From Bacteroidota bacterium (GTDB lineage: Bacteria; Bacteroidota; Bacteroidia; CAILMK01), in the NCBI GenBank assembly GCA_013288555.1, contig JABDBQ010000011.1, positions 1-64,000 on the forward strand: DNA of 64,000 nucleotides, written 5' to 3'. This document shows positions 1-64,000 of the stretch, piece by piece. Position 1 is the stretch's first letter; each line of letters starts with the position of its first letter. The notes under the pieces are model-generated. The model ran no database searches. It was not told the origin of the DNA and saw nothing but the letters and a program-made list of their open reading frames with translations. The translations under genes and the position numbers were made by a program.

Positions 1-184
1 GAAGTCCTTTTTCAGGTTTTTCTTCAGACTCGAAAATTCCATAACAGGCATTATCGGTTTTGATACAAAAATAAGCAGAATTGCTGTCTGGCTGACCTGC
101 TCCTTCGAATAAGGAAATGACAGGAAATTTCACCTGATTCAGCTGGTCTTCAATTGGAAATGAGTCGTTAATATTTAATTTCAA
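1..184 (-). CDS. Partial protein of unknown function, cut by window edge
   Basis: An open frame runs on the minus strand off the left end of the window. About 61 codons are visible without a stop. The first usable start is a TTG at 184-182 that overlaps the last codons of the upstream glycosyltransferase, suggesting translational coupling. The visible N-terminus is polar (MKLNINDSFPIEDQLNQ...) with no signal peptide or membrane segment. I do not recognise a family. The frame could be real because it stays open to the edge and abuts a same-strand gene, but the non-ATG start and the truncation keep confidence moderate. Confidence 0.45.
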   Translation of the reverse strand, partial: MKLNINDSFPIEDQLNQVKFPVISLFEGAGQPDSNSAYFCIKTDNACYGIFESEEKPEKGL

Positions 185-1806
185 TAATTGCCAATGGACG
201 CTCCTGTGATCCGGTCTCCAATACCGGCACCAGTTTTTGAGGGTATTGCTTACTAATGATTTTTATATCAGCATTTACCTGTCTTGAAAACCCATCTGCA
301 AACAAATGCGTTATCCCCTGTTTTTTTAGATCAGCCAATACACTATCGGCGCTTTCATCCGCTTTTGGCATAGGGACACGTTCAAATTTGAAACCTCTTG
401 AATAGACAAAAGCCTCACCCGGTTTTCCGGTTGCAATAATGGCATTCGGTTGTACTTTATATTGTATAGAATCGCAAATGGAAACAAAATCAGTGTATTG
501 GTCCGGTACATTGTACGACATATCGCCTTTGAGATAGTGCTTCAGACCTGAGCTGTTTTCTGATATTTTTTTGGAAGTAAGGGGAAACTGGATCAAGATA
601 AAAAGGACTAAAACAATAATTAATACAGGTTTAAATACGGTTTGCTTTGCATCTTTCGCGCGGTACCAAAGTCCACCCAGTAAGGCGATCAGTGCATAGG
701 GAACATAAGGCAAAATAAGTCGCCATTGTTCACTCCAGATGGTTTGGAGAGAAGTGAAACTGGCAAACCAAACACCGATCGCATACAACAAACCAAAAAC
801 CAGGTACCTGTTTTTACGGTAAAGGGTAATGAATATAAAAATCAATGCGGCGGCAAAAATCAGTGTCAGCAACCAGTTCGCTTCATCGGCTGCAGCAACT
901 TTTGTATTATCAGACCTGAATCCCAATACTTTATACACCTGAACCGATACGAAAATGTTGAAATTCTCAAATATTCTTTCAATATATCCGGAAGGAAAAT
1001 CCTCGTTTCCTGCTGAAGGATTGTAAAAATCCTTGAGCATCACCTGGTCGAGCTGGCTGGTGGTCTGGGCATGTAAAACGGTGCGCGTCAGCAATTCATA
1101 AGGCAGTTTAAAAATGACGAAGCTTAATATGGACAAGACAGCATTCATCCATTCTTTGTAAATCAGGAAATAAAGGGCAAAGCAACCCACCGAAACAATG
1201 AGAATATTTTTAGTGATAGATAGAACCAGCAAAAAGAATCCAAACATCAGCCATGATTTCCAGGTATTTTTCAAGGATGGATTTTCACCTAGCAACTTGA
1301 TATGATTGAAGAAAAATATGAAAGCCAATGCCTGCAGGCATAGGGTAAAGGCTTCGGTATAGGTCTGGCTTGCGAAATAGAGGAAATAGGAATTAATTGA
1401 AAGATAAATAAGCGTTGTGAACAAAACCAGGTAAGGCACTTTCCCTTTGAAAGCCATATAAAAAAACAATATCTGGGCAACAATAAAAAATGGAAGAAAA
1501 CAGCTTGAAAATCACAACTTTCATTCCGAATATTTTCATGAGCAATCCAAGCATCACGGGGTATAATGTACCATGATAAGACGGATAATCACCATGACTT
1601 AAAAAGTTTTTGGCCATGAGCACATATTCAGAATCATCTGTTTGAAAACTCATCCGTGCATCGAATAAAAGATAGCACAGCAACGATGTAATGCCAATGG
1701 AAATGAGTAGAAAAATATTCCTGTTTTTCTCTAAAAAGGTTTCGATCTGTTCGAGAATATCTCCTTTCGGAGCCGATGATTTTGTTTGTGTTTCCGGATT
1801 TTTCAT
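168..1806 (-). pseudogene. GT39-type membrane glycosyltransferase, frameshifted
   Basis: Two frames together make one polytopic glycosyltransferase of about 545 residues. The N-terminal part (start ATG at 1806) has a cytoplasmic leader, a first membrane helix and then a loop with DDSEY followed by a YPSYHGTLYP-like stretch, as in the dolichyl-phosphate-mannose mannosyltransferase/ArnT (GT39) superfamily. The C-terminal part, from about 1483 down to 168, holds many hydrophobic helices and a soluble tail. The frames are joined if one base is removed from the A6 run at 1485-1490, which gives the natural reading SIFIVAQILFFYMAFKG. The break is therefore either a real inactivating indel or a homopolymer error. 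Enzymes of this family transfer a sugar from a polyprenyl-phosphate donor on the outer face of the inner membrane; the acceptor here is unknown. Confidence 0.7.
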
Positions 1807-1880
1807 GCCTGGTATTGATATTGGCTCAAAAGTAGAAAAATTCTATGGATTGGGAGATGGTTCTTTGCTTTGATTGACCC

Positions 1881-2426
1881 TCATTCCTTATACCCCGGGT
1901 ATAATCTGAACAAACTGTCCTGCAAATCATCATGCACCGATTTTCTTTTCAGCCACTCGTATCTAAGGTATTTGAGTTCTGATATGGTCCATTGGCTAAA
2001 TGGTTTCGATTTGATAAAAATAACATGTTTGATATGATATTCTTCCATGGCTCCCATGCACATGGTACAGGGCTCGAAAGTGCTGTACATCATCAGTTCT
2101 TCATGGTCCAGGTTACGGAACCCATCCCATCCCAGTTTATTCAGGGCATTAGAAATGGCATTGATCTCTGCATGCCCACCGGCAAGATGATCTCGTCTAA
2201 CCGTATTAAATCCTCTGCCTATAATGGAATCATGATAAACTAGAATAGCACCGACAGGCACATCCAGGCTTGCAATGGCTTTATTACCAAGATTGGCGAG
2301 TTCTTTACGATAGGATGGTTTGATTTCTGATCGAGACTTTATCAGGTACCATTTAGAAGCACAAAGAATGAGTATGATGCATCCGACAGAAGAAATCAAC
2401 GCCCATAAAATGATTCTTTTCTTCAT
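1881..2426 (-). CDS. Membrane-anchored cytidine/deoxycytidylate-deaminase-fold protein
   Basis: The 181-residue protein has the zinc site of the CMP/dCMP and tRNA-adenosine deaminase superfamily: HAE at residues 85-87 (zinc His plus proton-shuttling Glu) and PCTMC at 119-123 (two zinc Cys). Residues 5-28 form a strongly hydrophobic segment after MKKR, so the enzyme looks anchored in, or exported across, the inner membrane. That is unlike the usual cytoplasmic TadA, CDA or guanine deaminases. Substrate is unknown; the spacing resembles the guanine deaminase/TadA branch more than tetrameric CDA (my judgement). It follows the glycosyltransferase on the same strand, but the gap and different character do not prove an operon. 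Confidence 0.75.
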   Translation of the reverse strand: MKKRIILWALISSVGCIILILCASKWYLIKSRSEIKPSYRKELANLGNKAIASLDVPVGAILVYHDSIIGRGFNTVRRDHLAGGHAEINAISNALNKLGWDGFRNLDHEELMMYSTFEPCTMCMGAMEEYHIKHVIFIKSKPFSQWTISELKYLRYEWLKRKSVHDDLQDSLFRLYPGYKE

Positions 2427-2473
2427 AAATATATTTTGTCAAACGCCATTCTCAAATCCTCAAATCCTCAAAA

Positions 2474-2496
2474 CTTGTCCCGACCTCTTCGGGATT
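2474..2496. repeat. Small dispersed hairpin repeat
   Basis: A hairpin with arms TCCCGA and TCGGGA-like bases lies between the deaminase and SAM-hydrolase genes. The same unit, reversed, recurs at about 9004-9026 (arms TCCCGA / TCGGGA around AGAAG). It belongs to the set of short extragenic palindromes scattered through this window. Confidence 0.5.
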
Positions 2497-2509
2497 CCCA
2501 AATAATTCC

Positions 2510-3289
2510 TCACTCAAACTCCACCAATATCAGATGCCCGGTTTTAATGCCCAGCAAACTTGTGCAACTGCCTTTGTTAATGGCAATTTCCAGCAGGCCA
2601 TTTGTACTGAACAAACACACTCTTTCCCCATCCTGAACTTCATTGTAATGGCTGTGGATCTTGTCGAAAAACTCATTACGGTTGTAACTGATTTTGAAAT
2701 TTCTGCCTTTGGCGACTCTTTCAAAACTTGACTTGTCAATATTCACAATGGCATTGCCGATATTGTCGATATAAATCACTGTTCCCCTGATGATAGATTC
2801 CTCAATCAGAGGTCGCATATTGGCCTTGCGCACATAGTCAGGCATTGTCTTACCAAGCTTGCTTAAATTACCTGTTTCTGCCATCAGTAAAGCTGCAGGG
2901 GCAAATATTTTTTTTAGGGGAAAAATCAGGTCTTCGAGTGTGGCGGGTAGTTCCACAACTGCTTCAATATCTTCTTCATCAACTACCAGTGTAATAATTC
3001 CATTGTTATGACATATGAAAAAATGGCCTTTGGCTTTTGCTGCGATAAAACGGGTATCAGATCCGCGGCTGGCATCAATGCTTATAATATGTACCGTGCC
3101 GGGCGGGAAATCCTCAAAACAACCGCGCAAAATAAAAGATGCTTCATCCAGCCTGAAGGGTTTTATTTGATGGGTTATATCCACTATATTTGCATCAGGC
3201 ATCGTCTTCCATATGACACCCTTTGCCGAAGGCACATAGAAATCTTTGTAGCCGAGGTCAGTGGTGAGTGTAATGATAGGTGAAGCCAT
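2510..3289 (-). CDS. SAM hydrolase/adenosyltransferase (DUF62 family)
   Basis: The 259-residue protein matches the S-adenosyl-L-methionine hydroxide adenosyltransferase family, related to chlorinase and fluorinase, which splits SAM to adenosine and methionine using activated water. It opens with TLTTDLGYKDFYV (the family TDxGxxDxYV signature). Asp72, Arg75 and His94 in the DASRG...CHNNG stretch fit the conserved Asp-Arg-His triad, and a C-terminal beta domain follows, ending LVEFE. Length is usual for the family. Start is the ATG at 3289. It is cytoplasmic and stands alone, with a repeat element on its 5' side. Physiological role in bacteria is not well settled; control of SAM level is the usual suggestion. 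Confidence 0.88.
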   Translation of the reverse strand: MASPIITLTTDLGYKDFYVPSAKGVIWKTMPDANIVDITHQIKPFRLDEASFILRGCFEDFPPGTVHIISIDASRGSDTRFIAAKAKGHFFICHNNGIITLVVDEEDIEAVVELPATLEDLIFPLKKIFAPAALLMAETGNLSKLGKTMPDYVRKANMRPLIEESIIRGTVIYIDNIGNAIVNIDKSSFERVAKGRNFKISYNRNEFFDKIHSHYNEVQDGERVCLFSTNGLLEIAINKGSCTSLLGIKTGHLILVEFE

Positions 3290-3331
3290 AGGATTGAAAC
3301 AAAATTATCCTATTTTTATGTTATCCAGTGA

Positions 3332-3470
3332 GAGAACATCTAAAAACATACCTATTATCTTCTCCTTTAGGAGAAGGACTCAGGATGAGGCGATAAAAAC
3401 ATACCGATTTCCTTCTCCTTCGGGAGAAGGCAAGGATGAGGTGATAAAAACAAAATTTTTAGAGGTTCTC
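3332..3470. repeat. 139-bp element with terminal inverted repeats and two internal hairpins
   Basis: The outer ends are 15-base inverted repeats with one mismatch: GAGAACATCTAAAAA at 3332-3346 and TTTTTAGAGGTTCTC at 3456-3470. Inside are two tandem copies, at about 3358-3405 and 3410-3451, of a hairpin unit. Each has TTCTCC / GGAGAAGG arms followed by GGATGAGG(c/t)GATAAAAAC. It fills almost the whole gap between the SAM hydrolase and phoH genes, which are divergent, so it may also carry their promoters. The structure is MITE- or REP-like. Confidence 0.65.
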
Positions 3471-3485
3471 ATAAAATAAACCATT

Positions 3486-4445
3486 TTGAGCGAAGCAAAG
3501 ATTAATCTCGACGATGTACACCCGATAAGTTTTCTCGGGATCAACAATCAAAATTTCAAGTTATTACAACAGGCATTTCCCAAGCTTAAGATCATAGCAA
3601 GGGGCAATGAGATCATTATCAAGGGCGATCCTGAGGAAATAGAACGCTTGAGCGATAAAATAGAACTCATCCTGAAATACCTTAGCCGGTACAATACCAT
3701 TACCGAGGAAAAACTGGTAGACCTCCTGGGCGATATTCCGCCACCGGCCGTGAGTGAGGATGCGGATCAGAAAGACGCGGGATTTTTATTGGTTGGGAAC
3801 GACGGTGCTGTTATCCGTGCCAAAACGCCAAACCAGATTGCACTTGTAGAAGCGGCAAATGTGAATGACCTGATCTTTGCCGTTGGCCCTGCCGGTACAG
3901 GTAAAACCTATACATCTGTTGCTATAGCTGTCAGGGCTTTAAAGCGAAAAGAGATAAAGAGGATCATCATTGCACGTCCGGCAGTGGAAGCAGGGGAGAA
4001 CCTCGGATTTTTGCCTGGTGACCTTAAAGAAAAAATAGATCCTTATCTACGCCCTGTTTATGATGCATTGGACGATATGATCCCGGCTGAGAAACTGAAG
4101 CAGTATTTTGAGCAGCGTACCATTGAAGTGGCACCCCTGGCGTTCATGAGGGGACGTACCCTTAACAATGCCGTGGTGATCCTCGACGAAGCACAGAATG
4201 CCACACATTCGCAGCTTAAAATGTTTTTAACCCGGATGGGGCCGAATGCAAAGTTTATCATCACCGGAGACCTTACCCAGATAGACCTGCCCAAACAAGG
4301 CAGTTCGGGATTGCTGAATGCCATACATATTCTTAAAAACATTCCGGGGATCAGTATTATTGAACTTACCGTACAGGATGTTATACGCCACAGGCTTGTG
4401 AAGAGCATCGTGAATGCCTATGAGCAGTTTAAGCAGATTGATTAG
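3486..4445 (+). CDS. phoH: PhoH-family ATPase
   Basis: The 319-residue protein is a PhoH-like P-loop NTPase. An N-terminal KH-like region (GINNQNFKLLQQAFPKLKI, RGNEI) precedes Walker A GPAGTGKT at 134-141 and Walker B VVILDEAQN near 230. A conserved FIITGDLTQIDLP segment follows. Members are RNA-associated ATPases, often near ybeY in other bacteria; no ybeY is seen here. The start must be TTG at 3486 (or ATT at 3483), because an in-frame TAA lies at 3477-3479 and no ATG occurs before the conserved N-terminus. The downstream gap holds a palindrome at 4460-4484 that could act as a terminator hairpin. Confidence 0.93.
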   Translation: MSEAKINLDDVHPISFLGINNQNFKLLQQAFPKLKIIARGNEIIIKGDPEEIERLSDKIELILKYLSRYNTITEEKLVDLLGDIPPPAVSEDADQKDAGFLLVGNDGAVIRAKTPNQIALVEAANVNDLIFAVGPAGTGKTYTSVAIAVRALKRKEIKRIIIARPAVEAGENLGFLPGDLKEKIDPYLRPVYDALDDMIPAEKLKQYFEQRTIEVAPLAFMRGRTLNNAVVILDEAQNATHSQLKMFLTRMGPNAKFIITGDLTQIDLPKQGSSGLLNAIHILKNIPGISIIELTVQDVIRHRLVKSIVNAYEQFKQID

Positions 4446-4459
4446 TTAAGGTCTGATGT

Positions 4460-4484
4460 GGAGACAAGGCAATGCCTTGTCTCC
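4460..4484. repeat. Perfect palindrome of a dispersed REP-like family
   Basis: Twelve-base arms GGAGACAAGGCA and TGCCTTGTCTCC flank one central A. It sits 15 bases after the phoH stop and 18 bases before the convergent neighbour's stop, so it could form a hairpin in transcripts from either side. Two variants occur at 8091-8113 and 8205-8229. Confidence 0.7.
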
Positions 4485-4501
4485 TGTGGTTAATCGACAT
4501 A

Positions 4502-5377
4502 TTATGTCTTAATTTCCCATACCTTATACCTGCCATTAATATACCGAAGGACAATTTCCTTTATCGCTGATCCTTTGTATATTTTAATAACATAAGACGA
4601 CCCACCGTTTTCATAAAGCCTTAAGTTTTCATCGTAAACAGTTGTATCTTTTGTATTTATATTTTCAAGATTCCGGCTTATTTTTTTTATCAACCTGAAA
4701 ACTCCTGATTTATCGTTTTCAATTTCTGAACCCATATTTCTTTTGAAAAAAATAGCTTTTTTACCTTCATATATTTCTAAATCAGGGGCAACCATGGCGC
4801 TGATTTCTTTATTTGAGGATGATGTGAAAGCTTTAACTATCTTTTTAAAAGAGGGAGTATCTGACCCGAGCTTAAGATCTTTTGAACTCCATGTGTTTTT
4901 TATTTTAATACTGGATAAAACACCTTTTGGATTTATTTCAAATGAATAATTTGAACTGTCGTAATCCAATCGTTTCCCATATTCTCCAATGTCAACTATT
5001 TCGGTAGGTTTGCCAAATAAGGAAATTATATGGGCCTCAGGAACACCGAGTTTGAGATTGTGGAACCCCAGGTCGGTTGCAGTATTAGTTCCTGTAATTT
5101 GAATGGACCAGATTATTCCGGTATCTTCTGCTGCGTATTCAAATACGATATACAATGAAGTATCAGGCTTTATAATAAATGCCTCATAAACATAACCGTC
5201 TTCAAATTTATCGTGCTTGTACGATTTGCCAAATTCATTGGATGCTGTTTCGCGGTACTGCCCTATTTGGAAGCCATAGAGGTCTGTTTCACATTTCTGC
5301 CCATTCGTTTTTGATATTAGTAATAATCCAGAAACAATGACTAACAGCCTGATCTTATTTTTATAGTTTAACTGCAT
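4502..5377 (-). CDS. Secreted protein of unknown function
   Basis: The 291-residue product has a Sec signal peptide: positive MQLNYKNKIR, a hydrophobic LLVIVSGLLLIS core and a likely cleavage after TNGQ near residue 27. A single Cys follows the mature start. The mature part contains LKLGVPEAHIISLFGKPTEI and a second LKLGSDTPSFKKIVKAF. These look like two copies of a short unit in which a bacterial PepSY/SmpA-like 'G-x-s-x-x-x-v-x-x-x-l-G-x-P' turn occurs. I cannot name a family. It is monocistronic and convergent with phoH. Confidence 0.6.
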   Translation of the reverse strand: MQLNYKNKIRLLVIVSGLLLISKTNGQKCETDLYGFQIGQYRETASNEFGKSYKHDKFEDGYVYEAFIIKPDTSLYIVFEYAAEDTGIIWSIQITGTNTATDLGFHNLKLGVPEAHIISLFGKPTEIVDIGEYGKRLDYDSSNYSFEINPKGVLSSIKIKNTWSSKDLKLGSDTPSFKKIVKAFTSSSNKEISAMVAPDLEIYEGKKAIFFKRNMGSEIENDKSGVFRLIKKISRNLENINTKDTTVYDENLRLYENGGSSYVIKIYKGSAIKEIVLRYINGRYKVWEIKT

Positions 5378-5522
5378 AGAGCAAATATAATTAAATCCTC
5401 TTTTTCATGGTCTTCCGCAAATACATCAATTTCGCCTTATTCCATTTTGTTTGAGGCATATTTATTCATTAAACATGATTTTAATCATGTAACAGGAAAT
5501 TGATTTGCTGGAAATTTGTAGA

Positions 5523-7331
5523 ATGGGAAGTAGTATTCATTCATTTCATATACCCGTCATGGGTCTGGCTTTTACAATTGACAGTCCGATAAAAGTAGCC
5601 AGATACGGCATTTCGAGCGTTATTTCTATCATTGATGATGTTTTGATAGAAGACATGCGCAAGTATTACAGCAAAGAATTTGGTTTGGATTATGAGCCGA
5701 TAAAAGAATTTGACGATGATTTCCGTGCGCGGCGTATCACGGCTTATCTCGACCTGGTGCATGATGAAGTAAACCGGCAGTTTGATATTTTAAAAAATGA
5801 GTCACTGGATACTGAAAGTGACCTGACCAAATATCTTGATATGCTGGATGATCGGTCATCCATTAAAATGCTGTATCATAAATACCGGGAAACGAAAAAT
5901 GAAAATGAAAAGCGGATGCTTTCAAAAAGCATTCGTGAAGCCATAAAGCCGGGAAGTATAGATGTCAATGTGATGTCGAAAATTGATCCTCCCGCCCATA
6001 CCAAAAAAGGAGAGCTCCTGCCACCGGAATATTCTGCTGCGGTAGCGGCTTTGCGCGGTTTTGCCAAAAGCAAGCTGAATTCGTCGGTTGTATTGTCGGC
6101 AGGTTTTAATCCCAGGTTGTATGGCTTTTTAGATAAACTGGACGACTTTTTTCCGGATGAAGAGGGTGAAATGAAGAAAAGAGTTATTCTCAAAGTAAGT
6201 GATTTCCGTTCGGCACGCATCCAGGGACAATACCTTGCCAAAAGAGGCATATTTGTTTCCGAGTTCCGCATAGAATCGGGACTGAATTGTGGGGGCCATG
6301 CATTCCCAACCGAAGGATATCTGCTGGGACCGATCTTGCAGGAATTTAAAAGCAACCGCAAACAACTTTCTGTTGAGCTAAGCGATCTATGCGCCAAAGC
6401 ATGGACGGAGAAAGGGCTTAATGTTCATGGTCTTATCCCTGAAGTCCGAGTTACCGTTCAGGGAGGTATTGGCACAGCCAACGAAAATCGTTTTCTTCTG
6501 GATCATTATGAAGTAAACAGCACCGGCTGGGGTACACCATTTTTGTTAGTTCCTGAGGCTACCAACCTTGATGCTGAAACACTTGAAGCTCTTGCGCATG
6601 CGACACCCGATCAGTTGTTCCTGAGCCAGTCATCACCACTTGGTGTGCCGTTCAATAATTTCAGTATGTCGGCAAGTGAATTGCAAAGAAAAGACCGCAT
6701 TGCGCATAACAAACCAGGTAGTCCTTGTCTGAAAAAATTCCTGGTTTCAAATACAGAATTTTCAAAAGACCCGATTTGCACCGCTTCCAAACAGTACATT
6801 CATCATAAGCTCCAGGCACTGGAGGCCGGCAATTTGCCGAAGGAAGAATATGATATACAATATGAGACTGTTACAGCCAAAGAATGTCTTTGTGAAGACC
6901 TCGCTGCACCGGCATATATCAATGGGCATATAAAAACGAGGCTAAAACAATTTACCGCCGTATGTCCCGGGCCCAACCTGCCTTTTTTTACAGGTAAGTT
7001 TACCTTAAAGCAAATGGTAGATCATATCTATGGCCGCATCAACCTGCTTAATAATACCTATAGGCCGAATATGTTTCTCAATGAACTGAAATTATATATC
7101 GATTATATCGCCAAAGAGATCAAGAAGCATTTCAAGGCATTGTCACCCAAGCAGATCAATTTCTTTTCGAGCTTCATTAAAAATCTGCAGGATGGTATAC
7201 AATACTACAAAGAGCTTATCCCTCTAATGAAAATTGAAACGGCAGAATACCTGAAAAGAATGCAGGAAGACCTCGCCAGCCTGGAAGTTAGCTTACTGGA
7301 AATCCGCTTGCCGGAACTGGTATTAGCCTGA
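5523..7331 (+). CDS. Large conserved protein of unknown function, Cys-rich C-terminal half
   Basis: About 602 residues from the ATG at 5523; a TTG 18 bases upstream also keeps the frame but gives an unlikely MLEICR extension. There is no signal peptide. The N-terminus (SFHIPVMGLAFTIDSPIKVARYGISSVISI) recalls the first strand and helix of IMPDH/nitronate-monooxygenase TIM barrels, as do SGLNCGGHAFPTEGY and VTVQGGIGT further on. The C-terminal half has clustered cysteines, including CLKKF, PICTASKQYIHHKL and ECLCEDLAAPAY, that could bind a metal or Fe-S cluster. It looks like a cytoplasmic enzyme, but function is not assignable by eye. The gene stands alone. Confidence 0.75.
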   Translation: MGSSIHSFHIPVMGLAFTIDSPIKVARYGISSVISIIDDVLIEDMRKYYSKEFGLDYEPIKEFDDDFRARRITAYLDLVHDEVNRQFDILKNESLDTESDLTKYLDMLDDRSSIKMLYHKYRETKNENEKRMLSKSIREAIKPGSIDVNVMSKIDPPAHTKKGELLPPEYSAAVAALRGFAKSKLNSSVVLSAGFNPRLYGFLDKLDDFFPDEEGEMKKRVILKVSDFRSARIQGQYLAKRGIFVSEFRIESGLNCGGHAFPTEGYLLGPILQEFKSNRKQLSVELSDLCAKAWTEKGLNVHGLIPEVRVTVQGGIGTANENRFLLDHYEVNSTGWGTPFLLVPEATNLDAETLEALAHATPDQLFLSQSSPLGVPFNNFSMSASELQRKDRIAHNKPGSPCLKKFLVSNTEFSKDPICTASKQYIHHKLQALEAGNLPKEEYDIQYETVTAKECLCEDLAAPAYINGHIKTRLKQFTAVCPGPNLPFFTGKFTLKQMVDHIYGRINLLNNTYRPNMFLNELKLYIDYIAKEIKKHFKALSPKQINFFSSFIKNLQDGIQYYKELIPLMKIETAEYLKRMQEDLASLEVSLLEIRLPELVLA

Positions 7332-7374
7332 CCTGTTATAAAATTTTTTTCTCCTCTTCTATTGCTGAATTGAT

Positions 7375-7401
7375 CCCCACAGGTTAATAAGACCTGCGGG
7401 G
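7375..7401 (+). terminator. GC-rich hairpin after the 602-residue gene
   Basis: Ten-base arms CCCCACAGGT and ACCTGCGGGG (one mismatch) with a 7-base loop lie 44 bases after the upstream stop. No strong T run follows, so it may be a weak terminator or another extragenic palindrome. Confidence 0.4.
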
Positions 7402-7510
7402 ATTCGGTTATATTCCTAACCTTTGCGTTGACAGGATCGTCTCATTGCTAAAGTAAAATTATTCCGAAGCAGGAGCTTTTCAAAAAAACAAAATTCAAAA
7501 ACCCAAACCC

Positions 7511-8071
7511 ATGAAAAGCTTATTTTATGTTGTCCTATTATTCCTGATAAGCATTCTGAGTTCCTGTAAAATCGCGCAAAAGCCTCAGCATATTCAGATT
7601 GATAAGCTTTTTTCAGAGCAGCAATTAAAGAGAGAAAACGATTCTGTATCTCAGAAACAAAAACGGATTCGAGTTAATGATCAATTACAATCCGAATCCG
7701 GGCACGACAGTATTACAAAACAGGACGTTCTCAATAATACATCTAAAAGTGAATCATTGACTCAAATCAAGGCTTTCAAAAACCATATTGAAACGGCTAT
7801 AAATCTTCCGATTAATGAAATTAAAACAATAAGAATTTCAATGCTGAAGCCATCTTCATCGGCAGCTGGTTTTTCAAAAAATGCAAATGTAGAATCAAAT
7901 ATTTATTCAAAACTGGCCACTGTTTTTCTTTTATTGACATTAGCCATGATTGTACTTTTTTTTATTGGCAGTGGAACTTCCCTTGCCCTGGTCGGGGTTG
8001 CAATTTTACTAGGAGGACTATCTTTATTTCTTTGTCTTCTGTTTTTCATTCTGGGATTGGTGATTAAATAG
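7511..8071 (+). CDS. Lipoprotein with two C-terminal membrane helices, unknown function
   Basis: The 186-residue product begins with a lipoprotein signal: MKSLFYVVLLFLISI then lipobox LSSC with Cys19. A polar, Lys/Gln/Ser-rich middle part (residues 20-130) follows. Two adjoining hydrophobic helices (about 135-155 and 160-185) close the chain, and the protein ends almost directly after the second. Lipidated Cys plus a helical hairpin would tether it at both ends. No recognised domain. The start ATG follows an A-rich leader. Confidence 0.6.
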   Translation: MKSLFYVVLLFLISILSSCKIAQKPQHIQIDKLFSEQQLKRENDSVSQKQKRIRVNDQLQSESGHDSITKQDVLNNTSKSESLTQIKAFKNHIETAINLPINEIKTIRISMLKPSSSAAGFSKNANVESNIYSKLATVFLLLTLAMIVLFFIGSGTSLALVGVAILLGGLSLFLCLLFFILGLVIK

Positions 8072-8090
8072 GGAATTTCATTTTTCTGCA

Positions 8091-8229
8091 GAGACAAGTC
8101 ATTGCCTTGTCTCCTGTCTGGATCAAATTATTAATTTGAATACCAGGGAATCAATCAGGCAGTTGTCATATATATATTTATCAATCTAAATGATTTCTCT
8201 CGGGGAGACAAGGCAGTGCCTTTGTCTCT
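8091..8229. repeat. Two more copies of the GAGACAAGGCA palindrome
   Basis: Copy one is at 8091-8113 (GAGACAAGTCA ... TGCCTTGTCTC, one arm mismatch). Copy two is at 8205-8229 (GAGACAAGGCA / TGCCTTTGTCTC, one extra T). They flank about 90 bases of AT-rich DNA just after the lipoprotein gene. With 4460-4484 this makes three copies in the window. Confidence 0.65.
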
Positions 8230-8514
8230 ACAATGCATCTAGTCAGGGCTTCGAGAAACCAGCCACTGTATTGTTCGTTATTTTCTATTTCCTATTCTCA
8301 TTCTCGAATTCCCAAATTCCAAGTTTCAAGTTTCAAATTTGAACTTTCCATCAGAGTCTCACCCGGAACCATGTTGCTGACCCACAAATCAATGTGGACT
8401 CTGATGTTCTACTCACAAGAATTGTGCTTGCATTCGCGTATTCCTCAGAGTCCCCTCGGCGATGGATGGGTTAGGATCATATAAGGGGGAGACATCTGAG
8501 GGAAAGATAAAAAA
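8230..8514. other. Non-coding stretch
   Basis: I see no convincing gene. A short open frame here has no family features. Part of the stretch is low-complexity (repeats of TTCAAGTTTCAAATTTG at about 8325-8345), matching similar runs at 30340-30415 and 41405-41433. Confidence 0.5.
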
Positions 8515-8630
8515 ATGAAACATTTTGAAAAATATTTTCGCTTGTAACATATTGAATATATATAAGTTAAAAAATATTTTTCACGAGCACCCACCCACTT
8601 GGGCAGTTCGCTATATATGTATGTAAAAAC
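8515..8630 (+). repeat. Dispersed element A, copy 1
   Basis: A 115-base unit found three times (also 30461-30588 reversed, and 39173-39274). Shared blocks, in order, are ATTTTCGCTTGTAAC, TATTGA with an AT-rich tract ending ATTTTTC, CACCCACCCACTT and CTATATATGTA. Copies differ by substitutions and small indels, so this is an old family rather than a recent duplication. Confidence 0.65.
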
Positions 8631-8631
8631 A

Positions 8632-8662
8632 GGCGTAAGGGATAAGGCGTAAGGCGTAAGTG
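8632..8662. repeat. GGCGTAAGG short tandem repeat
   Basis: Three close copies of GGCGTAAGG-like units directly follow element A. A nearly identical array is at 37783-37813, and a reversed, looser one at 30620-30655 next to element A copy 2. Confidence 0.6.
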
Positions 8663-8731
8663 GATGGCGCGAGAGAATCATGCTAATCATTTAATCATAT
8701 GAATCAAGGTTCAGACAATTTTCGGGAACAA

Positions 8732-8770
8732 AATCAGATCTCTTCCCGAGCACTCGGGATCGAGATGACA
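8732..8770. repeat. Dispersed element C, half copy
   Basis: The unit runs AATCAGATCTCT, then a small hairpin CCCGAG/CTCGGG, then ATCGAGATGACA. The same unit occurs at 39588-39620 and 41338-41380, and as a full inverted pair at 21677-21777. Confidence 0.6.
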
Positions 8771-8780
8771 GAAATTAAAA

Positions 8781-8961
8781 AGATAAACCGCCGTTTTTGG
8801 GCATTCTGGATTGATATTTCTCTGTTATCGCCTGTTATTTGTCAATGAGTTACGCGTAATTAGTTTAAAATAAATAAGTTAAAAAATGAAAAAAATGAAA
8901 TTTGTCAAATATCAGGCCAGTTTGCTGGAAATGGCGTTTTTAAGAATTTATCAGGCCAGAA
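8781..8961. repeat. Dispersed element B, copy 1
   Basis: About 180 bases align without gaps over the first 120 bases to 39381-39500. Shared blocks include GCATTCTGGATTGAT-like, TTTGTCAATGAGTTACG and an AAATAAGTT tract. Near the right end, GGCCAGAATGCC is an inverted match to the left-end GGCATTCTGG. A tandem TATCAGGCCAG unit is repeated at 8909 and 8949. Confidence 0.65.
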
Positions 8962-8990
8962 TGCCGGAAGCGCGGTTTTTGATTCGGACC

Positions 8991-9042
8991 AAATCCCCCT
9001 GCCCTCCCGAAGAAGTCGGGACAGGCCGTTGGAAGGGGGATT
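8991..9042. repeat. Nested inverted repeat
   Basis: Outer arms AATCCCCCT (8992-9000) and AGGGGGATT (9034-9042) enclose an inner hairpin TCCCGA/TCGGGA (9005-9021). The inner hairpin is the reverse of the unit at 2474-2496. The open frame spanning it is judged spurious. Confidence 0.55.
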
Positions 9043-9172
9043 CCCTTCTTATTACTTTGAAATTGTAAATGAAAATTAAAGCATTGTCTCAACATTGTTT
9101 TTGTAAAGTCAAATATTGAATGAATGTCAACAGGTTTTGTTAATTGATCATTGGTTATTGATCATTGGTGCC

Positions 9173-9204
9173 TTTGGTCAATGAATATAAAACTTCTAAC
9201 TTCG
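9173..9204 (+). promoter_or_regulatory. Promoter of purC
   Basis: TTTG at 9173-9176, a 20-base spacer and TAACTTCG at 9197-9204 fit the Bacteroidota sigma-A pattern (TTTG, about 20 bases, TAnnTTTG; one mismatch). The ATG at 9213 follows within 10 bases, implying a very short leader and deciding against an upstream GTG start. Confidence 0.55.
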
Positions 9205-9212
9205 CACACAAG

Positions 9213-10175
9213 ATGACAACAGAATCCACATCCATCAAACAAACCAGTTTTCAGCTGCCGGGGCAGACAAATTTCTATCGCGGCAAGGTACGCGATGTGT
9301 ATGAAATAGATTATCGCCTGATGGTGATGGTGGCTTCCGACCGAATTTCAGCTTTTGATTATATCCTGCCACGGGAGATACCTGGTAAGGGCGCCATCCT
9401 GAATACTATCGCGGCTTTTTTCCTGGAAATGACGCACCATGATGTCCCGAACTGGCTTTTAAAAGTGCCTGACGGCAGGGTATCTATCGGATACAAATGT
9501 GAACCCTTTCCTGTAGAAATGGTGATCAGGGGCCGGCTTTGCGGACACGCATTGAGAGAATATTCATCCGGCAAAAGAATATTATGCGGCATGCCAATGC
9601 CTGAAAACATGAAGCCCTATGAGGCATTTCCTGAACCGATTATAACGCCGTCTACCAAGGCGCATGAAGGGCACGATGAAGACATATCGAGAGAAGAGAT
9701 TCTGAAAAGAGGATTGGTTTCAGCCGAGGATTATGCCGCCCTCGAAAACTATACCTGCAAACTTTTTGAGGCCGGGGCAAACTATGCTTCAGAGCGCGGA
9801 TTGATCCTTGCGGATACCAAATTTGAATTCGGAAAAAAGGACGGGAACATATACCTGATAGATGAAATACTGACCCCTGATTCTTCCAGGTATTATTATG
9901 CTGATGGGTACGATGATCATGTAAAACAGGGAATCACACCAAAGCAACTTTCAAAAGAATTTGTGCGGGAATGGCTGATGGAGAATGGGTTCCAGGGACT
10001 GGAAGGCCAGAAAATGCCGGAAATGAGTGATGAAGTCGTAGAGATGATATCAAACCGGTACAAAGAACTTTTCAGCCTGGTTACCGGCCAGGATTTCGAA
10101 ACGGTAAAAACGGCATCCGATGTAAATGCCCTCGAAAGAAAAATACAATCGGCCTTAAAAGAGATTGATATTTAA
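9213..10175 (+). CDS. purC: SAICAR synthase (phosphoribosylaminoimidazole-succinocarboxamide synthase)
   Basis: It catalyses the ATP-dependent joining of aspartate to CAIR in de novo purine synthesis, in the cytoplasm. Visible signatures include YRGKVRDVYEI near the start, MVASDRISAFDYILP, the VEMVIRGRLCGHALREY segment, LILADTKFEFG and the LIDEILTPDSSRY motif. At about 320 residues it matches the longer, yeast-Ade1-like form common in Bacteroidota rather than the 237-residue E. coli type. The ATG at 9213 is preferred because a good promoter ends 8 bases before it. It is monocistronic; no other pur gene is in the window. Confidence 0.95.
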   Translation: MTTESTSIKQTSFQLPGQTNFYRGKVRDVYEIDYRLMVMVASDRISAFDYILPREIPGKGAILNTIAAFFLEMTHHDVPNWLLKVPDGRVSIGYKCEPFPVEMVIRGRLCGHALREYSSGKRILCGMPMPENMKPYEAFPEPIITPSTKAHEGHDEDISREEILKRGLVSAEDYAALENYTCKLFEAGANYASERGLILADTKFEFGKKDGNIYLIDEILTPDSSRYYYADGYDDHVKQGITPKQLSKEFVREWLMENGFQGLEGQKMPEMSDEVVEMISNRYKELFSLVTGQDFETVKTASDVNALERKIQSALKEIDI

Positions 10176-10245
10176 TTTCCTGAGGACTCTTTTTTATATG
10201 TTTTCTTTTACATTTGCAATATTCTCAACCTGAATTAAATCCCTT

Positions 10246-11589
10246 ATGAAAAAAACATTACTCACATTCATTCTTTTTGCCCTGAGCTTAACCATACATG
10301 CACAGGTGACAACATTATATGGAAACGGAACAGCCGGATATAGCAACAGCAATTCATCAGCAGATTCTATAAATACAGAATTCACTACCCCTTACGGTGT
10401 TGCGTTCGACACCAAAGGGAATCTGTGGATCACCGACCAGGGCAACAATTTTATTGTGCTGATCAACAATGGAAAATACCAGCTCAGAGAAGGATATCAG
10501 CAGGGCGGTTTTAATGACGGAGCTTCGGTCGGACAGTTGGGCGGGATTACTTTTTATCCTGCAGGAATTGTCGTCGCACCGGGGAAAACTTCGGCAGATG
10601 ATCAGATATATCTTTGTGATGCAGGTAATAACGCAATACGGAAAATTGATTCTTTTGTGAGTATTGGTAATGCGCAATACCTGAGTACAGTGGCCGGAGG
10701 CGGAAAAAAGAATGGTGGTTTGGGTGTCAGCGGCTTTACAAACGGATCAGGTGCAACAGCATTATTCAATAATCCAATTGGCATTGGTTATGTGAAAGAT
10801 GCCAGTGGAGGCTATCTTGTTGTAGCTGATCAGAACAACAATGCTTTACGTAAAGTAAGCCTGCACAAAAGCGACTATGGAACAACATCAACCATTACAA
10901 CTTCTATAAGCGCGCCGTCAGGGATTTATGTAGATCATTCAAATAATATATGGGTCACTTCACTTGGCAGCGGAATTTCAAAAGTTTCAAGCACAGGAAC
11001 GGTAACTTCTATTGCAACGAGTTCCAATTTTGAAGCACCTACCTCATTGGTAATCAGGGGAACAGATATGTATATCGGAGACAATTGCCATATCGCTTAC
11101 CTGGATATGACCCAGCCTGTGAGCGCTTCAAATCCTACGGTTCTTGCCGGCGACCCTACTGATACTATTTGCAAATTTCAAGATGGTTCAGATGAATCTG
11201 CCCTCTTTAACGGCATAGGCAGCATGGCATTGTCACCCGATTCATCTTATCTTGTCGTGGCTGATGGACAAACCAACAGGATCAGGAAAGTAATACTTCC
11301 CAAAGCACATGTTCATACCTCTGGTTTCGCATTATCAACCATGAATCCCGACAGGTTTGATATTTATCCAAATCCTGCCCAGGGACATGTTTATATCAAA
11401 AACCGGATTTCAGGCGAGGCAGATCTGACAATGTTAACTGCAACAGGAAGGCAGGTTATGCATAGCAATATAAATATCACAGCCGGAGATCCTTATGATA
11501 TTAATCTCGAAAACTTTGTCCCAGGCGTTTATATTATGCAGATTTCCACCGTGACTGGTGTTTATAACAATAAGATTATCATCAGGTAA
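10246..11589 (+). CDS. Secreted NHL-repeat protein with T9SS type A sorting domain
   Basis: The 447-residue protein has a signal peptide (MKKTLLTFILFALSLTIHAQ). At least five NHL-type blades follow, of the kind GVAFDTKGNLWITDQGNN, GIGYVKDASGGYLVVADQNNNALRKV and SMALSPDSSYLVVADGQTNRIRKV, predicting a beta-propeller. The last 80 residues (DRFDIYPNPAQGHVYI ... VPGVYIMQISTVTGVYNNKIIIR) are a type A T9SS C-terminal signal, so the protein is exported across the outer membrane and probably surface-attached. A possible -7 box TACATTTG is at 10209-10216. Ligand unknown. Confidence 0.85.
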   Translation: MKKTLLTFILFALSLTIHAQVTTLYGNGTAGYSNSNSSADSINTEFTTPYGVAFDTKGNLWITDQGNNFIVLINNGKYQLREGYQQGGFNDGASVGQLGGITFYPAGIVVAPGKTSADDQIYLCDAGNNAIRKIDSFVSIGNAQYLSTVAGGGKKNGGLGVSGFTNGSGATALFNNPIGIGYVKDASGGYLVVADQNNNALRKVSLHKSDYGTTSTITTSISAPSGIYVDHSNNIWVTSLGSGISKVSSTGTVTSIATSSNFEAPTSLVIRGTDMYIGDNCHIAYLDMTQPVSASNPTVLAGDPTDTICKFQDGSDESALFNGIGSMALSPDSSYLVVADGQTNRIRKVILPKAHVHTSGFALSTMNPDRFDIYPNPAQGHVYIKNRISGEADLTMLTATGRQVMHSNINITAGDPYDINLENFVPGVYIMQISTVTGVYNNKIIIR

Positions 11590-11604
11590 TAAAAGCTCTG
11601 AATG

Positions 11605-12675
11605 TTATAGAAACCTTTGAAGGGTATTCATCTTTTCTTCGGTTTCAAGCCATTCTTTTTCAGGAACAGAACCCGGAACTACCCCGGCACCGGCATAAAG
11701 TAGTGCCGTATGAGGAAAGACCTGCATACACCTGAGGTTTACGAACAGATCGGCTGCGGAAGGTGAAACCGGTCCCAGAAAGCCGCTGTAAAAAGATCTG
11801 TCAAAATTTTCATGCTGCAAAAGAAATTCCCGTGCTGGGTGCAATGGCATGCCGCATACAGCCGGCGTGGGATGAAGTTCTTTGATGATCCTTAAATGGG
11901 CCGACTGATATTCAGATCTCAGGATTCCGTTAAAATAAGTTGCCAGATGAAAAATATTACCGGCACTGATTGTACGAGGGCCATCCAATTCGATATCAGT
12001 GCAATAGCGTTGCAGAATATCATAAATATAACCTGTTACAATGGCTTGCTCTTCATTTTCCTTAGAGGTAAAGGGATTAGTAGTTCCAGATTTCCGGGTG
12101 CCTGCAAGTGAAAGCGTGCTCAGTTTATTGTTCTTTATCCTCGCTAAAGTTTCAGGAGTAGATCCGATCCATGTGCCTGTTTGCGGCGTACTTAGCAGGT
12201 AAACAAAAGCATTGGGATATGCTTCTGATAAAGAACGAAACAAGTTAAGAGGAGAAAAACCGGGTTTTAAATCTATTTGTTTCATCCTTGCAGGCACGGC
12301 TTTTTGCATTTTGCCTAACGCAATGTATTCAAGTACCCGTTCGACCAATGCCTCATACCCTTCTTTTGTACTGCTACTAGAAGTTGGATGATCCTGATAT
12401 GAAAAGTCAAGAGATGGCGCCAGTTTTGAAAATTCTGAATCGCTCAATTCACATTGCAACTTGTTTTCAATACACCAGAATTTCTGTTCAGATCTGAAAA
12501 AAGGGGCTATTAAAAACCCTGTAACCGACTCGTTATTAAATGATAATTCAGCAATGTTCCCACCTGCAAAATTTATAGAGTTACTTCCCGGGAAACGATA
12601 TAAGACCCATCCAAACCCGGGTTTGAAAATATCTGACCATTGCTTGGCCAGTTCTGTGGTACTTAATTTTTCCAT
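11605..12675 (-). CDS. menF: Isochorismate synthase, chorismate-binding family
   Basis: About 356 residues from the ATG at 12675. An upstream TTG-type frame of 14 hydrophobic residues runs into a terminator and is unlikely. The protein carries chorismate-binding features: GSTPETLARI, LAGTRKSG, EELxE-like ELHPTPAVCGMP and FYSGFLGPV near the C-terminus. It converts chorismate to isochorismate. With menD at 39600-41300 in the same window, a menaquinone role is the likeliest, though siderophore-type isochorismate synthases look alike; no siderophore genes are present. The N-terminal half is divergent. It is the last gene before a convergent T9SS gene. Confidence 0.85.
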   Translation of the reverse strand: MEKLSTTELAKQWSDIFKPGFGWVLYRFPGSNSINFAGGNIAELSFNNESVTGFLIAPFFRSEQKFWCIENKLQCELSDSEFSKLAPSLDFSYQDHPTSSSSTKEGYEALVERVLEYIALGKMQKAVPARMKQIDLKPGFSPLNLFRSLSEAYPNAFVYLLSTPQTGTWIGSTPETLARIKNNKLSTLSLAGTRKSGTTNPFTSKENEEQAIVTGYIYDILQRYCTDIELDGPRTISAGNIFHLATYFNGILRSEYQSAHLRIIKELHPTPAVCGMPLHPAREFLLQHENFDRSFYSGFLGPVSPSAADLFVNLRCMQVFPHTALLYAGAGVVPGSVPEKEWLETEEKMNTLQRFL

Positions 12676-12705
12676 CCGGGCGATAATGCACAAAAGTAAA
12701 GCAAT

Positions 12706-12737
12706 AAAAAAGGCCACATGTTTTTTGCGGCCTTTTT
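12706..12737 (-). terminator. Rho-independent terminator
   Basis: On the minus strand, AAAAAGGCC and GGCCTTTTTT form a stem with a loop rich in A, followed by a T run. It is 24 bases downstream of the acidic-protein stop (12761) and ahead of menF, separating the two transcripts. Confidence 0.75.
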
Positions 12738-12760
12738 ATCCATTATATTGTTTTTCGTTT

Positions 12761-13159
12761 TCATCTGAAATCATCATCATCGTCCCAATCGTCTTCAGAT
12801 GATGTACTTTCAAAAAAATCGTCGTCTTCAATGTCTTCAAAATTGTCTTCTTTATCCAATGGATCTACAACGTCCTCGTAGTCTTCCATATCGTATCCCT
12901 CTTCTCCTATGAAAATATCATCCTTCCCGCTATCCAATACATCCAGTTTTTCAAGATTGGCATCGATGGACTCATCGCTTAAATCTATATCCGGGTATTT
13001 TTCAAATAGTTTCTGAATAGCTCTTTCATCAATGGCAAAATCTTCTACGTTGATCATGCATTGCTGGACATACGCCGAATCGGTACGAAAGACTTCATCT
13101 AATGACTTTCCTTCATATTTACCGAAAGCAAAACTGGTGTTCAAATCATACACTTTCAT
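12761..13159 (-). CDS. Acidic protein with ExoX C-terminal-like domain
   Basis: The 132-residue protein has two parts. Residues 9-37 (SFAFGKYEGKSLDEVFRTDS, then AYVQQCMIN) match the short 'FGKyKGktl.ei...DpgYv.W' module seen at the C-terminus of exodeoxyribonuclease X and in DUF3820-type proteins, where it helps bind DNA ends. From about residue 75 it becomes extremely acidic (long Asp/Glu runs to DDDDDFR), which could mimic nucleic acid or recruit basic partners. No nuclease domain is attached. Flanking genes give no functional hint. Confidence 0.6.
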   Translation of the reverse strand: MKVYDLNTSFAFGKYEGKSLDEVFRTDSAYVQQCMINVEDFAIDERAIQKLFEKYPDIDLSDESIDANLEKLDVLDSGKDDIFIGEEGYDMEDYEDVVDPLDKEDNFEDIEDDDFFESTSSEDDWDDDDDFR

Positions 13160-13443
13160 GACTGCAATTATTTCTCATTTTGGTTGCTAACAAAGTTACT
13201 GATATGTATATTTCTTTCAAAGAATTTTTTTTCAAAAAGAATAAAATTTCCTGAATGATGTTGCGTATCGTGAAAATATTTTTTAAAAATAGTATATTGC
13301 ATTGATTAAAAGCAGTTTATATTAAGCCCATTCTTTCCATCTTTCGGAATTTATACCGGATTTCTCCCGCTTCCCTCAAAAAAATCTTTCGAAATCATTT
13401 AACCAACAGGTTGAAACAGCGACCTCTTCCTATATTTTCCGGT

Positions 13444-16400
13444 TTATCCAACCATTAATATTGTTTCAGATTCAGGAATTGAGGATTGCTCCCGATTCAT
13501 TTTCTCAACTGTTTGTCCGGGAGTATTATCGTTGGTGAGAGTTGTTGAATTTTGTATATCTTTTGAAAAACTGATCGCCATCCGCTCCCAACTGATGAGG
13601 TCTAAAGTACATACATCATATTCCATGATGATCTTTCCTTTCAGGGCATAGATACCCTTGCCGGTATAATAATATTGGCGGTATACCTGCGGAAATGAAA
13701 CCGTTTCAAAAGTCTGTCCCTCAGCATCCAGGAAGGAGCCGAACTGCATGGCCGCTCCCTTGGATGTGGTGACGCTCTTGGTATTGGTAAGATAGCCGAC
13801 CATGGTAACCGTATGGCCCATATTGTTGATCATATCATTGGCCATAATATCGCCGCGGTACGGTGAAACCAGAAGATCAAACCGGGTACAGATCGGAAAC
13901 CCGAGGGCTTCTATTTCCTGGTAAGCGTCTTCGCGGTATGATTGCCGGAGTGGTGGTAGTTTGAAGTCTTTGATCACAACAGGAAAAAGCGACGGACCTT
14001 TCTGTTTCTCTTTCTCTTTCTGTTTCTCATTTTTTGCTGTAATCATATAGGCATCCCAGAGCATCTGTCTTTTATCGCGACCCATCCCGCGCAGCGCCCC
14101 GATACGGATGAGGATAAGGAGTTGCTCAGGCTTGGGCTGGAGGCGTTCATATACATCGCTTACGCTCCGGTAAGGACCATTTGCTTCCCGCTCTGGCACA
14201 ATGCGTTCCGCCAGTTCACTTTCCAGTGATTTGATATGAATAAACCCAAGAAAAATATCTTTTCCACTGATGGATGTCAGGTGTTCACTCCTGTTAACGC
14301 AAGGTGCATGAATAATGCCACCCCGCTGCCTTGCTTCATTCACATAAAATTCGGTGCTGTAATATCCCCCGAAATTATTGATTACAGCCACCATAAATTC
14401 CAGCGGGAAATAGGTCTTCAGGTACAGGCTCTGGTAGCTCTCCACGGCATAGCTGGCCGAGTGTGCTTTGCAGAATGAGAACCCGGCAAAACCTTCCATC
14501 TGCCGCCATACTTCACGGCTCACGTCATCAGGATAACCCTGCGCCCGGCAACTGTCGAAATATTCTCTTTCCATTTTCTCAAAACCATCATCCACCCTGA
14601 ATTTCCATGCCATGGCACGACGCAAAATATCTGCCCCGGCCAGGCTGAGTCCGGCAAACTGGTGCGCTACTTTTATAATATCTTCCTGGTACACCATCAC
14701 TCCATAGGTCTCGCCAAGTATCTCACCGAGTTTGGGATGCACGGGTTTATATTTATCGGGGTCGCGATGACGCTGGATATAGGCGCGCATCATTCCGCTC
14801 TCCGATACGCCGGGCCGGATGATGGAACTGGCAGCTACCAGGCACTTGAACGTATCACAGCGCAGCTTACGCAACAGCTGCCGCATGGCTGGTGATTCTA
14901 TATAAAAACACCCGATGGTATCCCCCGCTTTTAGTAGGCTGTTGAGATGCGGGTTTTGGGTGAATTCTTTTACGGCATTTATGTCCACATCCACACCCTG
15001 GTTCTGCTTGATCAGCTGGATGCTGTCTTTAATATGGCCCAGTCCCCGCTGGCTGAGGATGTCTAGTTTGTGCAGGTTGAACTTATCAGCAGTGTACATA
15101 TCAAAATGTGTAATCGGGAAACCTTTGGGCGGCATATCGGTAGCCGTATAATAATGCAAAGGCATATCAGACACCACGATACCGCTGGCATGTACCGACA
15201 GGTTTCTTGGGAATTTGATGATCCTCCGGGCATAATAATCTACCTTATATTTATACAGATCCATCACAGTAGCGCTCTTCTCCGGCTTGATGCGCGCTTC
15301 AATTTCGCGGGTATCTATGAAGGCATCAATTTCTTCTTTGGGCAGTCCATACACTTTGCCTATTTCGCGGGCTGCTCCCCTGTAATGTAAGGTAGTATGC
15401 GAGCCGAGCATGGCAGTATAGGTTTCGCCATAGGTTTTAAAAATATAACTGATGATATCGTCGCGGTCTTTCCACGAAAAATCAATATCAAAATCGGGGG
15501 GTGAACTCCTGTGCATATTCAAAAATCGTTCGAAATACAAGTCTAGTTCTATCGGGTCAACTTCTGTGATCCTGAGGCAATAGGCCACGATGCTGTTGGC
15601 GCCGCTGCCACGACCCGCATGGTAATAGCCCTGCTGTTTGGCATAGCGCACAATATCCCAGGCAGTAAGGAAATAAGCTACGAATTTTTTATCGCTGATA
15701 ACATTCAGTTCCTTTTCAATGCGACTCAATGCTTCCGGGTCGTCAAGGGCATAACGTCCTTCCATTCCGGCAAAGCAGAGCTCGCGCAACATCCTGGCAT
15801 CCCCCTCCGGGCTTTCGGTAAAACAGCGCCGGTTTTTTTCAAGCGTGAAATCAAATTCCAATGCGCACTGCTCCATGATCGCCTCGGTATTTCGGATCAA
15901 AAAAGGATAGCGCGCATAGAGCATTACCAGTTCAGCCTGGCTAATGAAATACTCCTGCCGCGCACCCGCCTGCAAGGGCTGTAGTTTGCTAAGGAGGATA
16001 TTGCAATCTACAGCCCTGAGGAGGCAATGCAGGTAAAAATCATCCTTCGAAAAAAAACTGACCGGATATAATGCCATGGCTTTGGCCCGGAGTTTTTCTT
16101 CGGGGACGAGGATAAGAAGAGGCAGGTCCTGCGGGCGGATGCCGAGGTACTCGTTGGCACCCAGTTGGTTGATAAGCCGGGGTTGGAAAGGATATATAAA
16201 AATGACATCAGTCAGGTAAGGTGCACGTGCCGGGAATGGTGTGTCATTAAAGAGATGTTTCGATAAAAAGATATTGAGGTTTTTATACCCTTCATTATTA
16301 ACCGCCAGTCCTACATAAAGGCAAGCGGCACTCTCTTTCATATTCCTGAAATCGATACCCAACACGGGTTTGATGCCCTGCTCCCGGCAATGCAATACAA

Positions 16401-16539
16401 AATCGAGACCCGCACAGGTATTATTAATATCTGTCAGAGCAAGAGTCGTATAGCCACTTCCGGCACCCAGTTCCGCCAGTGTTTTCACCGGTAAAGTGCC
16501 ATAAGTATGCGAAAAAAATGTATGACAATTGGCGAGCAT
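13444..16539 (-). CDS. dnaE2: DNA polymerase III alpha subunit, DnaE2-like
   Basis: At 1031 residues this is a C-family polymerase. GRGSGAN (309-315) and PDFDIDF (348-354, catalytic aspartates) are intact, as are the LSVHASGIVVSD, RPGVSESGMM and FSFCKAHSASYA blocks; the C-terminus has an OB-fold-like region. The N-terminal PHP domain is degenerate: NCHTFFSH replaces the usual HxHxxxS, and ALTDINNT replaces ALTDH, so metal-dependent proofreading is probably lost. It is shorter than the main replicative DnaE (about 1150 or more). Error-prone DnaE2 in mutasomes normally travels with imuA/imuB, but neither is adjacent. Upstream palindromes at 16577-16603 suggest regulated, perhaps damage-inducible, expression. 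Confidence 0.85.
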   Translation of the reverse strand: MLANCHTFFSHTYGTLPVKTLAELGAGSGYTTLALTDINNTCAGLDFVLHCREQGIKPVLGIDFRNMKESAACLYVGLAVNNEGYKNLNIFLSKHLFNDTPFPARAPYLTDVIFIYPFQPRLINQLGANEYLGIRPQDLPLLILVPEEKLRAKAMALYPVSFFSKDDFYLHCLLRAVDCNILLSKLQPLQAGARQEYFISQAELVMLYARYPFLIRNTEAIMEQCALEFDFTLEKNRRCFTESPEGDARMLRELCFAGMEGRYALDDPEALSRIEKELNVISDKKFVAYFLTAWDIVRYAKQQGYYHAGRGSGANSIVAYCLRITEVDPIELDLYFERFLNMHRSSPPDFDIDFSWKDRDDIISYIFKTYGETYTAMLGSHTTLHYRGAAREIGKVYGLPKEEIDAFIDTREIEARIKPEKSATVMDLYKYKVDYYARRIIKFPRNLSVHASGIVVSDMPLHYYTATDMPPKGFPITHFDMYTADKFNLHKLDILSQRGLGHIKDSIQLIKQNQGVDVDINAVKEFTQNPHLNSLLKAGDTIGCFYIESPAMRQLLRKLRCDTFKCLVAASSIIRPGVSESGMMRAYIQRHRDPDKYKPVHPKLGEILGETYGVMVYQEDIIKVAHQFAGLSLAGADILRRAMAWKFRVDDGFEKMEREYFDSCRAQGYPDDVSREVWRQMEGFAGFSFCKAHSASYAVESYQSLYLKTYFPLEFMVAVINNFGGYYSTEFYVNEARQRGGIIHAPCVNRSEHLTSISGKDIFLGFIHIKSLESELAERIVPEREANGPYRSVSDVYERLQPKPEQLLILIRIGALRGMGRDKRQMLWDAYMITAKNEKQKEKEKQKGPSLFPVVIKDFKLPPLRQSYREDAYQEIEALGFPICTRFDLLVSPYRGDIMANDMINNMGHTVTMVGYLTNTKSVTTSKGAAMQFGSFLDAEGQTFETVSFPQVYRQYYYTGKGIYALKGKIIMEYDVCTLDLISWERMAISFSKDIQNSTTLTNDNTPGQTVEKMNREQSSIPESETILMVG

Positions 16540-16576
16540 CGTTGTCCATAAATTGGGGTTGCAAGATACAGCATAT

Positions 16577-16603
16577 TTGTCATATTGACAAAATTATTGT
16601 CAA
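16577..16603 (-). promoter_or_regulatory. Overlapping palindromic operator upstream of dnaE2
   Basis: TTGTCA-TAT-TGACAA at 16577-16591 overlaps TTGACA...TGTCAA at 16585-16603, giving three TTGTCA half-sites. It lies 38-64 bases before the polymerase start codon, a position suited to a repressor site. Confidence 0.5.
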
Positions 16604-16742
16604 TTAATTTTTACACTTGCATGATACTTATTGATGTTTATGCGAGAATATTTATCTGCAAAAGATGAGTATTCATTGTTGAGGAACATTTTTGCTATAA
16701 ATTTGCGTTTAGGTTTACATACTTATAAAGAATAAACCAGGC

Positions 16743-16949
16743 ATGAAATTAATACTTGACGTAAAAGATGACAAGGCTGCTTTTTTTATAGAACTTCTAA
16801 AGAATTTCTCATACGTAAAAGCCAGGCCGATTTCGTCTGAAAAGTCAGAAATCCTGGAAGGATTGAAAGAAGCTGTAGAACAGGTAAACCTAGCCAAACA
16901 GGGAAAGATCAAACTTAAACCAGCCAGGCAATTACTTGATGAGCTTTGA
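16743..16949 (+). CDS. Type II antitoxin, RelB-like
   Basis: The 68-residue protein starts MKLILDVKDDKAAFFIELLKNFSYVKARPI, a pattern shared with many Bacteroidota antitoxins paired with RelE/ParE toxins: a beta strand, an 'aaFfleLLknf' helix, then a basic, Leu-rich C-terminal helix that binds toxin. Its stop overlaps the toxin start, the usual arrangement. It likely also represses its own promoter. Confidence 0.75.
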   Translation: MKLILDVKDDKAAFFIELLKNFSYVKARPISSEKSEILEGLKEAVEQVNLAKQGKIKLKPARQLLDEL

Positions 16950-17265
16950 GATTGTCTATACTGATAACTTTGAGCGGGAAGTCAAAAAACTTGCAAAAAA
17001 ATATCAGTCGTTAAAAACTGACATCGAAGCTTTTATAGATTCACTGGAAAAAGATCCGTTTCAGGGAACGGCGTTAGGTCTTGATTGCTATAAAATCCGA
17101 TTGGCAATTAAATCAAAAGGGAAGGGCAAATCAGGTGGTGCGAGGGTTATTACCCATGTTTACGTGTTAGATAAAATGGTTTATCTATTATCTATTTATG
17201 ATAAATCTCAACAGGAGAATATCAGCGATAAGCAATTGCAATCGTTAATAAACCAGATCAGGTAA
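16939..17265 (+). CDS. RelE/ParE-family toxin
   Basis: The 108-residue protein (ATG at 16939, 11-base overlap with the antitoxin) has the RelE/ParE fold pattern: FEIVYTDNFEREVKKLAKKY at the N-terminus, a helix with DPFQG, then YKIRLAIKSKGKGKSGGARVITHVYV and LLSIYDKSQQENIS. These correspond to the central beta-sheet with basic residues that engage the ribosome or gyrase. Toxic target is not decidable by sequence alone; the KIRLAI...R(V) pattern leans towards the mRNA interferase branch. Confidence 0.8.
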   Translation: MSFEIVYTDNFEREVKKLAKKYQSLKTDIEAFIDSLEKDPFQGTALGLDCYKIRLAIKSKGKGKSGGARVITHVYVLDKMVYLLSIYDKSQQENISDKQLQSLINQIR

Positions 17266-17275
17266 TCCTCTAAAT

Positions 17276-17425
17276 ATGAAGATTAAAAAAGAAAAAACTA
17301 CGTTTCATAGTGTTGCTTTTTCCCGAAAAGTAAAAGAACAGATTGCCCAAGAACTGGATGGCAAATCTTTTGAACAACAAAAAGAAATTATAAGAAAATT
17401 TCTTTCAGGGGAGCTTAAACTGAAA
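17276..17425 (+). CDS. Small basic ORF after the toxin, possibly frameshifted
   Basis: An ATG 10 bases after the toxin stop opens a 49-residue frame: MKIKKEKTTFHSVAFSRKVK..., amphipathic and basic. It ends ...IIRKFFFQGSLN. If one T of the T5 run at 17399-17403 is dropped, the ending becomes IIRKFLSGELKLKAVR, stopping at 17439, which reads more like a natural coiled C-terminus. It could be a third component of the toxin-antitoxin operon. Family not recognised. Confidence 0.4.
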
Positions 17426-17503
17426 GCAGTAAGGTAAAGATGAAACCTCGTCTATTGTAGACGAATGTGTTGTAAATTTGTCATAAAATGAAGCTAAATC
17501 TAT

Positions 17504-17791
17504 ATGAGACTTGTTGTTGAAATAGGGAATGAGAAGGATGCGAGCCTTTTTATTTCACTGGTAAAGAGGCTCAATGGGAGGATTGTAGAAAAAGGGGAAT
17601 CCCTTTCCAAAACCAATAAGGAACCCGAAGTCAATCCTGTCTCTATATTAGAAAATATTTCAAAAAGAGGCGGAATAAATTCCATACCCACTCCTTTCAA
17701 ACAGGCAAAGCCTTCAAGAAAAGCCGGCCTTGCGAAGGGACTAATTAGAATGAAAGACGATTTCGATAAGCCGATTACATTCGACCGCTAG
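17504..17791 (+). CDS. Solitary antitoxin-like protein (DUF2281/Phd-type tail)
   Basis: The 95-residue product begins with a strand-helix unit (MRLVVEIGNEKDASLFISLVKRLNGRIVEK), much like the RelB-like antitoxin upstream. It ends AGLAKGLIRMKDDFDKPITFDR, resembling the 'GsaKGlI.MsdDFDePL' tail of antitoxins that pair with PIN or RelE toxins. The next gene is a convergent lipoprotein, so no toxin follows. Either the partner was lost or the protein acts alone. Confidence 0.6.
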   Translation: MRLVVEIGNEKDASLFISLVKRLNGRIVEKGESLSKTNKEPEVNPVSILENISKRGGINSIPTPFKQAKPSRKAGLAKGLIRMKDDFDKPITFDR

Positions 17792-17816
17792 AAATCATAA
17801 AATCAACGGTTAAAAA

Positions 17817-18608
17817 TCAAGGCCCTCCGAATGGGACGAATTTATGTTCCGGTTCATACCAGATACTCGTCCACCCATCAATAAAATTAGTTCCTTTTAT
17901 AATATATCCATGAAAGTGAAGGAGATAGTCTTTAAATTCTTTCTGATCTTTTTCAATTTTCTTATTTGAAATATGTTGACTTTGTAAATCCCATTTTCTA
18001 TTTGTCATATACATATCTTCATTTTTTAAAAATTCAGATTTGCTGAATTTTACATCCATTGGAATATATTCAAGCAGGCCTCCAAAATACGAATATGGAT
18101 AAAATGCATTATCAATATCGTCTACAAATCCTGTATTAAAATTTAAAGTATCGCAATAAATGTTTTCTTTCCCCAAATAGACATTATGAGTCAAAATAAA
18201 AGTTTCAGTATCAGACCCAGGCGTTTTTATATGGAACAAATGGCTAACCAGTTTCTCTGGTTTACAATCGCCGGTTACATCCCTGTATATGACAAGTGTA
18301 GAATCAAGATTCATACCTCTCCAATGATTAGCAATAGAGTCGATCAAATGCTCTTCCTTCAGTATTGAATCAACCTCTTTAATTTCCGTACTAATAACAA
18401 TTCGTTTTCCTGCGATCATAAAAATTAGAGTAGTATCGCTAACTTCATTATCACTCGAAACAGATTTAGGATCAGATGGATCATTATTCAATCTCTTTAC
18501 AGAGCCTGACGCATGATTTTTGCTTGCTGATTGATTGCCATTGCCACTAGATGAACAACTAAAAACAAGGAGGACAAATGCTGAAAAAATTAACCTATTG
18601 AATATCAT
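17817..18608 (-). CDS. Lipoprotein of unknown function
   Basis: The 263-residue protein has a lipoprotein signal: MIFNRLIFSAFVLLVFSC, Cys18, followed by a Ser/Gly/Asn-rich linker that includes NGNQSASKNHASG. The C-terminal globular part contains YRDVTGDCKPEKLVSHLFH, which resembles the VCBS/FG-GAP-like 'D.tGDg..D' calcium loop found in DUF proteins comparing expected and real values. No family can be named. Transcribed towards the solitary antitoxin gene. Confidence 0.55.
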   Translation of the reverse strand: MIFNRLIFSAFVLLVFSCSSSGNGNQSASKNHASGSVKRLNNDPSDPKSVSSDNEVSDTTLIFMIAGKRIVISTEIKEVDSILKEEHLIDSIANHWRGMNLDSTLVIYRDVTGDCKPEKLVSHLFHIKTPGSDTETFILTHNVYLGKENIYCDTLNFNTGFVDDIDNAFYPYSYFGGLLEYIPMDVKFSKSEFLKNEDMYMTNRKWDLQSQHISNKKIEKDQKEFKDYLLHFHGYIIKGTNFIDGWTSIWYEPEHKFVPFGGP

Positions 18609-18765
18609 TGCATTGTTTCTAAATCAAAATGAAGACCGGCAAATCTTAATTATTGTTAACAAATATAACAAAATCCATTACCTGGAACATTCAACCGGTT
18701 TGCCAAACCTATAATCTGGAATCAGTTCATGATTAATACCTCCTTACATCTCAAGACTTTTTTCA

Positions 18766-18773
18766 TAACTTTG
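18766..18773 (+). promoter_or_regulatory. -7 box for acyl-CoA dehydrogenase
   Basis: TAACTTTG fits TAnnTTTG and lies 31 bases before the ATG at 18805. The -33 region is not clear. Confidence 0.4.
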
Positions 18774-18804
18774 CCTTTTCAAACAAACTACATATTCATA
18801 TACA

Positions 18805-19947
18805 ATGGATTTCCAACTCTCCGAAGAACATTTAATGATCCAGAAAGCCGCACGTGATTTTGCGCAGACTGAACTCTGGAAAGACGTGATTGAGCGCGAT
18901 ATACACGCCAAATTTCCAAAAGACCATGTAAAAAAAATGGGCGAACTGGGTTTTCTGGGTATGATGGTTGACCCCAAATACGGTGGCAGCGGGCTTGATA
19001 CCATTTCTTATGTGCTTGCCATGGAAGAAATTTCCAAAGTAGATGCTTCCTGCTCGGTCATCATGTCGGTAAATAACTCACTGGTTTGCTGGGGACTGGA
19101 AACATTTGGCAATGAAGAACAAAAACAAAAATACCTGACCCGTCTGGCTACCGGCGATTGCATCGGCGCATTTCTGCTCTCTGAACCGGAAGCTGGATCT
19201 GATGCCACTTCGCAACGCACCACGGCACTGGATATGGGCGACCACTACCTGGTGAACGGTACCAAAAACTGGATCACCAACGGCGGCAGCGCTGAAGTAT
19301 ATATGGTAATGTGCCAGACCCATGTGGAAAAAGGACATAAAGGCATCAACTGCCTCATTATAGAAAGAGATAGCCCCGGGGTAACCGTGGGTAAAAAAGA
19401 AGACAAAATGGGTATTCGATCTTCCGATACGCATTCCATTATGTTCCAGGACGTAAAAGTGCCCAAAGAAAACCGCATCGGTGAAGATGGGTTCGGGTTT
19501 AAGTTTGCCATGAAAACCCTCGATGGCGGACGTATCGGCATTGCATCGCAGGCATTGGGTATTGCAAGCGGGGCTTATGAGCTGGCGCTGAAATATTCTA
19601 AAGAACGTAAGGCATTTGGCAAGGAGATATCCAACCACCAGGCCATCCAGTTTAAGCTGGCAGATATGGCTACCAAAATAGAAGCCGCACGGTTGCTCTG
19701 CCTCAAAGCAGCCTGGCTCAAAGACCAGCACGCCGACTACGGACTGGCCTCTGCCATGGCGAAAGTATTTGCATCTGAAACAGCAATGTGGGTAACCACC
19801 GAAGCCGTACAGATACATGGTGGCTATGGCTATGTGCGTGAATACCATGTAGAACGTATGATGCGTGATGCCAAAATAACCCAGATATACGAAGGCACAT
19901 CAGAAGTGCAGCGCATTGTGATTTCGAGACATATCATAGGAAAATGA
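18805..19947 (+). CDS. Acyl-CoA dehydrogenase
   Basis: At 380 residues this is a full-length FAD-dependent acyl-CoA dehydrogenase, which forms the trans-2-enoyl-CoA in fatty-acid or branched-chain amino-acid breakdown. Visible are MDFQLSEEHLMIQKAARDFA, the first signature GAFLLSEPEAGSDA, TNWITNGG-like NGTKNWITNGGSA, and GGYGYVREYHVERMMRDAKITQIYEGTSEVQR. The Glu in YEGTSE is the usual catalytic base of short/medium-chain types. Best guess is a short-chain (butyryl-CoA) enzyme; chain length is not provable here. No etf genes adjoin. Codon usage looks more G/C-rich than in neighbours, as expected for a well expressed gene. Confidence 0.93.
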   Translation: MDFQLSEEHLMIQKAARDFAQTELWKDVIERDIHAKFPKDHVKKMGELGFLGMMVDPKYGGSGLDTISYVLAMEEISKVDASCSVIMSVNNSLVCWGLETFGNEEQKQKYLTRLATGDCIGAFLLSEPEAGSDATSQRTTALDMGDHYLVNGTKNWITNGGSAEVYMVMCQTHVEKGHKGINCLIIERDSPGVTVGKKEDKMGIRSSDTHSIMFQDVKVPKENRIGEDGFGFKFAMKTLDGGRIGIASQALGIASGAYELALKYSKERKAFGKEISNHQAIQFKLADMATKIEAARLLCLKAAWLKDQHADYGLASAMAKVFASETAMWVTTEAVQIHGGYGYVREYHVERMMRDAKITQIYEGTSEVQRIVISRHIIGK

Positions 19948-20039
19948 TTGAATGAAGGAATGAGAGAATGAGGGAATAGGCTTACGCAAGATACATTTAC
20001 TAACCCCTGATTCCTGACTCCTGATTCCTGATAAAACCC

Positions 20040-20112
20040 GCCGCTTTAGCTCAGTTGGTAGAGCATCGCATTCGTAATGCGAGGGTCGAGGGTTCAAGTC
20101 CCTTGAGCGGCT
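20040..20112 (+). tRNA. tRNA-Thr (anticodon CGT)
   Basis: A complete cloverleaf: acceptor GCCGCTT paired with GAGCGGC (one G-T), D-arm GCTC...GAGC, anticodon stem TCGCA/TGCGA with loop TTCGTAA (CGT, reads ACG) and a T-arm GAGGG-TTCAAGT-CCCTT. The discriminator is T, and CCA is not encoded. A REP cluster starts immediately downstream. Confidence 0.95.
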
Positions 20113-20114
20113 CT

Positions 20115-20360
20115 AAGTTCAACCCCTTCGGGGTTGTGAAAAACCTGATATTCTTCATTCCGTGGGTTTTACCCACGGCTATTATTATTCAACCCTTTCA
20201 GGGTTGCTAAAACCAGTTTTATCAAAAATCAAATCCGGAGCATGCAGGGAGCATATATCAATTTCCAGAAGCCTGAAGGGCTTCAACTATAATAACCGCG
20301 GGTGAAACCCGTGGAAACGAAACTCACTGAGATACAACCCTGAAAGGGTTGAACAATATG
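20115..20360. repeat. REP-type palindrome cluster
   Basis: At least six hairpins occur in 245 bases: AACCCC/GGGGTT (20118-20132), CCGTGGG/CCCACGG (20160-20178), CAACCCT/AGGGTTG (20191-20207), GAAGCC/GGCTTC (20267-20285), CGCGGGT/ACCCGTG (20296-20315) and CAACCCT/AGGGTTG (20336-20352). The first CCGTGGG...CAACCCT pair is repeated in inverted order on the right, so the cluster is itself roughly palindromic, like a BIME. It could also terminate the tRNA transcript. Confidence 0.7.
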
Positions 20361-20490
20361 CCGAAAAACAATCTTCCCAGATCCCTTCAAAAAAACAAAT
20401 CAATTTTATTCATTATTAATTGATTTTTAATATTATTGCATATAATATGCTCTAACCTTTTAATTTATTTTTATTTAAAAAATCCCTTGT

Positions 20491-21636
20491 ATGAAACCAA
20501 AATTACCACATCGTTATGTGCTGATTTTCTTATGCTTAATCGGCCTTAATATCTCTTTAAAAGCACAAACCGGTAATCCCACCATGGATGCAGAATGGAC
20601 TATAAAAACAAATGACGGTACACATCTGGTCCTGGAACTCGGTATCAAAACCGGTACCACACATGAACATCTTGGCCCTGCACAATTTATTTTTTTATTT
20701 AATGATAGTTTTGTCCATTTTGCGGGTGGAGACACTAACGCTATTAACGGTACAGATTATAACTGGATCGACAGTTTCCGACCCTCCCTGTATGCAGGAG
20801 ATACTTTCGGATATCCGGCTTCTTCTAATGTAACCCAACCAACACCTGGGGAAGTTATTATTACCCTCAATTTTAACGGTGCACCCGGTGCATCTATTTC
20901 ATCATCATCGTCTTACATACCTGTTATTGATATTATTTTCAGCATTTCTGATCCATCGAAACACACTTCTATTAAATGGCAAATGAATGAAAGTTCTCCT
21001 CCAACATTTGATGCCGTAGAGGATGATGGCTATGGTAATATTGACGAAGGCTCTTTTAGTGGAATTCCCATCAATACTCTTCCTGTTACATTAATTCATT
21101 TTAATGCCGGAATAAAGAATGCCTTGACCTCTATTTTATGGACTACGGCTTCTGAAATTAATAATGATTATTTCATGGTGGAAAGAAGCGCTGACGGAAA
21201 GAACTTCAATTCAATTGCCTGGGTTCAAGGAGCAGGCAACAGCGAATCCATTAAAGAATATTCTGCCATTGATCCTGATCCGCTGCCTGGAATATCTTAT
21301 TATAGATTGCGACAAACGGATTATAATGGTGATTTTCAAATATTTTATATAGTCGCTGTGAACAATAAGCAAGGAATCAACACTGGAATTAAAAATTTAA
21401 ATACTTCCATTTCAGGACCTTATCCCGAAATTACTTATTCAACAAACACGCAGTCTGATGTCAGATTTCGTATTACAGATGTGAATGGGAAACTGATCCT
21501 GAATCAGCCAGTTCCATCTTATCCGGGAATGAATAAAATTGACTTACGTAACATCCCAACATTGAAGCCTGGTATGTATTTTATTTCATTGTATTCTGAT
21601 GAAGATGCGGTTTATACTAAGATGATTGTGCCGTAA
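20491..21636 (+). CDS. Secreted T9SS cargo protein, type A sorting domain
   Basis: The 381-residue protein has a signal peptide (hydrophobic VLIFLCLIGLNISL, cleavage after LKAQ). A beta-rich N-terminal domain spans about residues 30-195, and the LPVTLIHFNAGIKNALTSILWTTASE block follows. That block, with ERSADGKNF and SYYRLRQTDYNGDFQ, is a fibronectin-like module very common just before T9SS signals. The final 80 residues end KPGMYFISLYSDEDAVYTKMIVP, the type A sorting signal. Role unknown; likely a surface protein or adhesin. Confidence 0.78.
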   Translation: MKPKLPHRYVLIFLCLIGLNISLKAQTGNPTMDAEWTIKTNDGTHLVLELGIKTGTTHEHLGPAQFIFLFNDSFVHFAGGDTNAINGTDYNWIDSFRPSLYAGDTFGYPASSNVTQPTPGEVIITLNFNGAPGASISSSSSYIPVIDIIFSISDPSKHTSIKWQMNESSPPTFDAVEDDGYGNIDEGSFSGIPINTLPVTLIHFNAGIKNALTSILWTTASEINNDYFMVERSADGKNFNSIAWVQGAGNSESIKEYSAIDPDPLPGISYYRLRQTDYNGDFQIFYIVAVNNKQGINTGIKNLNTSISGPYPEITYSTNTQSDVRFRITDVNGKLILNQPVPSYPGMNKIDLRNIPTLKPGMYFISLYSDEDAVYTKMIVP

Positions 21637-21676
21637 CATTTTTCTTATGACCAACTTGTCATTTCGACCACCCCGT

Positions 21677-21777
21677 TTGTCATTTCGACGCAGGAGAAAT
21701 CTGGCGTATACTAATTGAAATCTCTGTACTTAATTAAACTAAGCTTAAATCAGATTTCTCCTGCGTCGGAATGACAA
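21677..21777. repeat. Inverted repeat, full element C pair
   Basis: Left arm 21677-21703 begins TTGTCATTTCGACGCAGG; right arm 21751-21777 is its complement with 26 of 27 bases matching. A 47-base AT-rich centre separates them. An extra partial left copy lies at 21656-21666. It sits exactly between the T9SS protein and the leftmost phage-type gene, so it may mark the boundary or serve as a terminator. Confidence 0.7.
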
Positions 21778-21801
21778 GAACGTAGGGATAGAAAACGCCG
21801 A

Positions 21802-22374
21802 TCAATTACCCTTACCGAAATGCAATTTCCATCTCAACCCGAGACTATGTGCCCCTGAGATCATATCATAATGATATTGAATCAATGCATCTTTTTTGGT
21901 AAGCAGTGCTAATGAAATACCTGCCACAGGCTGCAGATTTCGTGATGAATATCCCGCGAATCCGCCAATAAAAATTCTGTTCGTTGGCTTTGTAGACAAT
22001 GTCGTTAAATGCAGGTTTCGGCTATTCTCAATCAGCACTTTATGTCCTGCTATTTTATTATCAGAAACACTGTCTTCTATGACAGCCGTCACATCCCTGG
22101 CCTCAATAGTATCCCTGTAAATCCGGCTCGCAAAATAATCTTTGATCATAGCAGATGTATCTACTTTTGAAATACTTTGCGGATAATAAATTTTATACGG
22201 TTTAAAAACAGTGTCCTGTACCAGAAATAATTGACTGTCTCCATGAACTACGATAGTATCATGTTTGAACAGATTATCTTTTTGTTTTTGAATGGAACAG
22301 GAACGCTGCAACAAGATAATGACAAGGAGCAGGCACGACAATATCCATCCTGTCCATTTTAATTTATCAATCAT
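21802..22374 (-). CDS. Phage-cassette protein with N-terminal membrane anchor
   Basis: About 190 residues from the ATG at 22374, which overlaps the upstream stop. The hydrophobic segment WILSCLLLVIILL (about residues 8-22) is followed by a coiled, polar stalk (QRSCSIQKQKDNLF). The last 60 residues are beta-rich (IFIGGFAGYSSRNLQPVAGISLALLTKK ... GLRWKLHFGKGN) and resemble DUF6808-type tail-end proteins of Bacteroidota prophages. By position, last after two holin-like genes, a spanin-like lysis role is possible but is inference. Confidence 0.55.
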   Translation of the reverse strand: MIDKLKWTGWILSCLLLVIILLQRSCSIQKQKDNLFKHDTIVVHGDSQLFLVQDTVFKPYKIYYPQSISKVDTSAMIKDYFASRIYRDTIEARDVTAVIEDSVSDNKIAGHKVLIENSRNLHLTTLSTKPTNRIFIGGFAGYSSRNLQPVAGISLALLTKKDALIQYHYDMISGAHSLGLRWKLHFGKGN

Positions 22375-22582
22375 GTGAATTATGGTTTTCAAGGGTTTGC
22401 TTGACAATTTCTTCTGGTGATTTTTGAGCGTCTTTGGAAAAGAGCAGTCCTATGCCTGAAAGGATAATTGGGCCACTTTCAATCCAGTTTTGTTTGGCAG
22501 TCAAGCCGGTGTACAAGCCGGCTGCAATTAAGATACAGCCGAGCAGGCTGGTTTTCCAGTTTTCAATGATCATTGTTTTCAT
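22367..22582 (-). CDS. Small membrane protein, holin-like
   Basis: The 71-residue protein has two hydrophobic segments, residues 11-26 (SLLGCILIAAGLYTGL) and 36-48 (GPIILSGIGLLFS), and a polar C-terminal tail. Size, topology and place in the cassette fit a phage holin or antiholin. Its start overlaps the preceding gene by 20 bases and its stop overlaps the next, so the lysis-type genes are tightly coupled. Confidence 0.5.
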   Translation of the reverse strand: MKTMIIENWKTSLLGCILIAAGLYTGLTAKQNWIESGPIILSGIGLLFSKDAQKSPEEIVKQTLENHNSHD

Positions 22583-22766
22583 GATTGTTTTCTTTTTGAT
22601 TTTCGGGTTTTAAAAATTCGTGGTATATCTTAAGACAGACATAGATGGCTGATGGAAGGCCGAATGCCAGTTTGATACTCCAGTCGATGGCGCTGAGCCA
22701 GATACCGGCATTTACTGCGGATACCTGGACGGTATTGTTTGATATAAAACTTATTAATGATTTCAA
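22563..22766 (-). CDS. Small membrane protein, holin-like
   Basis: The 67-residue product starts at a TTG (22766) with no in-frame ATG upstream. It carries a moderately hydrophobic stretch over residues 12-46 (AVNAGIWLSAIDWSIKLAFG, then LPSAIYVCLKIYHEF) and an Asn/Glu/His-rich tail. It resembles the first holin-type gene of Bacteroidota prophages. Function by context only. Confidence 0.45.
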   Translation of the reverse strand: MKSLISFISNNTVQVSAVNAGIWLSAIDWSIKLAFGLPSAIYVCLKIYHEFLKPENQKENNHENNDH

Positions 22767-22779
22767 GGATTCGATTCAT

Positions 22780-24054
22780 TTAAAAATGTTTGCGGCAAAG
22801 TAGATAAGGTTGAGTGGCACTTTTAGCAACGGAAGATGCAGTTGGAAATGTTTGATAGGAAATCCTTAGCGCTGCCGTGGTTGCACTATAATTCGTGGTC
22901 GAGGACCAGACCTGTGCAGAGCTGACAGGGTTCAAATTAAAGGGCGCATAATTCAAACAAACGGCAGAATACTGTGTAATAGAAAGCACTTCATTGGCAT
23001 TGGGCAATTTGAAATCATTATAGGTATTCGCTCCAACAGTGAGTGATAATGTGTTTGCAATGGCTGTCGCCCAGGTGGCGGAGGTTTGCAATGTGGTACA
23101 CCATCCCAGCCCGGTAGCATGGTCAATAACATAATTGCTTCCAAATACCTGTGCGCCATTCTCGTCCGTAAAGCGGTGGGTGTTCCCAAAACTGTTGTTG
23201 GTCTTCAGGGTAAAAAAATCAGTGAGCCTACCATGCTGCAGGTTGCCGTCATCACCGGTGGCATAAGAGGTAGTCTGCCCGGTCTGGAGCGTATAAATCT
23301 CATTTATGGAATTTCGTTGTATTGTACTCAGGTTATCCTGCAAAAACTGGTTGCTCATTACAGTGCCTAAAACGTATTTCAACTGGGAAGAAGTGAGGTT
23401 TGCCAACTGGCTGTTTACCAGTTCCTGAACCTGGGCGGCACTCATATATCCGATCTGGGTATTTGTAAGGGAATACGTTGACAGCAAAGTACCGGATGAA
23501 TTATATGTTTTCAATACCAGTTTTGCAACGACATTTGTATCTGTCATAAAATGCAGCCATGCATTTGTTCCAGGTCTTATACTCTGAACTATAGGTGCAT
23601 TGGTCAGGAATTTCTTTTGGACAGATGCTGCAATCAGCCAGTCGGTCTGGTTATAATTCAGGAAATCCGGGAAATCAAAAACAGAATTAAATACGTATCG
23701 CTTTTCTTCTGTTACAAGAGAAAGATATTGAACCGGGCCGGTAGGATCCGAGCCATACTCCTCGCCAAACTTTACGATATAAGGATAGCCACTTGCACTG
23801 TTCTTTTCGAAATTTACCGTAGCCGCATCAATATCGTAGTGGACATAATTTTCAAGGATCCTATGCAGGTCGAACATGCCGTAGCCATCCGGTTGCGGGA
23901 TACGTTTGATGCGTGCCAACCTTGTAGTACCGTCGGCTGCATATATATCACAGATATACTTATAGTTGGGCTGACTCTGATTGCTGCTGGTAACTACGTA
24001 TACCAGTTCGTTATACGCAGGACTGAATTTTGATGGGTATTGGGTTATGGTCAT
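22780..24054 (-). CDS. Phage tail protein with C-terminal DUF1566 lectin-like domain
   Basis: The 424-residue protein starts MTITQYPSKFSPAYNELVYVV, like minor tail or baseplate proteins of Bacteroidota prophages. Residues 1-180 are beta-rich, and 180-290 form a Thr/Gln/Leu-rich linker. From about 300 the chain reads VIDHATGLGWCTTLQTSATW, YNDFKLPNANEVLSI, AQVWSSTTNY and YLLCRKHF: the tGL.W...a....W.a...RLPn..El...WSST...cR pattern of DUF1566, a C-type-lectin-like fold. This fold is used for receptor binding and is a known target of diversity-generating retroelements; no reverse transcriptase is seen here. Likely a host-recognition protein. Confidence 0.65.
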   Translation of the reverse strand: MTITQYPSKFSPAYNELVYVVTSSNQSQPNYKYICDIYAADGTTRLARIKRIPQPDGYGMFDLHRILENYVHYDIDAATVNFEKNSASGYPYIVKFGEEYGSDPTGPVQYLSLVTEEKRYVFNSVFDFPDFLNYNQTDWLIAASVQKKFLTNAPIVQSIRPGTNAWLHFMTDTNVVAKLVLKTYNSSGTLLSTYSLTNTQIGYMSAAQVQELVNSQLANLTSSQLKYVLGTVMSNQFLQDNLSTIQRNSINEIYTLQTGQTTSYATGDDGNLQHGRLTDFFTLKTNNSFGNTHRFTDENGAQVFGSNYVIDHATGLGWCTTLQTSATWATAIANTLSLTVGANTYNDFKLPNANEVLSITQYSAVCLNYAPFNLNPVSSAQVWSSTTNYSATTAALRISYQTFPTASSVAKSATQPYLLCRKHF

Positions 24055-24103
24055 GGGGAAATTGGTGAGTTAGTGAGTTAAAAGAATTCCACAAAATCGT
24101 AAT

Positions 24104-24604
24104 TCATAATTCGTAATTCATAATTGATTTTACGTCTTGTTTGAAGGCAGCACTTAAACTATTATTTAACTCCTTAAATAAGTCGGGGTTAATTGTATTC
24201 GAATAGAAATTCGTGGCAGGAATTCCATCCCTGGCTATCTTCCTTCCGATAAGATATGCAAGACTTTTGAGCTGGTTTTGTTGTGATAAAACGGTCGACA
24301 TTCCGTTTCTGTTTTTAATTTTTTTTAGCGTCGACTTTTGGATTACGTTGAGTTGCTTATTTTGAATCCAACTGGCTATAATATCCGGCGGCGGGAACTT
24401 TCCGGGCTTCCTGCCCCGGTCTATAAAATTATAATAATCTGCCAGTTGCAACTGAAACACAATCGGGAAGCCTGCATAATTAATGCTAAAGCTGATACTA
24501 TTGCCCAAGAATTGATCAGGATCTTTTTCAGGAGGTATGGCAGTCTTTAATGCAGATACAATCTTCTCACCCCAGGCTTCTAAAGTGTTTTGAATATTTT
24601 CCAT
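24104..24604 (-). CDS. HK97 gp10-like phage head-tail/tail completion protein
   Basis: The 166-residue protein has the segment YYNFIDRGRKPGKFPPPDIIASWI followed by LAYLIGRKIARDGIPATNFYSN, a pair of blocks typical of small tail-completion proteins (gp10-like) in Bacteroidota prophages. Its last codons are made of an AATTATGAATTACG direct repeat that continues past the stop to about 24080, so the C-terminus may have been altered by a repeat expansion. Confidence 0.6.
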   Translation of the reverse strand: MENIQNTLEAWGEKIVSALKTAIPPEKDPDQFLGNSISFSINYAGFPIVFQLQLADYYNFIDRGRKPGKFPPPDIIASWIQNKQLNVIQKSTLKKIKNRNGMSTVLSQQNQLKSLAYLIGRKIARDGIPATNFYSNTINPDLFKELNNSLSAAFKQDVKSIMNYEL

Positions 24605-24657
24605 TATACTTCATATTTATTGTATATCAAACTATCTTAACTGTTGGCCGTTGACTG

Positions 24658-24906
24658 CTAATTGTTTACTTTTTGTTGATTCTTCGCCTTCAAAAACGAG
24701 ATCCTGTTCATGAATTCGATAACATTCATTTTTTCATAATACTGCCAGAGGTTTCCGTTCCCGTTACTTAAGGCATCAAGGACTATAAACCAGCCGTAAC
24801 GCTCATGATATCCATCATTTCTGTTTGTATCTGGTTCATCTTCTTTGTCGTCTCGGTCTTCAAATAATCCTGCATAGCTACTGTTAAATGCTGCGAGAGA
24901 TTGCAA
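24658..24906 (-). CDS. Tail-chaperone C-terminal extension (-1 frame)
   Basis: An 82-codon frame opens right at a T9 run (minus strand, 24913-24905) inside the upstream chaperone gene and overlaps it by 124 bases in the -1 frame. No normal start exists; the first codon is the TTG generated by the T run. The C-terminal block RYGWFIVLDALSNGNGNLWQYYEKMNVIEFM resembles the conserved 'YGWfivl..LadGdi.k.deV..l' part of phage tail chaperones. It is most likely expressed only as a fusion through -1 slippage, giving about 252 residues. A homopolymer error is the alternative. Confidence 0.55.
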   Translation of the reverse strand: MQSLAAFNSSYAGLFEDRDDKEDEPDTNRNDGYHERYGWFIVLDALSNGNGNLWQYYEKMNVIEFMNRISFLKAKNQQKVNN

Positions 24907-25415
24907 AAAAAAACCAGTATCGGATAAGCGATCGACATTGACATGTTTTCATATAAAAATGCGGCCCGCTCTGAGTGATCTTTGCCATCATATTTTATGG
25001 GAATCAAGCCCCATTTCAATGGGGCTACTATCACTGCCAGGACATTATGAATATTCGCTGTGGGGTTTTCATTTTCTTTCAAAAATGTCATCAGGTCAAT
25101 ATACTGTCCGCCGCTAAGATCGGAGGCATTTAAGTTGATTTTGAACCATTTGCCTTTGATGCAAAAGCGCAAATGCTTAGAACTCTTCAATGGCCTGATC
25201 AAATCAAGGTTGTTCAGGAAGCTGATCTTATCAAGGCATTCGTGCAAAGTTTTCAGCGGCAAAGCCAGGATTTCGCTCCTGGATATGCCTGAAAGAAGCG
25301 AAATGATTTCAACATCTTTACCGTGATTATCAAGACTTTTGTCGTTAATTATTTTTTCAAAACCGCAATAGGTTTTCAGGGAAATCTCTTTCCATGAGGT
25401 TGGTAGTTTGGGCAT
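24783..25415 (-). CDS. Phage tail-assembly chaperone-like protein
   Basis: The 210-residue zero-frame product begins MPKLPTSWKEISLKTYCGFEKI and contains EIISLLSGISRSEILALPL, the pattern of Bacteroidota prophage proteins that sit where the lambda gpG/gpGT pair sits. At codons 168-171 it crosses GTT TTT TTT TGC, a canonical T TTT TTT slippery heptamer. Without slippage it continues 40 residues (NLSQHLTVAMQDYLKTETTK...) to a TAG. The next phage module, the tape measure, is absent. Confidence 0.55.
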   Translation of the reverse strand: MPKLPTSWKEISLKTYCGFEKIINDKSLDNHGKDVEIISLLSGISRSEILALPLKTLHECLDKISFLNNLDLIRPLKSSKHLRFCIKGKWFKINLNASDLSGGQYIDLMTFLKENENPTANIHNVLAVIVAPLKWGLIPIKYDGKDHSERAAFLYENMSMSIAYPILVFFCNLSQHLTVAMQDYLKTETTKKMNQIQTEMMDIMSVTAGL

Positions 25416-25473
25416 AAAAATCTTTTAATATATAAATTTTTTAATCTTCAATTTTTTAATCTTTTAATTGTCT

Positions 25474-26628
25474 CTATCTCATCGCATATTTCCCACTTGG
25501 TCTTAATCCATGGGTATGAACAGCATATCTGATCGCATCAAGCGCATGATCATTGAATTTGACCGGTTCATCAATCAGGTTCCCGTTCGCATCTTCTTTC
25601 CATTTGTAGCCTTGTCGTTCTTTGAGGATATTGGTACTGCGGCGTGTTACAAATACTTTCATCCGTTTCATCTTATCAATCCCATCTTTCACACTTTTGT
25701 CAGCTGATTTGCAGTTTAATCCCGCCTTCCTGATCTCAGCTATCCGCTGTGGTTCTGCAGCATCAGCATAGATACTTGCATGAGCTGGCAGTAAATCATT
25801 CATCCTTATAATGAGCTCACTATTTGTAAGGTAGGTCTGATAGATCAATTCATCCACCCAAAGCTGGTTCCCGTCTTTCAAACAGCATTTCACAAGGGCA
25901 GTGGGAACATTATACCCGAAATCCAATCCGTAAAACACATCTCCTCCTTCTGGTAACTCATCCACGATATCCCAGGCATTGTATATGGTTGTTTTCAACT
26001 GACCTCTCTCACCGAGCCCGTATATCCTCCAGAGATTTTCATCCGTTTCTTTCAGTCTTTCAATTTCCTTTATGATATTTTTATCCAGGAAGTGATTGTC
26101 TTTATATGTTGACTTTATAAAAGTGCAATCAGTCCTTATCAACAGATGCTCATAGATCCAATGGTTCTCATCAACAGGATTGTAATCGATAAATACCTGT
26201 TTCCGGGTTCGTAACATCAACTGGTTAAATGTTTCATAAGGAACTAAATTACATTCGTTTACAAACAGGATATCTCTTCTTGGGCCACGGGCTTTGCCGG
26301 GATCATCGAGACTGAAAAATTCGATGCGGCTTTTACTGATTTTGAAAATATTATCCGTTTTGTTATAAAATTGCTCATCATACAAATCATATGCGTTCAG
26401 CATATTGGTAAAGTCAAGCAAGGCACCTTTTTTCAGATGCGGCAAACTCACCGAACAAACCGAAATATGCAATTTCTCTTTGATGGCTTTTGCAACCAAT
26501 GCCTGCAAAACCGACCAGGTCTTCCCTGAAGATGTACCTCCCTGGTTGACAATAATCCGATCCGGCGATTCAAGATTTTTTGATAATATCTCCGATCCTT
26601 TGTATTTGAGTTTTTTAGTCTTCAACAT
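25474..26628 (-). CDS. Phage terminase large subunit (Terminase_3/PBSX type)
   Basis: At 384 residues, this packaging motor has the ATPase part with Walker A GGTSSGKT (about 31-38) and Walker B DILFVNECN (about 126-134), and the RNase H-like nuclease with acidic residues in FYGLDFGYNVPTALV, IYADAAEPQRIAEI and NDHALDAIRYAV. All key residues seem present. The ATG at 26628 overlaps the stop of the small-terminase frame by 14 bases. Normally a portal gene follows; here the tail-chaperone gene starts 58 bases after the stop, so the head genes are missing. Confidence 0.9.
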   Translation of the reverse strand: MLKTKKLKYKGSEILSKNLESPDRIIVNQGGTSSGKTWSVLQALVAKAIKEKLHISVCSVSLPHLKKGALLDFTNMLNAYDLYDEQFYNKTDNIFKISKSRIEFFSLDDPGKARGPRRDILFVNECNLVPYETFNQLMLRTRKQVFIDYNPVDENHWIYEHLLIRTDCTFIKSTYKDNHFLDKNIIKEIERLKETDENLWRIYGLGERGQLKTTIYNAWDIVDELPEGGDVFYGLDFGYNVPTALVKCCLKDGNQLWVDELIYQTYLTNSELIIRMNDLLPAHASIYADAAEPQRIAEIRKAGLNCKSADKSVKDGIDKMKRMKVFVTRRSTNILKERQGYKWKEDANGNLIDEPVKFNDHALDAIRYAVHTHGLRPSGKYAMR

Positions 26629-26959
26629 CGTCGATACATTTATGGATAATGGTTATTTCCACTTCATTAATATCGCTACCCGGTGGTTCTTTCCTGGCCT
26701 TAATTTCAGGACTAAAATATTTGGCGACAGCATTACCAAACGCTATCCGGTCTTTGTGACTGAGACTTTCAACATCTTCATTCAATGTCTTGATGCACTT
26801 ATCAAAAACTTGACGTAAAGCATCATCCCAGTTTTGACCTCATCCTTCTGCGCCTGACTTTTCTGCCGCGCTTTTTCGGGCTTGCGTTTTGGTGCTGACT
26901 TTCCTTTTGGTTGCCGGTCGGGAGGAGGCTTTGGGTTTCTGATGGGTCTTTGGTTTCAT
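26615..26959 (-). pseudogene. Small terminase subunit-like gene interrupted by TGA
   Basis: One frame reads from ATG at 26959: 39 codons of basic Lys/Pro/Ser-rich sequence (MKPKTHQKPKASSRPATKRK...) to a TGA at 26842-26840. The same frame then stays open for 74 codons (NWDDALRQVFDKCIKTLNED ... HKDRIAFGNAVAKYFSPEIKA ... EVEITIIHK) to TAA at 26617-26615 inside the large-terminase start. The second half looks like the helix-rich C-terminus of small terminase or DUF5681-type proteins. Either a nonsense mutation, TGA readthrough, or an indel: adding one base at the T4 run 26832-26835 joins another open frame ending KARQKSQAQKDEVK. Overlaps the 3' end of the next gene upstream. Confidence 0.5.
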
Positions 26960-27203
26960 GGGTTTCTTTTTGTTTGATTTGATTCAATATCTCACGCTCA
27001 TACTGGTTAAAAAGCGTCGTGATCATTTCTTCTACACATACACTGCAGTACAACCTCACAGGTGCCGGATGAAGTTCTTCGCGATACACAGAAGCAATGG
27101 CTTCCAGGGTCGGCAGGTTGATAGGTGGAATGCATTTGTTAGCCTTATAATATTCCCAGAATGGCAGGTAATTGCGTAGCTTTTCTAAGTTGGTTGGCGA
27201 CAT
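26823..27203 (-). CDS. Phage-cassette protein with Cys pair, unknown function
   Basis: The 126-residue product begins MSPTNLEKLRNYLPFWEYYKANKC and has the segment VRLYCSVCVEEMITTLF, with a CxxC that might bind metal together with the earlier Cys. The C-terminus is basic and low-complexity (KKRGRKVRRRRMRSKLG) and is encoded in DNA that is open in all three frames, overlapping the broken small-terminase frame. A DNA-binding or packaging-associated role fits its place before the terminase, but is inference. Confidence 0.5.
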   Translation of the reverse strand: MSPTNLEKLRNYLPFWEYYKANKCIPPINLPTLEAIASVYREELHPAPVRLYCSVCVEEMITTLFNQYEREILNQIKQKETHETKDPSETQSLLPTGNQKESQHQNASPKKRGRKVRRRRMRSKLG

Positions 27204-27247
27204 AAATCAATTGGTTGGTTTAGGGTTATTTATTCTTGTTTCATCAA

Positions 27248-28234
27248 TCAGGATTTAAATGCATCTGTTACGATTTTTAATGAATCTTCAAATCGTTTGA
27301 GTTGGAAATTATGCTTGAGTTGCTCCATGTGTACGAGGCCATATTGCTGCCTGACTTCATCGCTTTCTAAAGTGATTCTACCTGCCCACAATCCCTCGTG
27401 AAATATACTGAAATCCTGCCTGTTAAAATTAAGATCGATGGGCGTTTTTGCAGTAATAGTTAAAAGGAATACGAAATAAGCCATCCCTACAACCTGCCGC
27501 ATCAGGAATAACCGGGCATGCTGGTATTCAGTTGCTTTCGCCCCGAAATAACTACACAGGAAATCCTTTTCCTCTGTATCGTTTCTTACAACAAAGTTTG
27601 CGACCATTGCCAGGTCTGAATATCGGTCATTCAAAAATGCAGCTTCCCAGTCCACAAGCCAGGGTCGCTCCCCATCATAGATAATATTTTCAGGCTTCAC
27701 GTCATTGTGACAGGATACCATATCAGGACCTATGCGTGGGTAAATGCTTGAAATTCTTGAATACTGATGGAACAAATCTTCGGTCATGTTTTCAGGTAAT
27801 ATTTTCACGTCCCTGAATTTCTGGATAAAACTATCAATAAAATCAAAATACTTTACCGTGTACGGGAAAGGCGGAAGTGCATGCAAATCTTTTAGCAACA
27901 AAGGCATTTTAACTCTTGCTTCATCTACAGAAAAAGGTTCAGGCTCTATAAAATCCGTAATAGAAATACGGTCTTCGATGCCAGTATACCAGATCTTTGG
28001 GGCAAGACCCGCCTCTGCTGCCGGCTTCATGCAGGAATAATAGTGCGTTGGGTCGGCCATCGCATCTGTTCGCATAATGACACGAAGGAGATAGGCATTG
28101 CCCTTCACCACAATCCGGAAAATAAGAGCAGATGAAAGTCCGGCAGTGAGTTGGCGGATATCTTCAAATTCATTTGTCCCGAAAGCAATATTAAGAGCGT
28201 TAGCAACAGCAGATTTTTTCTCTTCAGGAATCAT
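27248..28234 (-). CDS. Choline kinase/aminoglycoside phosphotransferase-fold enzyme
   Basis: The 328-residue protein has a kinase-like fold. TAGLSSALIFRIVVKGNAYLLRV forms the nucleotide loop and Lys/Arg strand, SCHNDVKPENII holds the Brenner catalytic Asp and Asn, and LVDWEAAFLNDRYSDLA holds the metal-binding Asp. These are the marks of the APH/ChoK family, closest by eye to choline/ethanolamine or LicA-like kinases. It phosphorylates a small molecule using ATP in the cytoplasm. It sits inside the phage cassette, in the same direction but with wide gaps each side (44 and 201 bases), so it looks like cargo. Antibiotic resistance is possible but not supported. Confidence 0.78.
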   Translation of the reverse strand: MIPEEKKSAVANALNIAFGTNEFEDIRQLTAGLSSALIFRIVVKGNAYLLRVIMRTDAMADPTHYYSCMKPAAEAGLAPKIWYTGIEDRISITDFIEPEPFSVDEARVKMPLLLKDLHALPPFPYTVKYFDFIDSFIQKFRDVKILPENMTEDLFHQYSRISSIYPRIGPDMVSCHNDVKPENIIYDGERPWLVDWEAAFLNDRYSDLAMVANFVVRNDTEEKDFLCSYFGAKATEYQHARLFLMRQVVGMAYFVFLLTITAKTPIDLNFNRQDFSIFHEGLWAGRITLESDEVRQQYGLVHMEQLKHNFQLKRFEDSLKIVTDAFKS

Positions 28235-28435
28235 AAAAGTTATCAGTTAATGTTGTTTAAATGGGCCAAATATATAGTCGTTTTGAAGCTTCCGGCAAGC
28301 ATTTTATGTTTATTTTTTTTATTTGAACTTTGTTTAAAAAATGGACGTTAAGCCTATAACTGACCTTGTATTTTAATCGCTGAATATTTTAATTTATCGG
28401 ACTTTAGTACCGGATCATTGATTATTGATCATTGA

Positions 28436-28693
28436 TCATTTCTTCAGTGTTTTAGAAATAAAAACAGCAACAATAGAACTCATTGCGGCAAACAATGGCG
28501 CAGCCAGAAATTGCTTTTGAAACATAAACAAAATGAGTGCAATCCACCATGCAAGGCACATTGGGCAATCAAACGGTTTCAGTCGGTTAAAATTCAGTCT
28601 ATATTTGACCCATTGTACCAATCCTGAGGTTTCCGCAATTAAGACAGCCATACAGGCACAAGAAATTATTAATAGCAGGTTTTGCATTGTCAA
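28436..28693 (-). CDS. Small membrane protein with CPMC motif
   Basis: The 85-residue protein has three hydrophobic segments, and after the first a FDCPMCLAWWIALILF block. A Cys-x-x-Cys at a membrane face followed by Trp-rich helix is common to small proteins encoded near glycosyltransferases in Bacteroidota prophages (DUF1360-like). Function unknown. It follows the glycosyltransferase by 28 bases on the same strand and may be cotranscribed. Confidence 0.5.
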   Translation of the reverse strand: MTMQNLLLIISCACMAVLIAETSGLVQWVKYRLNFNRLKPFDCPMCLAWWIALILFMFQKQFLAAPLFAAMSSIVAVFISKTLKK

Positions 28694-28721
28694 TATTTTA
28701 ATCTTTTAATTTTTCAATTTT

Positions 28722-29801
28722 TCAATTCAACAGGTTTCTGTACAACTCCGCCCTCGTTTTATTCACGATATCAATATGATAGGTTAGTATTATATCCTCA
28801 TGCAATTGTTCCTCGAGATCCTGTACAAGATTCGGATTATTTACCAGCTTTTTCATACTCAGGTACCAGGCTGATTTATAGTTGGTTTCTCTTATCACAA
28901 GACAATTGATCCCCGGCTTCGCTATTGCTTTATAAGGCATTACATCACTTACGATCATGGCCTTTTTCATAAAGCCGGCCTCGATCATTTTCAGTTCGCT
29001 TTTGCAGTTGTTAAACAGGTTATGGGTGAGAGGAGCGAGTGCGACATCAAACAAGTTATAGCCCTGCGCATAACTGAAAACATTTGCGGCATAGATCCGG
29101 TAATAGGTATTATCATTGCATTCGAGTTGCCTGGTAAAAATATTTTCGAATTCCTGATACATTCCTGACGTGTCATCTTTACTAAAACCCATGAGATAAA
29201 GCTGGTACTTATACTTTAGTGTTTCATCAGAATTCAGTATTTTAAAACTGTTTTCCATGAGTTTAATATCTTCCTTATGACAAACGCCGCCCACCCAGCC
29301 AAATCGTGTCAGGGAAGAAGGAGCGGGATTGATTTCGAATTGTGGCTGGGCGGGATCAATGGCGTTTGGCAGGACCGTCACATAAGGGTTTATCCTTTTG
29401 ATCAGGTCTGCAAAAAAGGGGGTAGTGGTGGTTATATGATCTGAATTTTTTAAACTAACTAACGTTTGTTCGCTTATTTTCTCTTTGGCATAAGCGGTAT
29501 ATAAAAGATGCCCGGGATACAATTCCCAATAATCATCGATATCCAGTATGGAAATAATTCCAAGCTTTTTCAAACGGTACAGGACTTCTTTTGAATTTCC
29601 GTTCCAGGAAACCATTCGGCTGAACTGTATCAATTGAAACTGTCTCAGAAAATCATCGCTCGCCGACTCGATCTCATTGATCTGGTGTACCTCAAATTCA
29701 TCTTTATAATGACTGTTGAGATGGTAATGCGGTATCAGCTGGCGATGGTATTCCACGCCGGTTAAATGCGTATTTACGACGATCAGGATTTTAGTTCTCA
29801 T
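28722..29801 (-). CDS. Glycosyltransferase (GT-B, group 1-like)
   Basis: The 359-residue protein has a GT-B layout: a divergent N-terminal Rossmann half (ILIVVNTHLTGVEYHRQLIPHY), an ILDIDDYWELYP segment that occurs in many group 1-like transferases, TTTTPFFADLI, VLPNAIDPAQP and a C-terminal half with GWVGGVCHKEDI, NLFDVALAPLTHN and KSELKMIEAGFMKKAMIVSD. The SELKMIEAG glutamate fits the EX7E region. Nucleotide-sugar donor and acceptor are unknown. Its ATG overlaps the sigma-like gene stop by four bases (ATGA), so the two are translationally coupled. A role in altering the host surface is plausible for phage cargo. Confidence 0.8.
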   Translation of the reverse strand: MRTKILIVVNTHLTGVEYHRQLIPHYHLNSHYKDEFEVHQINEIESASDDFLRQFQLIQFSRMVSWNGNSKEVLYRLKKLGIISILDIDDYWELYPGHLLYTAYAKEKISEQTLVSLKNSDHITTTTPFFADLIKRINPYVTVLPNAIDPAQPQFEINPAPSSLTRFGWVGGVCHKEDIKLMENSFKILNSDETLKYKYQLYLMGFSKDDTSGMYQEFENIFTRQLECNDNTYYRIYAANVFSYAQGYNLFDVALAPLTHNLFNNCKSELKMIEAGFMKKAMIVSDVMPYKAIAKPGINCLVIRETNYKSAWYLSMKKLVNNPNLVQDLEEQLHEDIILTYHIDIVNKTRAELYRNLLN

Positions 29802-30325
29802 CTGTACATGAATTGTTTGAACTGTGGGTTTTTGCGGATGCGTTCTTTTACTTTATTCACAGTGTAACGAATGCTGTTGCGGTTGATCCGGGTTTTCCGT
29901 GCCAGCTTACGGGCGCTGTTCAGATCCATCACTGCCCTGAAAAGCTCACGCTCATACCAATCCATTTTATCCAGTTCCTTATTTATAAAGTTGATGATTT
30001 CTGTATCATCTTCTTCCATCGCATCAGACTTTTCGGCCCATATTGTTGCCACTCCGGGCATATATTTTATCACCTTATCCATATGCCTGTATTTAAGAGA
30101 AAAAGTACTGGTTTGTGAGTGGTACAAATTATTGATGATCCTTTTCGCGAACAGCCTGAACCATTCTTTCGAATAAACCTCTGGCAGGTTATCGTATGTG
30201 AGTAAAGCAAAAATAAATTCCTGGTAGAGGTCATCTACAAGGTCGCGGCGGGCTATTTTACGGCAGAGATCCTTATAGTACCTACAGCGGCTGATTTCTA
30301 TAATAATATGATTGTTGGTTTTCAT
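29798..30325 (-). CDS. Sigma-70-like transcription factor of the phage cassette
   Basis: The 175-residue protein has a region 2-like N-terminus (RRDLVDDLYQEFIFALL, a D-D-L-x-Q-E-F-x-x motif) and a region 4-like helix-turn-helix at the C-terminus (SARKLARKTRINRNSIRYTVNKVKERI). Length is usual for compact sigma factors. As first gene of the leftward operon it probably drives late cassette genes. The upstream 490 bases contain element A copy 2, whose conserved TATATATGTACAT end lies some 145 bases before the start codon and is a candidate control region. Confidence 0.65.
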   Translation of the reverse strand: MKTNNHIIIEISRCRYYKDLCRKIARRDLVDDLYQEFIFALLTYDNLPEVYSKEWFRLFAKRIINNLYHSQTSTFSLKYRHMDKVIKYMPGVATIWAEKSDAMEEDDTEIINFINKELDKMDWYERELFRAVMDLNSARKLARKTRINRNSIRYTVNKVKERIRKNPQFKQFMYR

Positions 30326-30339
30326 TGTTTTGTGATTGG

Positions 30340-30450
30340 TGATTTGAAACTTGAAATTGGAAATTAGAAACTTGAAACTTGTGATTTGAAATTTGTGATT
30401 TGAAATTTGAAATTAGTAAATGGTAAATGGTAGTTGGTAAATGGTCAGTG
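30340..30450. repeat. Low-complexity GATTTGAAA / GGTAAAT repeats
   Basis: GATTTGAAACTTGAAATT-type units repeat irregularly over about 75 bases, then GGTAAAT units repeat four times. The block lies between the sigma-like gene and element A copy 2. Similar TTTCAAATTTCAA runs appear at 8316-8345, 41405-41433 and 44295-44310. Confidence 0.5.
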
Positions 30451-30460
30451 ATTGTATCGC

Positions 30461-30588
30461 GTTTTTAATGTACATATATAGTGAAGTGGCAAAGTGGGTG
30501 GATGGTTTTGAAAAATAATTTTCAATCAATTTTTAATCAATACGTTACAAGCGAAAATATTTTTGAAAATGTTTTACTTTTCTAAAAA
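30461..30588 (-). repeat. Dispersed element A, copy 2, upstream of the phage cassette
   Basis: Reversed copy of the unit at 8515-8630. On the minus strand it reads ATTTTCGCTTGTAACG, TATTGATTAAAAATTG, ATTTTTCAAAACC, ATCCACCCACTTTGCCA and CACTATATATGTACATT. It points towards the sigma-like gene and could contain the promoter for the cassette. Confidence 0.65.
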
Positions 30589-30619
30589 CCGGTCTGATTT
30601 TAGTCTTCGAAGCAGGCTT

Positions 30620-30655
30620 TCACTTACGCCTTGCCCCCTTATTCCTTACGCCTCC
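30620..30655. repeat. CTTACGCC short repeats, reversed GGCGTAAGG array
   Basis: CACTTACGCCTTGCC followed by TTCCTTACGCCTCC is the reversed, looser form of the arrays at 8632-8662 and 37783-37813, again next to an element A copy. Confidence 0.5.
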
Positions 30656-30686
30656 TTTCAGGACGTATTTACAAATTTTGTTGGTA

Positions 30687-30799
30687 TTTGCTCGTTTATT
30701 ACAATAATAGTTGTATATTTGTAGCACATATTGGCATATTTTAAAATTGTGAGGAGCAAATATACTACTATAGTTGTAATTACAATGAAGTTTGTACAA
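30687..30799 (+). promoter_or_regulatory. Repressor promoter with TTGTA/TACAA operators
   Basis: A -7 box TATATTTG at 30714-30721 has a TTTG at 30687-30690 upstream (spacing 23, a little long). Palindromes built of TTGTA/TACAA surround it: TACAA-TAATAG-TTGTA at 30700-30715, perfect TTGTAATTACAA at 30774-30785, and TTGTACAA at 30792-30799. Their placement between -33 and -7 and in the leader suggests autoregulation by the adjacent repressor. Confidence 0.5.
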
Positions 30800-30818
30800 T
30801 TATTTTTGTAAAAATATT

Positions 30819-31670
30819 ATGAATAAATTAACGGTTTCAAACTCAGATAGTTTCCGCGAACGCATTGGATATTTCCACAAAGAATTCCTGGGAATGCCTC
30901 AATATGTCTTCGCCGAAAGCATCGGTCTTGGACAGGAAAGGGTACGCAAAAGCCTCATGCCGGGAAAGCAACCCACCGCTGAATTTTTTGAAGCTATCTT
31001 CAACACCTACCCCGATCTGAATCCGGATTGGATCTTTACCGGGCGAGGCGCAATGCTTCATTCCAAAGAGGAGACGCTCACACCCTATATGGCTCAAGAA
31101 TCATTTTCAAAACCAAGCTCAGAACAAGTGTCAGGCAAAAACCTCCGCGTGCTTTGTATTACCAACGACTCATCAGGCAATGAAAACGTGGAAGTGGTGA
31201 ATACCAAAGCCGCCGCAAGCTATATCGACAATATACAGGAGCCGCAGTTCCTTTCCAGTCTGCCCAAGATAAGCCTGCCGGGCAATGTCTTCCGTGGCGG
31301 CACCTTCAGGGCCTTTGAGGTAAAGGGAAACAGTATGGAGCCTACCATTCAGCAGGGCTCATGGGTAATTGGTCAGTATGTACAAGACTGGTTGACGCTC
31401 AAAGATGATTATATCTATATCGTGGTGATGCAGGATGCTATACTTATCAAACGGATTCTCAACCGTATTGATAAGCGACAAGGCCTCGTGCTGAAAAGCG
31501 ATAACCGCGAATATGAAAATAAAAACATTGACATTGACGAAGTAAAAGAACTCTGGCTATTGAAAGCCGAAATGCGCTACGACTTTAAAAACCCGAGCAA
31601 GGAAATGTATCTGCAACTTCAACATCTGATGGCTGATGTGGAAGATATTAAGAATAAGATCGGGCTTTAG
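30819..31670 (+). CDS. Phage-type repressor with S24 (LexA/CI-like) peptidase domain
   Basis: The 283-residue protein starts at ATG 30819; a TTG 27 bases upstream would add MYNYFCKNI over an operator and is unlikely. An N-terminal helix-turn-helix region (FRERIGYFHKEFLGMPQYVFAESIGLGQERV, residues 12-42) is followed by LNPDWIFTGRGAML, usual in Bacteroidota prophage regulators. The C-terminal S24 domain has Ser172 in GNSMEPTI and Lys211 in AILIKRIL, a correct Ser-Lys dyad spacing. No obvious Ala-Gly cleavage site is seen in the linker. It is divergent from the leftward cassette and probably keeps it silent. Confidence 0.82.
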   Translation: MNKLTVSNSDSFRERIGYFHKEFLGMPQYVFAESIGLGQERVRKSLMPGKQPTAEFFEAIFNTYPDLNPDWIFTGRGAMLHSKEETLTPYMAQESFSKPSSEQVSGKNLRVLCITNDSSGNENVEVVNTKAAASYIDNIQEPQFLSSLPKISLPGNVFRGGTFRAFEVKGNSMEPTIQQGSWVIGQYVQDWLTLKDDYIYIVVMQDAILIKRILNRIDKRQGLVLKSDNREYENKNIDIDEVKELWLLKAEMRYDFKNPSKEMYLQLQHLMADVEDIKNKIGL

Positions 31671-31770
31671 GCATTAAGAATAGAGGTTAGGAACTGCAAT
31701 TGCAGGAAGCCTGATTTACCTCAGTATTATTCATGATGCAAATCAGTCAGCGCATGGAATCATTCGTTCA

Positions 31771-31799
31771 ATTTTGCGAATTAGTCTAATCCGCAAAAT
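31771..31799 (+). promoter_or_regulatory. 29-bp near-perfect palindrome before the PAS gene
   Basis: Arms ATTTTGCGAATTAG and CTAATCCGCAAAAT around a central T, with 13 of 14 pairs matching. It ends 4 bases before the ATG at 31804, so it would hide the ribosome-binding region as RNA or act as an operator as DNA. Confidence 0.55.
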
Positions 31800-31803
31800 A
31801 ATC

Positions 31804-33198
31804 ATGAAGCAAAGTCGCATCGTTATTGAAAACGAATTCAGTATAACCGTCCTCCTGAATGAAAAACTGGAGCCCATTTACAGAAGCCCATCTTTCGAAA
31901 AAATACTCGGTTGGACCCCTGAAGAATTAATAGCGATGGTTCCGGGAACCTTAGTTCATCCTGATGATGTGGGATTATGGCAATTATTAATTGAAGAAAC
32001 AAAGACAGAACCGGGAAAAGAATGCCATGCAGTGATACGAATAAAAAACAAAGCCGGCAACTATTTATGGATGGAAAAAATGAGAGTTAACAGGCTGAAT
32101 GACCCTGACTGCGGTGCCATTGTTATTAATATGCATGACATTACAAGGTATAAAGAAAAGGAAAAAGAGCTTAACAAAAACATGCTTAATTTTAACAAGG
32201 CGCAATCCATAGGACATGTGGGAAATTGGGAGCTTGATTTCTCCAAAGGATACGCGATATGGTCTGAGGAACATTGCAGAATTTACGGGCTTGAAACCGA
32301 TGATAACAAGCATACTTATGAGTCATGGCTCAGTTTAATCCATCCCCAGGACCTGGCGTATGTCAAACATGAAATTGCGACTGCCAAAATTTCTTTCAGC
32401 AAATCTTCGATTCATCACAGGATTCTATTGAAAGATGGAAGTGTAAAATATCTGCTTACAGAGTGTCGTTATGAATTTAATGCAGAGGGGAACCCTATTG
32501 GCATGTACGGAATTGCTCATGACGAGACAGATAAAGTAAATTCAAAAAACAAGCTCATACACAATGAGATGAGAATGAAAGAAGCCCAGGCCTTAGCCCA
32601 CGTCGGGCATTGGGAGCTCGATTTTAATACCGGCATAGGTATCTGGTCTGACGAATCATTGAAAATATATGGTTTGGGGCCGGACGAATACGTCCAGTCT
32701 TATGACTCATGGCTTTCTTTTATTCATCCTGAAGACATGGATTACGTAATGAAAGTAATCAAAGATGGTGAAAAAGATTTTCGGGGATCTTCTTTTGTTC
32801 ACAGAATTATCAAAAAAGATGGCACTATCAGGTGGATACACTCTCAAAGCAGGTTCGATTTTGATAAGGACAGAAAACTGATAGGCCTTCATGGCGTTTC
32901 CCATGATATTACCGAGGCAAAAGAAGCAGAAGACAAAATAATGGCACAGCTCGAAATTCTAAGAGAAATATCATCCATGCAATCACACCAGGTAAGATCA
33001 CCTATTTCGAGCCTTTTGGGTCTGATCAATCTTATCGATTTTGACAACCCTTCCTCCACACTTAATTTTGAAATAATAAGCAAGGTAAAAATTGTTGGGG
33101 AAAAGCTCGACGAAACCATACACAACATTGTCTCAAAAACAAATGAAGTAGAAATTTTGAATGGAGATGAAGCTATTTTCAATTCCAGTTATGCGTAG
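31804..33198 (+). CDS. Multi-PAS signalling protein with dimerisation domain but no kinase core
   Basis: About 464 residues from ATG 31804. Three PAS/PAC units are visible, at about 10-120, 130-250 and 260-375. Each has the 'GHVGNWELDFSKG..IWSEEHCRIYGL' PAS_3-type start and 'HPQDLAYV..EI' middle; units two and three are close copies of each other. The C-terminus (MQSHQVRSPISSLLGLINLI) is a histidine-kinase DHp-like helix with the H-box His, but the chain ends about 60 residues later without HATPase_c. It may pass a signal by dimerisation or be phosphorylated by another kinase. Confidence 0.75.
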   Translation: MKQSRIVIENEFSITVLLNEKLEPIYRSPSFEKILGWTPEELIAMVPGTLVHPDDVGLWQLLIEETKTEPGKECHAVIRIKNKAGNYLWMEKMRVNRLNDPDCGAIVINMHDITRYKEKEKELNKNMLNFNKAQSIGHVGNWELDFSKGYAIWSEEHCRIYGLETDDNKHTYESWLSLIHPQDLAYVKHEIATAKISFSKSSIHHRILLKDGSVKYLLTECRYEFNAEGNPIGMYGIAHDETDKVNSKNKLIHNEMRMKEAQALAHVGHWELDFNTGIGIWSDESLKIYGLGPDEYVQSYDSWLSFIHPEDMDYVMKVIKDGEKDFRGSSFVHRIIKKDGTIRWIHSQSRFDFDKDRKLIGLHGVSHDITEAKEAEDKIMAQLEILREISSMQSHQVRSPISSLLGLINLIDFDNPSSTLNFEIISKVKIVGEKLDETIHNIVSKTNEVEILNGDEAIFNSSYA

Positions 33199-33236
33199 TA
33201 TCACGGCTCCTTATTTTTAAACTAACAGCTTACTGA

Positions 33237-33353
33237 TCCAGAATCCGGCTCAAGTTAATCTCTAATAACCTCAACCTTGCCCCCGGAACCTATATCGTAC
33301 AGGTAATATCTGAAACCGGGCAGGGAAGCAAAATGCCGGTGATAAGAAAATGA
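33237..33353 (+). pseudogene. Relic of a T9SS type A sorting domain
   Basis: A 38-codon stretch without a start, downstream of a stop at 33234-33236, reads ...SNNLNLAPGTYIVQVISETGQGSKMPVIRK*. 'LAPGTYIVQV...' to a basic end is the hallmark of a T9SS C-terminal signal. No upstream domain is attached, so this is the surviving 3' end of a deleted surface-protein gene. Confidence 0.6.
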
Positions 33354-33360
33354 CCAATGA

Positions 33361-34476
33361 TCAATGATCATCTTTAAGATTGAGCAAGTAGTGTGTGCTA
33401 CGTCCCCCACCTTCAATGATGAATGCTTTAATCCCTGAGAGGTGTTGTAAGTCCCTTGTCGCAGTGGCTTTTGTGGTTTTCGCGATGGCTATATATTTCG
33501 CTGCGCTCATGCCACCTTCAAATCCCTCAGGGCCAGCATCAAACATCCTTTTCATTACTTTTAGCTGACGCTCATTGAGCATATCCTTGAAATGATCGAA
33601 GAACTTCGTTTTCTTCAAGGTGAAATCTATGAGTTGTCGCGCTTGTCGCTGAGCCAGAAGAATCGTTTCTATGAAATATTTTATCCATGGAGAAATATGG
33701 TTGCTTCGTTGCCCTTTTTCCAATGCTGCATAGTATTGCCGTTTATTGACTTCTATGGTTTTCGAAAGGCTTAGTAATACAGGACGTTTCAATGTTTGCG
33801 ACAAGGCTTTTTCAGCAATGGCACGTCCGATCCTTCCATTACCATCTTCGAAAGGGTGGATAGACTCAAAATACAAATGCGCAATGGCAGACCTTACCAG
33901 AGCTTTTTTGATCTGCTTTTTGCCCCCCGGCGCCGTTTCATTAAACCATGCAATAAACCGATCCATTTCGGAGGGTACCTGTTTTGAAGATGGCGCCTCA
34001 AAGTGAATTTTTTCTTTGCCTGCCGCACCTGAAATCACCTGCATAGGCTCTTTATGCGAACGCCATTTCCCGATCTGCAACCCGCGACTGCCTTCCATCA
34101 GCATTTTATGCCAGGAAAATAATTTTTCTTTGCTTAATGGTTCCTGGTAGGTTTGCCTTACATCTACCATCAAACTACCAATGCCATGCACCCTTTTGTC
34201 GCGGACATTTGCGGGTTTCCTGTTCAACCCCAGATTATTCCGGATAGAAGAAACCACATCCTGCCTGTTGAGGTATTCTCCTTCTATCTCAGAAGTTTTT
34301 ATAGCCTCCGAAACCATCATGTTTACCAAAGTATCCGACTGCGAATCTTTTGACAAGGCATTCAGAATACCTGAAACACGTCCCATCTCTTCCGCAAAAG
34401 AGAACATAATATCCTCTATTTCTGTGATATCGTATTTGAAATCAGGCCAGTCAGGCTGTTGCCAGTTATAAATCAT
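33361..34476 (-). CDS. Fic family protein with DUF4172-like N-terminus and C-terminal winged helix
   Basis: About 371 residues from ATG 34476. The Fic core HPFEDGNGRIGR (207-218) is complete, with catalytic His, so the protein should transfer AMP (or another NMP) to a hydroxyl on a target protein. The inhibitory helix motif T-x-x-x-E-G is at 61-66 (TSEIEG), so activity is auto-inhibited. The N-terminus YNWQQPDWPDFKYD is DUF4172-like. The C-terminal NERQLKVMKRMFD...AKTTKATATRDLQHLSGIK segment is a winged helix. Two identical operators cover its promoter and start (34476-34548), so it may repress itself. The stop lies in an ATGATCATT repeat. Confidence 0.88.
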   Translation of the reverse strand: MIYNWQQPDWPDFKYDITEIEDIMFSFAEEMGRVSGILNALSKDSQSDTLVNMMVSEAIKTSEIEGEYLNRQDVVSSIRNNLGLNRKPANVRDKRVHGIGSLMVDVRQTYQEPLSKEKLFSWHKMLMEGSRGLQIGKWRSHKEPMQVISGAAGKEKIHFEAPSSKQVPSEMDRFIAWFNETAPGGKKQIKKALVRSAIAHLYFESIHPFEDGNGRIGRAIAEKALSQTLKRPVLLSLSKTIEVNKRQYYAALEKGQRSNHISPWIKYFIETILLAQRQARQLIDFTLKKTKFFDHFKDMLNERQLKVMKRMFDAGPEGFEGGMSAAKYIAIAKTTKATATRDLQHLSGIKAFIIEGGGRSTHYLLNLKDDH

Positions 34477-34548
34477 GAGCCAAATATACAACTTATTCGG
34501 CTCATAATATCACAATTTTTGAGCCGAATAGACATTTTATTCGGCTCA
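34476..34548 (-). promoter_or_regulatory. Fic promoter with two tandem 29-bp operators
   Basis: The unit is an 11-base arm TGAGCCRAATA, seven bases, and TATTCGGCTCA. Copy one spans 34476-34504 (one arm base changed); copy two spans 34520-34548, perfect. A -7 box TATATTTG (34488-34481, minus) lies inside copy one, 4 bases before the ATG, so a bound protein would block the polymerase, and the transcript would be almost leaderless. Confidence 0.65.
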
Positions 34549-34676
34549 TCCAGTTAGTTGAATGCAGTTGACCGTGCTTATCGTAGTCAGATCTAAAAGT
34601 ATAAATACAGCAGTCAGGATGAATATCTACAAGTAAATCACTACTTACTTCTCACCTTTCACTTCTGACTCTTAAA

Positions 34677-36152
34677 TCAAATCTCTTTCCTCAACCTCGC
34701 CACCGGAATATTCAGCTGTTCGCGGTATTTGGCTACTGTACGACGTGCAATATTATACCCTTTTTCGTTGAGCATGCTCGTGAGTTTCTCATCGGTAAGT
34801 GGACGTTTTTTGCTCTCTTTGCCGATATACTCTTTCAGAAATTCCTTCACTTCCCGGTTCGAAACTTCATCACCAGATTCGGTCTGGATACCTTCTGAGA
34901 AAAACTCTTTTAATGAAAATATACCGAAATCTGTCTGTACATATTTGCTGTTTGCCACCCGGCTCACCGTGGAAATATCCATTCCGATCCGGTCTGCGAT
35001 ATCTTTCAGGATCATTGGGTTCAGCTTTTCAATATCTCCCGTTAAAAAGAAATCCTTTTGAAATTCCACAATGCATTTCATCGTCTGCAGCAGGGTGTTC
35101 TGTCGCTGCTTGATTGCATCGATAAACCACTTGGCGCTATCCAGTTTTTGTTTGATAAACTGTACCTGATTTTTGAGGGCCTTGTTCTTAGTCGTACTTT
35201 CATTATAACCTTTCAGGGTTTCGGCATAGCCGCGGTTCACACGAAGTTCGGGGGCATTTTTAGAGTTAAGGCTTACCTGGATTTCATTGTCAAGCGTTGT
35301 AACTATAAAGTCAGGGATAATATATTGTGCCTTTACATTTATCTGGCTTTCACCGGGTTTGGGGTTGAGATGTGTAATGGTATCGATTACACCTTTCAGG
35401 TCGTCACGGTCTATTTTCAGCGACTTCATCAGCTTGTCGTAGTGCTTCTTGGCTAGGTCGTCCATGTGGTGGTGGATGATCTTTTTGGCCTGCTGCACTT
35501 CATGGGTCTGTTCCATTTTACTTAGCTGGATGGTCAGACATTCTTCAAGACTTCGAGCACCGATACCCGGCGGGTCAAAACTCTGAATAATATGTAATAT
35601 ACGTTCGAGTTCGTGTTCATCGGTCTGCAGCTGGTTAAGAAAAGCGAGATCATTGGCGATACTTTTCAAGGGGCGGCGCAGGTAGCCATCTTCTTCCAGC
35701 ATTCCTATAAGATGTCCTGCCAGAATTTTTTCGCGTTCGTTGAGATCCACAGCATTCAGTTGCTCGTAAAGCACATCATACAAAGTATTTACGTTGGCTA
35801 TCGGCAGTTCACGTTTTTCCTCGTTGGGATCTGTCTGACCGCTATAGGCATAATCATCCCCATCATCCCCGATATATTCATCCAGCCCGGTTTCATAATC
35901 GTCATAGTCATTATCTTCATTTTCATCACTATCATCAAAATCATTTTCAGATTCCGCCTCAAATTTCTCTTCTTCAGGTTCTTCACCCTCCGAAGATTCA
36001 GTTTTTTCGGTTTCGAGGGCAGGATTTTCCGTGATCTCCTCATCTACCCTTTTCTCCAGCTCCTGGGTGTTCAGCTGGAGCAACTGGATAAATTGTATCT
36101 GCTGTGGCGATAGTTTTTGAAGTAGTTTCTGACTTAGTCCTTGTTTTAACAT
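34677..36152 (-). CDS. rpoN: RNA polymerase sigma-54 factor
   Basis: The 491-residue protein has the sigma-54 plan. The Gln/Leu-rich activator-binding region I (MLKQGLSQKLLQKLSPQQIQFIQLLQLNTQELEKRV) is followed by a very acidic region II (residues about 50-105), longer than in proteobacterial forms. The core-binding domain comes next, then the HTH (ADRIGMDISTVSRVANSKYV) and the RpoN box ARRTVAKYRE near the end. It directs transcription from -24/-12 promoters that need an AAA+ activator; none is in this window. Upstream, asnS is divergent with about 95 bases between. Confidence 0.95.
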   Translation of the reverse strand: MLKQGLSQKLLQKLSPQQIQFIQLLQLNTQELEKRVDEEITENPALETEKTESSEGEEPEEEKFEAESENDFDDSDENEDNDYDDYETGLDEYIGDDGDDYAYSGQTDPNEEKRELPIANVNTLYDVLYEQLNAVDLNEREKILAGHLIGMLEEDGYLRRPLKSIANDLAFLNQLQTDEHELERILHIIQSFDPPGIGARSLEECLTIQLSKMEQTHEVQQAKKIIHHHMDDLAKKHYDKLMKSLKIDRDDLKGVIDTITHLNPKPGESQINVKAQYIIPDFIVTTLDNEIQVSLNSKNAPELRVNRGYAETLKGYNESTTKNKALKNQVQFIKQKLDSAKWFIDAIKQRQNTLLQTMKCIVEFQKDFFLTGDIEKLNPMILKDIADRIGMDISTVSRVANSKYVQTDFGIFSLKEFFSEGIQTESGDEVSNREVKEFLKEYIGKESKKRPLTDEKLTSMLNEKGYNIARRTVAKYREQLNIPVARLRKEI

Positions 36153-36246
36153 TTATATACCCCTAATTTTGCAACGCCGCACTTTAAAATTAACTTACGC
36201 AAATATATAAACATTTCGCAAGCCTTTTCACTCAAATAGAACCGTT

Positions 36247-37779
36247 ATGCCAGTTTTAACTAAAAAATTTGTCTACATCTCCGATTTAAAAAAACATGAA
36301 GGCCAACAGGTGGTACTACAGGGATGGGTGCAAAACCGCCGCGATAGCAAGGGCATCGTATTTATTGTCCTGCGCGATGGAACAGGTTTCATCCAATGTG
36401 TCATCCTTGAAGACGTAATAGGTGTAGAATTGTTCGACAAAGTAAAACGCCTTGGCTTGGAAAGTTCTCTCAGGATAACCGGAACTGTTAAGACCGATGA
36501 AAAACAAACGGGAGGTTATGAAATACAGGCAGATGCCGTAGAAATATTTTCAGAAGCCGAAGAATACCCGATCGGAAAAAAAGATCATGGGGTTGATTTT
36601 CTCCTCAGTCGCAGGCATTTATGGCTTCGTTCCAAAAAGCAGTGGGCCATTATGCGTATCCGCAACCAGATCATTTATTCCATCCATAACTTCTTCCAGA
36701 ACAGGGGATTTGTGCAGATGGATTCACCCATATTTACCGGTAACGCTGTGGAAGGAACCACCAACCTTTTTGAAACTGAATTTTTTGATCAGCCTGCTTA
36801 TCTAAGCCAAAGTGGGCAGCTCTATGGTGAAGCGATGGCAATGGCGATGGGCAAGATATATACTTTCGGCCCAACATTCAGGGCAGAAAAATCTAAGACC
36901 CGCAGGCACTTATCAGAGTTTTGGATGATAGAACCTGAGATGGCATTCTATGACCTGGAAATGGATATGGATGTGATTGAGGATTTTATACGCACTGTGG
37001 TTGGCGACGTCATTGAAAAATGCAAAGAAGAACTGGCCATTATCGAAAGAGATTTGACCAAACTTGAAACCGTTGTAAAACCTTTTCCAAGAATATTATA
37101 TGATGATGCGGTTTCCATAATTCGTGGGGAAAAAGATGTGGACGGAAAGAACGCCATCAAGACATTAGAACAAGATCTGGAAAATATCAAAACCCGGATC
37201 AGCGAGATAAAAACCGATATCGAAATCCGCGAACAATCCCTAAAACAGGCAGGATTGAAAAAGGGCGTTATTGCTTTTAATGAGGAAAAAGTCCGCCAGC
37301 TGAAACTGGAACTCAAAGACCTCGAAGAAGACGAACGCAATATCCCAAACTGGCTGGAATCGGCAAAGAATTTCAAGCGCGGGGAAGATTTCGGCGGAAG
37401 CGATGAAACGGTGATTACCCGGATGTTCGACACACCTATTATGGTGTATAACTGGCCCAAAGCCGTCAAGGCTTTCTACATGAAAGAAGATGCACCGGGT
37501 ATTGCAAAAGGAGTGGACGTTCTTGCCCCTGAAGGTTATGGCGAAATCGTTGGCGGCGGCGAACGTGAAACTGATATCAATAAATTGCTGGAAGCCATTC
37601 ATCATCACCAACTCCCTATGGAAGCTTTTGAATGGTACCTGGACCTCAGAAGATTCGGATCTGTACCACATAGTGGTTTCGGCCTTGGTTTAGAACGCAT
37701 TATATGCTGGGTTTGCAAGCTGCCTCACGTCAGGGAATCTATTCCATTCCCGAGGTTTGTAGGGAATTTGTTTCCTTAA
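36247..37779 (+). CDS. asnS: Asparaginyl-tRNA synthetase with coiled-coil insertion
   Basis: The 510-residue class II synthetase has an N-terminal OB-fold anticodon domain (VVLQGWVQNRRDSKGIVFIVLRDGTGFIQCV) and motif 2 FRAEKSKTRRHLSEFWMIEPEMAF. Motif 3 is GFGLGLERIICWVCKLPHVRESIPFPR, which with NxxE-type features marks Asn rather than Asp specificity. Residues about 294-378 are an extra Lys/Glu-rich coiled-coil segment (KTLEQDLENIKTRISEIKTD ... EEKVRQLKLELKDLEEDE) between motifs 2 and 3, accounting for a length above the usual 430-470. It charges tRNA-Asn in the cytoplasm. Confidence 0.95.
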   Translation: MPVLTKKFVYISDLKKHEGQQVVLQGWVQNRRDSKGIVFIVLRDGTGFIQCVILEDVIGVELFDKVKRLGLESSLRITGTVKTDEKQTGGYEIQADAVEIFSEAEEYPIGKKDHGVDFLLSRRHLWLRSKKQWAIMRIRNQIIYSIHNFFQNRGFVQMDSPIFTGNAVEGTTNLFETEFFDQPAYLSQSGQLYGEAMAMAMGKIYTFGPTFRAEKSKTRRHLSEFWMIEPEMAFYDLEMDMDVIEDFIRTVVGDVIEKCKEELAIIERDLTKLETVVKPFPRILYDDAVSIIRGEKDVDGKNAIKTLEQDLENIKTRISEIKTDIEIREQSLKQAGLKKGVIAFNEEKVRQLKLELKDLEEDERNIPNWLESAKNFKRGEDFGGSDETVITRMFDTPIMVYNWPKAVKAFYMKEDAPGIAKGVDVLAPEGYGEIVGGGERETDINKLLEAIHHHQLPMEAFEWYLDLRRFGSVPHSGFGLGLERIICWVCKLPHVRESIPFPRFVGNLFP

Positions 37780-37782
37780 TCA

Positions 37783-37813
37783 GGCGTAAGGGATAAGGCG
37801 TAAGGCGTAAGTG
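37783..37813. repeat. GGCGTAAGG short tandem repeat
   Basis: Almost the same as the array at 8632-8662: GGCGTAAGG, then GATAAGGCGTAAGGCGTAAGTGG. It starts 4 bases after the asnS stop, without an adjoining element A. Confidence 0.6.
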
Positions 37814-37879
37814 GCTGGCAAAAGTAATTCACAGTACTTTGCCTCTAATCACATTTGAATTCATATTGGGGCCAAGCTA

Positions 37880-37943
37880 TCATGTATAAAAAAATCAACT
37901 TTCTTTACATGACAACCCCCTCATGTATAAATTTTATACATGA
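37880..37943. promoter_or_regulatory. Paired TCATGTATAAA palindromes
   Basis: The second unit, 37921-37943, is perfect: TCATGTATAAA, one T, TTTATACATGA. The first, 37880-37911, has the same left arm and a worn right arm TTTACATGA at wider spacing. They lie between the convergent asnS and second Fic genes, 7 bases from the latter's stop. They could be AT-rich bidirectional terminators or protein-binding sites. Confidence 0.45.
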
Positions 37944-37949
37944 AGGCCT

Positions 37950-39050
37950 CTACTCATTACCATTTGTAATAATATTCATAAGTTTCGTGTTTATATAGTA
38001 CATCTCTTTGCCAACTTTAAGCGGTGTTAAAATCCCGTGTTGTGCTAGTTTTTGTAAATACCCGCTGGCAGTTTGTCTTTTTGCAATTCCCTTATCTTCA
38101 AGCACTTTTATTTTGATATACGGATAACTAAAAAGCAGTTCGGTTAAATCAGTAGCTGGTATTTTTTGTGAGATCTTTCTTACTGCATTTAAAGTCTGTT
38201 CTTTAAGGTCGAGCATGCTCTCTATAATATTTAATGTTCTTTGAGCGGTTTCAGTTACAGCATCAAGCATAAAAATAACCCAGTTTTCCCAATTCCCCTT
38301 TTCGGTAACTTCTCTAAGGCAGGTATAATATTCGGTTTTATGCTGAATGATGTAGGCGCTATGGTATAGTACCGGAAGCGTAAGCAAACCTTCCTTAAGC
38401 AGGTATAAAACATTTAGTATTCTGCCCGTTCTTCCATTACCATCAGCAAAAGGGTGAATTGCCTCAAACTGATAATGCATGAGCGCCATTTTTATAACAG
38501 GGTCAACCTCTGACGGTTCATTTACAAACCGCTCCCATTGGGCCATCATATCCGCAACATGAACCGGTTCCGGGGGTGTATATATAATTTTCTTGCTGGC
38601 TGGATTACCTAACTGCGTACCAGGTAATTTGCGGTAGCCTTCCTGTGTATTCTTTATTTTTTGCATGATTTCGATTGCCGTCTTCCCCAAAAGAAGATTG
38701 CTATTTGTAGACATTGAATCAACCCCAGCATATATTGCATGTTTATATCTCAGCACTTCTTTTGTTTGATGAGGTATCAGGTCATTCGGAGATATGACGG
38801 CCTGGTATAGGGCATCCTGGGTTGTAACGATATTTTCAATGGCGCTGCTGTCTTTGCTCTCCTGCATCACAACCGTATTGATCAGAATTTGTGGATCAGG
38901 TAATCTTTGACATGACCATTTCAATCCTGCAAGGTATTTATTGGCTTCAATAGCTTTCTTTAGTATCTCTTTTGTCTCTAATTCCCTTGCAGGAGGCAAT
39001 TCAGGGAGATTATTGTATGGTGTTTCAGAATTTGTCCACATTATGTTCAT
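37950..39050 (-). CDS. Fic family protein, class with N-terminal DUF4172/Fic_N-like helix
   Basis: The 366-residue protein has the full Fic core HPFADGNGRTGR (199-210) and inhibitory motif S-x-x-x-E-N (68-73, SSAIEN) within KDSSAIENIVTT. The N-terminal LPPARELETKEILKKAIEANKYLAGLKW helix region is Fic_N. The C-terminus (IKIKVLEDKGIAKRQTASGYLQKLAQHGILTPLKVG) is a winged HTH. It is thus the 'Fic plus wHTH' type and differs from the first Fic (about 3 kb away) in N-terminal domain, so they are not recent duplicates. Expected reaction is AMPylation of a protein target. Palindrome TGTACACATT/AATGTGTACA covers its promoter. Confidence 0.9.
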   Translation of the reverse strand: MNIMWTNSETPYNNLPELPPARELETKEILKKAIEANKYLAGLKWSCQRLPDPQILINTVVMQESKDSSAIENIVTTQDALYQAVISPNDLIPHQTKEVLRYKHAIYAGVDSMSTNSNLLLGKTAIEIMQKIKNTQEGYRKLPGTQLGNPASKKIIYTPPEPVHVADMMAQWERFVNEPSEVDPVIKMALMHYQFEAIHPFADGNGRTGRILNVLYLLKEGLLTLPVLYHSAYIIQHKTEYYTCLREVTEKGNWENWVIFMLDAVTETAQRTLNIIESMLDLKEQTLNAVRKISQKIPATDLTELLFSYPYIKIKVLEDKGIAKRQTASGYLQKLAQHGILTPLKVGKEMYYINTKLMNIITNGNE

Positions 39051-39069
39051 ATTTTAAACATGTATCTGG

Positions 39070-39101
39070 CAAATGTACACATTCCGCACAAAATGTGTAC
39101 A
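39070..39101 (-). promoter_or_regulatory. Promoter and operator of the second Fic gene
   Basis: A -7 box TACATTTG (39077-39070, minus) overlaps a perfect 10-base inverted repeat, TGTACACATT (39074-39083) and AATGTGTACA (39092-39101) with 8 bases between. The ATG is about 20 bases downstream. An HTH protein, possibly the Fic protein itself, could bind here. Confidence 0.55.
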
Positions 39102-39172
39102 CGTCTGTGACATATCTTTATCTAATCGACATATTCTATCTAACACATCACCGTCATAGTGACAACAAATTC

Positions 39173-39274
39173 CAAAAAAAATGAGTCTATAACTCATTGA
39201 ATAAATATAAGTTAAAAAACATTTTTCCAAAACACCCACCCACTTTGGCATCTCACTATATATGTACATAAAAG
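39173..39274 (+). repeat. Dispersed element A, copy 3
   Basis: Matches copy 1 from TAACTCATTGAATAAATATA through ATTTTTCC, CACCCACCCACTTTGGC and CACTATATATGTACAT. No gene reads out of it; the next gene to the right ends here from the other side. Confidence 0.65.
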
Positions 39275-39380
39275 CCGGGACCAAGAAGTTATCGTTTCGG
39301 TATCGCTCTTTATTTATTGAAAGGAATCAGTGTTTAGGCAAATTGGCCCAGCCTTCGTCGAGACTACAGCAGGCAATGAA

Positions 39381-39561
39381 AGATAAACCTGCGTTTTTTG
39401 CTATTCTGGATTGATCTTTCCCTGTTATCTATTGATATTTGTCAATGAGTTACGTGCATGAAGCTTAAAATCAATGAGTTGAAAATCGCAAAAAAAATGT
39501 AATCATTGTTTATCAATCCAGAATAGTCAAAAAGGCCGTTTTTGGGAAATTATCAATAGAA
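39381..39561. repeat. Dispersed element B, copy 2
   Basis: Aligns without gaps to 8781-8900 over 120 bases and then more loosely to 8961. Its ends are a perfect 15-base inverted repeat: CTATTCTGGATTGAT (39401-39415) and ATCAATCCAGAATAG (39512-39526). Element A copy 3 lies 107 bases to the left, similar to copy 1's 150 bases. Confidence 0.65.
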
Positions 39562-39587
39562 AACAATAAAAAAGGGCATTTTGAGGA

Positions 39588-39620
39588 ATCAGATCTCTCC
39601 TATGGCCGAGATGACAAAAT
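39588..39620. repeat. Dispersed element C, half copy overlapping menD
   Basis: AATCAGATCTCTCC ... CGAGATGACA, as at 8732-8770. It covers the last codons and stop of menD, so the C-terminal ILSSRP of MenD is encoded by repeat sequence. Confidence 0.55.
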
Positions 39621-41300
39621 CATCTTTTTCACATCCTGGATACTGACCATATTCGTAAAATCCAGTTCCAGTATAGCAGGCTTGCCTTTGGTCGCTAAGA
39701 AATCATTGAGTGTCTGACTGTAATCCTCTAATTTATTGCAAAATAAATAATTACAGTTATGCTGCAAGGCTATATGCTCAAAATTAAGTGGCTGTTTCAC
39801 TGCAAAATATTCTTCCAGTTCTTTCTGAGCTTTTGCGCCGGGTAGGGTACGGAAAATACCGCCGCCGTGATTATTAAATACAACGATTTTCAGGTTGTCC
39901 CTGAGATAGTTGTTCCATAATCCGTTACTGTCATACATAAAACCCAGGTCTCCTACAATAAGTACATGATTGCGATCATCTACCATGGATTGTCCTGCTG
40001 TAGAACTTACCGTTCCATCAATACCACTGGTACCACGATTGGAATAGATTTCGATATCCGGATTGATGAACGGAAATACGGAAGCATACCTGACCGGCAA
40101 ACTGTTACCCAAATGCAGAACTGTATTTTTTTCTAATTTGAAAACGATCTCATAAGCTGCACGTATTTCACTGAATTCCAATGATTCAATAACTTTTTGC
40201 GAAGCTGTTTTTAGCTCTGAATCTTTCTTAGACCATAGGGTGAAATATTCGTTATTGAACTTGATAATATCATTCGATGCCAAGGCCTTGAAAAATGCCG
40301 GTGCACTGAAATCAAATACATTCGTTAATTTCTGAAAAGTATCAGCAGAAGATGAGTGTCCGCTCAGGTACCAGTGTTCTTTGATAGACTTGCCTTTAAG
40401 GAAATTTTTCAGGGTTTTGGAGACGATCGGTCCGCCGAAACTGATGACCAATTCTGGAGAAAAATTCTCTTTCTCCGTCGTTGATAATGAGTCAATAACC
40501 AATTCTGCAAAAGATACGGAGCCGGGGATATTTACCAGGTTGGAAGTGATATCGGGAACAAATACGAGATTTTTATTCGCGCATGCTTTTGTAACGGCTT
40601 CTTTTAGTGAAGGGTTTACTCTGTGCGTACCAGCAATAACCAGGATCTTATTGAATTTCCCAAGTCTTTCAAATATCTCTAACGGAACTGTCTTATCTGC
40701 AGATTCCAGTTTAATGATCTTAGGGTTTAATCCACTGAAGTCAGGCTCAGTATCCAGGTACAAAGGCTCTCTTAAAGGTACATTAATGTGTACCGGTCCT
40801 TTGGGTTGCTGGTTCGCTGTATTCAGTGCTTCATTTACTATTCTTATGGCAAACCATTCAGAATCAGGGTGCGAAAATTCTGTCTGGAAAGTATAGGTAT
40901 TCTTCACATGTTTGCCATACAGATTTGCCTGGTATATCGCCTGGTTATCAGCCTGCCCGATCCATTCAGCCGGACGATCTGCGGTAAATACGATCAATGG
41001 TATTTCACAGAAAAATGCTTCCGCAACAGCAGGTGCAAAATTGAGTGCTGCCGTACCTGATGTACAAACCAATGCCACAGGTTTTTTTGATTGTCTCGCG
41101 ATTCCTAATGCCGTATAAGCCGCTGATCTTTCATCCGGAATGACATAATGTTTAATCCCCTCAAACCGCATGAAACTCAAAGCCAGCGGCGCACTCCGCG
41201 ATCCCGGACATAGCACCACATTTTCTACCCCGTGGGCTTTACATACCTGTACTGCCTGATGGAGTATCTCGTACGTTTTTATGGTGTCCCGGTTGTCCAA
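39600..41300 (-). CDS. menD: MenD (SEPHCHC synthase)
   Basis: The 566-residue ThDP enzyme joins 2-oxoglutarate-derived succinic semialdehyde to isochorismate in menaquinone synthesis. Signs include VVLCPGSRSAPLALSF at the N-terminus, DERSAAYTALGIARQSKKPVALVCTSGTA, the active-site ADRPAEWIGQADNQAI segment, and the ThDP-binding GDLGFMYDSNGLWN ... VFNNHGGGIF near the C-terminus. It starts at TTG (41300): an in-frame TGA lies two codons upstream and no ATG precedes the conserved N-terminus. It follows nuoI with a 135-base gap that contains a repeat, so cotranscription with nuoGHI is uncertain. Last codons come from a dispersed repeat. Confidence 0.95.
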   Translation of the reverse strand: MDNRDTIKTYEILHQAVQVCKAHGVENVVLCPGSRSAPLALSFMRFEGIKHYVIPDERSAAYTALGIARQSKKPVALVCTSGTAALNFAPAVAEAFFCEIPLIVFTADRPAEWIGQADNQAIYQANLYGKHVKNTYTFQTEFSHPDSEWFAIRIVNEALNTANQQPKGPVHINVPLREPLYLDTEPDFSGLNPKIIKLESADKTVPLEIFERLGKFNKILVIAGTHRVNPSLKEAVTKACANKNLVFVPDITSNLVNIPGSVSFAELVIDSLSTTEKENFSPELVISFGGPIVSKTLKNFLKGKSIKEHWYLSGHSSSADTFQKLTNVFDFSAPAFFKALASNDIIKFNNEYFTLWSKKDSELKTASQKVIESLEFSEIRAAYEIVFKLEKNTVLHLGNSLPVRYASVFPFINPDIEIYSNRGTSGIDGTVSSTAGQSMVDDRNHVLIVGDLGFMYDSNGLWNNYLRDNLKIVVFNNHGGGIFRTLPGAKAQKELEEYFAVKQPLNFEHIALQHNCNYLFCNKLEDYSQTLNDFLATKGKPAILELDFTNMVSIQDVKKMILSSRP

Positions 41301-41337
41301 TTTTCAATGATCAATAAGATTTGGATGAATCTATGAA

Positions 41338-41380
41338 GAAATCAGATTTCTCTCCCTAGCATTCGGGATCGAAATGACAA
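41338..41380. repeat. Dispersed element C, half copy
   Basis: AATCAGATTTCTCTCCC, then ATTCGGGATCGAAATGACAA, in the gap between menD and nuoI. Same family as 8732-8770 and 21677-21777. Confidence 0.55.
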
Positions 41381-41435
41381 TAAGATTCAAAAAAAACTTG
41401 CGTCAGCCCAAATATCAAATTTCAAATCACAAATT

Positions 41436-41990
41436 TCACTTCTTCAGCTTCATCCATTGTTTACGGTATCCTTCTTCAAATACATTCACGTGTTCTGAAG
41501 GAGGGGTTACCGGTTCTACCAGTTTGTCTTTGCCGTAAATGAATGTGCCACGGTCGTAGTTGGCGCTGGCAATGCTATTGCTCAGGAATATCGCTTCTTT
41601 TGGGCAAGCTTCTTCGCAGAGTCCGCAGAAGATACAGCGCAACATATTGATCTCGTATTTAGCAGCATATTTTTCTTCACGATATAAGCCAACTTCGTTT
41701 GGCTTACGCTCAGCGGCTTCCATGGTGATGGCTTCGGCGGGACAAGCCAGCGCGCACAAACCACATGCTGTGCAGCGCTCAGCGCCGTTCTCATCCCTTT
41801 TAAGGATATGCACGCCGCGCCATACAGAACTGAAAGGTTTTTTCACTTCAGGGTACCTGATGGTAGGCACTTTTTTGAACATGTGCTTAAACGTGATCGC
41901 CATGCCTTTGAGTATCCCTGGCAAATAGGTTTTCTCCATACCTTGCAGGGCATGGGTGTCAACTTTTTTGGAACGGTTCGTAAGTTGCAT
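41436..41990 (-). CDS. nuoI: NADH-quinone oxidoreductase subunit I
   Basis: The 184-residue peripheral-arm subunit carries two 4Fe-4S clusters (N6a, N6b) through CTACGLCALACP and CIFCGLCEEACP. They pass electrons towards the quinone site of complex I. The N-terminal amphipathic part (GILKGMAITFKHMFKK) lies on the membrane. The ATG starts 5 bases after the nuoH stop. The C-terminal extension after the second ferredoxin motif is usual for Bacteroidota. Confidence 0.95.
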   Translation of the reverse strand: MQLTNRSKKVDTHALQGMEKTYLPGILKGMAITFKHMFKKVPTIRYPEVKKPFSSVWRGVHILKRDENGAERCTACGLCALACPAEAITMEAAERKPNEVGLYREEKYAAKYEINMLRCIFCGLCEEACPKEAIFLSNSIASANYDRGTFIYGKDKLVEPVTPPSEHVNVFEEGYRKQWMKLKK

Positions 41991-41995
41991 GTATC

Positions 41996-43057
41996 TTATT
42001 TGAAGAGGTTTTGTATGAATAAAATGCCACCGCCTGTGAGGACGATATTCAGGATGGAAAGTGGTATCAATACCTGCCAGCCGAGGCGCATGAGTTGATC
42101 ATAGCGGAAACGCGGCAATGTCCAGCGTACCCACATGAATATGAAAATAAAGATAAAGATCTTGGCAAAAAACACCCCTACCGCGATGAGCGATACCAGG
42201 TTGGCATTCATTACTTCGGCCAGCTTATCGATATAAGGGAAATTGTATCCGCCAAAATAAAGCGTGGCCATAATAGCTGAAGACACGAACATATTAATAT
42301 ACTCAGAAAACAGGTACATACCCAGTTTCATAGAACTATATTCTGTATGGTATCCCCCTATCAATTCCGTTTCACATTCCGGCAGGTCGAATGGCGCCCT
42401 GTTGGTTTCAGCAAAAGCACAAATGATAAAGAGAAAAAATCCCAGCGGCTGGAAAATAATATTCCAACGCATACCATGCCAGGCGCTTTGCTGGGTAACG
42501 ATATGATTCAAAGAAAGCGAACCGGTCACCATCAATAGTGCTATGATCGCAAGACCCATAGCCAACTCGTAGCTGATCATTTGCGAAGAAGCCCTGATAG
42601 CACCAAGCAATGAAAATTTATTGTTGGATGCCCATCCACCGATCATCACACCATATACACCAAGGCTCACGATACCAAGTACATAAAGGATACCAACATT
42701 GATATCGGCTACCTGAAGTGGAACCAATGTTCCATTTATGGTAATATTCGGGCCCCAGGGAATCACGGCGCTGGTCATCAATGCGGTAAGCATCGCCAGC
42801 GAAGGACCAAGAATAAACAAAAATTTATTGGATGTAGCCGGGATGATTTCTTCTTTCATAAAGAATTTGCCTCCGTCGGCCAATGGCTGGAGGATACCCC
42901 ACGGACCTGCACGGTCGGGGCCAACCCTGTCCTGCATTACCGCTGCAATCTTACGTTCGCCATAGGTGCTATACATCGCGATCACCAGGGTTATGGTAAA
43001 GACCAACACCACCAATACTATTTTAAAAAACAATGCGCTTACAAAAAATGCTGCCAT
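41996..43057 (-). CDS. nuoH: NADH-quinone oxidoreductase subunit H
   Basis: The 353-residue integral membrane subunit at the junction of the arms helps form the quinone-binding chamber. Diagnostic are YSTYGERKIAAVMQDRVGPDRAGPWGILQPLADGGKFFMKEEIIP in the first loop and ETNRAPFDLPECETELIGGYHTEYSSMKLG, with eight helices predicted. It starts one base after nuoG's stop, so translation is coupled. Confidence 0.96.
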   Translation of the reverse strand: MAAFFVSALFFKIVLVVLVFTITLVIAMYSTYGERKIAAVMQDRVGPDRAGPWGILQPLADGGKFFMKEEIIPATSNKFLFILGPSLAMLTALMTSAVIPWGPNITINGTLVPLQVADINVGILYVLGIVSLGVYGVMIGGWASNNKFSLLGAIRASSQMISYELAMGLAIIALLMVTGSLSLNHIVTQQSAWHGMRWNIIFQPLGFFLFIICAFAETNRAPFDLPECETELIGGYHTEYSSMKLGMYLFSEYINMFVSSAIMATLYFGGYNFPYIDKLAEVMNANLVSLIAVGVFFAKIFIFIFIFMWVRWTLPRFRYDQLMRLGWQVLIPLSILNIVLTGGGILFIQNLFK

Positions 43058-43058
43058 A

Positions 43059-44045
43059 TTAGTTTTGCACCTCCTCAGTTTTTGCGGCCATTAAACTTCT
43101 TTTATTTCCGGGTTTCAGCAATCCCTGGTAGGGTGCATCGTAATGGTTTTGCCCGATCACAGAATGCCGGTTGATGGTGCGCGGACCTTCTATCACCCAG
43201 TCACCCATTTCTTTTTTCTCAAACCTGCAAGTGTTGCAGATGAACTCTTCCAGTTCGCCATAGGTATCCTTTCGGCCTGTGACACGGTATATTTCATTGC
43301 CATGGTTCCAGAGAACCACTTTACCGCTGCAGGTCGGGCATTCGCGGTGGGCATCAAATGGTTTGGTAAACCATACCCGGCTCTTGAAACGGAATGTATT
43401 ATCAGTAAGCGCTCCCACAGGACAAACATCTATCATGTTGCCGGAGAACTCATTATCTATCGAATTTTCAATATAAGTGCTTATCTCGCTCACTTCACCG
43501 CGCCACATGATACCATGAACCCGGTTTGGGGTCAGCTGGTCGGCCACCATGGTGCAACGGTAGCACAAAATACAGCGGGTCATATGCAGTTTGATATAAG
43601 GACCGATATCAATTGGTTTAAAAGTTCTGCGGCCTTCCTGGTAGCGGGTACCTTCGCGGCCATGCTCGAAACCGAGGTCCTGCAAATGACATTCGCCTGC
43701 CTGGTCGCAAATGGGGCAATCAAGAGGATGGTTCAGCAACAGGAATTCCACCACGCCTCTGCGTGCTTCGAGTACTTCCTGGGAAAGTAAGTTTTCCACC
43801 ACCATGCCGTCCTGCACCGGGGTAACGCAACTGGCTACCAGCTTGGGCATGGGACGAGGGTCCTTTTCGGAACCAGCCGCCACCCGAACCAGGCAAACAC
43901 GGCATTTGCCGCCGCTGCCCTTAAGTTTAGAATAGTAGCACATGGCGGGCGGCACATGATGCCCCCCTATTTTGCGGGCCGCCTGGAGAATGGATGTCCC
44001 CGGTTCAACCTCTGTCTGAACGCCGTCTATGGTTACTTTAAACAT
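43059..44045 (-). CDS. nuoG: NADH-quinone oxidoreductase subunit G, short form
   Basis: The 328-residue protein keeps the N-terminal [2Fe-2S] ferredoxin domain (CYYSKLKGSGGKCRVCLV) and the His-Cys cluster region (HPLDCPICDQAGECHLQDLG). The 4Fe-4S ferredoxin-like part (CILCYRCTMV ... IDVCPVGAL) and the small Cys domain HRECPTCSGKVVLWN follow. It stops before the large molybdopterin-type C-terminal domain present in E. coli NuoG, as is usual in Bacteroidota. It is first in the nuoGHI run; a -7 box TAAATTTG is at 44096-44089. No nuoA-F or nuoJ-N is adjacent. Confidence 0.95.
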   Translation of the reverse strand: MFKVTIDGVQTEVEPGTSILQAARKIGGHHVPPAMCYYSKLKGSGGKCRVCLVRVAAGSEKDPRPMPKLVASCVTPVQDGMVVENLLSQEVLEARRGVVEFLLLNHPLDCPICDQAGECHLQDLGFEHGREGTRYQEGRRTFKPIDIGPYIKLHMTRCILCYRCTMVADQLTPNRVHGIMWRGEVSEISTYIENSIDNEFSGNMIDVCPVGALTDNTFRFKSRVWFTKPFDAHRECPTCSGKVVLWNHGNEIYRVTGRKDTYGELEEFICNTCRFEKKEMGDWVIEGPRTINRHSVIGQNHYDAPYQGLLKPGNKRSLMAAKTEEVQN

Positions 44046-44383
44046 GTTTGTGAATCCCTATATAACGTTTCCTTTTACGAAGCAGATGCAAATTTAGGAC
44101 TTATTTAAGTGCGTGATATGGGTTAGAAACTATTTTCCTGAAATAGATGAAATTGCTTTAAAAGCTGATTTTTGTCAATGGTCAATTGCTCTAAAGATGG
44201 TAAATGTTACATTCCCTTAAACAAAGAAAGGAAATGGAGCATTACAGTCGTTCTCCGGATCAAAAAATACCAACCCGGGCCTTCGTGCTCAAGATTCAAA
44301 TTTCAAATGACCAATGAATCAAATATGGCTGTATTTTTGTTGCTTGTCTTAAATGGACATCCCCTGAATACAGGTAAACCCTT
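44046..44383. promoter_or_regulatory. Divergent intergenic region between nuoG and the TPR gene
   Basis: The only clear signal is the nuoG -7 box TAAATTTG (minus, 44096-44089). The rest contains short TCAATGG/CCAATGA and TTTCAAATG repeats like those elsewhere and no supported gene. Confidence 0.45.
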
Positions 44384-46216
44384 ATGAAATATATATTTTC
44401 ACTCTTTCTGGTTTTTGCTATCGCATTACTGTTACCATATAAGTTATTGGCCCAGACGAATCTTGAAGAATCTCTTGCGGCACAGTATTACCAGACCGGC
44501 GAATTTGCCAAGGCAGCCGTGCTATATAAAAAACTCATGGATAATTCTCCTGGAAATGCGTTATACTATGACTCATACCTGAACTGCCTGCTGAACCAGA
44601 AGGATTATAAAACAGCAGAAAAGGAACTGAAAAAGCTCACAAAAAAGCGGAACAGTGTTGATGAACTGAAGTATGAAGTAGACCTTGGATATGTTTACGG
44701 GCTAGATAGCATGGATAAAGAAAAGATATCGCTGTATGACAAGATTATCAGCGGATTGAAGGCCGATCCCGGAGAAATACAATTTACGGCAGCAGATTTT
44801 GAGCACAGAGATCAGAAGGACTATGCCATAAAGGCCTATGAAAGAGGACGTAAGCTGTTGCGGGATAAAGATGTTTTTGGCATGGAACTCGGAGCCTTGT
44901 ATAGCGATACAAAGGACTACCAGCATATGTTTGATGAATACCTCCAGTTATTGAATAAAAATCCTTTTGAACTAGAGGCTGTTGAGAATTATATGCAGGA
45001 TGCAGTGAATAATGACCAGGCCTATGATATCCTGAGAAAGATGGTTCTCAAGCGTGCCCAGGCCGAACCGGAAAGCATTACCTATTCGAATTTGCTGATA
45101 TGGCTTTTTATACAGCGCAAAGATTTTAATTCAGCGTACATCCAGGAAAAAGCTATTGACAAAAGGCTGCATATGGGTGGACAGCTATTGATAACCCTGG
45201 CCCCCATGGTTATCCAGTACCGAGATTTTGACCTTGCACAAAAAATTTACCAGACCGTTATCGATCTAGGGCAGGAAGAACCGTACTATGTCATTGCCCG
45301 TCAGGGAATGCTTGACATCAGTTATACCAAGATAACACAGAGCGCCAATTATTCTGATTCGGATGTGGTAAGTCTGATAAGTGCCTATAATAAGTTCCTT
45401 GATGTATATGGTTCTCAACGTCGTGAAAGTGGCGAAGTAGTTTTGCGTATGGCAGAGATGTATGCATTGTACAATAAACAACCTGACAAAGCTATAGAAG
45501 TACTTAAAAGCTATATCAGGAATGAAGGTATTGAAAAAATGCTGATAGCCAAGGCAAAACTTGCCCTTGGAGACTACAGTTTGCTTAGTGGCCTTACCTG
45601 GGATGCTTCTTTATATTATTCACAGGTAGAAAAAATGTATGAAGATGAGCCCATGGGGCATGAGGCTAAGTTCAGGAATGCGAAATTGTTTTTTTATACC
45701 GGTGACTTTGCTTTTGCAAAAGCCGACCTGGATATTCTTAAAAGTTCTACTTCAGAACTCATTGCCAACGACGCCATGCAGCTGGCCCTCGAAATAGAAG
45801 AAAATACAGGACTTGATTCTACCGAAAAGCCATTGAAACTTTTTGCTGAAGCTGATTTCCTGGCTTATAAATACCAGTTCGATAAAGCAGAAGTATTACT
45901 CGATTCCATAAATGCAAAATACCCGGGCAATTCGCTTGACGATGATGTCCTTATGATGCGCGGTGATATATCATTTAAGAAAAGGGATTATAATAAAGCA
46001 CTTGGGTTTTACCAGAAAGTCTATACCGATTTTGGCGAAGATGTACTGGGAGATGTTGCCATGTTTAAAGCTGCCGAACTTGAAGAGAGATACCTGAATG
46101 ATCCAGTGAAGGCCAAGGACTTGTATGAAAAGCTGATCCTTACTTATCATGGCAGCGTGTATGCTGTAGAGGCCCGTAACAGGTTCAGGAGATTAAGAGG
46201 AGATGTGGTGAATTAG
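44384..46216 (+). CDS. Secreted TPR-repeat protein
   Basis: The 610-residue protein has a signal peptide (MKYIFSLFLVFAIALLLPYKLLAQ). Tetratricopeptide units follow throughout: AAQYYQTGEFAKAAVLYKKLMDNSPGN, SYLNCLLNQKDYKTAEKELKKL, ... VYTDFGEDVLGDVAMFKAAELEERYLND, KAKDLYEKLILTYHGSVYAVEARNRFRRLRG. It is presumably periplasmic and works as a scaffold; similar proteins are found near Bacteroidota cell-envelope and T9SS functions, but partners are unknown. The ATG follows a TTGTT-rich leader. Confidence 0.8.
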   Translation: MKYIFSLFLVFAIALLLPYKLLAQTNLEESLAAQYYQTGEFAKAAVLYKKLMDNSPGNALYYDSYLNCLLNQKDYKTAEKELKKLTKKRNSVDELKYEVDLGYVYGLDSMDKEKISLYDKIISGLKADPGEIQFTAADFEHRDQKDYAIKAYERGRKLLRDKDVFGMELGALYSDTKDYQHMFDEYLQLLNKNPFELEAVENYMQDAVNNDQAYDILRKMVLKRAQAEPESITYSNLLIWLFIQRKDFNSAYIQEKAIDKRLHMGGQLLITLAPMVIQYRDFDLAQKIYQTVIDLGQEEPYYVIARQGMLDISYTKITQSANYSDSDVVSLISAYNKFLDVYGSQRRESGEVVLRMAEMYALYNKQPDKAIEVLKSYIRNEGIEKMLIAKAKLALGDYSLLSGLTWDASLYYSQVEKMYEDEPMGHEAKFRNAKLFFYTGDFAFAKADLDILKSSTSELIANDAMQLALEIEENTGLDSTEKPLKLFAEADFLAYKYQFDKAEVLLDSINAKYPGNSLDDDVLMMRGDISFKKRDYNKALGFYQKVYTDFGEDVLGDVAMFKAAELEERYLNDPVKAKDLYEKLILTYHGSVYAVEARNRFRRLRGDVVN

Positions 46217-46301
46217 AGGGGTTGGGAGACAGGAATTAGGATTCAGGAATCTGAAGAATAAAAGCTATTATTAATTAGAAACCGGAAACAATACTAATTC
46301 T

Positions 46302-47018
46302 CTAATTTACCGTAATTTTTGCAGAAGTAATATTCGTCACACCACTGGTATTGGCGACCGTAAATTCCAGAACAATGATATCGCCAACATTGCTGGTTGC
46401 AGGCACTCCGTATTTGTATATTGTAGTCACAGATTTTTGAGTTCCCGGAAAAGGGACACTGGGAAGATTGGTTGATGAGCTGCTGTTTATCACCTGGGCT
46501 ACATTAAGTGTCTGGATAAATTTGTCAGGAGATTTCATGACGACATTAAAAGACAGGCTATCCTTTGCATGCGCTGTTGTACTACCCGGTGTAACCACAA
46601 TTGAAGGCCTGCTGCCTGTTACAGTTATGGTTGCCGTTTTAGTAGTAGCATTGCCGTTACCATCCGTTATTGTAAAAGTTATTATTGACTGTTGACCTCT
46701 AACTGCCGTGTCAGGAATTGTATATATAAAATTCTGATCCATAACCGGTTTTGTGGTTGGAAGGGTAGAATCTTTAGCGGTAATTTTTGTATTTGTAAGA
46801 TATTGTGTGAAAATTTGAATCCGTTTAATGCCATTGGCCGCTGTCACAGAATAATCAATGGAAACCTGGCTGTTTGCATAACCTGAATCAGAAGAAGGGG
46901 TCAAAACCAATATAGGGCTGTTTATTACAGGGACAATATTATTGGTTTTGGCACATGAATATATCAGTGAGACCAGAGCAATGACGAAGGAATATTTTAT
47001 GAATGTTTTTATAGACAT
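46302..47018 (-). CDS. Lipoprotein with Ig/Big-like beta domains
   Basis: The 238-residue protein carries a lipobox LIYSC (Cys22) after a hydrophobic core. The rest is Ser/Thr-rich and beta-stranded: SPILVLTPSSDSGYANSQVSIDYSVTAANGIKRIQIF and VITFTITDGNGNATTKTATITVTG, which reads like a bacterial Ig-like (cadherin/Big_9) fold. It sits alone between the TPR gene and a divergent lipoprotein gene. Function unknown, envelope-anchored. Confidence 0.6.
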   Translation of the reverse strand: MSIKTFIKYSFVIALVSLIYSCAKTNNIVPVINSPILVLTPSSDSGYANSQVSIDYSVTAANGIKRIQIFTQYLTNTKITAKDSTLPTTKPVMDQNFIYTIPDTAVRGQQSIITFTITDGNGNATTKTATITVTGSRPSIVVTPGSTTAHAKDSLSFNVVMKSPDKFIQTLNVAQVINSSSSTNLPSVPFPGTQKSVTTIYKYGVPATSNVGDIIVLEFTVANTSGVTNITSAKITVN

Positions 47019-47185
47019 ACGTTAAACTATTTAAGAATTAGGAACTCCAAATTTAAGGAAATATTGATTTTTCAATAGAAATTATAATGTACAACACAAA
47101 AGATAAGGCATCTGTTCAAACTTTGTTTGTAGATTTGTTCCTGAACCTCATTTCAGTGTAAAAAAACCAGGTTATAGAAGATAAA

Positions 47186-48118
47186 ATGAAGTATTTGATT
47201 ATAATATCCTTCACGCTCATATTGATTGCCTCCTCTTTCTGGGGTTGTCAGAAAGAAGATCTGGGCAATCTTGATGGCATATTTTCAGATACGACGCAAG
47301 CAGGTCCCGTATCGCAGATGAACGCCAGGATTAGTGGTATCCCCTGGGCCGCTACTTCATACACCATCTCTTTGACGCCAGGAACGCCGGGCCAGATCAT
47401 TATTTCAGGACAATCAGACAATGGACAGACCATTACCCTTGTCGTAGCGAATTCTAAACCCGGAGATTATCTTATTGCTGCAAAGTCTCCAAGCGTGGCA
47501 TATTATTCTCCTGACACTTCTGCCACAATTGTTTATAAATCAAATGACACGCTTACAACCGGAGGTGTTATCAATATAGATTCAATAGACACTGCAAATC
47601 TTGTTATGTCGGGTGAGTTTAATTTTATAGGAGGTACTCCGGGTTCAAAAACAAGAGCAACCATTACAGATGGCAATTTTATAAATCTTGGTTATATAAA
47701 TACTGCTGCCAATACCCAGTTTGCTGCAAAAGTAAACCAGAAAACCTGGCTTCCTCAAAAAGTTTCAACCAGTGTATCAGCTACCAATGTGCTTACTATT
47801 ACGGCAGTAAATGCTGATGGAACCGAAATGATATTAAGTTTCCCTGCCGGAATTCTGGCTTCTAAAACAGCATATCCATTGACATCCTCAGGGGCTTATA
47901 CTGCCTTGTATGAAGATAATGGCACAAATCTTGTCCCGGATGTTTTATCAACCCACAACACACCTAAAATTGCTTGTAGTCTGAGGATTACTTCTAATAC
48001 AAAAACCGGATCTCCCAGGAATATCAAAGGCACATTCCTGTTTTATGCGGTGCCTTCAAATTCTTTAACTTCAAAAGGATCGAGAATTACATTCGGACAG
48101 TTTAATGTCAATTACTGA
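47186..48118 (+). CDS. Lipoprotein, DUF6252-like
   Basis: The 310-residue protein has lipobox SFWGC (Cys21) preceded by a hydrophobic segment. Two domains of similar layout begin MNARISGIPWAATSYTISLTPGTPGQIIISG and FAAKVNQKTWLPQKVSTSVSATNVLTITAV, the second looking like a repeat of the first; this 'A.inG..W.a......' start is DUF6252-like. A -7 box TAGATTTG is at 47130-47137. Its stop (48116-48118) touches the stop of convergent aspS with no bases between. Confidence 0.65.
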   Translation: MKYLIIISFTLILIASSFWGCQKEDLGNLDGIFSDTTQAGPVSQMNARISGIPWAATSYTISLTPGTPGQIIISGQSDNGQTITLVVANSKPGDYLIAAKSPSVAYYSPDTSATIVYKSNDTLTTGGVINIDSIDTANLVMSGEFNFIGGTPGSKTRATITDGNFINLGYINTAANTQFAAKVNQKTWLPQKVSTSVSATNVLTITAVNADGTEMILSFPAGILASKTAYPLTSSGAYTALYEDNGTNLVPDVLSTHNTPKIACSLRITSNTKTGSPRNIKGTFLFYAVPSNSLTSKGSRITFGQFNVNY

Positions 48119-49876
48119 TTAAGAACCAGGCTTTAAATGAAGATACTTCCATTGTTCCTGTGATATTGGTCCCGGAGCATCGAGCATAATATCACGCCCT
48201 GAATTGTTTTTAGGGAACGCGATGACATCCCTTATAGATTCTGTGCCGGCCATGATGGCACAGAGCCTGTCAAAACCAAAAGCACAACCACCATGTGGCG
48301 GGGCGCCATATTCTAAAGCTCCCAGCAGAAACCCGAATTTTTCCTGGGCTTCTTCTTCTGATAATCCGATGGCCTTAAATATTTTAGACTGAATTTCTCT
48401 GTCATGGATACGGATAGAACCACTGCAGCATTCCCAGCCATTTATAACAAAATCATAGGCGTTGGCAAGCACTTCACCGGGATGGGTAAATATCTTATCG
48501 AGATGTTCCGCTTTGGGTGATGTAAAAGGGTGGTGCTCAAAAGTCCATGTCTGGCTTTCTTCATCAAAAGCAAACATGGGAAAATCCACAACCCAGAGGG
48601 CCGCAAATTTGTTTTTGTCCCTGAGCCCCATCTGACTTCCGATTTCAAGTCGCAGGTCGCCAATGGCTTTCTGAACTTTACGTGTAGCGCCAGAACTGAT
48701 GAGGAGCAAATCACCCTGCTGGCCATTAAAGGTTTTAAACCATTCTTTCAACTGATCTTCAGAGAAGAACTTATTGACAGATGACGATATTGTGTTGTCT
48801 TCATTCCATTTGACATATATTAGGCCTTTCATGCCCCGGTTAGGCTCTTTTACATATTCGGTATAGGCATCTAATTGTTTCCGTGTGAAAACAGCGCCGT
48901 TTTCAATACAGATTCCTGCTATAGATCCTTTTTGATCCAGTGCATCTTTGAACGGAGCAAAATCTGTATCGCCTAACTGTGAATCAAGATATTTGATCTC
49001 CATGCCAAAGCGCATATCCGGCTTGTCACTCCCGAACCGATTCATAGCATCTGCATAGGTCAATACAGGTATTTCACCCAGCTCAACTTCTCTTACTTCT
49101 TTAAAAATATGCTTTACAAAACCTGTAAATACATCAATAATATCCTGCTGGTGTATGAATGACATTTCACAATCCACCTGTGTAAATTCCGGCTGTCGGT
49201 CGGCCCTGAAATCCTCATCCCTGAAGCATTTTACAATCTGGAAATATTTGTCATATCCCGACATCATCAGGATTTGTTTAAACGTTTGAGGGCTTTGAGG
49301 TAAGGCATAAAAGTTGCTTTCATGTACGCGACTCGGTACTACGAAGTCACGGGCTCCTTCCGGAGTGGATTTGATCAAAAATGGCGTTTCAATTTCCAGG
49401 AAACCCTGCCCGGCAAGATATTTACGAACTTCCTGCCCCAGTTTGTGCCTGAGAATTAAATTGTCCCTGATCGGCCTTCTTCTCAGGTCAAGATAACGGT
49501 ATTTCATCCTGAGCTCTTCACCTCCGTCGGTATCGTCTTCTATTGTAAATGGAGGCAGTTTGGAGGCATTTAAAAGAGTAAGTTCAGTTACAATTATTTC
49601 AATATCGCCAGTGGGGATATTGTTATTTTTATTGCTTCTTTCATTTACCTTTCCTGTTACCTGGACCACAAATTCGCGTCCGAGGGTACGGGCTTTTTCA
49701 CATAGATTGTTGTCAATATCCATCCCAAAAACCAGCTGCGTGATGCCAAAACGATCGCGCAGGTCAATAAATGTCATTCCCCCGAAATCCCGGTTATACT
49801 GTACCCAGCCAGATAGGGTAACTGTTTGATTAATATGTTCTGACCGGAGTTCTCCGCAGGTATGGGTACGATACAT
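48119..49876 (-). CDS. aspS: Aspartyl-tRNA synthetase
   Basis: The 585-residue bacterial-type class II enzyme has the OB-fold (VTLSGWVQYNRDFGGMTFIDLRDRFGITQLV), motif 2 (FRDEDFRADRQPEFTQVDCEMSF), a GAD insertion region, and motif 3 with AFGFDRLCAIMAG. It charges tRNA-Asp. FRDED with the QPEF stretch is typical of the bacterial AspRS. A good -7 box lies 20 bases before the ATG (49896-49903). Together with asnS in this window, both Asp and Asn are charged directly, so no amidotransferase route is required for tRNA-Asn. Confidence 0.96.
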   Translation of the reverse strand: MYRTHTCGELRSEHINQTVTLSGWVQYNRDFGGMTFIDLRDRFGITQLVFGMDIDNNLCEKARTLGREFVVQVTGKVNERSNKNNNIPTGDIEIIVTELTLLNASKLPPFTIEDDTDGGEELRMKYRYLDLRRRPIRDNLILRHKLGQEVRKYLAGQGFLEIETPFLIKSTPEGARDFVVPSRVHESNFYALPQSPQTFKQILMMSGYDKYFQIVKCFRDEDFRADRQPEFTQVDCEMSFIHQQDIIDVFTGFVKHIFKEVREVELGEIPVLTYADAMNRFGSDKPDMRFGMEIKYLDSQLGDTDFAPFKDALDQKGSIAGICIENGAVFTRKQLDAYTEYVKEPNRGMKGLIYVKWNEDNTISSSVNKFFSEDQLKEWFKTFNGQQGDLLLISSGATRKVQKAIGDLRLEIGSQMGLRDKNKFAALWVVDFPMFAFDEESQTWTFEHHPFTSPKAEHLDKIFTHPGEVLANAYDFVINGWECCSGSIRIHDREIQSKIFKAIGLSEEEAQEKFGFLLGALEYGAPPHGGCAFGFDRLCAIMAGTESIRDVIAFPKNNSGRDIMLDAPGPISQEQWKYLHLKPGS

Positions 49877-49895
49877 AGATGATTTGAATTTGATG

Positions 49896-49903
49896 CAAAG
49901 GTA
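49896..49903 (-). promoter_or_regulatory. -7 box of aspS
   Basis: TACCTTTG on the minus strand matches TAnnTTTG; the ATG is 20 bases downstream. Confidence 0.5.
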
Positions 49904-49920
49904 AGGAGAAACGGGGAACA

Positions 49921-50000
49921 GTGAGAAGTAAGTAATGAGAAGTGAGATGTATATGGTGCTTTTATAAAAAGCCTTTCACTTCTCACTTTTCACTTCTTAC
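49921..50000. repeat. Imperfect inverted repeat GAGAAGTGAGA / TCACTTCTCAC
   Basis: Arms of about 25 bases (20 matches) at 49921-49945 and 49976-50000 flank an AT-rich centre with TTTTATAAAAA. It lies after the outer-membrane protein stop and before the aspS promoter, so it could terminate the former. A similar TCACCTTTCACTTCTGACT half lies at about 34653-34671. Confidence 0.45.
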
Positions 50001-50002
50001 CC

Positions 50003-50878
50003 CTATTGACTGTTATTATCATCATCCCTGATGATATGCTGTGGAGGGGTGATTTGTTTCACCCTGAATGACATGCCTACAAATACGTTCAAAGATATAT
50101 ACTGGCTGGAAAAGCCTGCCAATACATCGTCATGAGATGCTCTTTCATCTTTTTTGGTGCTCACCGGGTACATCCATTCTACGGGTGCATTACCGGGCAA
50201 TACATAATTTGTATTCTCAATATTGGTAATGCTCCGGTCGAAACGTACTCCGATATGGGCATATTCCCAGTCCCTGATTTTGATATTAAACTCGGCACCG
50301 GCTGTAAGGCCAAAATCAATGGGATTATAAAGCTGTTTGAAATTAAAATTCGGATAATTTTTTAAAATGGAATCAGGAGCATTTGGACGTGTGAATACCT
50401 TGACATTCATAAGATAACCCAATTGAAATCCCATAAAAATGCTCACATTGATCCTTGAATTTTCGGCGATTTCCGAATTGAAACGAAGCAGGAATGGCAC
50501 GCGTATGTAATCCATATATACATGTGAAGTATAAGGAATTGAATCATGGGTACTGTAAATGTTATAAAAATCACGGATCGTGCCGGTATATTTTTGCCCG
50601 ACACCGGAATAATACAACCCGGTTTGAAGGCCGTAGTTTGTGTTAAAATTGTGAATATAGTCCATGCCGGCACCTACTTTATATGTTGGAACTATGTTTT
50701 GCTGCCCACTAAGATTTGTAGCGCTGTAATCACTGAAATTTTCTATTCCAACATATTGAGGGCCGCCCCAGAACTGGATAAAATTTCCCGATTGGGCATA
50801 TATATGTCCACACTGGAAAACTGATATAACAACCAAAAGGGTTGCTAATGATAAATTCCCGTATTTTTTATGTTTCAT
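50003..50878 (-). CDS. Outer-membrane beta-barrel protein
   Basis: The 291-residue protein has a signal peptide ending GHIYAQ and an OMP_b-brl_2/PorT-like barrel: alternating strands such as YKVGAGMDYIHNFNTNYGLQTGLYYSGVGQKY, YIRVPFLLRFNSEIAENSRINVSIFMGFQLGYLMNV and DFGLTAGAEFNIKIRDWEYAHIGVRFDRSI. The 'yl.iP.l.rf.....' block is typical of that family. The C-terminus is a short charged tail (IIRDDDNNSQ) rather than an aromatic barrel end. Possibly a small porin-like or adhesin protein; role unknown. Confidence 0.7.
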   Translation of the reverse strand: MKHKKYGNLSLATLLVVISVFQCGHIYAQSGNFIQFWGGPQYVGIENFSDYSATNLSGQQNIVPTYKVGAGMDYIHNFNTNYGLQTGLYYSGVGQKYTGTIRDFYNIYSTHDSIPYTSHVYMDYIRVPFLLRFNSEIAENSRINVSIFMGFQLGYLMNVKVFTRPNAPDSILKNYPNFNFKQLYNPIDFGLTAGAEFNIKIRDWEYAHIGVRFDRSITNIENTNYVLPGNAPVEWMYPVSTKKDERASHDDVLAGFSSQYISLNVFVGMSFRVKQITPPQHIIRDDDNNSQ

Positions 50879-51013
50879 TCTTATTTAGAATCTTTTAACG
50901 GACTGTTATGTATTTTATTATAAGTTAACAATCTGCTAAATAATATGTTCCTGATGGATTCAATGAGAGCAAATTTTATACCGTTTAAATGCTCAATTTC
51001 ATATTCAGCGTCC

Positions 51014-54000
51014 TTATTTCCTGGCCTGTAATTCTCCGATCAATGTATTTTGACTTCTGATACGACGGGATAAAATGGTTAAAATGCCCTGGGCAACCTC
51101 AGGCCTTTCTTCTATGAGTTCGTTGAATTCTAATTGATCAATGCGTAAGAGCAGGCAATCATTAAGCGCCGTAGCTGTGGCAGATCGCGGTTCAGGATCC
51201 AGAAGGGCAAGTTCTCCAAAAAGATCCCTGCTGTGAAGGACGGAAAGTTCTTTGCCGTCAATATGAATGGAAATATCTCCTTCGCAGATGATATAAAGGC
51301 AGTTACCAAGGTCGTCTTTTACAAATATGTCTTCTCCTTTCCGCTTGCGTTCTTCTCTGGCAATACCTGCAATACCAACCAATATATTTTCAGGTGTTGC
51401 GGCAAACATATTGGCGCTCTTCAGGATCAGGATCTTTTCAATTTCGAGCATGGATTCTTTTTCAGAATGCCCTTTATGCCCATGATGCTTTTCTTCTTTC
51501 ATATCTGTTAAGATTTGATTTTTTTTATTGGTGGCTAACAAAGTTTTATTTGCAGATTCAGCACATTCTGAAAGCAGTTTGTTCCCTGAAATCAAATATC
51601 GCCCATGAATTTTCTCATCAAACTGTAGACAGAATTTGTAAAGAGTTATGGCCTTGGTCCATTGAAGAAAGGGGTTGTTTTTTTCGCGGAGAATACTGTT
51701 GATAATCCCTTGCCTGCTTTGATGTGCATCGGGTTCCATGAGTTTTGACAGCAGCTCAATCTTATGATCTCCCGGAATATCTTCAAGCATAGGGAAAAGC
51801 TTCATTTTTAGATCTCTGTCAATAATATTTTCGAGATATTCCAATGCATTGGCGCGGTTTTCTTTATCGGGAGAACCATACGCTGTTTTCGCTTTTTGAA
51901 TGACATTCCTGTCATGCAAAAAAGAAAGCAAATAAAACAAACGGGTTTTTGAATTTTCAATTTCATGCTCCAATGCTGATTTGAGATAGTTGTTTTCAGC
52001 CTCTGTTGAAACCTGCTCGAATATCTGGAGGCAATGAAAAGAAAACTGCAATTCTTTTTCCAGTTTACCAGAAATATATAGGTTGTATTTTTTTACATCT
52101 GATCTGTTGCGATCAATGGCTTTCAAGACTTCATCAAGTGTTTCAGCATGTGCATTTTCAAAATAGTCATTGAATAAGATTTCAAGTGCCTGTGGACCGC
52201 CGATCCGGGAACAGATTTTAATTGCTTCTGTTTCATAATTTTCACGAAATTCCGGTTTTTTAATATATTCAAAAACCGGGGCCCCGATCTGACTCAATGC
52301 CTCCAGGGTTGCCTTTTTCAAAAATTTATTGTCAAGGTATGGAACCAGGGGTTCTATCAATTTTGGGTTTCCTATCCGGCCACAGGCATTTATTGCAGCT
52401 TTCTGTACCTCAGGGTTTTCGTGATGGATGAGTTCAAGCACCGGTTTGTAGTAATTCCTAAAGCCAAGTTCACCGATAATATCAATGGCGATGATAAGGT
52501 CTTCAATATTCCTGGATTCCAACATTTTAAGTAATTGCTGACCGCCGATAATCATGGGTTCCAAGTCGCCACTTTTTAGAAATCCTTTTATGGCAGCAGC
52601 CCTGATTACAGGATTCGGATTGTCCAATACCTGGGCAATCCGGTCGATAATGTCTTCATATTGGCTGCAGTAAAGTTTTATTGCTGCCTCACATACTTCT
52701 CCTGAAAGATCAGCATTTATTATGTTGATTAAGATTTCACTATTTGTCTTTAATTTTAATGCATACATCGTATTCAATGTATACAACCGAACTTCCATAA
52801 CGGGGTGGGAAAGGAGCTGAGGAATGGCCGATTCAAAAACAGGAATATGCGTTTTTGATAATATCTCACTTGCATAAATTACTTCGTCAGGGCGCTCGCT
52901 CTTTAGCCTGGCTTTTAAAATCTTCACCGAACTTTCATCACCCAGGTTCAATTCGCCGCTGTCTATCATTCTTTTATTTATAGCCGTGCGCAAGGCATCC
53001 ATATATTTTCGTGCCGCGAAGAATATGAGTACAATCCAGATCATAATCAGCACGATCAATATATAATTGATCTTATACAGGTTTACATTATGATATACCA
53101 GTATACCTATATACAATGACAAGCCGCTGATTCCCAATCCTAACGGGTCGATTATTCCACTGATGATACTATGCGCTTTATGTCTCGCATCCGCTGGTAA
53201 AGGTTGAAAAAGTGCGAGAAACAACGGCTCATAAAGTACAGCTTTAAATATTTCAGAAAACACAATCATAATGGTAAAAAACCACATGATAATATATTCC
53301 CCCTGGTATATTCTGTCGATAATTACCATGCTTATACACATCAGGATCAGAAAAAGGGGTAGCGCCAAAAGACTTCTTCTAACCCCGAGTCTTTCAATGG
53401 CTTTGCCTGAGAAAAGCAGTTTGCAAAGGATAATAATTCCATTAGAGATAGCAAATACTATGGCAAAAAATTGATCCAGTTCCTTCAATGTGTGAAACTT
53501 ATGTTCTACACCGGATAAAAACGAAAATTCAATAAAAGTAATGACGATGGCTGCCGTTAAATAGAGTATTGAGAGTGCCATAACCAGTTCCGATTGAAAA
53601 AAACGCGAAAGAAAACTTATTCCTGCCGGTTTGCGATGCACGTGTTCTACGGAATGATGCTCAAAATGTGATGGCTTCATTTTTGAAAATAAAAGCTTGA
53701 GAATCAAGGCTCCTGCAAGAAAAGCCACGGTAGAAATAATGAGCAGGTTAGACCCTCCTCCCAGGTAAGGAGCCAGCAGGAACACCATAAGTGAGCCCAG
53801 TAATTTGGCAGGCACATCTCCAACACTGATGAGTCCATATAATCTTTTGGCCTGCCTTACATCAAAAATATAGCTGGAAAGAGTCCAGAATTCTGTATCA
53901 ACCTGTAAGTTAACTACCTGGTATAATATATAAATCGCAAAGGGTATCCAAAGAACTTTAAAACTCAGTGCCCCTATAAAAAAGAGAAAAATAGTGATGG

Positions 54001-54274
54001 CAACAAAGATGACAATTGCCATAAGCATTTTAGGTGGCGGCCATCTGTGGCTTAAGGAATCGTTTAGTTTACCCAGCAAAGAAAGAACTACGGCTGAGCA
54101 CATGAATACAAGCGGGAGGGATTCTATTTCAAACCGGGAAAGAAATAATGCATTAGCTACGATGAAAAGAACTGAAATACCGATACCCTGGAAGAAATAA
54201 TGCAATAAGAGATAACCCACATACATGGATTCTCCTTGTCTCACATTTAAAAACCTACTTATTCTCTCCTTCAT
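51014..54274 (-). CDS. Transporter-like membrane protein fused to HEAT repeats and a cNMP-binding domain
   Basis: About 1086 residues from ATG 54274; an upstream TTG at 54319 is also possible. Residues 1-430 have about 12 hydrophobic helices, resembling ATP:ADP antiporter/MFS proteins (GESMYVGYLLLHYFFQGIGISVLFIVANALFLSRF). Residues 450-850 contain HEAT-like pairs (NPNPVIRAAAIKGFLKSGD, NPEVQKAAINACGRIGNPKLIEPL). The last 130 residues form a cyclic-nucleotide-binding domain with a good phosphate-binding cassette FGELALLDPEPRSATATA. The design suggests a membrane protein gated by cAMP or a similar ligand through a solenoid. Nucleotide and transport substrate are unknown. Confidence 0.8.
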   Translation of the reverse strand: MKERISRFLNVRQGESMYVGYLLLHYFFQGIGISVLFIVANALFLSRFEIESLPLVFMCSAVVLSLLGKLNDSLSHRWPPPKMLMAIVIFVAITIFLFFIGALSFKVLWIPFAIYILYQVVNLQVDTEFWTLSSYIFDVRQAKRLYGLISVGDVPAKLLGSLMVFLLAPYLGGGSNLLIISTVAFLAGALILKLLFSKMKPSHFEHHSVEHVHRKPAGISFLSRFFQSELVMALSILYLTAAIVITFIEFSFLSGVEHKFHTLKELDQFFAIVFAISNGIIILCKLLFSGKAIERLGVRRSLLALPLFLILMCISMVIIDRIYQGEYIIMWFFTIMIVFSEIFKAVLYEPLFLALFQPLPADARHKAHSIISGIIDPLGLGISGLSLYIGILVYHNVNLYKINYILIVLIMIWIVLIFFAARKYMDALRTAINKRMIDSGELNLGDESSVKILKARLKSERPDEVIYASEILSKTHIPVFESAIPQLLSHPVMEVRLYTLNTMYALKLKTNSEILINIINADLSGEVCEAAIKLYCSQYEDIIDRIAQVLDNPNPVIRAAAIKGFLKSGDLEPMIIGGQQLLKMLESRNIEDLIIAIDIIGELGFRNYYKPVLELIHHENPEVQKAAINACGRIGNPKLIEPLVPYLDNKFLKKATLEALSQIGAPVFEYIKKPEFRENYETEAIKICSRIGGPQALEILFNDYFENAHAETLDEVLKAIDRNRSDVKKYNLYISGKLEKELQFSFHCLQIFEQVSTEAENNYLKSALEHEIENSKTRLFYLLSFLHDRNVIQKAKTAYGSPDKENRANALEYLENIIDRDLKMKLFPMLEDIPGDHKIELLSKLMEPDAHQSRQGIINSILREKNNPFLQWTKAITLYKFCLQFDEKIHGRYLISGNKLLSECAESANKTLLATNKKNQILTDMKEEKHHGHKGHSEKESMLEIEKILILKSANMFAATPENILVGIAGIAREERKRKGEDIFVKDDLGNCLYIICEGDISIHIDGKELSVLHSRDLFGELALLDPEPRSATATALNDCLLLRIDQLEFNELIEERPEVAQGILTILSRRIRSQNTLIGELQARK

Positions 54275-54360
54275 AAACGCTTTCAGCTTCAAACCGGTAA
54301 TATTAGGAAATTTTATCAAGCTTTTGCCACCTGATCTCCCCAGTCCTAAAAATTTACGAT

Positions 54361-55407
54361 CTAACTGAAGTTGATATCAACGTCTTTTTCAATGGGTTTT
54401 CCCTGCAGGATGTACTCAGCCAGCTGCAGGGCAAAATACGGTGCCAGGATCACGCCTTTGGTGCCTAAGCCATTTAATATGAACATTTTGTCATTGATAT
54501 GACTTTTGCCCAATAAAGGCCTTCTCTGTTTTACAGCAGGTCGTATGCCTGCCTCATGATTGAGAATTTCAAATGGCAATTCCGTTATTTTTTTTAATTT
54601 ACCTATCAGTTCTTTGCGTCCCTTTTCGGTGGGTAGCGTTGTGAGATCATCCCATTCATATGTGGAACCCATTTTATAAATATCATTGCCAACAGGCACA
54701 AGATATCCGGTTGACATCAGGATATTTTCCGCATATAATCCCGGAATCCGAACGGTTAGAATTTCGCCCTTCGCAAGATTAAAGGGTAAGCCCGGGAAAT
54801 ATGGATTTTCAGTTGCGCGATATCCTTCACAAAATATAATAGAGCAGGCCTGAAAATCTCCCCAAACTATATTTAATTCGTTGATTATAATATCATTATA
54901 CGCAAAATTGGATTCCACGAAACTATGCTGTTGGTCAAGGTATTTCCTGAAAGCGGTAATCAGCAATAATGTGTCGATATACCCACCGCCTTTTATTTCG
55001 CATGAGGCATATTTATTGCCTGATTCCGAAGCCGTAAAGCCCGCGATATATTTTTTTTTGTCATCCTGGATTGACCTTTCATACACTTCTTTTTCTTCCT
55101 CGCCTGATAGATATTTTACTATAGGCAGTTTATAAAGTAATTTTTTGCCAAGAATGACTTCCATATCCTTGTAAACAGTTTCTGCACATGGAAGTAATTC
55201 ATCTATGAGCCAGGATTTTACAAATCTTCTGCCGGTGACCGGGTTAAATAATCCGCCTGCAATCATTGAAGATGAGCTGACACCGTTGTCAACCACCAGG
55301 ATTCGCTTACCAGCTTTAATCAGGTGATAAGCCATCATAGTACCTGCAATACCCTGTCCTACAATGAGGTAGTCAATTTTAATCTGCTTATTAAAATTAG
55401 AATCCAA
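54361..55407 (-). CDS. FAD-dependent oxidoreductase, DAO family
   Basis: About 348 residues if it begins at TTG 55407, overlapping the peptidase stop; an in-frame ATG at 55458 gives a 62-base overlap and a less natural N-terminus. IDYLIVGQGIAGTMMAYHLIKAGKRILVVDNG is the FAD-binding beta-alpha-beta GxGxxG motif, and GLFNPVTGRRFVKSW and EAGIRPAVKQRRPLLGK plus LGTKGVILAPYFA are features of glycine/D-amino-acid-oxidase-like (DAO) enzymes. Probably oxidises a secondary amine or amino acid using O2 or quinone. Coupling with the peptidase gene is tight, function of the pair unclear. Confidence 0.8.
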   Translation of the reverse strand: MDSNFNKQIKIDYLIVGQGIAGTMMAYHLIKAGKRILVVDNGVSSSSMIAGGLFNPVTGRRFVKSWLIDELLPCAETVYKDMEVILGKKLLYKLPIVKYLSGEEEKEVYERSIQDDKKKYIAGFTASESGNKYASCEIKGGGYIDTLLLITAFRKYLDQQHSFVESNFAYNDIIINELNIVWGDFQACSIIFCEGYRATENPYFPGLPFNLAKGEILTVRIPGLYAENILMSTGYLVPVGNDIYKMGSTYEWDDLTTLPTEKGRKELIGKLKKITELPFEILNHEAGIRPAVKQRRPLLGKSHINDKMFILNGLGTKGVILAPYFALQLAEYILQGKPIEKDVDINFS

Positions 55408-58288
55408 AGATCTGTTCCAGGTTAAGTTCTTCAATTTTACCGTATCTGGCCAGGTCATTTAAATTGATTTTGTCTTTTGCACCTAAAACGCACAATGTAT
55501 ATTTGGGTGATGCGTAATTTTCCCTGTGAAATTTTTCAAGATCATTCATGCCGAGTTTATCTAAAGAATTGTAAATATCTTCCCTTATATCATGATCATT
55601 CCCCATTCTAACAGCCTGGTCATAATTCATGAGGATATCACTGCGAATGATTCTTTGTGCTTCGATCTGCCCGATCAATCCTTTTCTGGCATTTTCCAGG
55701 AGAACATCTGTTGCAGGCAAATGATGTAATAAATCATTCATTCCATCGACGGCTTCTGTTATTTTATCTGCCTGTGTACCAATAAATGCGGTCGTAAAAA
55801 ATGGGTCGTTTCTTCGATTTGGCGTTTCAAACCTGGAATACGTGCTATAAGCCAAAGCTTTAGATTCCCTAAGGGTCTGAAACACGATAGAGCCCATGCT
55901 TCCTCCAAAATATTCATTGAACAAAGTTGCCACAGAAAGTTCATCAACATTGTATTTCCCGGCTTTTGCCACCCAGTAAATATTTGCCTGAACCATATCA
56001 AAATCAGCGAAATAAACCTTATTCTCCTCAACATCCTGCGCTGTAAATTTTAGTGCATCCGGATAAGGTTTTAATTCTGACGGTGTCCGGTGTCTGGTAT
56101 TCAAAGTATGCACCAGATCATTTTGATCAGCGGGGCCGTAGTAATATATTTTGTGTTTGTACCCGCACAGGTTCTTGATGTATTCTGTTAGTTGTTCCGG
56201 CTTTATTTTTTTGAGTTCCTCATTGCTAAGGTTATTGTTAAAAGGATTCCGCGGTCCGTATTTTGCATAAGCCACCATGCCGCGCATGAGGATTATATCC
56301 TTGTTTTTCTTTTGATTTTCACGGTCCTGGATTGTGTTTTCTATGAGCGCATCCAGAGCATCCCTGTCCGGTTTTGCATGGTTAAGTAGTTCTTCAAACA
56401 ATGTGATAGAGGCATCAAAATTTTCCTGCAAACCCGTGAGGTATATGTACGTTCTGTCATTCGAAGCAGATACGCCGAAATTGGCCGCCAGTTTATAAAA
56501 TTCATTGCTTATGTCTTCAGCGCTTTTGTTGCCCGCGCCTAAAAACTGGAGATAGTTTGCCGCCAATGGAAGCATTGAATCATTATCTTTACCCATGTCC
56601 AGGAAATAATACAGTGTAAAACGTTCATTTTCTGTATTTTTCAAATACCAGAGCGGTACGCCATGACTCAGGGTTGATATTGAAACCTGGTTTTTATAAT
56701 CCAGAAATACAGGTTTTAATGGTTTTGCCGGCGCATGAAGTATTTCATTCGCAAATTCGGAAATATCATCCCGGTTAAGTGTTACCTGTGTGATAGGTGG
56801 TTTAGGCACTTTAATAATATTCTTATCTTCTCCGATTCGCTTGTAAACTACAGTATAATCATTTGTATACCATGCATTGGCAAATGCAATAACATCTTTT
56901 TTACTGATCTTTTTCAGTTCCGTTTTTTCAGCCACTACATCTGCCCAGTTTCTTCCGGTAACAAAGGCATCCATAATGCTGAAAGTGCGGGAGGTATTGT
57001 TCTCCTGTTTTTGCATTTCTTCAATGCGAATGTTATTTATGATTGCAGTAATGAGTCCCGGTTCAAACTGGCCTGTTTTAATTTTGCCGATTTGTTCCAA
57101 AAGCAAATTTTCCACCTCTTCAAGTTTTTGCCCGGCTATGGGAGTTCCCTGTAGTATCTGGTAACTGTAATCCTTGTTAGAACCATAATCCGCATAAGCC
57201 TCCAATACTTTCTGGCTTTTAACAAGATTGATATCGATGAGTCCGGCTTTATCGTTGTACAACAATGAGTTGGTTATTTTCAACAAGAGCGCTTCTTTTG
57301 TCCCTGCACCTGGAAAACGAAATGCGATTTCTACTTCTTCCGCTTTTGGCCCCAGTACTGTTTTAACAGTTGGTTCTGTTTTTTCTATTTCAGGCTGAAA
57401 ACTGAAACCAGGTATTGGTTTTGACTGCAGCTCCGAAAAATATTTATCTACCAACATGATAGCAATATCCGGATCAAGGTCCCCTGCCAGGATCATGGCC
57501 ATATTGTTGGGCACATAGTATGTATTATAATATTCCTTAATACTTTTAAGAGAAGGATTTTTAAGATGTTCTATGGTGCCAATGGTTGTTTGCGTGCCAT
57601 AGGGGTGGTTTCTGAACAATCCTGCAAGCAATGCCTCATGTATCTTAACATCATCATTATCAAGACCCCTGTTTTTTTCTTCATATACGGCCTCGAGTTC
57701 CGTATGAAATAACCTGAATACAGGGCTTCTGAAGCGCTCTCCTTCCAGTTTCAGCCAGTTTTCAAGTTCATTTGCCGGAATATTGTTGATATATACAGTT
57801 TCCTCAACCGAAGTAAAGGCATTGGTACCCGTAGCTCCCAGGGCAGTAGCCATTTTGTCATATTCGTTAGGAATGGCATATTTTGCAGCAATACCGGATA
57901 CTTCATCGATCTTTTTATAGATTTCCTTCCTCAGGGCTTCATCAGTAGTATGATTATAGTCTTCATACAACTGGTCTATCTGATCCAGGTATATTTTTTC
58001 GGTAGCATAATCTTTGGTGCCGTACCTGTCGGTGCCTTTGAACATCATGTGCTCCAGGTAATGGGCCAGCCCTGTATGATCTGATGGGTCATTTTTACTG
58101 CCTGCTTTAACGGCTACAAATGCCTGGATACGGGGTTCGGTTTTATTTACACTCAATATTACCGTTAATCCGTTGTCAAGGGTATAATACCTGACACCCA
58201 GCGGATCGCCGGTAACAGTAGTGTATGGATATTTTTTCTGGGTATCTGTGCCGGAATTTTTTTCCTGGGCAGTTGCTGATATGCTCAT
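55397..58288 (-). CDS. M16 family zinc metallopeptidase (two-unit)
   Basis: The 963-residue protein has two M16 halves in one chain (pitrilysin-like). The active N-terminal half has the inverted zinc motif HYLEH (76-80) with LEAVYEEKNR downstream for the third zinc ligand. The inactive half shows FGVSASNDRTYIYLTGLQENF and FNEYFGGSMGSIVFQTLRESKALAYS. Such proteins clear peptides in the periplasm or at the membrane. The N-terminus MSISATAQEKNSG ends like a signal peptide (ATAQ) but its hydrophobic core is outside the ORF: in-frame codons upstream (KFYFNILISK) lack a usual start, so the start codon may be non-standard or lost. Confidence 0.9.
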   Translation of the reverse strand: MSISATAQEKNSGTDTQKKYPYTTVTGDPLGVRYYTLDNGLTVILSVNKTEPRIQAFVAVKAGSKNDPSDHTGLAHYLEHMMFKGTDRYGTKDYATEKIYLDQIDQLYEDYNHTTDEALRKEIYKKIDEVSGIAAKYAIPNEYDKMATALGATGTNAFTSVEETVYINNIPANELENWLKLEGERFRSPVFRLFHTELEAVYEEKNRGLDNDDVKIHEALLAGLFRNHPYGTQTTIGTIEHLKNPSLKSIKEYYNTYYVPNNMAMILAGDLDPDIAIMLVDKYFSELQSKPIPGFSFQPEIEKTEPTVKTVLGPKAEEVEIAFRFPGAGTKEALLLKITNSLLYNDKAGLIDINLVKSQKVLEAYADYGSNKDYSYQILQGTPIAGQKLEEVENLLLEQIGKIKTGQFEPGLITAIINNIRIEEMQKQENNTSRTFSIMDAFVTGRNWADVVAEKTELKKISKKDVIAFANAWYTNDYTVVYKRIGEDKNIIKVPKPPITQVTLNRDDISEFANEILHAPAKPLKPVFLDYKNQVSISTLSHGVPLWYLKNTENERFTLYYFLDMGKDNDSMLPLAANYLQFLGAGNKSAEDISNEFYKLAANFGVSASNDRTYIYLTGLQENFDASITLFEELLNHAKPDRDALDALIENTIQDRENQKKNKDIILMRGMVAYAKYGPRNPFNNNLSNEELKKIKPEQLTEYIKNLCGYKHKIYYYGPADQNDLVHTLNTRHRTPSELKPYPDALKFTAQDVEENKVYFADFDMVQANIYWVAKAGKYNVDELSVATLFNEYFGGSMGSIVFQTLRESKALAYSTYSRFETPNRRNDPFFTTAFIGTQADKITEAVDGMNDLLHHLPATDVLLENARKGLIGQIEAQRIIRSDILMNYDQAVRMGNDHDIREDIYNSLDKLGMNDLEKFHRENYASPKYTLCVLGAKDKINLNDLARYGKIEELNLEQIFGF

Positions 58289-58434
58289 TTTAGATATTAA
58301 AATATTGAAATAGAACTTGATTTAAACGCAATCGAATATCGTATTTTTTCTTTGCTATGTGCCGACTGCAAAAAACATGCACAACTTCAATTAAGGACAA
58401 AAAATATTGAATTATGAAATTAATAGGCAATTTA

Positions 58435-61400
58435 TCAGGGCAGCACTGTTACATTTCCCTGGAAAAAGTAAAGGTTGTTATCTACGCCCTTTACATCAAT
58501 GAGGTATTTATAAACATCATTGATTGGTTTCGCTCCTTTGAATGAACCATTCCATGAATCTTTAATGTTATGGGATTCAAAAACAAGGGTTCCCCAGCGA
58601 TCATATATCCTGATATGATATTCGTTGATGAACAAGCCTTTTATGTCTAAAGAATCGTTCAGGCCGTCATTATTGGGTGTAAAAGCATTAGGCACAAAAA
58701 CCCTTGTTTTTGCCTGGATGCATGCGACATTAGAAATGCTGCTTATTGCCAGGTTTTGATCAGGATTTGATGGGGGGCCGTTTCTATGCGCAATCACCCT
58801 ATAGCAATATTGCGGTAATGAGTTAAGGTCAGTAGAATAATCAATAAAGGTTGTATCGCTGCCCGATTTTGTTCTGCCCAGCGTGTCAAATTTTCCGCTC
58901 GTGTTTTCAAAATCTATTTCATAATATCTCACTCCTTCCGGCCATGACCTGTAAGCCGTCCAGTTCAGTATAGGTCTTACATCCTGGGTGGTATCTGCTT
59001 TCAGTAAAATAGTTTTAGCTATATTCCCATGTTCACTGATATCTCCGCAGCTATCCATAAGGCTCAGGCGGTAGGAATAAGAATTGTTGTGAACATCCGC
59101 TTTTGAATCATAGTAAGAAAATGTAGTGCTGTTAAATGGCGTATCTAAAATATTGTATTTCACACCATCATAAGATTTTTCCAGGATCCATTTTCTTACT
59201 TTCAAAGAAGGTATATTGCTCCATTCAATAAGAACGTTACGGTTATCAGGAACGGTAGCGTCTATCAGCTGAGGATTAGGAAGTTTAGGTATATGAACGG
59301 GTAAAGTGGTGCTGGTATCACTCCATGAAAACTGTCCATAGCCGCCACTTTCATAGGCTTTGATTTTGTATGTAACCGGTTTATAGCATATTATATTTGA
59401 ATCGATATACTGTAAGGTGTCAGGCCCCACAAAATTAAGCGGGATATAAGAATTTGAATAATAACTTTTTCTGAATACCTGGTATTTTAATACATTCCAT
59501 CCTACATAAGGAGTCCATGAAATTAGCGCCTCATCAACACCCGGTCTGGCCGTAACATCCATGCTGCAGTGTACAGGGGAATGCAATGAGTAATGACCGC
59601 AGATATTGCGTGATTGTACATTAAAGCAATATACATTCTTCAGGGTATTAAGTTTGCCAATATTTATTACGGTATCATTCAAATTAAGCGTGCTGTCGAC
59701 GGGTATAAAATTACCGTTTATATCTTCCATATAGATGATATAACTATGAAAATCCACATCAATAAATTTTGAAAAATCAATTTCAACACTGGTGTCACTT
59801 GCTACTGTAACGCGGTATAACACAGGTGGGGGCGGTGGTATGGTGTCTCCAACCAGGATGGCAGCTTTGCGGATGAGCGAATCTGTACATGCCTTATAAT
59901 TTTCAGCAAATAATGAAACGGTGTACAACCCTTTTTTTACATACATGTGGGTCGGATTAATCGAAGTAGATGAATCACCGTCCCCGAAATGCCAAAGCCT
60001 TGATTTAATGGCAGTGTCACTTTTAGACGTATCGGTAAACTGGTTAATGGTGCCTACACAACTTGTTGCCGGTGATTTGAAACCAGCTATAATCCCCCCT
60101 ATTTTTATTTTTCTGATAATCATGCCGACACAGCCATGGCTGTTGGTAACTGTAAGCCCAAGATCATAAGTCCCGTTCTTTTTATAAACATGAGTTGGAT
60201 TTTGTGCAGATGATTTAGCAGTGCTGTCTCCAAAATCCCAGGACCACGATACGAGAGTCCCGCCATTAGCATGCGCTACAGATCTGTCATAAAAAAAGGT
60301 AGGGAATCCTGAACAAATGGAATCAAAAACAAAATCAGGGGTTGGAAGTGAATCAACGATTATAGTATCCTTGATGGGCAAAGCATAAGAGCAATTAAAA
60401 CTATCGCTAAGAATAAGGACAGGGGTATAATTTCTGGCAGATACATATGTATTCGTAAATACGGCATTGGTATCTATATTTCCGTCTCCGGCATCCCAGG
60501 TAAATTTCTTGGCATTTTTTGATAACGCAGTAAAATTAACAGTAAGGGGAACACAACCGCGATGGGGGCTTTCGCTGTAGGAACCTACGGCACCTTTTAT
60601 CTTAATAATGCCCGGTATGGTTATAGAGTCCTGGCATCCCAATGAATCTGTGATTTTAAGGCTTACTGTATAACTTCCGGGTAAAAAATAAACTTTACTC
60701 GGACTTTCGGTAAATACATGCGGCGATCCATCCCCAAAATCCCACTCATATCCAGTATATCCTCCGAAAACAAAGTGTGATTTATCGATAAAATTGACAG
60801 GATATGGAGGGCAATTGTTTAGATCTGTAGTGCTGTAACTAAAATTAGCCTTTGAAAATGATTTTTTAACTTTAAGAATTTTGGAAATAGTATCAGCACA
60901 TCCGTTCATATCCGTCATTTTCAGGGTGACTTTGTAAGTGCCGTTTTTGGCATATCCATATACTGGATTGCGCTGATTTGATTTGGCGGAACCATCGCCA
61001 AAATCCCAGAGATAGTTGAATGGACCCAGGCCACTGTCAGTAGGGGTAAATATGTATAAGGTCGTGGTGCAGGTATATCCTGAATCGATTGTAAAGTCAG
61101 CTATTGGCTGAGAAGGATATACTATCTGTGAATAAAAATTCGTACATAATGGATCAGATTCAGTAAGATAATTTGTGTAGCCCCAGTTCTGGTTTGTTGG
61201 CGGTGTCTTAAAAGTATAAAACATCGTGTCTGCCGTATCTTTCAGAATAGTTCCATCGCCCATATTGTAGGCTCTGGAAATAATACTAGAATCCGCGTTT
61301 GGAATTTCAATCATCCGGATCTTCAATGGCACGCATCCGCTGTTTTTATCGATAATAAATTTTGGTAATGGGCCGCCAACTTTTACGGGAGGCGTTATTA

Positions 61401-63819
61401 CTATCTTTTGGATACAATTTGTGGCTGAATTGACTGATTTAAGTTTTACAGTATCAATACCCCTGCCCTGATAAACATATGTGATTTTCTGCAGTGTATC
61501 CTTAGGGGGACGAAGATCGGTTGAGCTAAGCGTACTATCCCCGTTGCCGAAATAGATGACATCGTGTGTCGAGTCATTTGAAGTAATAAAAAACTTATTC
61601 GTAAATGGGATGCAACCAATTGACAGTGAATCTTTAAAAGTAACCGTCCAGGGCTGCGGAATAACAATTCCTAAATTGTATTTAAATGTATCGGTACAGC
61701 CTGAAGTATCATTTTTTACGATCATATAAGGATTAAATGTCCCTTGTTTGTATATATGTACCAGGTTTCGTTTTGTAGCGGTATCATTATCACCAAAAAA
61801 ATATTCAACATGGTTGTTGTCAAGCGATTTATCGGTGAAAGTTACCGCACTAAGATTGCAGGGATCTTTCTGGGCCCATGCAAAATTAGACCAGGGCCCA
61901 ACTATCTTTATTAAGTTTTTCTTTATCAATGTATCATTACAACCGTGGTTGGTGGTTATGAGGGTAGCGCCGTAAACACCAGGTTTATCATCTAAAAAGG
62001 GAGAAACCCTAGATGTAAAGGTAACAACAGGTGTATAGGCAGTGCGTCCTTCAGTGAAAGTCCATGCATAACTTTCGGCGCGCACAGCATTCGGGCCAAG
62101 GGAATCATTTGACGTGCTGATGAATTTCAGGTTGCGCATATTGTTGAGACATCCCGAATCAGGCCCTCCGATAAAACTAACAGGGGGTTTATCTCCTGCC
62201 AGAATGGAGTCCAATGCAGTTACTTTGCAGCCATGGTCTGTTTCAATCATCAGCGAAATATCAAATGTTCCGGTATCATTATAGATTCGGTTCCCCGGAT
62301 TTTTAACGTTGGAAGTATCTCCAATCTTTTTACTGAATTTCCATGAATATGTTTTTACAGGATCATAGGTAGAAATATTGCTTAAAAGGGACACTGTCAG
62401 GGGTACACATCCACTGGGCGGGCTCGCAGTTATTGCGGCAGTAGTTGCCCAGGCATAAATATAATCGCTTTTAGTTAGTGTTTCAACACATTGATTGTCA
62501 TCTATAACGACCATCGTAATTGTAAATGGGCTGGTTGGAGGTTGTGGTGGTCCTAACGGCGGCTTGTCAGGATATCTATGCATTGAAGCCGTATCATGTT
62601 TAGTGCTGTCTCCATAATCCCAATAAAGCACTTTTGTATTTGCTCCCGAAGTATTTATCAATGTCGTAATAAAAGGCAACTGACATAAAACCGTATCAGC
62701 TGAAAAAGAAGCAGTGTATGCTTTTGTGACATGTATCAGGCTCGTTTTGGTCACAGAGTTGGTGCATCCCGTAGGATTTGTCACCGTCTCTTTCACATCA
62801 TATGTGCCAATAGCATAGGTATGTACCGGGAATTGTGAAGTTGAGGTATTCCCATCTCCAAAATCCCAGCTGAAGCTTGCACCTGAAAATACACCTGTAC
62901 TGATGTCTGTGAAATCAACAACAAATGGTGCGCATCCATTCGTAGCACTAGCAAGAAAATCTGCAATCGGATTTCCTATGTAAATATATCCGGGCCTATC
63001 TGCTGTCCCAATACATCCGGTTGAATCGGTTACGGTTAGCTTTACTTCGAAATTACCGTCCACAATATAGTCGTGTGTTGGGTTGGCAACAGTTGCCGGG
63101 TTTGATCCATCCCCGAAATTCCAGTTGTACGAAAATCCCCCGAAACTGGACGAAACCTTTGCAGTAAATTTAATACTTTGAGTCGGGGCACATCCTCCGC
63201 CAGAATTTGAGCTAAAATTAACTACAGGTGGCGATCCGACAACGATCGGAGAGGCGAAATGATAAGATCCGGGGCAACCGTTTGTATCTGTAAGGTATAG
63301 CGAAACTTTATAAGTGTTAAGCATGGAATAGGAATGCGGAGGGGGGCTTTGGTCTGAAGAAGTGTTGCCATCCCCAAAATCCCAGAGATATTTTGAAATG
63401 GGAGCCGATCCTGATGAGCTGTTGTCGGTAATGGAAATAGTAAACGGAGAACATCCGGCAGTTTTAGCTACTGAAAAATTTGCAGTCGGGCCATTAAATA
63501 TCGTTACGCTTTTGGTTACAGAGTCAACTTTATTGCCATCGGTTACAATAAGAGTTATATAATACGTTTTAGGGTTTACATAAATTGCACTTGCATCTTG
63601 AGTCGTTGCTTTATTTCCGTTTCCAAGCTTCCAGAGATAAGTAGCAGCCGAAGAAGCTCCGGAAGTAGCGTTCTTATAAGATTCCTGGAGATAGGTGCAG
63701 CCCGTCGCCTTTGGAGATGAAAGGGTAAAATTTGCCTTCAATTGTGCCTGCGCATCAAAACTGAGCACTGCGCAAAACATTATAAGCCAATACCTGAAAT
63801 TATGGATAGGAGTGAACAT
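58435..63819 (-). CDS. Giant PKD-repeat surface protein with T9SS type B (gliding-type) C-terminus
   Basis: About 1794 residues from ATG 63819; the TTG-type extension upstream adds a non-signal MLFYRIF and overlaps the promoter. Signal peptide YWLIMFCAVLSFDAQAQ. About 15 PKD units follow, recognisable by WDFGDG-like turns; some have lost the motif (YFFGDND, YNMGDG). Residues about 1370-1690 are fibronectin-type stretches (SYIIYMEDINGN, YYEIDFENTSGK). The last 90 residues, FVPNAFTPNNDGLNDSLDIKG ... YHIRIYDRWGTLVFES ... YKYLIDVKGVDNNLYFFQGNVTVLP, are the CHU_C/type B T9SS signal. It is likely an adhesin or gliding-associated surface protein. Confidence 0.9.
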   Translation of the reverse strand: MFTPIHNFRYWLIMFCAVLSFDAQAQLKANFTLSSPKATGCTYLQESYKNATSGASSAATYLWKLGNGNKATTQDASAIYVNPKTYYITLIVTDGNKVDSVTKSVTIFNGPTANFSVAKTAGCSPFTISITDNSSSGSAPISKYLWDFGDGNTSSDQSPPPHSYSMLNTYKVSLYLTDTNGCPGSYHFASPIVVGSPPVVNFSSNSGGGCAPTQSIKFTAKVSSSFGGFSYNWNFGDGSNPATVANPTHDYIVDGNFEVKLTVTDSTGCIGTADRPGYIYIGNPIADFLASATNGCAPFVVDFTDISTGVFSGASFSWDFGDGNTSTSQFPVHTYAIGTYDVKETVTNPTGCTNSVTKTSLIHVTKAYTASFSADTVLCQLPFITTLINTSGANTKVLYWDYGDSTKHDTASMHRYPDKPPLGPPQPPTSPFTITMVVIDDNQCVETLTKSDYIYAWATTAAITASPPSGCVPLTVSLLSNISTYDPVKTYSWKFSKKIGDTSNVKNPGNRIYNDTGTFDISLMIETDHGCKVTALDSILAGDKPPVSFIGGPDSGCLNNMRNLKFISTSNDSLGPNAVRAESYAWTFTEGRTAYTPVVTFTSRVSPFLDDKPGVYGATLITTNHGCNDTLIKKNLIKIVGPWSNFAWAQKDPCNLSAVTFTDKSLDNNHVEYFFGDNDTATKRNLVHIYKQGTFNPYMIVKNDTSGCTDTFKYNLGIVIPQPWTVTFKDSLSIGCIPFTNKFFITSNDSTHDVIYFGNGDSTLSSTDLRPPKDTLQKITYVYQGRGIDTVKLKSVNSATNCIQKIVITPPVKVGGPLPKFIIDKNSGCVPLKIRMIEIPNADSSIISRAYNMGDGTILKDTADTMFYTFKTPPTNQNWGYTNYLTESDPLCTNFYSQIVYPSQPIADFTIDSGYTCTTTLYIFTPTDSGLGPFNYLWDFGDGSAKSNQRNPVYGYAKNGTYKVTLKMTDMNGCADTISKILKVKKSFSKANFSYSTTDLNNCPPYPVNFIDKSHFVFGGYTGYEWDFGDGSPHVFTESPSKVYFLPGSYTVSLKITDSLGCQDSITIPGIIKIKGAVGSYSESPHRGCVPLTVNFTALSKNAKKFTWDAGDGNIDTNAVFTNTYVSARNYTPVLILSDSFNCSYALPIKDTIIVDSLPTPDFVFDSICSGFPTFFYDRSVAHANGGTLVSWSWDFGDSTAKSSAQNPTHVYKKNGTYDLGLTVTNSHGCVGMIIRKIKIGGIIAGFKSPATSCVGTINQFTDTSKSDTAIKSRLWHFGDGDSSTSINPTHMYVKKGLYTVSLFAENYKACTDSLIRKAAILVGDTIPPPPPVLYRVTVASDTSVEIDFSKFIDVDFHSYIIYMEDINGNFIPVDSTLNLNDTVINIGKLNTLKNVYCFNVQSRNICGHYSLHSPVHCSMDVTARPGVDEALISWTPYVGWNVLKYQVFRKSYYSNSYIPLNFVGPDTLQYIDSNIICYKPVTYKIKAYESGGYGQFSWSDTSTTLPVHIPKLPNPQLIDATVPDNRNVLIEWSNIPSLKVRKWILEKSYDGVKYNILDTPFNSTTFSYYDSKADVHNNSYSYRLSLMDSCGDISEHGNIAKTILLKADTTQDVRPILNWTAYRSWPEGVRYYEIDFENTSGKFDTLGRTKSGSDTTFIDYSTDLNSLPQYCYRVIAHRNGPPSNPDQNLAISSISNVACIQAKTRVFVPNAFTPNNDGLNDSLDIKGLFINEYHIRIYDRWGTLVFESHNIKDSWNGSFKGAKPINDVYKYLIDVKGVDNNLYFFQGNVTVLP

Positions 63820-63828
63820 ATACCAAAA

Positions 63829-63858
63829 CAAAGGTATAAAAATACGGTAAAATAACAA
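63829..63858 (-). promoter_or_regulatory. Promoter of the giant PKD gene
   Basis: Minus-strand -7 box TACCTTTG (63836-63829) with a TTG at 63858-63856, about 19 bases spacing, ending 10 bases before the ATG at 63819. It fits the Bacteroidota consensus and supports that start. Confidence 0.55.
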
Positions 63859-63985
63859 CTATTACAATATTTGCGCCTGTTTTTTTTATTAACTCTGAAA
63901 TTGAACCGAATTTAATATCTTCTTGTTTACTCTGCTTTCGAACCCGGGAATCGGGATTTTTCCTTCAATTAACCACTGAAAATGA

Positions 63986-63993
63986 TACTTTTG
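63986..63993 (+). promoter_or_regulatory. Possible -7 box for a gene beyond the right edge
   Basis: TACTTTTG fits TAnnTTTG on the plus strand, 7 bases from the window end. No -33 box is certain; low confidence. Confidence 0.3.
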
Positions 63994-64000
63994 CAGTAAT

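Follow-up and report, generated by a model that had tools for sequence, protein, structure and literature searches.

Bacteroides phage BO1 and Parabacteroides phage PM708P3 are cultured, complete phages in which no head genes lie between the large terminase (TerL) gene and the tail genes; their portal gene follows the tape measure gene, as does the annotated capsid gene of BO1. A full circular map of a further phage is given by viral contig IMGVR_UViG_3300042939_000090 (34,973 bp; hereafter the reference phage), since its ends share an exact 127-bp overlap. Its late genes, named here after their counterparts in Table 1, run sigma, glycosyltransferase (GT), g12, g10, small terminase (TerS), TerL, g07, g05 and g04, followed by distal tail, tape measure, protease, capsid-profile, portal, fibre, holin-like, endolysin and anchor genes. 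Domain matches included an XkdF-type protease (PF14550, E 5.3e-16), a portal (PF04860, E 4.1e-14) and an M15 endolysin (PF08291, E 4e-18). Phage satellites, a different class of element, carry integrase and replication genes.

In the 64,000-nucleotide stretch of Bacteroidota DNA analysed here (the window), an initial annotation had described a phage cassette without capsid, portal, tape measure or integrase genes, which could be a satellite borrowing capsids, a domesticated device or a prophage with one clean deletion. Our analysis indicated that the cassette is very probably the remnant of a bacterial prophage cut down by several deletions, and hence an ordinary defective prophage rather than a new type of element.

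Results

The open reading frames (ORFs) and coordinates of the initial annotation were reproduced. The ~10 kb cassette consisted of one leftward block (30325-21802), containing sigma-like, glycosyltransferase, small membrane protein, kinase, terminase, tail-type and lysis-position genes, and of a divergent S24 repressor (Table 1). Decay appeared little advanced, since most retained ORFs were of full length. In agreement with the gene content first described, none of the window ORFs of at least 25 aa matched distal-tail, tape-measure, portal or capsid proteins, and Pfam and PHROG matches of the cassette ORFs (21802-31670) included no integrase, replication, capsid-resizing or capsid-redirecting genes and no tube or sheath families. 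The tail tube or sheath and tape measure of tailocins and contractile devices were absent from the cassette, as were the own integrase and replication module of satellites (PICI, cf-PICI, P4-like). A search for a helper prophage elsewhere in the host genome (102 contigs), as had been suggested, yielded no portal, capsid or distal-tail match; because this genome is 67.5% complete, head genes may lie elsewhere in it.

Table 1. Features of the cassette, with the evidence on which each assignment is based.
Feature	Position	Strand	Evidence
Divergent S24-type repressor	30792..31670	+	PF00717 E 3.6e-11; phrog_4 E 4.8e-17
Sigma-like late regulator	29798..30325	-	TIGR02937 E 1.6e-7, below cut-off; kept in related phages
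Phage-type glycosyltransferase (GT)	28722..29801	-	phrog_7162 E 9.8e-47; 40% to reference-phage GT
g12, small membrane protein	28436..28693	-	43% in L012; kept in Chitinophaga prophages and L186/L189 group
APH/choline-kinase-like gene	27248..28234	-	PF01636 E 4.2e-10
g10, small late gene (not TerS)	26823..27203	-	Homologue adjoining g12 in Chitinophaga prophages, E 5.4e-6; also in L186/L189 group
TerS-like putative remnant	26615..26785	-	Weak matches to TerS of L070, L094, L077; reading frames
TerL, large terminase, intact	25474..26628	-	PHROG 2 E 1.5e-43; Pfam Terminase_3 E 2e-25; 60% to L012
g07, TerL-adjacent late gene (initially 'chaperone')	24783..25415	-	31% to reference-phage g07, E 7e-30
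g06, second-frame extension of g07	24658..24906	-	39% to matching phage second-frame ORF, E 3e-6; same layout in Chitinophaga prophages
g05, neck/tail-completion-type protein	24104..24604	-	28% to phage g05, E 2e-10; one family member matches phrog_5, E 2.6e-4
g04 hybrid, tail-protein N-terminal 198 residues plus Lcl_C domain	22780..24054	-	37% to phage g04, residues 1-198 only; Lcl_C E 2.5e-9
Approximate deletion junction inside g04	23440..23480	.	Homology ends at codon ~198
g03, small membrane protein, holin position	22563..22766	-	Position only
g02, small membrane protein, holin position	22367..22582	-	Position; weak matches
g01, single-TM anchor (spanin-position) protein, 201 aa	21802..22407	-	Homologue L035 in L012's contig, E 2e-21

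Profile matches supported the labels of the GT, kinase, S24 repressor and large terminase genes. The sigma-like label was retained with reservation: the TIGR02937 score (31.1 bits) was below the curated cut-off (42.9 bits), but the gene is kept in related phages. The ORF taken for a small terminase is g10; its homologue in related prophages is a small gene located after g12. The TerS-like ORF, whose N-terminal part is cut off by an in-frame TGA at ~26840, looks broken. No homologue of the kinase was found in the related phage and prophage loci compared, and on this comparison the gene is an apparent addition to the operon, between g12 and g10.

The invariant ATPase and nuclease residues of TerL are intact. 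Its closest relative (L012), on contig IMGVR_UViG_3300010401_000080, marked the upper end of identity, with no relative above 60% found; no homologue was found in the 3 same-family and 8 same-order genomes searched. This contig, which stops 0.8 kb after TerL, also encodes homologues of GT (41%), the sigma-like protein, g12 and the anchor protein. It differs from the window by a lysozyme-like gene and by the presence of a phage early region.

The initial annotation placed a precise excision of the head module between the terminase stop (25474) and the start of a tail chaperone gene (25415). The chaperone ORF proved to be a real, conserved late gene, g07, but no family match backs 'chaperone'. 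No head genes separate TerL from g07 in 7 IMG/VR contigs that share the sigma-GT-g12 block, in 3 Chitinophaga prophages or in other related contigs. Excision beside TerL was therefore rejected, the TerL-g07 junction being native in related phages. The g07 ORF (24783-25415) and the overlapping ORF 24658-24906 are a single gene in two frames. Frameshift decay was ruled out: the two-frame layout, also present in complete relatives, is kept in L087, L091, L096, L020 and the L186/L189 group. Given this conservation, the two frames are probably linked by programmed -1 frameshifting at a run of nine T residues (24905-24913). PDB profile searches with g05 and g07 gave solely matches judged to be chance.

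The sigma-to-g04 order of the window is that of the reference phage, with matches in the same order for GT (40%, E 5e-83), g12, g10, g07, its second-frame extension, g05 and g04. Whereas in the reference phage g04 leads into the distal tail and head genes, in the window it is joined straight to the fibre/holin end of the phage map. In the Chitinophaga prophages (C. cymbidii NZ_BKAU01000001, C. sp. sic0106 and C. polysaccharea), sigma, g12, g10-like, TerL, g07, g05 and g04 genes form one operon with the same two-frame g07, although GT, which adjoins sigma in two of the three, lies on its other side. Head genes follow tail genes in all three, and g04 has its full C-terminus, unlike in the window. 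In C. cymbidii, the sole Chitinophaga prophage followed to its end, the order is TerL, g07, g05, g04, distal tail, tape measure, protease, capsid and portal, and then an integrase (PF00589, E 5.6e-11).

Window g04 was 37% identical to reference-phage g04 over residues 1-198 (E 1e-31), with no match beyond. All full-length g04 relatives that have the N-terminal part keep a conserved C-terminal segment (approximately profile positions 350-500); the window protein alone ends at profile position 202, and an Lcl_C lectin-like domain replaces the family C-terminus. The lectin-like domain of the first description was thus confirmed, but the gene is a hybrid of two, read as a single open frame of 424 codons across the junction. 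On this alignment, the hybrid near 23460 very probably marks the real deletion junction, with a loss of ~11.7-13 kb. An origin of the Lcl_C half in a fibre-like gene is suggested by position only, since a phage homologue was absent from the collections searched (cultured phages and IMG/VR yielded none, and four relatives gave no more than weak matches); we also infer the exact breakpoint of this half. A diversity-generating retroelement acting on the Lcl_C domain was considered and rejected, as the window holds no second copy of the g04 3' end.

At the far end of the cassette, the reference phage encodes a 219-aa protein in the place of g01, matched by position only. A search for attachment sites at tRNA-Thr (20040-20113) and other flank repeats gave just two unconvincing 12-bp A+T-rich matches, and, when relatives were examined for an empty site, the two cassette flanks never occurred together in the same-family genomes or G006.

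Discussion

The gene order is common to complete relatives, the head and distal tail module is absent, and homology ends inside g04. The proposed comparison with complete prophages thus confirmed that the head block is gone, but from after the tape measure gene and not beside TerL; likewise, a prophage with a deletion was the right option, with another site and more than one deletion. The ancestor would have been a tailed phage of a Bacteroidota-infecting lineage with a genome of ~35 kb, resident in the chromosome; a temperate lifestyle is suggested by the repressor here and the integrase of the Chitinophaga relative. Its late operon would have comprised sigma-like, GT and small genes, TerS, TerL, g07, g05, g04, distal tail, tape measure, protease, capsid, portal, fibre, holin-like, endolysin and anchor genes. 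A deletion of ~11.7-13 kb would have fused g04, at codon ~198, with the 3' portion of a fibre-like gene that carries an Lcl_C domain, removing the distal tail protein, tape measure, protease, capsid, portal and connectors, presumably in one event. The integrase and the endolysin would have gone as further losses, together with an early/replication block that had separated the sigma-like gene from the S24 repressor. Particle formation should now be impossible and the genes that are left probably do not act together, although expression of TerL and of the repressor may persist.

Other explanations were weighed against this deleted prophage. Use by the host of the terminase, lysis-position proteins and lectin-tipped tail protein as a domesticated device is very unlikely: mostly open ORFs with preserved phage-like overlaps, and the kinase without homologue in related phage loci between g12 and g10, would fit it, but tape measure and endolysin are both gone, no relative is close enough for a selection test, TerL relatives are absent from the 3 same-family genomes searched, and positive support was nil. 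Equally little weight was given to the broader proposal that the g04::Lcl_C hybrid, the intact terminase and the lysis-position genes have been retained by the host in a new role or are a piece of a dispersed gene-transfer system with unassembled head genes.

That the cassette is a satellite, packaged by its own terminase into the capsids and tails of a helper prophage, is highly improbable. Its genes come from a phage late operon and have kept their native order, TerS looks broken, g04 is a hybrid without its conserved half, no integrase, replication or capsid-redirecting gene was recognised in the cassette, and helper portal and capsid genes were not found in the 67.5% complete genome; an intact TerL, a divergent S24 repressor and missing head genes are what it would explain. 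It is just as improbable that the cassette is one piece of a dispersed, gene-transfer-agent-like system whose head genes fall in the genome's unassembled third. Other Bacteroidota MAGs do carry dispersed clusters of head and tail genes, apparently inherited vertically, that include homologous TerL and tail genes, and same-family genome G001 has a head/tail cluster. However, the TerL of the window falls with that of viral contig L012 rather than with those of the dispersed clusters and, judged by the 3 same-family and 8 same-order genomes searched, lacks the vertical conservation in the host lineage of a gene-transfer agent; sigma, GT, g12 and g10 are of phage type, the truncated g04 would probably give no working tail, and the portal, capsid and distal-tail searches of the 67.5% complete genome were empty. 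Although the genome is fragmented, a misjoin of two parts of an intact prophage by assembly or strain mixture has hardly any likelihood, given the open frame across the junction, a g04 3' part without a second copy in the window that might cause misjoining, and the loss of early block and endolysin at other places.

As a separate observation, the head and tail clusters that lie dispersed in other genomes of Bacteroidota, apparently vertically inherited, resemble a gene-transfer agent and are of more interest than the cassette itself.

The odd capsid-less cassette is best settled as a deleted prophage, and illustrates how easily an unfamiliar gene order, with head genes after tail genes, is mistaken for a precise deletion. 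Like cf-PICIs and other satellites, it is small and phage-derived and has packaging genes; cf-PICIs, however, carry capsid and packaging genes without tails, the reverse of this cassette. Its TerL is ~41% identical to those of BO1 and PM708P3, which likewise lack head genes between TerL and the tail genes but are complete phages with no recognised g07 homologue beside TerL. The cassette belongs to the lineage of Bacteroidota tailed phages with the gene order TerL-tail-head, as shown by its operon order sigma/GT/g12/g10/TerS/TerL/g07/g05/g04 and by a large terminase whose ATPase and nuclease residues are intact; it is a remnant and not an intact member because distal tail, tape measure, protease, capsid and portal are absent from the window. 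Unlike the window, the group of the reference phage (relatives L181, L182, L184, L186, L187, L189 and L192) has these genes, the fibre, the endolysin and the early region, and its TerL is of a different, distant type in an operon without the kinase; it shares with the window the order from sigma to g04, including the second-frame extension of g07, and the holin-like-to-anchor block that closes the late region.

Gene content and surroundings of the cassette

An ORF check confirmed the presence and positions of the ORFs described in the initial annotation. Family searches identified the large terminase (TerL), a phage-type glycosyltransferase, an APH-type kinase, the S24 repressor, and an Lcl_C domain, while support for the sigma-like gene was below the curated cut-off and the proposed 'holin' and 'chaperone' labels obtained no family match. 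The ORF originally named small terminase is g10, homologous to a small gene beside g12 in Chitinophaga prophages and in relatives of the reference phage described below (L186/L189 group). A neighboring TerS-like sequence showed weak matches to the small terminases of three loci (L070, L094, and L077); with an in-frame TGA just upstream and the N-terminal part gone from the frame, it may tentatively be read as a small-terminase sequence that lacks this part. The APH/choline-kinase-like gene, which had no homologue in related phage loci, is an addition to the operon.

Table. Coordinates of features in the window.
Feature	Position	Remark
7-bp repeat arrays	8320, 8631, 9143, 20006, 24100, 28413, 30342, 30416, 33349, 37782, 41409	intergenic where checked
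Inverted repeat	21658-21780	left edge of cassette
g04	22780-24054	
Breakpoint in g04	near 23460	predicted
ORF overlapping g07	24658-24906	
g07	24783-25415	
T9 run	24905-24913	
TerL	25474-26628	
TerS-like sequence	26615-26785	
g10	26823-27203	
In-frame TGA	about 26840	
APH/choline-kinase-like gene	27248-28234	between g12 and g10
g12	28436-28693	
Glycosyltransferase	28722-29801	
Sigma-like gene	29798-30325	starts at 30325
S24 repressor	30792-31670	starts at 30792
Fic-domain gene	33361-34491	PADLOC SoFic model, E 9.3e-48

The short repeat arrays were found both inside the cassette and in host sequence of the window. The inverted repeat contained GTCATTTCGA and CAGGAGAAATCT motifs and resembles a dispersed Bacteroidota repeat. 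The Fic-domain gene lies just past a PAS gene, which itself follows the S24 repressor.

Gene order in related phages

TerL homologues were gathered from relatives, IMG/VR, and GTDB genomes, and profiles were made for neighboring genes. Both TerL and genome kinship placed the relatives of the host among the Bacteroidota. At many loci, TerL was followed by homologues of g07, gX, g05, and g04, a distal tail protein, and the tape measure, with capsid and portal genes later; a Chitinophaga cymbidii prophage had the entire arrangement, through portal to integrase. Head genes are likewise absent from the TerL-to-tail interval of the cultured phages PM708P3 and BO1. Two TerL relatives (L050 and L051) carried head-type genes immediately after TerL, but neither g07 nor the sigma/glycosyltransferase/g12 block was recognized in them. 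The gap between the TerL stop and the g07 start is therefore native and not the head-module deletion originally proposed.

Together, g07 and the ORF overlapping it are two parts of one gene and not a sign of decay. The same two-frame overlap was seen in L087, L091, L096, L020, and the L186/L189 group. A -1 shift at the T9 run would join both parts; a programmed frameshift is likely.

A glycosyltransferase search returned IMG/VR contigs ordered sigma, glycosyltransferase, g12, g10, TerS, TerL, g07, g05, g04, and distal tail. One of these (IMGVR_UViG_3300042939_000090), fully mapped from overlapping loci, spans 34,973 bp with a 127-bp exact terminal overlap and served as reference phage. Downstream of g04 it encodes distal tail, tape measure, XkdF-type protease, capsid, portal, connectors, and a 495-aa fibre-like protein, followed by small and holin-like genes, an M15 endolysin, the anchor protein, the early region, and sigma again. 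Genes matching those of the window occur in the same order. The TerL of the reference phage is of a distant type, and the lineage is therefore mosaic; the closest relative of the window TerL (60% identity) was found on another IMG/VR contig, L012.

A hybrid g04 gene and other losses

The window g04 product was 37% identical to its reference-phage counterpart over residues 1-198 (E 1e-31), where similarity ended. Every full-length relative in which the N-terminal part is present also matched the profile across its C-terminal segment, at positions of about 350-500 out of 503; the window match stopped at 202. The remainder of the window protein contains an Lcl_C domain. Only 13 bp separate g04 from the first holin-position ORF; near the corresponding place in the reference phage, a fibre gene and two small genes precede the holin-like genes. 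A deletion from within g04 into a fibre gene would be expected to yield such a g04/Lcl_C product. As estimated from coordinates, the matching block in the reference phage is about 11.7-13 kb. The end of the homology puts the breakpoint near 23460, within g04; its fibre-side position is approximate, since searches of cultured phages and IMG/VR gave no homologue of the Lcl_C half.

Further losses were apparent. Only 0.47 kb remains between the S24 and sigma-like genes; in the reference phage, early genes fill about 9.6 kb from the anchor gene to sigma. The stretch from the holin-position ORFs to the anchor gene contains no endolysin.

No portal, capsid, or distal-tail genes were found elsewhere in the assembly (2.84 Mb, 102 contigs, window on contig 11), which is 67.5% complete and thus lacks one third of the genome. 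The invariant residues of TerL are intact, and a single TerL of Terminase_3 type was found in this partial genome. Three same-family and eight same-order genomes were searched for TerL relatives and yielded none, in keeping with a prophage of recent arrival rather than a system domesticated long ago. The cassette is very probably what is left of a prophage after at least one large deletion inside it, which created a hybrid gene, and after the early block, the integrase, and the endolysin had also been lost.

Dispersed head and tail clusters in other Bacteroidota

Two congeneric MAGs, G067 (L060 and L039-L041, CP096135.1) and G024 (L042/L074 and L136), share a TerL/tail cluster and a separate head cluster encoding an S24 regulator, ClpP-type protease, capsid, portal, connector, peptidase, and spanin-like protein. 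The head cluster lies about 15 kb from the TerL/tail cluster in G067, with host genes between, and on a different contig in G024; no integrase was noticed with either. Their genes have dN values of about 0.03-0.41 and dS values from 0.8 up to saturation. These clusters look like a vertically inherited gene-transfer-agent-like system; no report of such a system in Bacteroidota was among the papers listed by literature searches.

Similar dispersal was seen in the Flavobacteriales MAG PL25a_bin.101 (G056), in which TerL, tail cluster, and head cluster occupy three separate contigs (L038, L260, and L135), each surrounded by host-type genes, and its head proteins share 37-47% identity with their G024 counterparts. 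A genome from the family of the window genome (G001) carries a cluster of tape-measure, distal-tail, protease, capsid-like, and portal genes adjoining host-type genes (L134); no TerL of the window type was found in it. A small portal-capsid-protease(-)/TerL(+) cluster occurred in Bacteroidota MAGs mostly labeled uncultured Bacteroidales (L049, L056-L059, L061-L067, L069, and L075), in some with several copies per genome.

The cassette itself is an ordinary case of a known kind of element; the more interesting find lies outside the window, in the dispersed, conserved head and tail clusters of other Bacteroidota genomes.
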